Position numbers and translations under genes: made by a program
DNA from: a virus
Reading direction: 5' to 3' (one strand)
Length of the DNA: 36,747 nucleotides
Virus record (IMG/VR): IMGVR_UViG_3300009788_000207
Coordinates: 1-36,747 of that record
Notes under the pieces: model-generated
The model's input: only the letters and a program-made list of their open reading frames with translations
What the model was told of the DNA's origin: nothing
Databases searched by the model: none
Part shown: positions 1 through 36,747 of the stretch, piece after piece
Layout of the letters: the number at the start of each line of letters is the position of its first letter
Numbering within the stretch: position 1 is the stretch's first letter

Positions 1-120
1 CTGCTTGGGCCGCTGCTTGGGCCGCTGCTGGGGACGCTGCTTGGGCCGCTGCTTGGGCCGCTGCTTGGGCCGCTGCTGGGGACGCTGCTTGGGCCGCTGC
101 TTGGGCCGCTGCTGGGGACG
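1..120 (+). repeat. 12-bp tandem repeat, ten units
   Basis: Ten consecutive 12-bp units fill bases 1-120. Seven read CTGCTTGGGCCG and three read CTGCTGGGGACG, in the order A A B A A A B A A B. The period is a multiple of three, so unit gain or loss keeps the frame. The array reaches the window edge, so its true length is unknown. Confidence 0.95.
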
Positions 121-179
121 CTGAAAGAAGTAATCAGGAAGTACTCTTGATGGAGTTATTGCTGAGATATGAAAACTAG
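1..179 (+). CDS. 3' end of an Ala/Trp-rich repeat protein, partial
   Basis: The frame is open from the left edge (first full codon at base 3) to a TAG at 177-179, giving 58 residues. The first 40 are four-residue units, Ala-Trp-Ala-Ala or Ala-Gly-Asp-Ala, encoded by a 12-bp tandem repeat. A non-repetitive tail, ERSNQEVLLMELLLRYEN, follows and looks helical and amphipathic. A second frame (Leu-Leu-Gly-Pro repeats, TGA at 148-150) is also open. I prefer this one because its tail resembles a real protein end and its stop overlaps the start of the next gene. Proteins with Ala-Trp/Ala-Gly-Asp tetrads before a short helix occur in phage accessory regions. The function is unknown. Confidence 0.5.
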   Translation, partial: AWAAAWAAAGDAAWAAAWAAAWAAAGDAAWAAAWAAAGDAERSNQEVLLMELLLRYEN

Positions 180-309
180 CACCGAACGAGTAAAGAAACT
201 ACGTCGAGAGGCCAAGCTTAAGAAATGGACTCGCCGCGATTACTATGCTACTGGTGAAGAACACGAGTATCTGAAGAAGCAGCTGATTGAGTTTAGGAGA
301 AAATCATGA
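169..309 (+). CDS. Small basic protein, 46 aa, unknown
   Basis: ATG at 169 to TGA at 307-309 encodes 46 residues starting MKTSTERVKKLRREAKLKKW. The start overlaps the stop of the repeat protein, and the stop overlaps the next start (ATGA), which fits a translationally coupled operon. A possible Shine-Dalgarno GGAG lies at 152-155, rather far from the start. The product is highly charged, rich in Lys, Arg and Glu, and predicted to be helical, with no cysteine or membrane segment. A nucleic-acid-binding or regulatory role is possible from composition alone. I recognise no family. Confidence 0.55.
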   Translation: MKTSTERVKKLRREAKLKKWTRRDYYATGEEHEYLKKQLIEFRRKS

Positions 310-461
310 GCGATTTATTTTGGTCAATGCATAACGAATTAAAGCAAGACTTATTGTTCAGGGGGTCAAAGCTATTTGCCTGTTTTTTATGGGCAATACT
401 TCCAATAACAATAGGGATGTATTTGGGATGGGTTATAGCTGATAAGATGGGGCAATTGTGA
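306..461 (+). CDS. Small single-pass membrane protein, 51 aa
   Basis: ATG at 306 (ATGA overlap with the preceding stop) to TGA at 459-461. The 51 residues hold one hydrophobic stretch at about residues 24-45 (LFACFLWAILPITIGMYLGW and following), preceded by a polar N-terminus with basic residues. This is consistent with one transmembrane helix. It is one of three small membrane proteins in this cluster. Holin-like or host-membrane-modifying roles are possible, but nothing in the sequence decides between them. Confidence 0.55.
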   Translation: MSDLFWSMHNELKQDLLFRGSKLFACFLWAILPITIGMYLGWVIADKMGQL

Positions 462-670
462 TGAACAGAAAACAGAAGGCACAGTGGCTGGCGGCTTATT
501 ACACCCAGGTAGCCGAGGGTGGAGAGATGGTAACCAATGTTCATATGGGCTGGAGCGACAGAAAGGGTGGTCCAAACATGAAGTCCGACGAAGACACTTG
601 GCGCATAAAATCTGATCCAGACGAGATATTACAAGACTGTAATGTTGCAAGTGGTTTGGGCTTGGTATAA
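461..670 (+). CDS. Hypothetical protein, 69 aa
   Basis: ATG at 461 shares its A with the previous TGA; a GTG at 458 in the same frame would add one residue. The protein begins MNRKQKAQWLAAYYTQVAEG. It is soluble-looking and polar, with several Trp and Asp residues and a segment rich in Gly, Lys and Ser in the middle. It ends in TAA at 668-670, whose last A starts the next gene. The first residues resemble those of the next product (MRRQWFAADYF), a weak hint of relatedness. No family recognised. Confidence 0.6.
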   Translation: MNRKQKAQWLAAYYTQVAEGGEMVTNVHMGWSDRKGGPNMKSDEDTWRIKSDPDEILQDCNVASGLGLV

Positions 671-804
671 TGCGAAGACAATGGTTCGCGGCAGATTATT
701 TTAATCGAATGTTAGTCTGTCACATGAGTAGCTGGCGTGGTCGTGCTCCCAGCGAACCGAGGTTCAATTCCTTGGGCGAGCCAACTTATTTACGGGGTAC
801 ATAA
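670..804 (+). CDS. Hypothetical protein, 44 aa
   Basis: ATG at 670 overlaps the preceding TAA (TAATG), and TAA at 802-804 overlaps the next ATG in the same way. The 44 residues start MRRQWFAADYFNRMLVCHMS and are basic. Coupled overlaps at both ends are the main evidence that it is translated. Its DNA contains a tRNA T-arm look-alike (GGTTCAATTCC at 761-771) that is explained by the coding frame. Function unknown. Confidence 0.45.
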   Translation: MRRQWFAADYFNRMLVCHMSSWRGRAPSEPRFNSLGEPTYLRGT

Positions 805-983
805 TGGAAAATTCAATTCAATTACGATTTCTGGTAAAAAAGGTTCAGGTTTCTCCAGTACATCGGAACGGAGAAAAGCAGGTTATGCAATACCGGCAGC
901 TCAAGGGTCTTGCCGTGTCAGGTGTTGGACCAAAGAAAGAGATCTGGGGCGAATGGGAAGATATTCCAGTGGTTAGGGAGTGA
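804..983 (+). CDS. Hypothetical protein, 59 aa
   Basis: ATG at 804 (TAATG overlap) to TGA at 981-983. The product starts MENSIQLRFLVKKVQVSPVH and ends with the acidic, Trp-containing stretch KEIWGEWEDIPVVRE. It alternates beta-prone and charged segments and looks like a small soluble domain with a strongly twisted sheet. This type of short protein (QLRFL..KVQ...GK.VMQYRQ) is common in phage accessory clusters, but I cannot name a family. Upstream coupling suggests co-expression with its neighbours. Confidence 0.55.
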   Translation: MENSIQLRFLVKKVQVSPVHRNGEKQVMQYRQLKGLAVSGVGPKKEIWGEWEDIPVVRE

Positions 984-987
984 GGAA

Positions 988-1146
988 ATGTTATACGACA
1001 GTTTAATACTTATGTTAATTATTTTCCTGATGATCTCATTAGGTGGTGTTATTTGGGCGATGTGGGCTGGCGCTAGATACGTGTTATCGCCCAAGGTGGT
1101 CTATCGCCAGTGGTCTGACTGGTATGCGAGGTTGATGGGATTGTGA
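988..1146 (+). CDS. Small membrane protein, 52 aa
   Basis: ATG at 988 with a good Shine-Dalgarno AGGGAG at 975-980; an upstream in-frame start at 910 would overlap the previous gene and is less likely. The first 30 residues (MLYDSLILMLIIFLMISLGG onward) form one long hydrophobic segment, followed by a basic and aromatic tail. The TGA overlaps the GTG of the next gene. It is probably an inner-membrane protein. Holin-like by size and topology only. Confidence 0.6.
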   Translation: MLYDSLILMLIIFLMISLGGVIWAMWAGARYVLSPKVVYRQWSDWYARLMGL

Positions 1147-1406
1147 TTGACTGGGTAGCGCAGATGGTCATTGTTGTTACTGGACCACTAGCAGTGTGGA
1201 TCACGCAACAAAAGAACGAGTCGTTGAAAAAGTACGCTTGTCTCTTTGGCATGGCCGCGCAACCGTTTTGGTTGTACGCAACATTCACTGCTGGCCAGTG
1301 GGGTATCTTCATTGTTAGTTTTGTTTACACATACTCGTGGTGGTTGGGGATCAGGCAGCACTGGCTGGACAAGTGGAAGTGTTATCTATTTGGGGGTGAG
1401 CTGTGA
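1143..1406 (+). CDS. Membrane protein, 87 aa
   Basis: The GTG start at 1143 overlaps the preceding TGA (GTGA), and the TGA at 1404-1406 overlaps the next GTG. The product has a hydrophobic segment at residues 4-21, a charged turn (QQKNESLKK), and a second, aromatic-rich hydrophobic region at about 33-69 that could span the membrane once or twice. Phage and prophage proteins with this pattern occur as small inner-membrane proteins of unknown function. The aromatic content (8 Trp) is high for its size. Confidence 0.65.
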   Translation: MIDWVAQMVIVVTGPLAVWITQQKNESLKKYACLFGMAAQPFWLYATFTAGQWGIFIVSFVYTYSWWLGIRQHWLDKWKCYLFGGEL

Positions 1407-1585
1407 AATATTTTGTAAAGTACAATGAAAAATGTGGGAGCGGCAATCATTTCGTAATGGTTCCAAGGACGCGATTTTTTAATACGGACGACATGGAGCG
1501 AGAGTGGAAAGCATTTCAAGCCATGTCTCGCAGTACTGTTGAACTGGTCGATGTAACTCCACTGCCATCACAGGAATCAAATTAG
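1403..1585 (+). CDS. Hypothetical protein, 60 aa
   Basis: The GTG start at 1403 overlaps the upstream stop; TAA ends the gene at 1583-1585. The product begins MKYFVKYNEKCGSGNHFVMV and continues with a polar segment containing FFNTDDMEREWKAF. It looks like a small alpha/beta domain with an aromatic N-terminal strand. No cysteine pairs or catalytic motif are evident. Function unknown. Confidence 0.55.
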   Translation: MKYFVKYNEKCGSGNHFVMVPRTRFFNTDDMEREWKAFQAMSRSTVELVDVTPLPSQESN

Positions 1586-1594
1586 GGGAAAGGT

Positions 1595-2317
1595 ATGAAT
1601 GAGCAACAAGAGAGAATCTTAAAAGAAGTAATGCAGTTTGCCGTTGAAAATAATTATCAGGCAGACATTAAGGATGTGGAAAAAATTCGCAAGCACTTTG
1701 ATCGTCTTGTAACCCGTTATACTGAAATAGCAAGGATTGAAAACGAAGCCATAAAAACCCAGCTGGAAGTAGTCAAAGACGCTTCGGCACAGGTTCTGGC
1801 TGAATACCTAATAACCATTGGCGAACTGGAGCAGGAGATATCAGGGCTATCTGCAAAGGCAGCAGAAAAGGATAATACTGTTAGGTCCGAGGCTGATATG
1901 GCGCATGAGTGGCTTACTAAGTATGGTATGGATGAGTTTAACGGAAAGCACAGACCTCCTTTGATCAAGCGAATAGAGGGAATCTTAAACAAACCAACTG
2001 TTAAAGAGATTCTTTTGAGAGAGGCCAATAAGTGGCTTGATGACCGACAGGTTCCACGGACAGGCCCAGAAGGACAGAATTACACTCTTATTGGCAGAAT
2101 CGAGCACTACAAGTTTAGTATGCCGCGCACGGGCAAAAACCCAATGATCGAAGAGGCTCTTTTAAAAGGAGAAGACACCACTGGGTTGTGTACTGTGAGA
2201 GAGGCGGTGGAGGTTATGCGCGAGAATAAGTCTCATGAAATGGAGCTTTTTTATCAATTGGATGAAGTTAAATATAATGTAATCATTAGCTTTGTAGAGG
2301 TAGCGGAGGGCGCGTGA
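1595..2317 (+). CDS. Coiled-coil protein, 240 aa, unknown
   Basis: ATG at 1595 is preceded by a Shine-Dalgarno AGGGGAAAGG. Residues 1-100 are Glu/Lys/Ala-rich and predicted to form a long helix or coiled coil (for example IENEAIKTQLEVVKDASAQV). A second half contains WLTKYGMDEFNGKHRPPLIK and several charged helices. There is no signal peptide, membrane segment or zinc motif. The stop overlaps the next start (TGATG). The gene is longer than its neighbours and may encode a DNA- or protein-binding accessory factor, but no family is recognised. Confidence 0.7.
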   Translation: MNEQQERILKEVMQFAVENNYQADIKDVEKIRKHFDRLVTRYTEIARIENEAIKTQLEVVKDASAQVLAEYLITIGELEQEISGLSAKAAEKDNTVRSEADMAHEWLTKYGMDEFNGKHRPPLIKRIEGILNKPTVKEILLREANKWLDDRQVPRTGPEGQNYTLIGRIEHYKFSMPRTGKNPMIEEALLKGEDTTGLCTVREAVEVMRENKSHEMELFYQLDEVKYNVIISFVEVAEGA

Positions 2318-2547
2318 TGTTATCGCAAGACAGGGTGATATTTAAATTCACAGATGAGGTAGAGGCAGAGGTGGCGATTACCAACGCGCACTTCTGGGCA
2401 GCTGGGAGAAAGGGAAACATCTTCGTGCTTCCAGCTGGTTATGTGCTGGGAAATCCGGTAAGGCATAATGGGTATGTCGGGTTTAGGCTTAACGAAGGCG
2501 GTGATTTCTTTGATGCTAGTAAGATCAGGGATCAATTATTTTATTGA
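2317..2547 (+). CDS. Hypothetical protein, 76 aa
   Basis: ATG at 2317 shares its A with the preceding TGA; a GTG at 2314 would add one residue. The protein starts MLSQDRVIFKFTDEVEAEVA and has alternating hydrophobic and polar residues typical of a small beta-rich domain, ending in DASKIRDQLFY. The coupling implies co-translation with the 240-residue gene. No function assigned. Confidence 0.6.
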   Translation: MLSQDRVIFKFTDEVEAEVAITNAHFWAAGRKGNIFVLPAGYVLGNPVRHNGYVGFRLNEGGDFFDASKIRDQLFY

Positions 2548-2559
2548 ATAGGAGGTGAT

Positions 2560-2763
2560 ATGAAAAGGCGATCATTTATAAAGGGCTTGCTGGCCACTCT
2601 TGGTGTTGTGGCAACAGGGGCTGAGGTTCAGGCTGATGTTAATCCTGTCATTGTAGACGCCATCGAGCCACAGGACATTACCGTCAAGATGCGCCAGTAC
2701 TCTTGCTTATATCGGTATTCAGACAAGACTACCGATCTTTTTTCTGGCCCTATAGCCCCTTAA
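2560..2763 (+). CDS. Chimera: Tat-like leader fused to a major-capsid fragment, 67 aa
   Basis: ATG at 2560 follows a near-perfect Shine-Dalgarno AGGAGGTGAT (2550-2559). Residues 1-25 (MKRRSFIKGLLATLGVVATG, then AEVQA) match a twin-arginine export leader: an RRSFIKG motif, a hydrophobic core and an A-x-A-like cleavage site. Residues 38-61 then match the major capsid protein of this same window (PQDITVK.RQYSCLY.YSDKT). At DNA level 2668-2740 and 18748-18820 are about 90 percent identical by eye. The frame ends soon after, so the capsid fold cannot form. It may be a translated short exported peptide or a recombination relic. The strong ribosome site argues that it is at least translated. Confidence 0.6.
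   Translation: MKRRSFIKGLLATLGVVATGAEVQADVNPVIVDAIEPQDITVKMRQYSCLYRYSDKTTDLFSGPIAP
2668..2740 (+). repeat. Duplicated fragment of the major capsid gene (copy 1)
   Basis: This 73-bp stretch aligns without gaps to 18748-18820 inside the major capsid gene, with about seven mismatches counted by eye, and is read in the same codon frame. Mismatches include silent third-position changes (GAC/GAT, GTC/GTT), so the copy is not recent or has been under some constraint. Confidence 0.85.
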
Positions 2764-2819
2764 TTTACCCTTTCAAATAGCCCACCAAATGGTCTATACT
2801 TGGCGCTGTTGCGCTGAGC

Positions 2820-4658
2820 ATGGACCATATGGGAAACGTAAAAACAAATTCCGGCACATTCACTCTGAGGCCACATGGGGGCGGCGTCTGGGGGAGCGCC
2901 GATCCACCGCCTGAACCACCACCGGCTGGGGCTTTGATGACCGCAGACACCCAGGTGGATTGGGGTGATTTGCCAGCACCGTACAATACCATGCAGGGTG
3001 TGAGGGTTCTGGCCCTCCACCAGTGCCTGCAGGGCGGCGAAACCTCAATCGAGGTCGATACAAATACCACAGTTTATTATGCCCACGATGACACTAATGG
3101 TGAGAAGCCCGCTTGGTTGACAGGCGGAGCAGGCTGGACTGATACCACCGATACATTTACCCCTTCTGACGGTGTGCTGCGCGAGATTTGGCAGAGATCG
3201 TTTACCGCTAATGTTCAATACGATATAACTTGGGCTCATTCTGATTACGAGAAGCGCGGATCTTATTTGCTTGGCGGGTTTATTGTTCCCAACGCGATAG
3301 GGCTCACTCTAAGGCCAGCTCTGTACGAAGTTATTGATCTTTCCTCCTACACTGATCCGGCTAATGATGCTATTTACTGGGCAGATGTTCCGGTTATCTC
3401 GGGCGAGACAGTGTATGCCACAGTAGCACTACTGAACACAGCTATTGCCTCTGCCAGTGACGGTGACGTACTAACCCTTGCTAGTGGCACTCATAGTGGA
3501 AATATTCTTATATCGGGCCGTACAGGCGTCACAGTAGCAGCAGACACCTTTGGTAGTGTGAATTTTAATGGGCAGGTTCAGTTTATTGGTGCCAATAACT
3601 GTATTCTTACAGGCTTTACATTTCCAACGACGAATAGTACCCAATTTAAAGTTGATATGGATGAGGCTTCTCAATTCAATCGAATAACAAATAATCATTT
3701 TGATGGGTGTGATATTGCCGATGGCACGGTTCAAGACTTATGGATACGCTGTGAAGGAAAATATAACCGTCTTGACCATAACACAATGGAGGATCGGTCT
3801 GGAGAAGCGGCATTTATTGGAATGTATGCAACATCTGGAACATCGTTCATGAATCGGGCAGATCATAATCATATACGTGATCAACACGCTCATGTTGTAA
3901 GCGGTAATGTTGGTGAGACATTGCGCGCGGGGAATAACTCGGACAATGATGAGTTCTCTGCGTGTTTGATCGACCATAACCTCACAGAAGATATTAATAC
4001 AGCACAGTCAGCTGGTGGCGTACATGTAACCAACACCAAATCAGATCGTCATATATATTGGTCTAACAAATACACCAATAGCACCGGAGAACTTGTTCTT
4101 CGTAGGGCAGCGGGCTGTTTTTGTCTTGCAAACCAATTTTACGGAGGCGCAAACGATGACTCTGGGGGATTTAGGATCAATGGTTCTGCTAATGGCGGTG
4201 ATCATGTATTAGCACTAAATTATTTTGATGGACTAAATAGCTCAGAAGCTACTAACCGGCCTATGTTTGACTCAAGAGAGAGTAATGAGACTAGTTATTA
4301 CGCATCTACAAATTGCCTGTTTGTTGGGAATATAGGACGTAATTGTGGTTTAGGTCTTTCATATCGTACAGACTCTACAAACCCCATAACTAACCACAGT
4401 CATTTTGGGGATGCTTTCGATTGTACTCTAGGCATCAACGATGAAATCTCAGCTATTGGAGCAATTACCTTTACTGGTGTTGTAATGAATACACCGATAG
4501 GTATATCAACGCCAGCTGGAATAACGGCGGCTGACCCATTACTGGTTGATAGAGGCGATGGCATTTTCGAGCCAACTCATGCAGACATAGACTTTGGAAT
4601 AAATACACAGTGGCCAGCAGGCATTGAGGCTTCATTTTCAACAGGGAAGACTTGGTAA
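2820..4658 (+). CDS. Tail-spike polysaccharide lyase, PL6-like (alginate lyase / chondroitinase B fold)
   Basis: A 612-residue protein. The N-terminus has a Pro-rich linker at about 29-35 and a beta-rich region to about 190, probably for virion attachment or carbohydrate contact. From about 195 it follows the PL6 right-handed beta-helix pattern: ALLNTAIASASDGDVLTLAS, then NRITNNHF at 287-294, YNRLDHNTME at 315-324, GETLRAG at 365-371, NTKS at 405-408 and LRR at 427-429. Lys407 and Arg428 are 21 residues apart, as are catalytic Lys250 and Arg271 of chondroitinase B. The acidic calcium ligands expected 7 and 5 residues before the Lys are Gly400 and His402. It would depolymerise an acidic host polysaccharide. 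The start is uncertain: ATG 2829 is an alternative, and neither start has a strong ribosome site. Confidence 0.8.
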   Translation: MDHMGNVKTNSGTFTLRPHGGGVWGSADPPPEPPPAGALMTADTQVDWGDLPAPYNTMQGVRVLALHQCLQGGETSIEVDTNTTVYYAHDDTNGEKPAWLTGGAGWTDTTDTFTPSDGVLREIWQRSFTANVQYDITWAHSDYEKRGSYLLGGFIVPNAIGLTLRPALYEVIDLSSYTDPANDAIYWADVPVISGETVYATVALLNTAIASASDGDVLTLASGTHSGNILISGRTGVTVAADTFGSVNFNGQVQFIGANNCILTGFTFPTTNSTQFKVDMDEASQFNRITNNHFDGCDIADGTVQDLWIRCEGKYNRLDHNTMEDRSGEAAFIGMYATSGTSFMNRADHNHIRDQHAHVVSGNVGETLRAGNNSDNDEFSACLIDHNLTEDINTAQSAGGVHVTNTKSDRHIYWSNKYTNSTGELVLRRAAGCFCLANQFYGGANDDSGGFRINGSANGGDHVLALNYFDGLNSSEATNRPMFDSRESNETSYYASTNCLFVGNIGRNCGLGLSYRTDSTNPITNHSHFGDAFDCTLGINDEISAIGAITFTGVVMNTPIGISTPAGITAADPLLVDRGDGIFEPTHADIDFGINTQWPAGIEASFSTGKTW

Positions 4659-5980
4659 TGGCGACTTTAGTTCCTGTAGATAACAATTTATACAAAGGTG
4701 TCACAACCGCCACATCTGTTTCCGCGACCATTACTGGTACTGGTTCAAATAAGCTGGTGGTCGTTGTCGTCCGAGGTCGGGCGGGAAGCGTTCAAACACT
4801 AACAGCAATGACCCTGGACGGGGTTTCTGGAACTGTACATTCAACGCTGAATATCGATGGTGGCGGTGTTGCTAGTTTTGGCGGTGTTGCTTACTTCGTT
4901 GATTCAGAAAACCCAGGAGCAGGTACATTTACCATAGATACTACGTGGTCAGGTACTCCTAACGATCTAGTCTTTGAAGTATACGAATACAGCGGAGCCT
5001 TGCAGGTTTCTCCGCTAAGCGCCGAAGCCACAGCTACAGATAGCGCGGTGGTCGATGGCGGGACTATCGATGTTACGCTGGCCAGTCAGTCAGGCGAGCT
5101 TGCCATTGTCTATTGCTCATCAGCAGACACCGTTACAGCTGGTGCTGGTGGTGGGCATACGGTTGATGCCGATGCCACGCTACTTGACGAAGACTTTAAT
5201 TTGCGTACGCGCGCAGGCTTTGCTAATGATCTGGTAGTAGCTTCAGCTTCCGTCACTTACACATGGACCGTGAGCAGTGATGGCACAGAAACGATAGATA
5301 ATGTGGTAGCTGGTGCCTTTGCTGTCTTTGCTGCTGCTGGTCCTTCATTGACTGGACCAGATTCCGGCACACAAGAAGCCACCACACAGGCTGCTGGCTC
5401 TGATCTTGATACGGTAACCACCTTTAGTTTAATTACGACTGCTGGCGGCTTTGCGAAGGTCCAGAGCGACTATTCAGACAGCACCTTCCAATACACCGCA
5501 GAATCTGGAGAGGCTGAGCTGCGAGCTGCTGCATTCACTCCGGTGGCCGGTTGTCCTATGACCGCGACGATTGCCGCTACCGGAACCACGGCGTGGCAAG
5601 TGCAGCAAAAGGCTGATGATGGCGTAGATTTCGATACACGGAATATCACGCTCAATGTAGCATCAGGATTCGATGTTATCCAAACCATGATCTCCGAGGC
5701 GAACACCACACCAGGGGAATCTGTTTTAGGTACAGATATTGTAGGTGTGGAGGACAACCACCAGTTTGTAGCACCGGATAATACTGATGGGGCCACTATT
5801 ACATGGGCCGATGATGGGACATTTACAATTGATGATAATGGTATTCATACCGTAGAAATATTATACTTATCGCCCTCAACCAAGCAGTGGAGCAAATTTG
5901 AGCTGACCATGCAGACATCTAGCGTCATTGGTGTATCCAGCGTTTACGCGCCCTATACCCGACTTCACGTACACAGATAG
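4658..5980 (+). CDS. Tail fibre/appendage protein with shared C-terminal motif, 440 aa
   Basis: ATG at 4658 overlaps the lyase stop (TAATG). The protein is rich in Thr, Ser, Gly, Ala and Val, with repeated beta-strand patterns. Residues 1-225 look like one jelly-roll-type domain and about 230-420 like Ig-like or beta-sandwich modules. It ends exactly with GVSSVYAPYTRLHVHR, a motif also found at the end of the 473-residue protein and inside the 75-residue protein downstream. It has no cysteine-rich or enzymatic motif. Position and composition indicate an extracellular virion appendage, perhaps an adaptor or carbohydrate-binding fibre. It terminates with TAG, and a second in-frame TAG follows six codons later. 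Confidence 0.7.
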   Translation: MATLVPVDNNLYKGVTTATSVSATITGTGSNKLVVVVVRGRAGSVQTLTAMTLDGVSGTVHSTLNIDGGGVASFGGVAYFVDSENPGAGTFTIDTTWSGTPNDLVFEVYEYSGALQVSPLSAEATATDSAVVDGGTIDVTLASQSGELAIVYCSSADTVTAGAGGGHTVDADATLLDEDFNLRTRAGFANDLVVASASVTYTWTVSSDGTETIDNVVAGAFAVFAAAGPSLTGPDSGTQEATTQAAGSDLDTVTTFSLITTAGGFAKVQSDYSDSTFQYTAESGEAELRAAAFTPVAGCPMTATIAATGTTAWQVQQKADDGVDFDTRNITLNVASGFDVIQTMISEANTTPGESVLGTDIVGVEDNHQFVAPDNTDGATITWADDGTFTIDDNGIHTVEILYLSPSTKQWSKFELTMQTSSVIGVSSVYAPYTRLHVHR

Positions 5981-6001
5981 GATAATGTTGTGGAATAGGT
6001 T

Positions 6002-7219
6002 ATGGGAATATTAACAATTAAAGCATCTATAGATGGGGTAATGCATGGGTCTGCACCGACAGGCGACCATTCACCTATCTGGTCGCAGACAGTAGAGAAT
6101 TTTGATGCGGGGCATTACGTAATGAACCCTCAAATATCTGCACCTGATCCGCAGCGCTGGTTAGCGGCTTCAAGGGACATGCACTCTACATCTACTCAAG
6201 CCTTAGATGCTGACACTGTTAAATCAACAGGTGTTAATAGCCTTAAAGCTTCTTGTGATTCTTTTGTTGAAAATATAAAAAGCGATGCGCATATAGGAAG
6301 AATATGGTTTAACGCAAATGATAGGTCAGAGGCAACGGACATAGAGTATTTTCAACATCAATATACTCAGTATGCACGAGACGGAAGTACCGAAGGAACT
6401 GATTCGCACTGGTTAAATAATTATTATAATAGAATTCGTTTATGGGTTAAGGTATCCACTAATATTGAATTCCCTGCCTATCCTTCTTGGCAACAAATGG
6501 ATATAGGAACATATGTAAGGGCTACATGGGGAGATTACTCTCAGCAAGAAGAGGGAGGGTGGCACTATTACTTTCTTTATAATTTCGGAAGTACAGAACA
6601 GTGGCACCAGATTATTATTGATGGTGCGCCACAAGTTATAAGAGAAGCGGGCGCTCATCCTGATATATCGCCTATTATGTCAGGCACTACAGCGGTGGGA
6701 GGTGAGTTTTTAGGTGATGACTGGGAGTCCGGAGTTAATTATTTTGATCAACTTACCTCCTTTTATATAAGCTATGGTATGCGAGATTCCGATGATCATG
6801 ATGTGGAGAGCTGGATTAAACTGGATGAAATTGAATTTTACAAAGAACCTTATGATGAGATTGAACCCGAGAAAGTTTCATCGTTAAATGGCGTTTATGA
6901 TCCATCGGTAAATAGACTGTATGTTGCGTGGGTAGGGAATAGGTTAATCACTCCTGAAGATACCAGCGTACATGAGGCCGTATATTCCTTCAACAATATC
7001 CATGAAAACGGCTGGAGTAGCGGGATAAGTTTAGGGACTATGCCAGATGTAGCACATAAAGACAAAAGGGTAGACCGAACAGATATAGATATGGGATCTA
7101 ACGATATTATATATATAGCCGCCAGACCTGTTGGAGAGACATTATTCAGACAGATTTCAATTCCTCTTACACAAACAGGGTATGATCTTGTTGTTGACGA
7201 GAAGAGAGATTTTACGTGA
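6002..7219 (+). CDS. Tail appendage protein, probable beta-sandwich carbohydrate binder, 405 aa
   Basis: ATG at 6002 lies 21 bp after the previous stop, in the same frame as that gene. The product is rich in Trp, Tyr, Asp and Asn. It contains aromatic strand segments such as RIRLWVKVSTNIEFPAYPSW and WHYYFLYNFGSTEQWHQIII, typical of jelly-roll lectin-like folds that bind glycans. The last 120 residues (NGVYDPSVNRLYVAWVGNRL onward) resemble a beta-propeller or strand-rich module. No catalytic motif recognised. The GTGA overlap with the next gene indicates coupled translation. Probably part of the receptor-binding apparatus. Confidence 0.6.
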   Translation: MGILTIKASIDGVMHGSAPTGDHSPIWSQTVENFDAGHYVMNPQISAPDPQRWLAASRDMHSTSTQALDADTVKSTGVNSLKASCDSFVENIKSDAHIGRIWFNANDRSEATDIEYFQHQYTQYARDGSTEGTDSHWLNNYYNRIRLWVKVSTNIEFPAYPSWQQMDIGTYVRATWGDYSQQEEGGWHYYFLYNFGSTEQWHQIIIDGAPQVIREAGAHPDISPIMSGTTAVGGEFLGDDWESGVNYFDQLTSFYISYGMRDSDDHDVESWIKLDEIEFYKEPYDEIEPEKVSSLNGVYDPSVNRLYVAWVGNRLITPEDTSVHEAVYSFNNIHENGWSSGISLGTMPDVAHKDKRVDRTDIDMGSNDIIYIAARPVGETLFRQISIPLTQTGYDLVVDEKRDFT

Positions 7220-8637
7220 CAGTTAGAACAGTAGGATCTGGCAAAGATCACTCCACCATTCAAGATGCAGTAGATTGGTTTATCACAAATCAAAGTGACT
7301 TTACAGGCCTTGGTATTCAGTATATCGATGTATATAATAATTTAACTTTATCAGCAAATATTAATCTGTCGGGACTGACCACCACATCCAGTGATTATTT
7401 AATGCTGCGTGCTTTTAATGATGCAGAATTGTCATTGCTTGAGACACTAACATTAAATGCGAGTGGGTATAGGTTTAATGGTTTAGATGGATTTGTTGTA
7501 AAAGTAATCACAGGTTTTAATGGAGGGGCGACGAGAGCTGTTGGCTCAGACTACGGGTTAAAGTTTCATAATTGCTCACTGAATAATGAAGTAGGAGCGA
7601 GCGTTAACGGAATACAAGGTAGTTCAGGAGCGGGAGCTACCGATCTTGATAACTTCTTAGTAATAGGTTTTAACGGAACTAATAAGTACGGTGTAACTGC
7701 TGGCGATGCTTCCATAGCTAATATGACGGTATATGACTGTACGAGGGGTCATGCAAATTCATCAGGAGGAACCGTTATTGACTCTGTTGTATTAGACAGT
7801 TCTGCGCTTGATTTTTACGGAACACCAGCAGGAATTAGTTATTGTGGCTCATCAGATACAACAGCGATAGGTACTGGCTCTTTAAATAATTTAGTGTCTA
7901 CTGATGAGTACACTGATCCAGCTAATGGAGATTTTAGTCTTAAGGTTGGAAATAATATTGAAACTGCGTCCTCTACGGGTGGAGTCATAGGGTATGAAGC
8001 TCCTTCACCCATGCACCCTGGCGTAATTACCAGCATAGGGGGGGATGACTCTGTATATCCTGGCGAAACGGGTGTTGCAATAGTTGCCTCTGGTTTTGAC
8101 GCTTCTCCGACGACTCAAATAGTTACTTTATCGGACGGAATAAACACAGAAAATTTAACTATAACGAATTGGAATTCAGGGCAGCCGATAGTAACAGCGC
8201 CTCTTGATATTGATTTATTATGGGGATCTACAGCACTTGAATTAAAGATTACTGATGATCAAGGCACTGCTATATTTGGTTCCTCGGTGACACTGGCTGT
8301 GCTTGCTGGGTGGGGCATTATTAATTTTGCGGGATCTATACCCGACCCAAATACTACAGAATCATTTTCTGAGATGGCTTTATCAGACTTCGGATTGACT
8401 GTGGCGGCAGGGGACAAAATAACCTTAACAACAGATTTTGCGCTATCTGTAGATAGTCAATGGATACCAACCGTAAATCCCTCACAAACCATTGTAGGGA
8501 ACTATAAAGTATGGGATGATTCCGACAACACCTACACGACTATCGCTGAGTATACGATACAAGAAGGAGAGGAGGTTTCCGTATCAGGTGTGGCCAATAT
8601 TTATGCGCCCTATACGAAACTTCACGCACACAGATAA
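7216..8637 (+). CDS. Tail spike-like protein: beta-helix plus Ig-like region, shared C-terminal motif, 473 aa
   Basis: GTG start at 7216, overlapping the previous TGA. The first 20 residues include GKDHSTIQDAVDWF, the usual opening of pectate-lyase-like beta-helices, and residues to about 260 show short repeated strands with Asn/Gly turns. Residues about 265-375 (VITSIGGDDSVYPGETGVAI onward) look like an IPT/TIG-type Ig domain, followed by another beta domain. The end is GVANIYAPYTKLHAHR then TAA, paralleling the 440-residue protein. The coil pattern suggests a spike or branched receptor-binding protein. Catalytic residues cannot be assigned. Confidence 0.65.
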   Translation: MTVRTVGSGKDHSTIQDAVDWFITNQSDFTGLGIQYIDVYNNLTLSANINLSGLTTTSSDYLMLRAFNDAELSLLETLTLNASGYRFNGLDGFVVKVITGFNGGATRAVGSDYGLKFHNCSLNNEVGASVNGIQGSSGAGATDLDNFLVIGFNGTNKYGVTAGDASIANMTVYDCTRGHANSSGGTVIDSVVLDSSALDFYGTPAGISYCGSSDTTAIGTGSLNNLVSTDEYTDPANGDFSLKVGNNIETASSTGGVIGYEAPSPMHPGVITSIGGDDSVYPGETGVAIVASGFDASPTTQIVTLSDGINTENLTITNWNSGQPIVTAPLDIDLLWGSTALELKITDDQGTAIFGSSVTLAVLAGWGIINFAGSIPDPNTTESFSEMALSDFGLTVAAGDKITLTTDFALSVDSQWIPTVNPSQTIVGNYKVWDDSDNTYTTIAEYTIQEGEEVSVSGVANIYAPYTKLHAHR

Positions 8638-8664
8638 CACCGGACACACTTTAAGGAGCGTAAA

Positions 8665-9162
8665 ATGGCTACAAGTAAGGCGTATTATTTACCAGAGACA
8701 AAGAGCACCTTCTTAGCCTCTGCAGGCACAGTCGTTCACACGCTGACATCACTAGGGACTTTAGCAGGAAGACAGTCGGCTCAATTGGATTTTGGCTCTG
8801 GAGCTGTAGCCTTTATGTTCCGGTGGCGAGCATGGGTTAAATTTGCAACAGCCCCAGTGGTCGGAGAAGTGATTGATTACTACATTAAAACCTCTGATGG
8901 TACTCATCTAGATAACGATGATGGGACAGGAGATGCAGCGGTCAGCGATATAGACAAGCTAAAAAACTTACGATATATAGGGTCGATTACTGTCGATGAA
9001 GCCAGCAACACTCCTGAATTTTCAGCGTCAGGGACGGTAGCTATTTTTGAGCAGATAGTTCAAATAGTTGCTTGGAATGCGACAGCAGATGCGCTTAGTT
9101 CAACGGCATCAGACATGGGCTTTTATCTGGAAGAAATTCCAATGCAAGGGCAGGCAGCTTAA
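8665..9162 (+). CDS. Small virion structural protein, 165 aa
   Basis: ATG at 8665 with a Shine-Dalgarno AAGGAG at 8652-8657. The protein starts MATSKAYYLPETKSTFLASA and has a beta-rich pattern with FRWRAWVKFATAPVVGEVID in the middle. It ends in TAA directly abutting the ATG of the lectin-like gene. Small proteins of this form accompany LamG-like tail proteins in several phages and are thought to be tail or baseplate components. The exact role is unknown. Confidence 0.65.
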   Translation: MATSKAYYLPETKSTFLASAGTVVHTLTSLGTLAGRQSAQLDFGSGAVAFMFRWRAWVKFATAPVVGEVIDYYIKTSDGTHLDNDDGTGDAAVSDIDKLKNLRYIGSITVDEASNTPEFSASGTVAIFEQIVQIVAWNATADALSSTASDMGFYLEEIPMQGQAA

Positions 9163-10029
9163 ATGTCCGTATTTGAACTTCCAAGATGGGTCCATTCTGA
9201 TTTTCAGAGTACAAGGGACAAGCCTACCGGACCTGTTGAAATTGATTGGAGTAATACGCTAACAAAGGGGCTTAAGTTTTTCTTTGTTCCCAGACACGGT
9301 GATGATGTAACAAAGGGCTCTGGTACGCTTGGAGCGGTGGACCCGCCATTTTTCTATGACGTAACCAGAAAGTATAAGCTAAATGGTAGATTCGCTAATG
9401 TTCTCAGGGGCTACAACATTAAATCATTGCAAAATGAAATAGTGCTACAAGAAATGGCTACAGGACAGGGCGATAACTATGGGATGGTCATAAGCCCGAC
9501 AGTTACTTTTAGTGATTCAGAAGCCTTCACAGTCGGAGGTAAGATAATAGCTGATACCGGACAATCGAGGCTGAAACCGTTTGGAGATGCAGCAGGAGGA
9601 ACTGGAGGGGCAAAGGGCATCTTTAATAGGAGGGGAAGTTTTCTAAGATTCTATGCCGATGCTGGGATTATATCACTTTCTACCTTTATCGCGAACACAG
9701 GCCCAGTAAGTACATTTTTTTCATCGTCAGGCGGCGGGGCTTCTGCTAGTGATGTAGCAGCATATCAAACAGAAACACACGAAAAAAATACTTTGTCAGG
9801 GCAATCAACGGCATTCTCTTTTACTGAATTGACTAACGGGCTAAACAACGATCTACCACAAAATCAAGTTTATTGGGTTATGTGGGATAGGCAGTTATCA
9901 GACGCAGAGATACTAAGCTTCTCAAGCAACCCTTACCAACTTCTAAAGCCCCAAACACCTTTAATGTATTTTGTTCCCAGTGTTGCAGCGGCGGCAGGTA
10001 ACCCATGGTACTATTATGCACAACAATGA
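9163..10029 (+). CDS. LamG/concanavalin-like tail protein, 288 aa
   Basis: The ATG at 9163 immediately follows the upstream TAA. The C-terminal third contains VYWVMWDRQLSDAEILSFSS followed by NPYQLLKP. This is the signature ending of phage LamG/concanavalin A-like proteins, in which a strand is followed by (W/D)R.LS.AEI...NP.Q(L/I)(F/L).P. Residues about 90-250 would form the jelly roll. The fold binds glycans and is usual in tail-fibre clusters. The product is consistent with a receptor-recognition or virion-decoration role. Which glycan it binds is not evident. Confidence 0.75.
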   Translation: MSVFELPRWVHSDFQSTRDKPTGPVEIDWSNTLTKGLKFFFVPRHGDDVTKGSGTLGAVDPPFFYDVTRKYKLNGRFANVLRGYNIKSLQNEIVLQEMATGQGDNYGMVISPTVTFSDSEAFTVGGKIIADTGQSRLKPFGDAAGGTGGAKGIFNRRGSFLRFYADAGIISLSTFIANTGPVSTFFSSSGGGASASDVAAYQTETHEKNTLSGQSTAFSFTELTNGLNNDLPQNQVYWVMWDRQLSDAEILSFSSNPYQLLKPQTPLMYFVPSVAAAAGNPWYYYAQQ

Positions 10030-10044
10030 AACGAGAGAACTGTA

Positions 10045-13000
10045 ATGGCTGAAATTTTTATTGATGTGGACACAGCACTCGCATCAGTGCCGGTGAACGT
10101 AATGCCCTTGATTGATGCCACTGACTTCAAAACCATTGAAGATGCGGTGGTTTTCAATCAGGCAGGACTGGCGTTATTCTGGAATTTTACCAATACGTCT
10201 GGAGTCACTACGGTAACAGCGGTTACACCCACTTCAGCAGGCGATTATGATTGGACAGATTTTACCACTTCAGGTATGTACGGAATCGAGATACCTGCTT
10301 CTGGAGGGGCTTCTATAAACAACGACACAGCGGGAACTGGGCATTTCACCGGCTCCGCAACTGGGGTTCTGGCATGGACAGGTCCGAAAATGACTTTCAG
10401 GGCAGCTGGTTTAAACAACTTATTGGTGGATGATGCATTTAGCGCAACCAGGGGTTTGGCTGGAACCGCACTACCGGCAGCAGCAGCAGACGCAGCTTTT
10501 GGTTTGCCGATCTCGGATGCTGGTGGGTTAGATCTAGATACTAAGCTGGCAAATACCAACGAAATTACTGTGGCCAGAATGGGCGCGCTAACTGATTGGC
10601 TCAATGGAAATCGGCTGGATCTTCTTCTTGACGCAATCAAAGTTCCTACTGACAAGATGGTGTTTACTGTCGCAAATCAACTTGATTCCAATATGCTGTC
10701 CGTCTCTGGGGATGGAGCAGCCGCTGATAATATGGAAGCAACTTATGATGGTACTGGCTATACAGACGATCAAGCCCCTGCAAAACAATCTCAATTAGAC
10801 TCAATTGCAAATGTTGGCTCAGCAGTTCATAAGCCAGCAGCCTCTTATGTGTTGACCACAGGTACACAATCTTTAAACACCGTCACTGCTACAGAAGCTC
10901 TTGACGGAACAAATCATGAACATGCTGACACAGCCGGTGCAATGGAATTGTATTACGAGTTTCTGATTGGTGGAGGCACCCCCACCTCTGTTCAAGTAAC
11001 AGGCTATGTAACAGGAAATAATGATGATATCGATGTTTACGGATATGACTGGGTAAGCGCATCATTTAAACAAATTGGTAATATGCAAGGGGGATCTGCA
11101 AACAATACTGTGCATTCCTTTGACTTATTTGTTGATATGGTTGGTTCAGGTGCCGATGAAGGCAAAGTAAGGGTTCAGTTCTTTAAAGCGTCTGGACTTA
11201 CAACAGCAACACTAGCAGTCGATCAAATATTTGTAGCTTTCTCGCAAGGCGTGGAAGGGTACGAAAATGGAGCTGTCTGGTACGATTCAAATGCTTCCAA
11301 CACCAGTACAGAAGTCAATATAGACGGAACTAGCAGAAACCCTGTTTCTACAGAAGCTGCTGTTAATACATTATTGGCTTCTACAGGACTGCACAGGGTA
11401 CAGGTTGCACCTAATAGCACATATACATTTGCAGCATCTCAGCAAAACCAAGTATTTTCAGGGGAGTCATGGATATTAGCATTGGGCGGCCAAGATATGT
11501 CTGCGACGCACATTATTGGCGCGGTAGTCAGCGGGATCGCAACAGGAGCTAGCCGTCCGGTATTTAAAGACTGTGAATTAGGGACTTGTACGCTAGTCCC
11601 ATTTATTGCTAGTAATTGTGGGCTAACCGACACGCTGACTTTTTCAGCAGCTGGTAATTATGAAGTGACAATGTGTCATTCCTCTATCGCTGGTTCATCA
11701 ACCCCAATTATTGACACTGGCGCAGCTGTAGCTGATGTCAATCTCACAATGCCAGGATACGAGCAAGGCATCGAAATCAGGAACCTTAATAATCTTGGTG
11801 CTGACTTATTCAGTATATCCGGAAAAGGCCAGATTATTTATGCAGCCTCTTCAAGTGGAGCAGTCAACCAACGAGGAAGCTGGAAAGTAACTAATACTGG
11901 TGGGGTAACGATTACGTCCGATGACAATACAGCAGGTATAGCAGATGTTGAAGATACAGTTTGGGATACAATACTGACAGGGGCTAGCCACAATACCTCA
12001 CAATCGTCAGGGAAAATTTTAAGGCAATTACTGGAAGGTGGCTATGCACGTGCAGCAGTTTGGATTGACACCAGCGCAGCCCCTGGCGGGGATGGTACTG
12101 TAACTGATCCAGTAGATAATATTACAGCCGCATTGGTTGTTGCTGCGACAACAGGTTTCCGCAATCTAGAGTATGTAACAGGGTCATCTGACACACTTGT
12201 GGCTGCTGTTGATGGATTTCATATAGCTGGATTTGGTTATACTTTGGCGCTTGGCGGCCAGTCAATCTCTGGAACTCGCATAAGTAACGGCATGTTAAGC
12301 GGGATTTGTACGGGCGCATTACCACCACAATTCAAAGGAAGCTCATTTACAAACACAACGCTTCCTCCTTGCTCTATAAAAGGCGGGTCGTTTGGTGGGT
12401 CTGTAATACTGGGGGCAGGAGATTATTTCTTTGATAGTTGCTTCTCGTCAGTTGCTGGAACTTCTGCTCCAGACTTTGATATGGGTGCGGCGACAGGGAA
12501 TACAAATCTCAATTTACGACACTATTCAGGCGGCGCAGAAATTAAGAATATGGGTGCGACCGGTACTGATAATATGAGCCTTGAGGGTAATGGGCAGCTA
12601 ATCCTTAATGCCAACTGCGCAGGCGGAACAATAGCCATTCGAGGCAACTTCACAGTTACTGATAATGCTGGTGATGTAGTCACATTGTCCGACGATGCTC
12701 GATTTGACGTAATGCAGGTCGAAGACGCTGTTTGGGATCTTGCTACGGCGGGGCACACCATAGCGGGCACATTTGGAGCGCAGGCTAAAACAGTTGTTGA
12801 TAGAATTGAGGTTGACACCATTCAGACACAGGTTGATATCGCGAACCTCAAGGATTTTGATCCAGCGGTAGATACCGTTGATATCGGCAAGATAGTTGGA
12901 AGTGCTCTATCTGCCACCAACCTACGAGAGTCAGCATTAACTATGACTGTAGTGACCGTGGGTGGCGTTCCTACGACCACAGTAATACCCACCAACCTCA

Positions 13001-13167
13001 CAGAAACTACCAATGACCACTATAAGGGACTTGTTTTTAAGTGGAAGGATGGTGCGCTGGAAGGACAAGGAACAGAAATAGAGGGGTATAATGGCGCAAC
13101 TAAGGAACTAACTGTCACGGCAACTACAGACCCGTGTAGTTCGGGTGATATAGGGGTTATTTTATGA
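10045..13167 (+). CDS. Large tail fibre protein with internal duplication, 1040 aa
   Basis: ATG at 10045, preceded by AACGAGAGAAC. The N-terminus (MAEIFIDVDTALASVPVNVM) and the region to about 260, with FRAAGLNNLLVDD and EATYDGTGYTDDQ, match a common phage fibre architecture in which modules are joined by short linkers. Residues about 411-650 and 672-905 are diverged tandem copies: both open with VW(Y/I)D, contain LALGGQ.(M/I)S.T.I and end VED(T/A)VWD. The C-terminus (PTNLTETTNDHYKGLVFKWK, then EGQGTEIEGYNGATKELTV) matches the domain often found at phage fibre ends. Probably a trimeric long fibre. The ATGA overlap couples it to the next gene. Confidence 0.75.
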   Translation: MAEIFIDVDTALASVPVNVMPLIDATDFKTIEDAVVFNQAGLALFWNFTNTSGVTTVTAVTPTSAGDYDWTDFTTSGMYGIEIPASGGASINNDTAGTGHFTGSATGVLAWTGPKMTFRAAGLNNLLVDDAFSATRGLAGTALPAAAADAAFGLPISDAGGLDLDTKLANTNEITVARMGALTDWLNGNRLDLLLDAIKVPTDKMVFTVANQLDSNMLSVSGDGAAADNMEATYDGTGYTDDQAPAKQSQLDSIANVGSAVHKPAASYVLTTGTQSLNTVTATEALDGTNHEHADTAGAMELYYEFLIGGGTPTSVQVTGYVTGNNDDIDVYGYDWVSASFKQIGNMQGGSANNTVHSFDLFVDMVGSGADEGKVRVQFFKASGLTTATLAVDQIFVAFSQGVEGYENGAVWYDSNASNTSTEVNIDGTSRNPVSTEAAVNTLLASTGLHRVQVAPNSTYTFAASQQNQVFSGESWILALGGQDMSATHIIGAVVSGIATGASRPVFKDCELGTCTLVPFIASNCGLTDTLTFSAAGNYEVTMCHSSIAGSSTPIIDTGAAVADVNLTMPGYEQGIEIRNLNNLGADLFSISGKGQIIYAASSSGAVNQRGSWKVTNTGGVTITSDDNTAGIADVEDTVWDTILTGASHNTSQSSGKILRQLLEGGYARAAVWIDTSAAPGGDGTVTDPVDNITAALVVAATTGFRNLEYVTGSSDTLVAAVDGFHIAGFGYTLALGGQSISGTRISNGMLSGICTGALPPQFKGSSFTNTTLPPCSIKGGSFGGSVILGAGDYFFDSCFSSVAGTSAPDFDMGAATGNTNLNLRHYSGGAEIKNMGATGTDNMSLEGNGQLILNANCAGGTIAIRGNFTVTDNAGDVVTLSDDARFDVMQVEDAVWDLATAGHTIAGTFGAQAKTVVDRIEVDTIQTQVDIANLKDFDPAVDTVDIGKIVGSALSATNLRESALTMTVVTVGGVPTTTVIPTNLTETTNDHYKGLVFKWKDGALEGQGTEIEGYNGATKELTVTATTDPCSSGDIGVIL

Positions 13168-13400
13168 GCAAAGAAAAACTGATTGCAGAGCTTCGAATAT
13201 CTGCTGATGACAACACTAATAGATTGACGCATAAAGCGGTTGATCTGGTAGAAAGACTAATAAACCAAGAGGTGTCTGCGAAGGTTGAGGAATCCCCAGC
13301 TTATCGCGCCCCAGAAGTGAAGGACGATTACTTACTAGGATGCGCCGTACTGGGCCTTGCACTGATTATTTTGTTTGAGAGGGTATTGCCATGGCTTTAA
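13164..13400 (+). CDS. Small protein with C-terminal membrane anchor, 78 aa
   Basis: ATG at 13164 overlaps the fibre stop (ATGA). Residues 1-52 are charged and helical (KLIAELRISADDNTNRLTHK). Residues about 56-75 (LLGCAVLGLALIILFERVLP) form a hydrophobic helix near the C-terminus. This tail-anchored topology is seen in some phage holin-like and virion proteins. The position between fibre and head genes favours an accessory virion role, but a lysis role cannot be excluded. It overlaps the next start by 10 bp. Confidence 0.6.
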   Translation: MSKEKLIAELRISADDNTNRLTHKAVDLVERLINQEVSAKVEESPAYRAPEVKDDYLLGCAVLGLALIILFERVLPWL

Positions 13401-13618
13401 CCCGTTTAGGCTCACACGGCGTACCTCTGGGCGTTGGTGGCGACTTTACAGGGAAAGAGGAAGCAGCCCCTGCCCCAGCTACCGGCGTACAGGGTATTTA
13501 CGCCCCAATTACCAGATTACACGCGCACCGAAGAGAGATTTTTGGCAAGTCTGTGAAAGATTTTATTTATGCAAGTTTAGTATATAATGGCTGGAAGCCG
13601 GCCTACCAAGAGGATTAA
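13391..13618 (+). CDS. Small protein carrying the YAP-T-LH-HR motif, 75 aa
   Basis: ATG at 13391 lies within the end of the upstream gene. The N-terminus (MALTRLGSHGVPLGVGGDFT) is Gly-rich, followed by a short Ala/Pro linker and GVQGIYAPITRLHAHR at residues 32-47. That motif is shared with the ends of two tail proteins at 5980 and 8637. Here 28 residues follow (REIFGKSVKDFIYASLVYNG onward), so the motif is internal. A short connector or docking protein for tail appendages is a reasonable inference. No homologous family with known function is recognised. Confidence 0.6.
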   Translation: MALTRLGSHGVPLGVGGDFTGKEEAAPAPATGVQGIYAPITRLHAHRREIFGKSVKDFIYASLVYNGWKPAYQED

Positions 13619-13620
13619 TT

Positions 13621-14154
13621 ATGACTCAGGTCTTTGATGTAAATGTACAATTTAATACCTTTAGGGGGGTTGATGCAATAACCCGACCAGCTAATACAGA
13701 TGTGTATACTGCTGGCGATGTGGTGTCAGAGGTTACCAGTAATGACCACTTTACCTTTGAGGAAGTGAATAGACCTGGGGGCATCAAAAAGCACTTAGGT
13801 GGTTCTATCGCTACTGCTCGGCTTCATAGCTCTGCCAATCAGGCGACAAAACTGGATGGTGAATTGTGGCTATTCAGTCAAGATATTGCAGAGGTAGCAG
13901 ATAATGGTGCCTTTGCTCCTACTGATGCAGAAATGCTAACACTTGTGGGTATTATCGATTTTCCGGTTGCTAATTGGAAAGAGGGGATAGCTACGGCAGG
14001 CGCTGCTGGTAATGCGGTCTGTGAAGCCTTTAATCTCGGACTGGCATACAAGGGCGGGCTTACCTCCCTCTTTGGACAGCTGGTAGTGAGAAATGCTTAT
14101 ACGCCAGTCTCCGGCGAGATATTCACTTGCGAGATTATTGTTTCTAGGGATTAA
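13621..14154 (+). CDS. Structural protein upstream of portal, 177 aa
   Basis: The ATG at 13621 follows a TAA by two bases. The product starts MTQVFDVNVQFNTFRGVDAI and contains ITRPANTDVYTAGDVV, a pattern seen in small virion proteins encoded next to portal genes in many phages. It is beta-rich, of normal size, and has no membrane segment. It probably forms part of the head surface or a head fibre base. Its adjacency to the portal (2 bp) shows co-expression with the head module. The assignment rests on context and composition. Confidence 0.65.
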   Translation: MTQVFDVNVQFNTFRGVDAITRPANTDVYTAGDVVSEVTSNDHFTFEEVNRPGGIKKHLGGSIATARLHSSANQATKLDGELWLFSQDIAEVADNGAFAPTDAEMLTLVGIIDFPVANWKEGIATAGAAGNAVCEAFNLGLAYKGGLTSLFGQLVVRNAYTPVSGEIFTCEIIVSRD

Positions 14155-14156
14155 AA

Positions 14157-16448
14157 GTGGCTGGATCTGACAAGCAAATTCTCGACGCTCCTTCTGCTGA
14201 TGACTTTGATGACGACAAGCAGGACGAACAAGAGGCCGAACAGCTGGAAATGCTGGATAAGCTTGGCATGTCGCTATCCAAGAATCGAACCGAGGCTATC
14301 ACCTACCGACAGAACTCAGGGATCGAGCGGGAGTGGATGGAGGACCGAGAGCATTACGAAGGGATTGATGATACTAACAGGGGAGAGTTGGGAGATTGGG
14401 AATCAAAACCTCTTGGCCAAGGGGCACTACAGGATGGCGAAGGTGTTGGGTCTACCGTATTTTTCAATATAACCCGCCCTTACTGTGACACTGCTTCCGC
14501 ACGAGTAGGAGATATGTTACTCCCAACTGATGACAAAGGTTGGGCTATAGAGCCTACACCCATTCCAGACCTTATCGCTATCGCTGATGGCAAGATCCCT
14601 ACCAAAATACAGCAACAAATTGAAGCCCAGGTTCCCCAAGATAAGCTCGCCGCTACTATTAAGGAAATCATCGCTGATCAGCAAATGATTCTAGACGAAG
14701 CGAAATCACAAGCAGATCGGGCAGAGAAGCGCATTAATGACTGGCATACAGAGTGTCAATATAACGCTGAAATGCGGGTAGTGATTGAAGATTGCAGCCA
14801 GATTGGTACGGGTGTTATGAAAGGCCCGATACCCGAGAACAAAAAACATCTTGCCTTTTTTAATAACCAAATGGTAATGAAGGATGAATTGCAACCTATA
14901 TCGCGCAGGGTTCAAGTTCAGAACTGTTATCCAGATCCTTCCTGTGGGCAGAACATTCAGAATGGTGCTTTCCACTTTGAAAAAGACGATATTAGTGAGA
15001 GAGCGCTCCACGACTTACGGAATCAAGAGGGTTATTATCCCGAACAGATTGAACGGTGTTTAAAAGAAGGATCACACAAAGCTGTTAGGGCCGCTGTCGA
15101 AACCCCGAACGTTGACCGTGGTGATCAGGTCGGATTGGTTCGCAGGGATAAAACCAAGCTGTATGAAATATGGTATGTGTACGCCAGACTACGGCGCACA
15201 GACTTGGAGGCCGCTGGTGTTGAGATAGATACTGAGGGACCGGAGATCACCGACATCGATGTTTACCTTGTCATGGTTAATAACAGGGTTATCAAAGCTG
15301 CCAACAATCATTTGAGCACTGGTGAATTTCCATACGATTATATGGTATGGCAGGCAAGAGCGGGGCTACCTTACGGCATTGGTATCTCTCGCCAAGTACG
15401 AGTCCCACAGCGGATTATAAACGGTGGTGGACGTAACCTTATGGACAATGCCGGAATGGCTGGTGGGCCTATGTGGGCGTTCAACCAGGGCATTCTTGAG
15501 CCGGTTGATGGGGTTTATGAGATAGCTCCCAGGAAAGGATGGTTTGTCAGCGAGGACGCAACTGCGCCAGAAGATATTGCCAAGGCGTTTAGCTTTATTG
15601 AATTCCCAATGCTGCAGGAGGATCTGCAAGCTATTATTAAGCTGGGAATGAGTTTTGCGGAATACATTTCAGGGTTACCTAGTTTGCTGCAAGGGCAAGA
15701 ACAGGGTAATGAAGAGACGTTGGGCGGCCAGCAGATGCGCCGGAACGATGGCAGCACAGTATTGCGCCGTATTGCCAGACACTATGACGACAGGATCACA
15801 ACACCGCATCTGCGCAGATATTATGATTATCTGTTGATGTACGGTAATGATGATGAGAAGGGTGATTTTGTTGTCAAGGCTCGTGGTTCATCAGCCCTGG
15901 TTGAGCGAGACATTCAGAACGAGTCTATTGCGCAGCTAGGCAGCCTGGTTACTAATCCAATTTACGGGAAAGATCCTAAGAAGTGGATGAACGAATACAT
16001 GAAGTCACAGCGACTTGATCCCAAAAACTTCGATTATGAAGATGATGAGTGGAAACAGTTGGTTGAGCAAATGTCAGCACCTCCTGCAGATAGCTCAGTA
16101 CAGGTTGCACAGCTTAAGATTGATTTCGAGACATTCAAGCTGCAAAGCAATCAGCAGCTTGAGGCAGGTAAGATAGCCAACGAGAACGAGCAGAAAGAGA
16201 GGGATCGAGAATTAGAGGTTCTTCTGACCAGTTCTAAAGAGCAGTTGGCACTTGTTGTTGCTGAGATGGAGCACCTTGGCACTAAAGATGTGAATTTAGA
16301 TAATATCAAGGCTCATTTAACTGAGGTTATAATCACGCTCGAAGCACAGATGCAATTGTCGGGTGACGATGGCAAAGGTCCAGAGGTCGCAAAGCCGGCC
16401 CTGGAACCTGAAGGTCGCGCCGCCGATGATAAATCGTTCCAAGAATAG
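14157..16448 (+). CDS. Portal protein, 763 aa
   Basis: The GTG start at 14157 lies two bases after the upstream stop. The large acidic protein has the portal pattern of N4/P22-type podoviruses: an N-terminal helical region (YRQNSGIEREWMEDREHYEG), long wing helices at about 170-205, a core with VQNCYPDPSC, and INGGGRNLMDNAGMAGGPMW before the stem. After about residue 620 a Gln/Glu-rich coiled-coil crown follows. Twelve copies would form the ring at the capsid vertex through which DNA passes. The size fits large podoviral portals. The gene ends in TAG, with a ribosome site for the next gene directly after it. Confidence 0.9.
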   Translation: MAGSDKQILDAPSADDFDDDKQDEQEAEQLEMLDKLGMSLSKNRTEAITYRQNSGIEREWMEDREHYEGIDDTNRGELGDWESKPLGQGALQDGEGVGSTVFFNITRPYCDTASARVGDMLLPTDDKGWAIEPTPIPDLIAIADGKIPTKIQQQIEAQVPQDKLAATIKEIIADQQMILDEAKSQADRAEKRINDWHTECQYNAEMRVVIEDCSQIGTGVMKGPIPENKKHLAFFNNQMVMKDELQPISRRVQVQNCYPDPSCGQNIQNGAFHFEKDDISERALHDLRNQEGYYPEQIERCLKEGSHKAVRAAVETPNVDRGDQVGLVRRDKTKLYEIWYVYARLRRTDLEAAGVEIDTEGPEITDIDVYLVMVNNRVIKAANNHLSTGEFPYDYMVWQARAGLPYGIGISRQVRVPQRIINGGGRNLMDNAGMAGGPMWAFNQGILEPVDGVYEIAPRKGWFVSEDATAPEDIAKAFSFIEFPMLQEDLQAIIKLGMSFAEYISGLPSLLQGQEQGNEETLGGQQMRRNDGSTVLRRIARHYDDRITTPHLRRYYDYLLMYGNDDEKGDFVVKARGSSALVERDIQNESIAQLGSLVTNPIYGKDPKKWMNEYMKSQRLDPKNFDYEDDEWKQLVEQMSAPPADSSVQVAQLKIDFETFKLQSNQQLEAGKIANENEQKERDRELEVLLTSSKEQLALVVAEMEHLGTKDVNLDNIKAHLTEVIITLEAQMQLSGDDGKGPEVAKPALEPEGRAADDKSFQE

Positions 16449-16458
16449 GGGGAAAATC

Positions 16459-16752
16459 ATGACAGTAGGATTAGTAGAATTAATGATACTAAAATGTATC
16501 GATGGCACAGGGGATGAGTGGTATATTGTCCCTCCTGAAGAGGTGCCGGAATGGGTCAAAGATCCAGATACTGTGGACTTTTTGGTAGAGGGTCATACGG
16601 CCCAGGCACCAGGGGAAACTGATATGTACCTAGCTCTGAAGGCTGGGCATTATGTCAACATGCCGACTATGGGTGGCAGGATAAAGCTTATCGATAGCGG
16701 TATTGATACTAGTGGTATTAATATAGGGAAGTTGCGCAATGACAGCCATTAA
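16459..16752 (+). CDS. Hypothetical head-module protein, 97 aa
   Basis: ATG at 16459 is preceded by AGGGGGAAAATC, a good ribosome site. An in-frame start at 16363 would overlap the portal and is rejected. The product starts MTVGLVELMILKCIDGTGDE and contains WYIVPPEEVPEWVKDPDTVD, a proline- and acid-rich segment. It is small, acidic and beta-prone. Its location between portal and scaffold suggests an assembly or structural accessory role. No family recognised. Confidence 0.65.
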   Translation: MTVGLVELMILKCIDGTGDEWYIVPPEEVPEWVKDPDTVDFLVEGHTAQAPGETDMYLALKAGHYVNMPTMGGRIKLIDSGIDTSGINIGKLRNDSH

Positions 16753-16764
16753 GGGGTGGACATA

Positions 16765-17022
16765 ATGGAACAGAAGCTTAATCCAAAGCTAACAAAGGAA
16801 ATTGATCGCCATCTGATCGATACCGGTTCCCCCACCTTCCATGAGATGAGGCGGTTTATCGAGCATCGTATTGATGTTTTACGCAGGAAAAACGATAATA
16901 TCAAACTGGACTCAGTACAAACTGGTGTGATAAGGGGGGGTATATTAGAGCTAAAAGACCTTTTGAACAGTTGTGATCCAAAACAAATGACGGTTACACC
17001 TACTAAACCCAGAACAGGATAG
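16765..17022 (+). CDS. Hypothetical helical protein, 85 aa
   Basis: ATG at 16765 follows AAGGGGTGG at 5-8 bp spacing; a GTG at 16756 inside that site is unlikely to be the start. The protein (MEQKLNPKLTKEIDRHLIDT onward) is highly charged and helical, with no membrane segment. It ends with tandem stops TAG TAA (17020-17025). It could bind the scaffold or nucleic acid; this is inference from charge only. Confidence 0.6.
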   Translation: MEQKLNPKLTKEIDRHLIDTGSPTFHEMRRFIEHRIDVLRRKNDNIKLDSVQTGVIRGGILELKDLLNSCDPKQMTVTPTKPRTG

Positions 17023-17028
17023 TAAATT

Positions 17029-17262
17029 ATGTATATGAATATGAACATGCCCTATATGTCTGAAGACGATAAAAAGGAGAAAGATAAAAAAATGTCCAAA
17101 AAGGACAAGGCAATGTACGGCGACTACAGCGGGCAGATGATGTCCGAGTATGATGTTGAGGTTTTGGTTGAGGCCGGTGAAATCCGCAAGGACAGAAAAC
17201 GACTAAAAAAAGCTCTGCACTGTGCTAAAATGAAAAAAGAATATCTTGACGCAGTTACATAA
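17029..17262 (+). CDS. Hypothetical Met/Lys-rich protein, 77 aa
   Basis: ATG at 17029 begins an unusual N-terminus, MYMNMNMPYMSEDDKKEKDK, in which every second residue near the start is Met. A strongly basic and acidic helical body follows. Alternative in-frame ATGs at 17035, 17041 and 17047 make the exact start uncertain. The C-terminus (KKALHCAKMKKEYLDAVT) is basic. No family recognised. Proteins of similar composition sit just before scaffolds in related phages. Confidence 0.55.
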   Translation: MYMNMNMPYMSEDDKKEKDKKMSKKDKAMYGDYSGQMMSEYDVEVLVEAGEIRKDRKRLKKALHCAKMKKEYLDAVT

Positions 17263-17285
17263 AGACCAAGCATAAGGGGAAGACC

Positions 17286-18365
17286 ATGGCAAAAGCAAAA
17301 GAACAGCAAGAATTAAACGCAGATCAGCTTGATGACATTATCGAAGGTGAGGGAGATATCATCGAAGATGATGAGGCTGAAGCTGCTTTTGCCGAGGCGT
17401 TTGAGGATGAAACCACTCCTTTGGGCGAAGAGGATAAAGACCTTGAAGCTTCTGGTGGCGAGGAAGAAGAGCTTGGGGATGCGGACAAAGTGGGGTCGGA
17501 TAAAAAAGAGGACTCTCCTGACGACGATGATGAGGTGGTCGACAAGGATAAAGAGAAACCTAGCGACGACAAGGATAAAGACAAAAACAAGGATGAAGAC
17601 GCTGACTATAAAACACAGCTGCGAAAAGCAAACTCCAAGTATGGTGAGTTGAATTCCAAGTACCTTACTCTAAAAAAGACCAGCGAAGAGCGATTTGAAA
17701 AGCTGGAAGCAAAACTTAAAGCTCCTGAGAAACCCACTCCAGAGCAAGTTGAAGAGGCGCGGAAATCCACAGAGAAGCTTGACGCATTAAAGGCAGAATT
17801 CCCAGAGTGGGGTGGTGCTTTTGACGAGCAGAATCAAAACTTCCAGCAGCAAATAAAGGATCTGAGGGAAGAGGTATTAGCCAAGGTTCCAGCCAATTCT
17901 GATAAAGCCTCGGACGGAACTGAAGAGGTTGATGAAAAAATAGCCATAGGTGTGCTTGACATTGCCCACAAAGGGTGGAAAAATACGATTAATACGCAGG
18001 ACTTTCAAGACTTTGCGTTTCAAGATGGGCCAACGACAGCCGAACGCGCTGTTTATTTTCATTTGGTCAGATCGGAAGATCCAGAATCCAGCGAGATGTT
18101 TGCAGGGTTTTTGGAAAAATACCCCGATTGGGGTGAAAAATATGGTACACTTTTGGGTAGTAGCAAGGCATCTGATGTTGGGGAATTGCTTGACCAGTTT
18201 GAGGAAGCTCGAACCGCTCAGTACAACGAAGATCAGCTTGCAGCCCACAGACGGAGTAATCTAGAGAAAGGCACTGCCGCAACCAAGGGTTCCAGCAGGG
18301 TAACTAGAACAGCTCCAGCGACAGCAGAAGAAGGATTCGCCGCAGGTTTTGGCGACGAAGCGTAA
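17286..18365 (+). CDS. Scaffold-like capsid assembly protein, 359 aa
   Basis: ATG at 17286 with AAGGGGAAG upstream. Residues about 10-100 are extremely acidic (DDIIEGEGDIIEDDEAEAAF and DSPDDDDEVVDKDKEKP), followed by a Lys/Glu coiled-coil region to about 210. A C-terminal domain (NTQDFQDFAFQDGPTTAERA onward) and a disordered tail ending GFAAGFGDEA complete it. An acidic helical protein directly before the major capsid gene is the standard location and composition of a podoviral scaffolding protein. It would guide procapsid assembly and then exit. No protease signature is seen. Confidence 0.8.
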   Translation: MAKAKEQQELNADQLDDIIEGEGDIIEDDEAEAAFAEAFEDETTPLGEEDKDLEASGGEEEELGDADKVGSDKKEDSPDDDDEVVDKDKEKPSDDKDKDKNKDEDADYKTQLRKANSKYGELNSKYLTLKKTSEERFEKLEAKLKAPEKPTPEQVEEARKSTEKLDALKAEFPEWGGAFDEQNQNFQQQIKDLREEVLAKVPANSDKASDGTEEVDEKIAIGVLDIAHKGWKNTINTQDFQDFAFQDGPTTAERAVYFHLVRSEDPESSEMFAGFLEKYPDWGEKYGTLLGSSKASDVGELLDQFEEARTAQYNEDQLAAHRRSNLEKGTAATKGSSRVTRTAPATAEEGFAAGFGDEA

Positions 18366-18434
18366 TATCATCGGCGCGCAAGCCCCGAAAAAATAACAGC
18401 AAACGACTCCAAACGTCCTTTGTTAAAACGGTTT

Positions 18435-18450
18435 CTCCCAATAGGGGGAG
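18435..18450 (+). promoter_or_regulatory. GC-rich hairpin in the leader of the capsid gene
   Basis: CTCCC at 18435-18439 pairs with GGGAG at 18446-18450 around a six-base loop and is followed by GTTTTAATTA. It resembles a weak rho-independent terminator but sits 30 bp before the capsid start, inside a 115-bp leader (18366-18480). It may reduce readthrough from the scaffold gene or stabilise capsid mRNA. No convincing promoter is visible in the leader. Confidence 0.4.
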
Positions 18451-18480
18451 GTTTTAATTATGGATAATTGGAGTTAAATC

Positions 18481-19521
18481 ATGTCCATTCAAAATTTCGG
18501 CACAGAGGCCGCCCGAATTGGTAAGCTTAAAGGTGAGATCCTTAAGCATGCCATTCCTCGTGAAGTATTGGGCATTACTGGCGACCAGCACAAGATGGGT
18601 AAGAACCAGTCGGATACGGTTATTTACCGGCGCTGGCTTCCCTTTGGTGGTGCCACAACCAATGCCACAACTATTAACCAATGGGTAGTGGACCCCAATG
18701 CACACCTGACTTCAGAGGGTGTAACCCCTGAAGCGGATACCATTGCACCACAGGATATTACCGTTAAGCTTCGCCAGTACTCTTGCTTGTATCAGTATTC
18801 AGACAAGACTGCCGATCTTTACGAAGATAACATTCCTGCGGCCATGAAGAAGCAGACTGGCGAGCGCATGGGCTTGGTTCGTGAACTGATTCGCTACGGC
18901 GCACTAAAAGGTGGAACTAACAAGTTCTACGCTGGTGGTACAACTCGACTGACTGTTGACGAGACTATTGGTATTCCTTTGCTGCGGGCCATTACTCGTA
19001 GTATCAGCGGCAATCGTGGCAACATGATTACCCAGATTCTGGCACCTTCTCGCAACTATAACACCGCACCAGTGGAAGCTGGTTATCTGGTCTTCTTTCA
19101 TACTGATGTGGAAAATGATATTCGGGAGCTTCCTGGGTTCAAAGAAACATCCGAGTATGGCCAGCGTAAAGTCATGCATCCTCTGGAGCTTGGTTCTACC
19201 GACCGATATCGCTTTATTATTTCACCTGAATTGGGTCCAATCATAGACTCCGGCGCATCCGTAACAGGAACCGGCTTGGTATCTACTGGTAGTTCCCTGG
19301 TGGATGTCTATCCTGTTGTTGTCGTAGCGGAAGACGCCTGGGGTGATGTTGCTCTGCGTGGTATGTAGTCTTTTGATACCACTCACATTCCGCACACCGC
19401 GAAAGACAAGAGCGATCCCATGGGCCAACGTGGTTATATTGGCGCTAAATTCTGGTCTGCTTCCTTCATTCAGAACGATGGGTGGATGGCAGTGCTGGAA
19501 TGTGGCGTAACAGCCCTGTAA
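18481..19521 (+). CDS. Major capsid protein, N4-gp56-like, interrupted by an in-frame amber codon
   Basis: ATG at 18481 has GGAG at 18470-18473. The frame runs 295 codons to TAG (19366-19368), then continues without another stop for 50 codons to TAA at 19519-19521. Before the TAG the protein has the N4-gp56 major capsid pattern, with DAWGDVALRGM at the break. After it come SDPMGQRGYIGAKFWSASFI and NDGWMAVLECG, the usual end of this family, in which the conserved part is SDP.GQRG..G.K and ND.W. The full 346-codon length suits the family. The TAG therefore truncates an essential capsid domain unless it is read through or suppressed; it lies one change from CAG (Gln) or AAG (Lys). A 73-bp internal segment is duplicated near 2.7 kb. 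Confidence 0.9.
18748..18820 (+). repeat. Major capsid gene segment duplicated upstream (copy 2)
   Basis: This part of the capsid gene, from about codon 90 to codon 113, aligns with 2668-2740 in the Tat-leader chimera. The encoded segment includes QDITVKLRQYSCLYQYSDKT, with five substitutions over about 27 residues counted by eye. Confidence 0.85.
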
Positions 19522-19527
19522 ATAGTT

Positions 19528-19548
19528 AAGGCTCTTCGGAGCCTTTTG
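19528..19548 (+). terminator. Rho-independent terminator after the capsid gene
   Basis: AAGGCTC (19528-19534), a TTCG loop, then GAGCCTT (19539-19545) running into TTGT. The seven-bp stem with a UUCG tetraloop and short T run is a standard terminator or mRNA 3'-end stabiliser. It lies after the TAA at 19521, not after the amber codon, which supports 19521 as the real gene end. Confidence 0.8.
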
Positions 19549-19574
19549 TAAGGAAATTTAAGAGAGGCACAATC

Positions 19575-20051
19575 ATGCAAACTACTTACCCAGGAATGAC
19601 TCAGTGCGTTAGCAAGGCTGGTCTAGCTGCTGGTACTACTACAACGTATACCACCGCTGCTGCCGCATCTGGTTTTATTAATAGCATTTACGCTACAGCT
19701 CTTGCTGCACAGACCAACACCGCTACTCCAACCACTGATGCTGATGGCGCTGCCTTCACCGCACTGGCGGCTAGTGAAGCTTGTGTGTTTGTCGTCGGTA
19801 TTATCGCGGCTGGGACTATTGCGGTTTCACAAGGTCCGGTCGTGGCTATGGATGCTGACACCAATGAACCACTGTTCAGTCTGGAATTCCCTGACATTAA
19901 TGATACCTTCTTGCCTTTTGGCTATGTTGTTATCAAAAATGGCAGTACCGGATCTGCATGGACATTTGGTGCATCAAACTGGGACGCAACCGGTGTCGTT
20001 GATACCTTTGCAGATATTGCGTTCTTACCAGACCGTCCGGTTAGTTCATAA
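19575..20051 (+). CDS. Virion structural protein, possible capsid decoration, 158 aa
   Basis: ATG at 19575 with AAGAGAGG upstream. The product (MQTTYPGMTQCVSKAGLAAG onward) is rich in Ala and Thr, beta-rich and low in charge, and ends with DTFADIAFLPDRPVSS. The position directly after the capsid terminator and before other abundant-type structural genes fits a decoration or head-stabilising protein. It is not a known enzyme. The gene is flanked by two hairpins, so its mRNA could be separately stabilised. The assignment is inference from context. Confidence 0.65.
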   Translation: MQTTYPGMTQCVSKAGLAAGTTTTYTTAAAASGFINSIYATALAAQTNTATPTTDADGAAFTALAASEACVFVVGIIAAGTIAVSQGPVVAMDADTNEPLFSLEFPDINDTFLPFGYVVIKNGSTGSAWTFGASNWDATGVVDTFADIAFLPDRPVSS

Positions 20052-20061
20052 ACTTCGATCT

Positions 20062-20077
20062 CCCCACTTCGGCGGGG
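20062..20077 (+). terminator. Hairpin with UUCG loop, terminator-like
   Basis: CCCC at 20062-20065 pairs with GGGG at 20074-20077, with an A-C mismatch, one further C-G pair and a TTCG loop inside. The downstream bases AATACGCTTTTATT are only moderately T-rich. It follows the stop at 20051 by 10 bp and lies 28 bp before the next start. Confidence 0.55.
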
Positions 20078-20105
20078 AATACGCTTTTATTAAAGAGGAT
20101 ATGTT

Positions 20106-20672
20106 ATGGAAACTCATAACAAGAGAGACATATTATCCATCACCGATTATCTCCGGATGGCCAAAAACTCCAAGATTAAAGTGGTGAATGCTGATGGATC
20201 AACTTCAACGATCAGCTTAGTTGAGCTTGCTATTTTAGATGGTCTTACTGCATCAACTGCGGAGATCAACGCCAACTGCGATGTTTTGGAAGAGGTGGTT
20301 ACTGCAACTAACGTAATTACTGCCGCTGAAACGGGAACACACTTTTTCCTGAATACAGCAACTGCTTTCGTTAGCACCTTACCTGAAGTAGCGTCTGGTC
20401 TGGAATTCTGGTTCCATATCGGACCCACAGTGCCAACAACAACCCATACAGTTGTAACCGAAGGTAGTGACAATGTTATTGTAGGTAACATCTGTTCTCC
20501 TGAAGATGCTGCCGGATCTGTTGCTGTTGTTCAAGACGCAGACACTATCAGCTTTGTGGCCAACTTGGCGCTCCATGGAGATTTTGCTCACCTATACTGC
20601 GATGGCACCAACTGGTATCTTGATGGTATGTGTGCAGTGCAAGATGGTATGACTACAACTCAGGCAACTTAA
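20106..20672 (+). CDS. Virion structural protein with a LDGLTAST-type motif, 188 aa
   Basis: ATG at 20106 with AGAGGAT upstream. It contains AILDGLTASTAEINANCDVL, a short motif recurring in phage head and tail structural proteins. A beta-rich domain follows, with LEFWFHIGPTVPTTTHTVVT and LHGDFAHLYCDGTNWYLDGM. The protein is weakly charged with no membrane segment. It probably decorates the head or contributes to tail fibres. The location between two terminator-like hairpins suggests a separately controlled transcript level. Confidence 0.65.
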   Translation: METHNKRDILSITDYLRMAKNSKIKVVNADGSTSTISLVELAILDGLTASTAEINANCDVLEEVVTATNVITAAETGTHFFLNTATAFVSTLPEVASGLEFWFHIGPTVPTTTHTVVTEGSDNVIVGNICSPEDAAGSVAVVQDADTISFVANLALHGDFAHLYCDGTNWYLDGMCAVQDGMTTTQAT

Positions 20673-20688
20673 TCGCAAGCCGCCGCTA

Positions 20689-20710
20689 GCCGCCTTCGGG
20701 CGGCATTTTA
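20689..20710 (+). terminator. Rho-independent terminator
   Basis: GCCGCC (20689-20694), TTCG loop, GGCGGC (20699-20704), then ATTTTA. It has a perfect six-bp GC stem with a UUCG tetraloop, lies 16 bp after the TAA at 20672, and is followed by the ribosome site of the next gene. Confidence 0.8.
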
Positions 20711-20725
20711 TCCAAGGGGAAACCT

Positions 20726-21427
20726 ATGACAGAAGCAAAAGCAAAACCTAAAGCAAAGGCTAAAGGCGCACCAAAATCATTATCTCTTAAAAAGCTGGAT
20801 ACTAAGCTAGAGAGCGCTCTTGACAGTACCGAGAATGCCCTTGAAGAGCTGGAGCAAAAAATAGTTTCGTTGTCAGAGGCCGCTGCAGAGCAGGCTAAAT
20901 CCAACAATGCTATTTTAGAGTTCATGAAAACTCAATCGGCTCGTGCGATTGATAATCCAGTGGCCCCAAACAGACACATGGTTGAGGTTAATGATGGAGA
21001 TCAAGAGTTAGGTGAATATGCTGATGCCGGAGAATCACAAATCATTCTCGGCACATTTGATATTAACTCTCCGCAGTTTCAGGACAAGGCAGGAATTCTC
21101 GCCTTTATGAATGAGGATGTTATTGTTCGCATCCAAGAGTCCATGACAGATCAGGAAGTTAGTTCCTTTATGGTTTCTGTTAATGGTATTCAGGAGATAT
21201 TCCGCTTTGGGCAGACCAAAACAGTAAAGCGTTATATTGTTGAAGGCTTGGCTCGTGCGAAACCTTTGCACTATACCGAGGAAAAAATACAGGTTAAAAC
21301 CGTGAATGGTTATGTGGATCAAATCATTAATCCTGCCACTCCTGGGATGAGATATCCATTTACCGTTATCCACGATCCCAACCCTATTGGCTTATCATGG
21401 CTGCAAGTAGTGCTTAGACAGTCGTAA
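20726..21427 (+). CDS. Structural/assembly protein with basic N-terminus and coiled coil, 233 aa
   Basis: ATG at 20726 after CAAGGGGAAACCT. Residues 1-25 are Lys/Ala-rich (MTEAKAKPKAKAKGAPKSLS), and residues 26-75 form a probable coiled coil (LDTKLESALDSTENALEELE). The remainder is an alpha/beta domain ending PNPIGLSWLQVVLRQS. The basic start could bind DNA or the acidic inner capsid. It lies between capsid-type and neck genes, so a head-completion or neck role is likely. No family can be named. Confidence 0.6.
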   Translation: MTEAKAKPKAKAKGAPKSLSLKKLDTKLESALDSTENALEELEQKIVSLSEAAAEQAKSNNAILEFMKTQSARAIDNPVAPNRHMVEVNDGDQELGEYADAGESQIILGTFDINSPQFQDKAGILAFMNEDVIVRIQESMTDQEVSSFMVSVNGIQEIFRFGQTKTVKRYIVEGLARAKPLHYTEEKIQVKTVNGYVDQIINPATPGMRYPFTVIHDPNPIGLSWLQVVLRQS

Positions 21428-21435
21428 ACTAACAA

Positions 21436-21475
21436 GGCTTTTGTGCTCTTAAGCCAAGAGCTAACGGGCACAAAA
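21436..21475 (+). promoter_or_regulatory. Competing inverted repeats in the leader of the adaptor gene
   Basis: The 49-bp gap before the adaptor holds three helices that cannot all form together: GGCTT (21436-21440) with AAGCC (21451-21455); GCTCTT (21445-21450) with AAGAGC (21456-21461); and TTTTGTGC (21439-21446) with GCACAAAA (21468-21475). The last one ends two bases before the ATG and would cover the weak ribosome site. This suggests structure-dependent translation, or a terminator on either strand. Confidence 0.45.
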
Positions 21476-21476
21476 T

Positions 21477-22187
21477 ATGTCTAACTTCCTAGAACTTTGC
21501 CAGAGAACAGCGCGAGAAGCTGGGATTGCTGGCATTGGTCCTTCTACTACCCTTGGTCAAACTGGTGAACTCGCCAACGTCGTTCGGTGGGTCCAGAGTG
21601 CTTACAGGGAGATTCAAAACAGGCATGGGGGCCACTGGCGTTTCCTTCGCCATGGATTTACTCTTGACACGGTTGCTGACACTGATACCTATGCCTTCAC
21701 TGCCGCTACAGACTCGACAACCGCTTCCGCCATTACACGCTTTTCATCATGGCGCTTTCAAGACAGGATTAAACCGCCAACCATCTTTCTGACCTCTGCA
21801 GGTTCCGGCACACAGACATGGATGATATTTGCCAAATGGGAGCCGTTTGGGCAGATCTACCAATTCAGCAATCAAATACCAGCCTATCCCGCGCACATCA
21901 CTATTAAGTTCACCGATGAAATTGTACTGGGTCCAATCCCTAACGACATTTATACGGTTACCGGAGAGTACTGGAGATCCGCACAAGAGCTGGCCGCTGA
22001 TGACGAAGTTCCTGAGATGCCAATACAGTTCCATGATCTTATCGTTTGGTATGCTATTGAGCATTATGGTTATAATGAGGCCGCAGCAGAATCCTTGGCT
22101 CATGCTGAAGTAATGCAGAGAAAATATATGCGACAGCTTGAGGCCAATCAGATTGAGCGATTCGGCAGGGCAAGGCCGTTAGCGTGA
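21477..22187 (+). CDS. Head-to-tail adaptor (SU10 adaptor / tail tubular A type), 236 aa
   Basis: ATG at 21477. The N-terminus MSNFLELCQRTAREAGIAGI with GPSTTLGQTGELANVVRWVQ matches the adaptor family of SU10-like and related podoviruses, in which (F)LELC.R...E.GI.G.GP...GQTGE...V.WV..A is followed by W.FL. The rest has a beta region and C-terminal helices (FHDLIVWYAIEHYGYNEAAA). Twelve copies bind the portal and receive the nozzle. The order adaptor then nozzle supports the call. Its stop overlaps the next GTG. Confidence 0.85.
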   Translation: MSNFLELCQRTAREAGIAGIGPSTTLGQTGELANVVRWVQSAYREIQNRHGGHWRFLRHGFTLDTVADTDTYAFTAATDSTTASAITRFSSWRFQDRIKPPTIFLTSAGSGTQTWMIFAKWEPFGQIYQFSNQIPAYPAHITIKFTDEIVLGPIPNDIYTVTGEYWRSAQELAADDEVPEMPIQFHDLIVWYAIEHYGYNEAAAESLAHAEVMQRKYMRQLEANQIERFGRARPLA

Positions 22188-24277
22188 GCATGTTTGGTGG
22201 TAGAAAAACAAAATTTAAATTACCTGTTCTAAGGACTGGGTTTATCCCTTTTGCTGGAGGTCTGGATACTGAGACTACCCGATGGAAGGTTCCGCCAGGA
22301 AGAGTTATTTCGTCCCAGAATTACAAGATAGGCATCAATAATGGTTATGGTGATATTACTGGATACGAGCGTTCTGATGGCCAGCCAAAACCTTCTGCCG
22401 GAATATACTCCATACTGAACGTTACCATTACTGGTGAGTTCTCTGTAGATGACACAATCACGCAGTTGGTATCAGGTGCAACAGGTGTTGTCCTTGCCGT
22501 AGTTACGACTGGCACTCCTGATTACTTGGTAATCACAAAAGTCACTGGAACGTTTAATGATTCCGACGATCTGCAGGTAGCAGCGGCCACTGAGGGAAGT
22601 GCGCTGTCTGTTGCTATTCCTGGGGGTGGGAACACCGCAGAGCTGGATGCTATTTATACCAATCTGGCCGCTGACGAATATCGCAGTGATATCGCTGCAG
22701 TGCCAGGGTCCGGTGATGTTTATGGAATCCACAGGCTTAATGACATTGATTATGCCTTTCGGCCAAATGCTGGCAATACGGAAACCGATATTTACAAGTC
22801 ATCTGCAAGTGGTTGGGTTCAAGTTGCTTTAAATTCCGTTGTTTCTTTCACGACAGGTAGCGATGCCGGTGGTGATCCTGCTGATAATGAAGTGCTTACA
22901 GTGGGGGCCAATACCGCAACAGTGCTTCGATTTGTGACCGAGAGCGGGACATGGCTTGGGGGTGATGCCGCAGGGCGCATGGTTATTACTGCCGGATCTC
23001 CAGCGTCCATTGCCGCTGCTGCAGGTACATTGTCTGGTGGTGGAACCTGTACGGTGAGTGTGGCAGAGGCCGCGATCACTTTATCCCCTGGTGGCCGGTA
23101 TGAGTTTGATATCGAACAGTTTGGGGGTGAAGCCGGAGCAAAGCGCATTTATGGCTGTGATGGAGTGAATAACGGATTCGAGTTTGACGGAACGGTTTAT
23201 GTCCCTATTGTTACTGGGATGACTACAGATACACCTACTCACGTAGTAGTTCATAAAAACCATTTGTTCTTTTCATTCGAGGGATCGGCGCAACACTCGG
23301 GGATTAATACACCTTATATCTGGAGTCCAATTTTTGGTGCCGCAGAACTGGCCACTGGTGATACGATCACTGGATTTATGTCAGAGCCTGGGCGGGAAGA
23401 TGTCGGGGCACTGGGTATTTACAACCGGAACACAACACATATTCTGTACGGGACCAGCTCTTCTGATTGGAATTTGGTCCGGTATCGCGACGAGGTAGGT
23501 GCTTTTGAGCATACTATCCAGCAGATCGGGCAGACCATGTTTCAGGATGATCGTGGGATTACCAACTTTCACACAGTTCAGGCGTATGGTAACTTTCAAC
23601 ATGCTACTATGACTCGGGACATACAGAGTGATTTTGATGGCAAAAAGACACTGGCCACCGCCTCATGTGTTTCTCGGGATAAAAACCAGTACAGGGTTTT
23701 CTATACCGACAAATCAGCTTATTACATCACTATGGATGGTCGAAAAATCAAAGGGATAATGCCGATAGCTCTCGGGCATCAGGTGACATCCATTTACTCT
23801 TTGGAAGCGAACGATGGAAGCGAAGTTATTAAATTTGGTTGTGATGATGGATTTGTGTATGAGATGGAGAAAGGCACCTCGTTTGATGGCGATGCTTATG
23901 AGGGATTTATGTTCCTGCACTACGTTTTCTTCACCGCTATACGCTGGATTAAGAAGTTCAAGGGCATTGTCTTTGAGGTTGAGGGCAATGGGTACGCTGA
24001 ATTTGATTTCGGCTATGACCTTGGATATGGCTCCAGTGACATCCCGCAGCCAGGGAGCACAACAAATGCTGTGGAATTCTCTGATTCCCGATGGGACATT
24101 TCCACCTGGGATGCGTTTATTTGGGACGGACAGACATTGGCCCCTAAGACCAACAAGCTCAACGGAAGTGCAGAGAATATTGCGCTGGTTATTACACGAA
24201 ACTCGGATTATTTTGTACCTATAAAAATCTCGGGCGCAATGATAAGATATACACTAAGGCGATTGCTAAGAGAGTAG
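22184..24277 (+). CDS. Tail nozzle protein (tail tubular B-like), 697 aa
   Basis: GTG at 22184 overlaps the adaptor stop (GTGA); ATG at 22190 is an alternative two residues in. The N-terminal region has FIPFAGGLDTETTRWKVPPG and NYKIGINNGYGDITGYER, the usual opening of phage nozzle-type proteins, in which a GG(L/I)D and P(P/A)G motif precedes N.E...G.Y....GYER. The remainder is beta-rich with a propeller-like set of strands (KRIYGCDGVNNGFEFDGTVY and later DDRGITNFHTVQAYGNFQHA). It would form the conical tail end that opens on infection. The gene ends in TAG. Confidence 0.8.
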   Translation: MSMFGGRKTKFKLPVLRTGFIPFAGGLDTETTRWKVPPGRVISSQNYKIGINNGYGDITGYERSDGQPKPSAGIYSILNVTITGEFSVDDTITQLVSGATGVVLAVVTTGTPDYLVITKVTGTFNDSDDLQVAAATEGSALSVAIPGGGNTAELDAIYTNLAADEYRSDIAAVPGSGDVYGIHRLNDIDYAFRPNAGNTETDIYKSSASGWVQVALNSVVSFTTGSDAGGDPADNEVLTVGANTATVLRFVTESGTWLGGDAAGRMVITAGSPASIAAAAGTLSGGGTCTVSVAEAAITLSPGGRYEFDIEQFGGEAGAKRIYGCDGVNNGFEFDGTVYVPIVTGMTTDTPTHVVVHKNHLFFSFEGSAQHSGINTPYIWSPIFGAAELATGDTITGFMSEPGREDVGALGIYNRNTTHILYGTSSSDWNLVRYRDEVGAFEHTIQQIGQTMFQDDRGITNFHTVQAYGNFQHATMTRDIQSDFDGKKTLATASCVSRDKNQYRVFYTDKSAYYITMDGRKIKGIMPIALGHQVTSIYSLEANDGSEVIKFGCDDGFVYEMEKGTSFDGDAYEGFMFLHYVFFTAIRWIKKFKGIVFEVEGNGYAEFDFGYDLGYGSSDIPQPGSTTNAVEFSDSRWDISTWDAFIWDGQTLAPKTNKLNGSAENIALVITRNSDYFVPIKISGAMIRYTLRRLLRE

Positions 24278-24305
24278 AGTATAATGCTTAAAAAGGTATT
24301 GAATA

Positions 24306-25061
24306 GTGAGTGATTATTATACATTAACCAATCTACCGGCAACGCTTACCAAGGCGTCTTCGCAGACGATTCGCGATCAGTTTGTATTGACCGATCTGGG
24401 CTTTAACAAATGTGTAACACTAACCGGCAATGGTGATAAAATTGTTTTCGTCAACACTGCCGGAACAGCGCAAGTAGCCAAAACTGCTGCACAGGCGAGA
24501 ACCCTGCTTGGTCTTGAGATAGGCACAGATATTCAGGCGTTTGATGCTGGTTTATTGTCTATAGCGGCCCTGACCACTCTCGCTGATAGAATGATTTACA
24601 CCACCGCACTGGACACCTATGCGGTTGCAACCTTGACTGCAGTAGCCAGAACATTGCTTGCTGCGGCGACAGTGGTGGCACAGAGGAACGCTTTGGGGCT
24701 TGGCACCAGTGACACCCCCTCCTTTGCGGGACTTGTCTTAGGTGGCGTTCCTGTGAGTCTGGTGAGCTATAATTGGGGGGCGGTGATTACCGCCGATCAG
24801 GACTTGGTTCCAGGCGCGGGTCATATGGTTGATACGAGTGGTGGCGATGTCACTTTAAACCTCCCCTCTTCAATGACAGTTGGAGATGTGTTTGCTGTTC
24901 ACCATATTGATGCAACTGACTCGGGTAATACGTGCCGGATTGGCGAAAATGGTAATTCTATTACTTTTAAGGGCGAGGCTGAATCAGCCGATGTTACTTT
25001 GGCGCGAGGTGAAACGCCTCAACTTGTCGCCACCGGAACGAATACAGCGGAGATTGTTTAA
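24306..25061 (+). CDS. Tail fibre-like protein, 251 aa
   Basis: GTG start at 24306, with AAAAAGG upstream as a possible ribosome site. The N-terminal half contains AAQARTLLGLEIGTDIQAFD and ALTTLADRMIYTTALDTYAV, a repeat-like segment typical of phage fibre shafts (for example A.ARTLLGL..GTD.QA(Y/F)DA). The C-terminal half (ITADQDLVPGAGHMVDTSGG onward) is a beta-rich cap domain. It is probably a tail fibre or fibre-adaptor attached near the nozzle. The TAA touches the next ATG. Confidence 0.75.
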   Translation: MSDYYTLTNLPATLTKASSQTIRDQFVLTDLGFNKCVTLTGNGDKIVFVNTAGTAQVAKTAAQARTLLGLEIGTDIQAFDAGLLSIAALTTLADRMIYTTALDTYAVATLTAVARTLLAAATVVAQRNALGLGTSDTPSFAGLVLGGVPVSLVSYNWGAVITADQDLVPGAGHMVDTSGGDVTLNLPSSMTVGDVFAVHHIDATDSGNTCRIGENGNSITFKGEAESADVTLARGETPQLVATGTNTAEIV

Positions 25062-25511
25062 ATGGTAGATAAGACTTTATCGAGCATTGTTGGTGGCGGG
25101 CTTAGGCCCCCTACAACTCTTTTTGGAGCAAGAGTTCAGTCTGCTTCTGGCGTCCATACAGGCGTAAATACGTTTATGGGTGCCACGCTTTCCTCTGAGG
25201 TGACTAGTGCAACACTCACTCAAGTGGTAAGTCTTGTCGGTCCAGGGGTTGTCACCTTTCTGGGAATGGTTAAAACATCAGTCGATACCACGGCATCAAA
25301 AATCAGGGTGATAGTTGACGGAGAAGAAGCCTTGCTCGAAAACACAGCGGGGGTTTTAGATGCCACGCATTACTATAGTATCATAGGAGATTTTTCTACT
25401 TTAGATCACGTAGCAGAGCCACAAATACCTTTTGAATCAACATTTGTTGTTGAGGTTGCCGGTGACGGTACGCAGGGATCAAAGGCGGCTTATAAGAGGT
25501 ATCTAACATGA
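25062..25511 (+). CDS. Hypothetical tail-associated protein, 149 aa
   Basis: The ATG at 25062 follows the upstream TAA directly, and its TGA overlaps the next ATG. The protein starts MVDKTLSSIVGGGLRPPTTL and contains a beta-sandwich-like region (VVTFLGMVKTSVDTTASKIR and IRVIVDGEEALLENTAGVLD). It resembles small virion proteins that pair with short fibres. No membrane segment or catalytic motif is seen. Function inferred from position only. Confidence 0.6.
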   Translation: MVDKTLSSIVGGGLRPPTTLFGARVQSASGVHTGVNTFMGATLSSEVTSATLTQVVSLVGPGVVTFLGMVKTSVDTTASKIRVIVDGEEALLENTAGVLDATHYYSIIGDFSTLDHVAEPQIPFESTFVVEVAGDGTQGSKAAYKRYLT

Positions 25512-25903
25512 TCACCTATAAAAAAAGAACATCCATTAATCCTGATGAATATGAAGATGTTGATGTAGCGGATATAGAATATCTGGATTACATACAGGTT
25601 TTTAGGAATGGTGTTTTTAAAGGTGCTGAAGCATGGCAAAAAGGCTCTCCAGTGCAGACTCACAGAACCGATATCTTTCTAGATGAGTTCTTTGATTTGT
25701 TTACTGAGGCGAAAGACAACGCTATCCATGCATCGACAAATGCAAAAATCAAGCGGGCGCGGAGAAGCCTGAATTATTCCAAGCACCGGCCCTTTGATGT
25801 ATCTACTGACAAAAGGATAGCTGCCTTACTGAATGCGGCTGTTACGGACGGAATTATTACACCAACTGTAAGGATTACGATTAAAAAAGGGGTTCCATTA
25901 TGA
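25508..25903 (+). CDS. Hypothetical protein, 131 aa
   Basis: ATG at 25508 overlaps the previous stop (ATGA) and its own TGA overlaps the next ATG. The product (MITYKKRTSINPDEYEDVDV onward) is acidic at first, then basic (KIKRARRSLNYSKHRPFDVS). It ends in a basic strand, TVRITIKKGVPL. It is soluble and mixed alpha/beta. The operon position before the lipoprotein and hydrolase suggests a tail or lysis-region accessory. No family recognised. Confidence 0.6.
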   Translation: MITYKKRTSINPDEYEDVDVADIEYLDYIQVFRNGVFKGAEAWQKGSPVQTHRTDIFLDEFFDLFTEAKDNAIHASTNAKIKRARRSLNYSKHRPFDVSTDKRIAALLNAAVTDGIITPTVRITIKKGVPL

Positions 25904-26151
25904 ATAAAATACTTTGTGTTTTGGTAATTTTTATTATGGGCTGCGGCACTACCGGAAAGCTTGAGCCAGCAGAGGGCGTTAATTATGTTCTCACCTCCCA
26001 CGGATGCTCCGGCCTGATCTCCAAATATATAACGGGCGAAGTGTGCTACTGGAAAGCTACAAGTTCCTCCAGCACAACTGGCTTGGTGGTTGATGTTACC
26101 AGTGAGGACGAGTGGTCAATGATCGGCACTGCGGAGGAAAATAAAGAGTGA
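25900..26151 (+). CDS. Small lipoprotein, 83 aa
   Basis: ATG at 25900 (ATGA overlap). Residues 1-15 form a type II signal peptide, MNKILCVLVIFIMGC, with a lipobox ending at Cys15; the mature part (GTTGKLEPAEGVNYVLTSHG onward) is polar with two more Cys residues. It would be exported and anchored to a membrane leaflet of the host. The next gene encodes an alpha/beta hydrolase with an overlapping start. Its size and location would also suit an Rz1-type outer-membrane spanin or a superinfection-exclusion lipoprotein. No Rz-like partner is visible, so neither is asserted. Confidence 0.65.
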   Translation: MNKILCVLVIFIMGCGTTGKLEPAEGVNYVLTSHGCSGLISKYITGEVCYWKATSSSSTTGLVVDVTSEDEWSMIGTAEENKE

Positions 26152-26798
26152 AAAAGGCCGTCATAGAACTCCATGGGTGGAATGTCTCTGACTGGCGTAA
26201 AACAGTCGGGAGGCTAACAGAGCCTTTCGAGAAGCTTGGCTATCGAGTTGAAGTATTAGACTACGGCTATTGGCCGTTTACATGGCAGGCAACAAAGGGT
26301 AATCCAGAGGTAGCAAAGAAGCTCGCCAATCTGGTATTAAAATTAGTTGGCGAGGGATATACCGTTGATTTAGTTGCGCACTCAAACGGGGGCACAATTA
26401 CTTATATCGCAGCAAACAAGTACCAGATACCGATTAATACTTACGTGGCCATACAGCCAGCACTGAGGAAAGACAGCCACCCTTGCACATCAGCAAAGTT
26501 GTGCCAAGTTTGGTATAATAACGGCGATGTTCCAGTTGTATTGGGTAAATGGCTAAGATGGTTTACGCCTTGGGCGAAAATGGCCAGACCTTGGGGTGAA
26601 ATGGGGCACGATGGATACAAGGGCGAAGTAACCGACCCACCAGTCGTACAGTTTAACGGCGGCGAAGATTTTAAAGTTAAAGCTAACGGACATAGTAATT
26701 ATTTTGAAAAGAGCGTGCGTGGATTTTTTCTGCCACGAATAGCAAAATATTGTGACGATCAAAGAACAACCGTCAAGCCAGAGGACACAGGAGTTTAA
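26148..26798 (+). CDS. Alpha/beta hydrolase (esterase/lipase-like), 216 aa
   Basis: GTG at 26148 overlaps the lipoprotein stop. The sequence opens with AVIELHGWNVSDW, an HG-type oxyanion segment. It has the nucleophile elbow VAHSNGG with Ser79, a likely acid Asp127 in YNNGDVPV, and His182 in NGHSNYFEKS, which together form a complete Ser-Asp-His triad. There is no signal peptide, so export would need a holin or incorporation in the virion. It may be an esterase acting on envelope lipid or on capsule O-acetyl groups, or a virion enzyme. The size is on the small side for the superfamily. Confidence 0.8.
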   Translation: MKKAVIELHGWNVSDWRKTVGRLTEPFEKLGYRVEVLDYGYWPFTWQATKGNPEVAKKLANLVLKLVGEGYTVDLVAHSNGGTITYIAANKYQIPINTYVAIQPALRKDSHPCTSAKLCQVWYNNGDVPVVLGKWLRWFTPWAKMARPWGEMGHDGYKGEVTDPPVVQFNGGEDFKVKANGHSNYFEKSVRGFFLPRIAKYCDDQRTTVKPEDTGV

Positions 26799-26799
26799 G

Positions 26800-27855
26800 A
26801 TGGCAGGTATTTTTGAATCCAGTATTAACAAAGCAGATCCTTTTAGCAAGATTAAAGGCTATGAGGCTGAGCGCGTTGATATTGCGCCAGAGGATACCGT
26901 TGAGGCCAGAGTTCAGAGTATTATTGATCGAGGTGGCAAGGGCCAACAACAGGAGGTTACCCGAGCAAAACAAGAACAGGCTCGCGCCGGTCTACTAAAT
27001 ACTTCGATGGCCGTGGGTGCCGCAGAGGGTGCCAGAATTCAGCATGCGTTCCCGATTGCATCTCAGGATGCCTCCCAAAGCCTTGAGGCACGAATGGCAA
27101 ATCAGCTCGCTACAGGTCGAGCCAGTGAGTTTTCAGCTGGAGAGTTTAATGTTGCCGGTCAGCAAGAACGGATAGGGCAGCAACAGTTAGAGCAGCAAGA
27201 GCTAATTGGTACACAAAATATAGCATTAGCGGGCGAAGAAGCGAGGCTGATTAGTGTTCGTGATGAGCTTTTAGCAAAAGAGGCTCGCGGTGTCGCTCTT
27301 ACAAAGGCAGAGACAGACGAAGTGACGGCAGCAACTGCGGCACTAGAGGCCCGTGAAGTGGCTGCAACAAAGGCAGAAACCGACACGTTTGTAGCAGAGG
27401 CAGCAGCAAAAGAAGCTCGGGGTGTTGCCCTTACGAAAGCAGAAACGGATGCACTTGCGGCAGCAACGGCAGCGGAAGAGGCGAGGGTTGTTGCAGAGAG
27501 AAAGGCAGCAGATGATATCTTGCTGGAAGGTTTAACATCAGAAAATGCTATTAAGCTGGCAGATATTCAAGGTACGTTTAATACGCAGATTCAGGCATCT
27601 GCCTCATCAGCAAACATTTATGATAGTTATAGCGGGAACGTGACAGAAATTCTTAACAATCCAAAGATAAAACCTGCGCAGAAACAACAGCTTATAGATC
27701 AACAACTTGTTTTAATGAAAGGGGCACTGGCTATTCAGGAGGGAATTACAGGGCTAGATTTAACGGATGTTTTGAATTTTTCTGGTGATGGGACAACAGG
27801 GGGTACATCTCCAAATCCCCGCGTAGGCGGATACGGCCCTGGTGGGTATTACTAA
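26800..27855 (+). CDS. Internal virion protein with four 22-residue helical repeats, 351 aa
   Basis: ATG at 26800 with AGGAG upstream; an upstream GTG at 26752 lies within the hydrolase gene and is rejected. The N-terminus (MAGIFESSINKADPFSKIKG) and LLNTSMAVGAAEGARIQHAF followed by PIASQDASQS match a class of ejection-type virion proteins in podoviruses. Residues 160-247 hold four in-register 22-residue repeats built on EAR.VA.TKAETD, giving a long amphipathic helix. The C-terminus is Gly-rich and flexible. Probably packaged in the capsid and ejected into the cell. Its TAA directly precedes the next ATG. Confidence 0.7.
   Translation: MAGIFESSINKADPFSKIKGYEAERVDIAPEDTVEARVQSIIDRGGKGQQQEVTRAKQEQARAGLLNTSMAVGAAEGARIQHAFPIASQDASQSLEARMANQLATGRASEFSAGEFNVAGQQERIGQQQLEQQELIGTQNIALAGEEARLISVRDELLAKEARGVALTKAETDEVTAATAALEAREVAATKAETDTFVAEAAAKEARGVALTKAETDALAAATAAEEARVVAERKAADDILLEGLTSENAIKLADIQGTFNTQIQASASSANIYDSYSGNVTEILNNPKIKPAQKQQLIDQQLVLMKGALAIQEGITGLDLTDVLNFSGDGTTGGTSPNPRVGGYGPGGYY
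27277..27540 (+). repeat. Four tandem 66-bp coding repeats
   Basis: Four consecutive 66-bp units encode 22-residue units with the consensus EAR(G/E)VA(L/A)TKAETD at their start; the fourth is more diverged (EARVVAERKAADD). The period of 22 residues equals two hendecads, a spacing typical of long straight helices. Confidence 0.8.
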
Positions 27856-28293
27856 ATGATTATCCGTCCGGCCACTCCTAACGATATTCAGGCAATCACT
27901 GATCTTGGGCTGGAGGCATTGATGAATGATGCGTATCCTAATTTGGTGATTGATAAGGACAAGGTTAAAGCGATGGCGACTGAATGTGTATCGGCAGCCA
28001 CTAATTTTGCATGGGTAACAGAGGTTGATGACAAGGTAGTGGCTGCGGTATCTGCTATAGTAACCGACATGATGTTCTACGAGAGGAAGCAAGCGAACGT
28101 GGTACAATTCTACACAACGGTGCCCAATGCGGGACTGCCATTGATTAGAGAGTTTTTGCGGTGGTCCAGAAATAGGCGTGCTATTAAAATGATTTGTTTT
28201 ACGTTGGAGGTCCGAGCAGATCCCCGAATAGGCATATTGTTGGAAAGGCTCGGTTTAAAGTCCGAGCTTCCCGTATACATGGAGTTGCGATAA
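27856..28293 (+). CDS. GNAT-family acetyltransferase-like protein, 145 aa
   Basis: The ATG at 27856 abuts the upstream TAA. The opening MIIRPATPNDIQAITDLGLE is the standard first strand and helix of GNAT N-acetyltransferases. A central strand FAWVTEVDDKVVAAVSAIVT follows, and the end EVRADPRIGILLERLGLKSE resembles the GNAT terminal helix and strand. The acetyl-CoA-binding R/Q-x-x-G-x-G/A loop is not clear, so activity is uncertain. Genes of this type are common among phage structural genes; the substrate is unknown. The TAA is followed by ATGAG, now the left copy of the HNH insertion repeat. Confidence 0.75.
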   Translation: MIIRPATPNDIQAITDLGLEALMNDAYPNLVIDKDKVKAMATECVSAATNFAWVTEVDDKVVAAVSAIVTDMMFYERKQANVVQFYTTVPNAGLPLIREFLRWSRNRRAIKMICFTLEVRADPRIGILLERLGLKSELPVYMELR

Positions 28294-28298
28294 ATGAG
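28292..28298 (+). repeat. Left copy of the AAATGAG direct repeat flanking the HNH gene
   Basis: AAATGAG at 28292-28298 recurs at 29041-29047, 749 bp apart, exactly bracketing the minus-strand endonuclease cassette. The right copy includes the ATG of the next + strand gene. The repeat is short, so chance cannot be excluded, but its placement is exact. Confidence 0.55.
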
Positions 28299-28302
28299 AA
28301 AG

Positions 28303-28980
28303 TTAAGTGATAATTCTCTTTTTACCTCTTGCTATCATGGATATAGTCGAAGGATTTACAGAGAACAGTTTAGCTATTGCTGTTTGAGTCATGGTTTTTT
28401 TCATTTCATGAATTTTCCTAATATCGTCGTCGCTCAGCTTGGCAAAATGATGGGATTCGCCTTTGGTGCAATTGCTTCGTCCTTTAGCGATCTTGTCCTG
28501 CATGTTGTCTTTGGGAGTTCCAAGAAAGAGATGACTTGGGTTGACGCATGGAGGATTATCGCACAGATGAAGAACAAATATACCCTCTGGGATTTCCCCC
28601 TTGTGGATAAGGTAAGAAAACCTATGAGCGCCAATAGTCTTTTGATTGACCCAGAAAGATCCATATCCATTATCAAATTGACCGCCGGTCCAGAGCCAGC
28701 ACCCTTCAGACTTGTTAACATGAAAAAGAAATCTATCTTTGTCTGTCATATCCCTCGTTGGATTAACGGTGCGCTTGCTACATTGTCGTTGATAGTGCTT
28801 ATTGCAGAGTCCTTTCGAGAAGGCTGGGGACGAACACTTGCTACAGGCTTTTCCTTTATTAACCTCAAAAAGATGCCTTGGTATGGATTTTACAGTTCTT
28901 TTTCGGTAATCTCTATTGTAGCATTTTTGACACATACCCTTGGAGTATATGTTTTGAGATCCACATTCAATACAATGCAT
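28303..28980 (-). CDS. HNH endonuclease, free-standing homing type, 225 aa
   Basis: This is the only convincing minus-strand gene. The start is the ATG ending at 28980, with AAGGGA about 8 bases upstream. Two zinc knuckles lie at the N-terminus (Cys3, Cys6, Cys17, Cys20; and Cys46, Cys49, Cys59, His62). The HNH core lies at about 118-162 (HRFSYLIHKGEIPEG, LHLCDNPPCVNPSHLFLGT) with His138, Asn147 and His150. A C-terminal helix-turn-helix segment at about 181-222 (LSDDDIRKIHEMKKTMTQTA) probably reads the target site. Such enzymes cut intron-less or rival phage alleles and spread by repair. It carries its own promoter and interrupts the + strand operon. Confidence 0.92.
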   Translation of the reverse strand: MHCIECGSQNIYSKGMCQKCYNRDYRKRTVKSIPRHLFEVNKGKACSKCSSPAFSKGLCNKHYQRQCSKRTVNPTRDMTDKDRFLFHVNKSEGCWLWTGGQFDNGYGSFWVNQKTIGAHRFSYLIHKGEIPEGIFVLHLCDNPPCVNPSHLFLGTPKDNMQDKIAKGRSNCTKGESHHFAKLSDDDIRKIHEMKKTMTQTAIAKLFSVNPSTISMIARGKKRIIT

Positions 28981-29012
28981 AAGTGCATCCCTTTATTTAA
29001 TTACGAGAAACA

Positions 29013-29042
29013 ATTATATCCTACTGTAAAGGATTGTGTCAA
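29013..29042 (-). promoter_or_regulatory. Consensus sigma-70 promoter for the HNH gene
   Basis: Read on the minus strand, TTGACA (29042-29037), an 18-bp spacer and TATAAT (29018-29013) match both consensus hexamers perfectly. Transcription would start about 30 bp before the HNH ATG at 28980. The -35 box overlaps the right AAATGAG copy, so the promoter arrived with the cassette or was formed at the junction. Confidence 0.8.
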
Positions 29043-29047
29043 ATGAG
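29041..29047 (+). repeat. Right copy of the AAATGAG direct repeat flanking the HNH gene
   Basis: This is the second copy of the heptamer also found at 28292-28298. It spans the start codon (29043) of the Ala-rich membrane protein gene. Confidence 0.55.
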
Positions 29048-29747
29048 CAAGCTAGTCAAGGGCTTAAAGAAAATTCGGAAAAAAATTATAAAAGGTTTAA
29101 AGACTGGTTTCCGATCTATCACAAAATCCACTATTGGAAAGGTGCTGATGTTCGCTGCCACTGTCTATTTGGGCGGAGCCGCGCTCGGGGCATGGAACAG
29201 CCCGTTCAGCTCGATAAACGGGGCTCTGGCGGGCGGGCAAGCTGCTGCCGGTGCCGGTGCCGAAGTGGCTGCTGGGGCCGAAGCTGCCGCCGCTGTTGCA
29301 CCTACTACTGGACAGGTAGGTTCGATGCTTGGTGTAGAAGGATCTGTCGCAGATGTCATGACACAAACCGCTTTGGCCGAAGGAGTTCCCGCTGCCGCAG
29401 TTGGCCCTGGTGGTTCCATGGCTGTAGCCGAACGAGTGGGAGGGAATTTAGCTCAAGGGTATCTGGAAAAGACCGGCGCACAGAAGGCAGGAGGTAGTCT
29501 ATTTGAGAAGGCTATAGGAGCCACCAAGTCAGTAGGCAAGTTCGCCAATGAAAACAAATTACTCACTGCTATGGGTATTAATGCTGTGTCCGGTGCTGTA
29601 GCTGCCAGAGAAGCAGAGCAGGCCGAACGAGAAGAACGCCGAAGAATGCAACGAAACTTATCGGTTGGCAATATTGATTTAGGGATAAGCCCTGGTGGGC
29701 ATCGAGCAGCGCAGCCAGGACTGGTTAGCAGAAACATTCGAGGTTAA
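29043..29747 (+). CDS. Ala/Gly-rich membrane-associated virion protein, 234 aa
   Basis: ATG at 29043; an in-frame GTG at 29034 lies in the HNH promoter and is disfavoured. Residues 1-30 are very basic (MSKLVKGLKKIRKKIIKGLK), then a hydrophobic helix VLMFAATVYLGGAALGAW. A long Ala/Gly region with several short hydrophobic segments and a charged helix (REAEQAEREERRRMQRNLSV) follow. This resembles ejected proteins that insert in the host membrane to form a DNA channel. The natural ribosome site seems to have been displaced by the HNH insertion; AAAGGATTGTG at 29028-29038 could serve. Confidence 0.7.
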   Translation: MSKLVKGLKKIRKKIIKGLKTGFRSITKSTIGKVLMFAATVYLGGAALGAWNSPFSSINGALAGGQAAAGAGAEVAAGAEAAAAVAPTTGQVGSMLGVEGSVADVMTQTALAEGVPAAAVGPGGSMAVAERVGGNLAQGYLEKTGAQKAGGSLFEKAIGATKSVGKFANENKLLTAMGINAVSGAVAAREAEQAEREERRRMQRNLSVGNIDLGISPGGHRAAQPGLVSRNIRG

Positions 29748-29748
29748 T

Positions 29749-30309
29749 ATGGCAGACGATCTTTTAGCGCCACAAGAACAAGCAGCTGATCAGGGTATGA
29801 ACGCTCCCACTCCAGAAGACCAAGAGGCTTACGAGCGTACTGTTCTCGCTGGAATCAAGGTCTTGTCCGACCCAAAAACAAACCCGAAAATCATGAAGAT
29901 GCTTAAATCTGAGGGGGAGCCTGCCAAGATTTTGGCGTCTGCGACTACTGCCATTGTGACTCAGCTTGATGAGCAATCAGGTGGTACTGTCCCAGAAATA
30001 GTTATTATGCCCGCTGCCGGTGAGATTTTGGAGCAAGTGGCCGAATTCGCCAATGAGTCTGGTGTCATGAAAGTTGATAAAATGACACAGGACAAAGCCG
30101 CCCAGCTTTTAGTAATGGAACTTGCCGACACTTACGAGATTGACCCAGAGGAATTACAGGGATTGTCTGAAGGCATGGGAGAGGAAGAAATCCAAAGTAT
30201 CGTTAGTGAGCAGGGGGCTATTGCTGGCGAGGTGCCAGAAGAAGCAGCACAACCACAGCAGCCAGCCCAAGAACTTCCAGGGCTTGTTGCCAGAACAGTA
30301 GGTGCCTAA
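29749..30309 (+). CDS. Helical acidic virion protein, 186 aa
   Basis: ATG at 29749, one base after the upstream stop; an in-frame start at 29695 overlaps the preceding gene and is rejected. The protein is acidic and helical (MADDLLAPQEQAADQGMNAP onward) with no membrane segment, and its last 25 residues are rich in Gln, Pro and Ala. It begins with a DLLA motif that recurs in the giant protein downstream. Its place in the ejection block suggests an internal virion component or chaperone. No enzymatic motif seen. Confidence 0.65.
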   Translation: MADDLLAPQEQAADQGMNAPTPEDQEAYERTVLAGIKVLSDPKTNPKIMKMLKSEGEPAKILASATTAIVTQLDEQSGGTVPEIVIMPAAGEILEQVAEFANESGVMKVDKMTQDKAAQLLVMELADTYEIDPEELQGLSEGMGEEEIQSIVSEQGAIAGEVPEEAAQPQQPAQELPGLVARTVGA

Positions 30310-30311
30310 CA

Positions 30312-30941
30312 ATGAGTATTTTTTCTGGTGCTATTAAGGGGGCCGCAGATGTTGCAGTACCCGCATTGCTCGAAGGGTGGAAAGCAGACATCATGGCCGC
30401 ACGTGATGTGGCTTTACAAAAGGTCCGGCAGCAAGAGCATAAAACCGAGCGGGAATTCCGCACCTCTGAGCGTGTTGCTGGCGAGACATATAAAACCACC
30501 GAGCGCGTTGCCGGTGAAGAAGCCAAGGCCGGTGAGGGTGTACTTGAACGAGAGTCGCGTGAACGGATAGCAAAAACCAGAAGCACAGGAGCGGGCGCGA
30601 CACCTTACAAGGTTGTTGGTGGACAGTTGTTTAATACGGCAACCGGAAAGACCGTGCCTTTGCCAGAAAACACAACCAAACTAAAAGAGCTGGCTGTTAA
30701 GATAGCGGCTGCCAATCTTGAGGCCCAAGAGTTCGCCGACAAACCGAAGTCCATGGATGTCCTCACTTCAGAAGCATTTACCATGCTAGGCAAGTTAGGC
30801 GATAAGCCGAAGGACAAAGGTGGAAAAGAAGTTGTTTTCACTCATCCTACAAAGGGCGATGTCTACGAAGAGGACATTCAGTTAACCATGAAGACTCATG
30901 GCTTGACTAGGGCGAAGGTAATGGAAAAGCTGGGGCAATGA
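30312..30941 (+). CDS. Helical virion protein, 209 aa
   Basis: ATG at 30312, two bases after the upstream TAA. The first 95 residues (MSIFSGAIKGAADVAVPALL, then REFRTSERVAGETYKTTERV) are highly charged, with an imperfect repeat of (S/T)ERVAGE. A small beta region (YKVVGGQLFNTATGKTVPLP) and C-terminal helices follow. The TGA at 30939-30941 lies just before the ATG of the giant gene. Probably an internal or tail-tip component. Family unknown. Confidence 0.65.
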   Translation: MSIFSGAIKGAADVAVPALLEGWKADIMAARDVALQKVRQQEHKTEREFRTSERVAGETYKTTERVAGEEAKAGEGVLERESRERIAKTRSTGAGATPYKVVGGQLFNTATGKTVPLPENTTKLKELAVKIAAANLEAQEFADKPKSMDVLTSEAFTMLGKLGDKPKDKGGKEVVFTHPTKGDVYEEDIQLTMKTHGLTRAKVMEKLGQ

Positions 30942-30942
30942 T

Positions 30943-33900
30943 ATGGCGCGGGATTTATTCGCTACTGGTCGAGACTTATTTGCTGAAGAAGAGCCTAGAG
31001 ATCTTTTAGCGCAGGCCGAGCCCGTAGAAGAAGAAAAAGGATACTTCGGAAATACTTTTCGTCGCATTGGCGAAAGAGCTACCGAGCTTGGTGGACAGAT
31101 TGTATCAGGGATCGATGTGGCAGCCAAGGCTGCTGAAGAAGCCTTTCCATTAGGTGGTTTTACTTTTGAAAAAGGGTCCATTCTACCCACCTACAGAAAA
31201 CCAGAAGAGTTCAAAGCACTCGCAGAACAGGGATTACCAAACCTTGTAGCCGAGAGTGGTGAGCGTCTAAAAGGAATGGATTTCGGCTCTACCCCTACTC
31301 ACACATGGGACGAGGTAAAGCGACACTTCTCCGAAGAGGGTGCTGTTAGCGGCATGGGCGAAGTGCTCAAGTATGCTGGAGAAACTGGCGCAGCATCTAT
31401 TCCAGATATGGTATTCGCAGTATTGAATCTTCCTGGGTATGTTCTCGCGAGGTCTTCGGAAATTGGCGAGACAAGAGCTGCTAACAAAGGGAAGCCTGAA
31501 ACTGATTTGGTTGACATAATGGAAGCGGCCCCCTTTGCTTTAGGGTCTGCTATCTTGGAACGAGTCGGTGGTAGAGGTATTGCCGACGCATACTCTGAAG
31601 CTGCAGAACTTATAGGACAAGGCGCGCTCAAAGTCATTGCTAAAAAAGCAGGGAAGGCAGCGGCGAAAGAGGCGGGCACTGAATTTGTACAAGAAGGCAT
31701 TATTGAATATGTAGGGGAGAAGTTTGGTACTGAAGCTGAAATGAATCTTGCCGAGGCAATGGAAAGAGGCGTTGCCGGTGCTGTTGCTGGTGGTATTTAT
31801 GGTGGTGCAGCAGCTGGCAGTATTGCTACTGTAAGTAATCCAGAGAAGAAAATAGAAGCAGCGCTGCAAGCTGAGATAGATGCCGCTGAATTCATCACCC
31901 CCGCCGAAGAAGTAGCTCGCAAAGCCTTTGATGTAGATCAGACTATTGCTGACACGGTTTCCAGTATTAATCAGGCCCAATCGGTTGATGAGGCAGTCGA
32001 TATCGCAACCCAAATATTAAGCAAGGATATCGAAGGACTGACTGTCACACCTATCAGTGAGATGACAACTAACGAATTGCTGAATGCTCAGCCTCAAGAA
32101 GATTTGGCTATTGCAGAAGAGCCGGTGGCTCCAGTAGAGGAAGTTGCTCCTGTTTTGCCGGTAACTGAAATTCCTGCAGAACCTGATAAGGTTACAGGCA
32201 GGGATTTATTAGCGGATGAACCTATTACACCAGAAGCTGTCACTGTGCAGCCGGAGGAAGAACGTGCCGAAATCGAAATACCACCCCAAGAAAAAGTCGC
32301 CGCCGAAAAAGAGGAAGAGATCCCTGTACGAGATGGCCCTGCAGAAATCACCAAAGGGGAGCAAGTATTAGCTGACGCTGAAATCAAAAAACTTCAACGA
32401 GCAAAAGAAACTACTGAGCGGTACGCACAAAAGACCAAGGTTAATGAAACTGAGGATTCTTTGTTGACTGCTGCCGCGAAGCTTGGTGGATTAAATATCG
32501 ATGCATGGGTTGCAGAAGGTGTTGACCCAGAAGTAATGAAGGACCGAGCATTAAACAACAAGGTATTTGGTCGTCCTGCATTTCGCCGCAAAGGTGGTAT
32601 GACTCCAGATGATGTTGCGGAAATAGCAAATCAGTACGGATATGGGCAGGATCTTACTGCCAATGAAGCACTAGACCTGATAATGAATGAGATAGCGGGT
32701 GAGGCTTCATATACTCCCGCTGGCATTGAAAACCAGTTAGAACGCGAAGCATTGCAACAGCAGGAAGATGAAGCTGTACAGGCTCTGGATTACATCCCTA
32801 CGGAGTACGAATCATTTACTGAGGGGATGAGCCCAGAGCAAGAAAGGTCATTCCATGCAGCAGCAAGTATGGAGATCGACCCATACCAATACACTGATTT
32901 TGAAGAAGCCGACAAAGCAATAGGAGATTCTTATGACAATTTCGTACGAGGAATGGCAAAAGAGGGTGAAGCAGACGCAGGATTTGCGCTCCAGCGAGAA
33001 ACAGAAAGCGAACGCGAACAAAGGGAAGCAGCCGAATCCCAAGAAATAAAGGCCAAGAAAGATGTCGAAAAAGCTGTACAGGATAAGGCACAGGCCGACG
33101 AAGATGCGAAGGACTTTGTGCTTACCGGATCGGAGCGTACTGCTGATGTTGCGGCGGCGCGTGGACAAGAGGATATATTTGGGGCGAAGGCGAAAAAGGT
33201 AAAAAAAGCCACAGAGCCCATCGAAAAATACAATATTGAGCAAGAAGGAGAAACTTATGACAGAGAAAAGGCAGTCATACAACAACTTGATATATTTGAA
33301 GACGCAGGGGGTGGGGACTTACTCGCCGCCGCCAATCTATCATCCGAAGAAAGAATACAGCAAGCAAAAGACAATGCTCGACTTCTCGTCAAAAACGTCA
33401 AAAAAGAAGACATCCTGCACGGAGTAGATGTTGTAAACTATTCAGACGATGCGGCGCATCTGCTGGCACCAATAAGACGAGGGGCACAAGAGGCGTTTTA
33501 TGTGCTTGTGTTAGATAAGGACAAAAAGCCCATCTCAGTAATAGACCACTCCAAGGGAGGCGTTGATGCGGCTTCCGTTTATTACGGCACAGTAGCCTCA
33601 GCCATTGCTGATACAGAGGGAGGTGAAAGCGTATGGCTTGCACACAATCACCCTTCTGGCGCCGCAAAACCCTCTGAGGCTGATTATAATTTGACCGAAA
33701 AACTAACGGACAGCATTGAAAGTCTTGGCATAACAGTTGCCGGTCATATCGTGTTTGGTGAGGGTAGACAGGCATTCGGCTTTAAGGACAGAACAAAAGG
33801 GAGTGAAATAAAAATTGAGCCCAAGGTGAGAAAATTATCAACACCTGTTACTCATAGGGAGATAAGGCGCAGAAGAGGTGGTACTGTCGATCAGTTAACA

Positions 33901-36747
33901 AGCCCTAATGCGGCAAGAGCAATAATTGGCAAGGTAGAGGCCAAGGATGCAGTCGTACTTTTAAACGCTCAACACGAAGTTATCACATCTGTCTCGCTGA
34001 CAGCGGAAGAGATGTCGGTGTTAAAAAAGGATGGCGTGGCAAAAAGACTAGCAGGATTGATAAGTGCAACTAACGCCTCTGCAATGATAATTAAAACAGA
34101 AAAAGAAAGTTTCACTTCTAGTAAAAACATGGCCACCTTCGCCAACAAAGTAGACGTTAGACTTCTCGATTATTTCTATGGAAGTGATGCTGAAATTATT
34201 AGCGATGCGGAAAGGGGTGGTTTAAATATTGAGCCGAGCGAGATCTTGTTCGGCCTCGATAACGCGCTTCAAGCCGACAAGAAAACAGATTTTAGTTTAG
34301 GGGATACCCTTAAAGCAGTGAAGCCAACACTTGATAAGGTGAGTAGTAAAATTGGCGTAGCTGTTAGAATCATCAACTCCAAAGATATTCCTAACAGAGT
34401 GAAAGAAAAAATACCAAAAGGTAAACGACCAAAAGGCTTTGCTTATGGCAACAAGGTTTATCTAGTACACGATCATTTGTCCAGCGGAACTGATGCACAG
34501 GTAACGCTCGCACACGAACTAAAAGGGCATGTGGGTGTTAACAATATTATTGAAAACTGGGACAAGGTAGAAAGCCTTTATGATGGCTTGGCCGAAAGGG
34601 GCGGGAAGACTTTTACTTCAATATTGAAGTCTGTCAATGAGCGCAATCCAGATGCCGACAAATTAACACAAATCAAAGAATTTATCGCCATCGCCGCAGA
34701 GCGCAGGGAAACCGAAGGATCTATCGGTGCATTCATGCGGAAGGTTCGTGAGTTCCTGAAAAAATCCCTGAACGCACTGGGATTCAAGCCGATCAGTATG
34801 ACCAATATCGATTTGATACTTTCTCGGTCTGAGGCGTTTTTGGCTGGGGAAGAAGTTGCTGTGGCCGGTGAGGTGGAACCGCAGTTTAGCTTGGATGACG
34901 ATCAGGAAGTATTTAAAAAACTCGGGCTCTCTCCAAAGGAGTCCAAAACATTAAGCCAGACAGTTCAGGAGGTGATCAAAAACAACATTGCCCAAGCATT
35001 TACCCAAGGTAGAGAACGGGCTTTCGAGGGTATCTTTGATGGATTGACTGGACTTGATCGTGCTGAACGTGCGCTAGGGAAAGGCCGGACTGTCGGAGAC
35101 TATGAGAATTCTGGGTATGTGAGCGCAAGGCTAGCCACTGGCATTGCCGATACCATGCATGCAGTTATGCATTATGGTTCTCCAGAGTGGCGAGAGGGGG
35201 TGATCCAATATCAAAAGGGCTCCCGAGGTCTACTGGAAATATTCGGCGACCTCGGACCCGATTTAAATAACTGGCTGGGCTGGATGGCCGGTCATCGTGC
35301 GCAGGAGCTAATGAAAGAGGGACGCGAGAAGAATCTAACACAAAAAGATATCGACACATTGGTGGCACTTAGCGAGGGCAAAGAGGCCGCCTTTAAAGCA
35401 GCGAAAAAAGAATACAACTCATTTAATAAGGCAATGCTGGATCTATCTCAAGAGGCAGGTCTTGTCGATCCGGTGTCTCGGAACAAGTGGGAGAGTGAAT
35501 GGTACATTCCCTTCTATCGGCAGAGCGAGTCTGATAGTGGCGTAGCACTGCTTGGTCCCAGAACAACACGTGGACTATCCCACCAAACCAATGGTATTAA
35601 AGCCCTGAGAGGGGGAGAGACAGCCACCAATGATTTGATGGAAAATATTCTGTATAACTACCTTAAACTGACTGACAGTGCCATGAAAAATATGGCGCTT
35701 AACAAGGTTGTCGAAAATCTGGAGGGGACAGAATATCTTGATGATGAGTCTATGCACTGGACCCAGGTAACAGTGCCAAAATCCGAAGTTGCCAAGCGCA
35801 TAAAGAAAGATCGTGACTATGCCAAATGGTGGGCTGAGCAGCTGGGAATGGATGAGGCGGCCAAGAGCATGGATGTCATTAATGAAATTAACAAGCTCGA
35901 CAAGTCGGGTTATGAGCAGATGTGGACACAGGTTGCTCCAACTGACCCTGATATTATTCGCGTAAAGAAAGGTGGAAAATCATTCTTTTACCGAGTCAAT
36001 GATCCATCAGTTCTCCGCGCAGTCTCGCATATCGGCTTTACAGGTAACCAAGGAATTCTCATGAAGGGTGGCCGGTATTTCAAACGATTACTAACAACAG
36101 GTGTTACCACGGCACCAGACTTCATATTACGTAACTTTGTACGAGATGCGGCACACGCATGGGCAATCAACCCAGATAACTTTACGTTCGCTGTAGACTC
36201 GTTTAAGGGGCTTAAGAAGGCACTTGAAGAAGACGCGGATTATCGGGCGTTGATGTTTGCGGGTTCATCTTTCCAGGGGGGTTATGTCCACGGCACAGAT
36301 CCAGAGGCTGGCGCGCAAATGATTCGTCGCGCTCTGGACAAAAAAGGATTAAACCGGAAGGAAGCTGATGCATTTATGGATACTGTTGTCGATACTCCTG
36401 AAAAAATGTGGGAGATGGTCAAAAAGGGCTGGCAGCAATACCGCACTCTGGGCGACAAGGTAGAAAATTCTAATCGATTAGCTACCTTTACAGCTGCCAG
36501 AGATGCGGGGAAACCTATGGCCCAATCTGCATTTGAGGCCAAGGACTTGATGGATTATTCCCTGCGCGGGAACTGGACGGCGATGACTACTATTACTGAT
36601 CTGGTGCCCTTCCTGAATGCTCGATTGCAAGGGCTTAGTAAATTAGGGAGAGCTACACAGGACGACTGGAAATCTGTCACTATGGCAGCAGCAAAAATTG
36701 CCGCAGCATCTGTTGCTTTGGCTGCATGGAACGATGACGACGAACGA
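30943..36747 (+). CDS. Giant polyvalent virion protein with JAMM and HEXXGH motifs, partial (1935+ codons)
   Basis: ATG at 30943 opens a frame that stays open to the right edge (1935 codons). The N-terminus repeats RDLF/RDLLA; a hydrophobic Gly/Ala segment lies near 275-290; an acidic Pro/Glu region runs to about 470. A RadC/JAMM-like domain has HNHPSG with His901, His903 and Asp914 (H-x-H-x10-D). A second metal motif, HELKGH at 1191-1196 (HEXXGH), is followed by a Glu-rich helix IKEFIAIAAERRE. From about 1700, YFKRLLTTGVTTAPDFILRN resembles the LPD38-type domain of large polyvalent proteins. Such proteins are packaged and ejected with DNA. No in-frame TAG, TAA or TGA interrupts it. Confidence 0.85.
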   Translation, partial: MARDLFATGRDLFAEEEPRDLLAQAEPVEEEKGYFGNTFRRIGERATELGGQIVSGIDVAAKAAEEAFPLGGFTFEKGSILPTYRKPEEFKALAEQGLPNLVAESGERLKGMDFGSTPTHTWDEVKRHFSEEGAVSGMGEVLKYAGETGAASIPDMVFAVLNLPGYVLARSSEIGETRAANKGKPETDLVDIMEAAPFALGSAILERVGGRGIADAYSEAAELIGQGALKVIAKKAGKAAAKEAGTEFVQEGIIEYVGEKFGTEAEMNLAEAMERGVAGAVAGGIYGGAAAGSIATVSNPEKKIEAALQAEIDAAEFITPAEEVARKAFDVDQTIADTVSSINQAQSVDEAVDIATQILSKDIEGLTVTPISEMTTNELLNAQPQEDLAIAEEPVAPVEEVAPVLPVTEIPAEPDKVTGRDLLADEPITPEAVTVQPEEERAEIEIPPQEKVAAEKEEEIPVRDGPAEITKGEQVLADAEIKKLQRAKETTERYAQKTKVNETEDSLLTAAAKLGGLNIDAWVAEGVDPEVMKDRALNNKVFGRPAFRRKGGMTPDDVAEIANQYGYGQDLTANEALDLIMNEIAGEASYTPAGIENQLEREALQQQEDEAVQALDYIPTEYESFTEGMSPEQERSFHAAASMEIDPYQYTDFEEADKAIGDSYDNFVRGMAKEGEADAGFALQRETESEREQREAAESQEIKAKKDVEKAVQDKAQADEDAKDFVLTGSERTADVAAARGQEDIFGAKAKKVKKATEPIEKYNIEQEGETYDREKAVIQQLDIFEDAGGGDLLAAANLSSEERIQQAKDNARLLVKNVKKEDILHGVDVVNYSDDAAHLLAPIRRGAQEAFYVLVLDKDKKPISVIDHSKGGVDAASVYYGTVASAIADTEGGESVWLAHNHPSGAAKPSEADYNLTEKLTDSIESLGITVAGHIVFGEGRQAFGFKDRTKGSEIKIEPKVRKLSTPVTHREIRRRRGGTVDQLTSPNAARAIIGKVEAKDAVVLLNAQHEVITSVSLTAEEMSVLKKDGVAKRLAGLISATNASAMIIKTEKESFTSSKNMATFANKVDVRLLDYFYGSDAEIISDAERGGLNIEPSEILFGLDNALQADKKTDFSLGDTLKAVKPTLDKVSSKIGVAVRIINSKDIPNRVKEKIPKGKRPKGFAYGNKVYLVHDHLSSGTDAQVTLAHELKGHVGVNNIIENWDKVESLYDGLAERGGKTFTSILKSVNERNPDADKLTQIKEFIAIAAERRETEGSIGAFMRKVREFLKKSLNALGFKPISMTNIDLILSRSEAFLAGEEVAVAGEVEPQFSLDDDQEVFKKLGLSPKESKTLSQTVQEVIKNNIAQAFTQGRERAFEGIFDGLTGLDRAERALGKGRTVGDYENSGYVSARLATGIADTMHAVMHYGSPEWREGVIQYQKGSRGLLEIFGDLGPDLNNWLGWMAGHRAQELMKEGREKNLTQKDIDTLVALSEGKEAAFKAAKKEYNSFNKAMLDLSQEAGLVDPVSRNKWESEWYIPFYRQSESDSGVALLGPRTTRGLSHQTNGIKALRGGETATNDLMENILYNYLKLTDSAMKNMALNKVVENLEGTEYLDDESMHWTQVTVPKSEVAKRIKKDRDYAKWWAEQLGMDEAAKSMDVINEINKLDKSGYEQMWTQVAPTDPDIIRVKKGGKSFFYRVNDPSVLRAVSHIGFTGNQGILMKGGRYFKRLLTTGVTTAPDFILRNFVRDAAHAWAINPDNFTFAVDSFKGLKKALEEDADYRALMFAGSSFQGGYVHGTDPEAGAQMIRRALDKKGLNRKEADAFMDTVVDTPEKMWEMVKKGWQQYRTLGDKVENSNRLATFTAARDAGKPMAQSAFEAKDLMDYSLRGNWTAMTTITDLVPFLNARLQGLSKLGRATQDDWKSVTMAAAKIAAASVALAAWNDDDER

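Follow-up and report, generated by a model that had tools for sequence, protein, structure and literature searches.

The capsid gene and its interruption

Does the in-frame amber codon inside the major capsid gene of this virus act as a decoding signal, reflect an altered genetic code, or represent a nonsense change in an otherwise normal gene? We addressed this question in the window, the whole stretch of DNA that was analysed, which is the entire linear virus record IMGVR_UViG_3300009788_000207 (36,747 bases) and is probably a fragment of a genome. The capsid gene lies on the plus strand at 18481-19521 and comprises 346 codons plus a stop codon. It opens with an ATG at 18481, preceded on the same strand by a GGAG-like ribosome site (18469-18473), meets a TAG at codon 296 (19366-19368), and continues in frame for 50 sense codons (19369-19518) to a TAA at 19519-19521, the same end position as in homologues. 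This arrangement is exactly as reported in a preliminary description of the DNA. The terminator noted there was also visible in the sequence as a terminator-like plus-strand hairpin 3' of the TAA (GGCTC-TTCG-GAGCC followed by TTTT, about 19530-19547), although a consensus scan did not list it; in two relatives (L080 and L031) the capsid gene likewise has a hairpin 3' of it.

As that description had also stated, inspection of the sequence revealed no start codon with a ribosome site ahead of the 50-codon segment. Nothing resembling a Shine-Dalgarno sequence precedes the in-frame ATG at codon 314, whose methionine is not conserved among homologues, and a split capsid with a separately translated tail was rejected on these grounds. 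A frameshift, intron or insertion at the TAG was rejected because homologues align codon for codon across the site.

Identity of the capsid protein and contribution of the tail

The PHROG 1357 family (major head protein) matched the read-through protein over residues 12-343 (E 1.6e-45) and the truncated protein more weakly (4.7e-35). A profile from 29 sequences matched the solved capsid proteins of N4, Moo19, B2 and DEV (PDB profile E 3.5e-21), and capsid proteins of the same four phages were the best Foldseek matches of a predicted model of moderate confidence (mean pLDDT 70). No Pfam model matched the capsid protein at the 0.01 cut-off. Within the head-gene block, the portal gene (14157-16448) is followed by the capsid gene at 18481 and an SU10-type adaptor gene at 21477. 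By its profile matches, its predicted fold and its place in this block, the gene product is an N4-gp56-type HK97-fold major capsid protein.

At its C-terminal end the protein aligns with the ends of the solved chains of N4-gp56-family capsids (Escherichia phage N4, Moo19, B2 and DEV; PDB 9e99, 9lbz, 9d7z, 9d82 and 9bgn), but the window gene is shorter (346 codons versus about 400 residues) and carries an in-frame TAG found in no homologue. The same gene encodes the major capsid protein of Caudoviricetes sp. ctsTn925 (MW202426; 52% identity), which also shares the gene order of portal, small genes, capsid and adaptor, and those of Pseudoalteromonas phage vB_Pun_Y3 (34%) and Stenotrophomonas phage StenR_269 (31%). 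Unlike the gene in the window, all three are uninterrupted.

Codon 296 adjoins a low-confidence loop (residues 289-295) of the predicted model. Beyond it, the tail supplies predicted strands 301-308, 317-326 and 336-342, the last three of the fold, and its DP.GQRGY stretch aligns with DPYGETGF, close to the C terminus of the N4 protein. Homologues align with these codons one for one to the same end, which bears out the earlier claim that they encode the conserved end of the capsid. Without the last three strands, a 295-residue product would have an HK97-type fold cut short at its end and probably could not assemble. Rescue by a second capsid-like stretch at 2650-2814 was considered and rejected, since that stretch covers only capsid residues 84-138 and not the tail.

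Related capsid genes at codon 296

We next compared the site with related sequences. Codon 296 was spanned by 88 distinct contigs (85 from a viral collection, one GenBank phage and two genome-bin contigs), which are not independent of one another, some being near-identical between samples. None of the 88 carried a stop at this column or anywhere else in the aligned capsid gene, so the stop is, across these sequences, private to a single record. Homologues ending naturally at the position of the TAG, which the preliminary description had named as contrary evidence, were looked for among the same 88 and none was found. The nearest homologue, on a 9.4-kb contig from a metagenome bin (L030), was 86% identical over residues 1-346 and aligned without a gap across the TAG. 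A second sampling of the same virus was sought by searching the viral collection for the exact context of the site with any codon at 296, and there was no match; the searches may have excluded records very close to the window, so near-identical relatives, with the TAG or lacking it, may exist.

The residue in this column is variable and polar. It is mostly Asp or Asn, but Glu, Lys, Arg, Ser, Gln and Tyr also occur; the three closest relatives have Glu (L030 and L021) or Asp (L080), and Gln is found in only one relative. Of the options in the earlier description, a base-call or population variant is the one that the evidence favours, but not in its specific form of a CAG-to-TAG change.

Selection on the tail

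When the gene was compared with that of L030, dN was 0.076 after the TAG (codons 297-346) and 0.095 before it (codons 1-295), with synonymous sites saturated in both parts (pS 0.79 and 0.76, respectively). At columns invariant in four relatives, changes private to the window numbered 0 of 33 in the tail and 8 of 126 in codons 106-295. By these sequence comparisons the tail is under purifying selection and is conserved as well as the rest of the capsid, with no relaxation. An untranslated tail would have decayed over such divergence, and from this we infer that, barring suppression throughout its history, the TAG either arose very recently or is not real. The argument excludes a long-standing stop that goes unsuppressed; it is qualitative because it rests on saturated synonymous divergence.

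Use of TAG elsewhere in the window

TAG terminates five of the 39 listed open reading frames (ORFs) in the window. The terminal TAG of the portal gene coincides exactly with the ends of the portal genes of L030, L111, L015 and dozens of other relatives, which stop at TAG, TAA or TGA, and the ORF at 22184-24277 likewise ends in TAG at its homologous end. Since TAG stands at the homologous ends of these genes, it is, as judged from the alignments, a normal stop in the window. Reading TAG as a sense codon raised the coding fraction only from 88.2 to 89.4% and produced no other convincing joined gene, in keeping with the earlier observation that the remaining genes have no internal TAG and with the argument drawn from it against a global code change. 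For comparison, phages that use genetic code 15 gain about 20 points of coding when TAG is read as sense (PMC11210395). The crAss-like, Lak and phAss-1 phages of this kind resemble the window in having an in-frame TAG in a structural gene; they differ in having TAG in dozens of genes (41 TAG-containing ORFs in phAss-1; PMC10607447), often with a suppressor tRNA, although this tRNA is missing in about half of code-15 phages (PMC11210395). With TAG ending other genes, a single gene interrupted and little coding gained, recoding of the whole genome was rejected, and the recoded-host option of the preliminary description fell with it.

A tRNA search of the window, itself a fragment, found none. 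When 19 relative records were searched whole, three contained tRNAs (Pro, Arg and His in one; Leu and Met in another; Tyr in the third), none with a CUA anticodon. Thus the proposed check for such a tRNA gave no positive sign of suppression. Pyrrolysine decoding was rejected because no pyrrolysyl-tRNA synthetase was found above the cut-off in three genomes holding relatives, genomes that may not represent the host of this virus.

Other features of the window and its relatives

Several further features were recorded. A 67-codon ORF at 2560-2763, preceded by a strong ribosome site, encodes a twin-arginine-like leader, MKRRSFIKGLLATLG, and continues in frame into an 81-base copy (about 2660-2740) of the window's own capsid gene (18740-18820; 87.7% identical). 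Over the longer matches, no capsid gene of a relative exceeds about 75% identity, and the copy therefore probably originated in the lineage of the window. A similar ORF with a Tat-like leader lies directly after the portal gene in L030 (3732-4193) and contains DKDDPLGQRTTIG, which resembles the capsid tail motif KDKNDPLGQRGYIG; at the DNA level this resemblance is weakly supported (19 of 26 bases), and a search for relatives of this ORF found none.

A near-identical motif (YAPYTRLHVHR, YAPYTKLHAHR, YAPITRLHAHR, YAPVTRLHTYR) occurs in different ORFs, at 4652-5980, 7216-8637 and 13391-13618 in the window and at 626-895 in L030. The first two ORFs end with it, whereas in the other two it is internal. 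Perhaps it is a shared docking tag of virion proteins.

An HNH endonuclease gene (28303-28980) is encoded on the minus strand, opposite in orientation to its neighbours, and overlaps a probably spurious plus-strand ORF of 250 codons. From 30943 to 36747, a frame that runs off the contig stays open for at least 1935 codons and has a RadC-like JAB domain at residues 835-950. The relatives L080 and L111 are parts of one 63.7-kb record (IMGVR_UViG_3300032132_000006) that carries tRNA-Tyr(GUA) and has capsid and portal genes on opposite strands about 34 kb apart, reflecting either an inversion or a chimeric assembly.

Origin of the amber codon

As the codon is tolerant, the stop private, the use of TAG elsewhere ordinary and the tail intact, a lone nonsense substitution is the most economical account. 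We estimate a probability of about 0.84 that the TAG is one isolated substitution of this kind in an otherwise normal HK97-fold capsid gene of an N4-gp56-like tailed phage, present either as a consensus error or as a very recent allele. The substitution would have fallen in a loop codon at which relatives carry many different polar residues. It may be an error in sequencing or in the assembled consensus. Alternatively, it may be a genuine and very recent allele that could not make capsid alone, as would be the case if the gene copy had only just died or the genome were a minority or defective one; such a genome would be carried by intact siblings or would persist as a non-producing prophage. 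The sequence comparisons do not support a functional decoding feature, and a conserved decoding signal is not what the TAG is. Three observations run counter to this account: every other gene looks intact, with no general assembly decay; a site that tolerates many residues is also what a suppressible site would be expected to look like; and the record is a linear fragment, so that a suppressor tRNA could be encoded in the part that is missing.

The last two observations bear on amber suppression, in which a tRNA(CUA) from the unsequenced part of the phage or from the host would insert a residue at codon 296 and yield full-length capsid. Selection on the tail equal to that on the rest of the capsid is compatible with this account, and a relative with 80% identity has in its record a tRNA-Tyr(GUA), whose anticodon is one base from CUA. 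We nevertheless consider suppression unlikely: no CUA tRNA was seen in the window or the relative records, no pyrrolysyl-tRNA synthetase was seen in the genomes searched, recoded phages have dozens of TAG-containing ORFs and not one, and suppression would extend the portal and other proteins whose genes truly end at TAG. In a related scenario, which we judge to be very unlikely, a standard-code phage would keep a single amber codon in its capsid gene and make full-length capsid only where the codon is suppressed, whether the suppressor is a phage tRNA from the unsequenced part of the genome or is supplied by the host; capsid output would then depend on decoding.

A defective prophage, that is, an element in a bacterial chromosome whose capsid gene has just been inactivated, would be a special case of the lone nonsense substitution with the allele real and fixed in its carrier. 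One relative (L031/L016) comes from Marinobacterium litorale DSM 23545, an isolate in which it lies on a contig of 84 kb, so the group of relatives probably includes prophages. For the window itself this origin is quite unlikely, as neither a host flank nor an integrase was recognised there and all other ORFs across the 36.7 kb look intact, including the one of 1935 codons.

Programmed read-through, in which a fixed fraction of ribosomes would pass the TAG to give short and long capsid forms, had been another suggestion of the preliminary description. The frame is open and conserved beyond the TAG, and a stop codon inside a longer coat-protein frame recalls the A1 read-through protein of phage Q-beta. 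In Q-beta the short coat form is complete and the A1 extension is additional, whereas here the shorter product would be missing the three final strands. The RNA 3' of the TAG folded no better than shuffled sequences (z = +0.64) and had no Rfam match, and the base directly after the TAG is U, a good context for termination. With the stop conserved in none of the 88 relatives as well, we regard programmed read-through as extremely improbable.

The lone nonsense substitution, our preferred reading, carries a caution: a lone in-frame stop in an essential gene assembled from a metagenome, with relatives that do not have it and with the same codon ending other genes, is not evidence of recoding. If suppression were nonetheless true, it would amount to a notable single-codon switch on capsid production.
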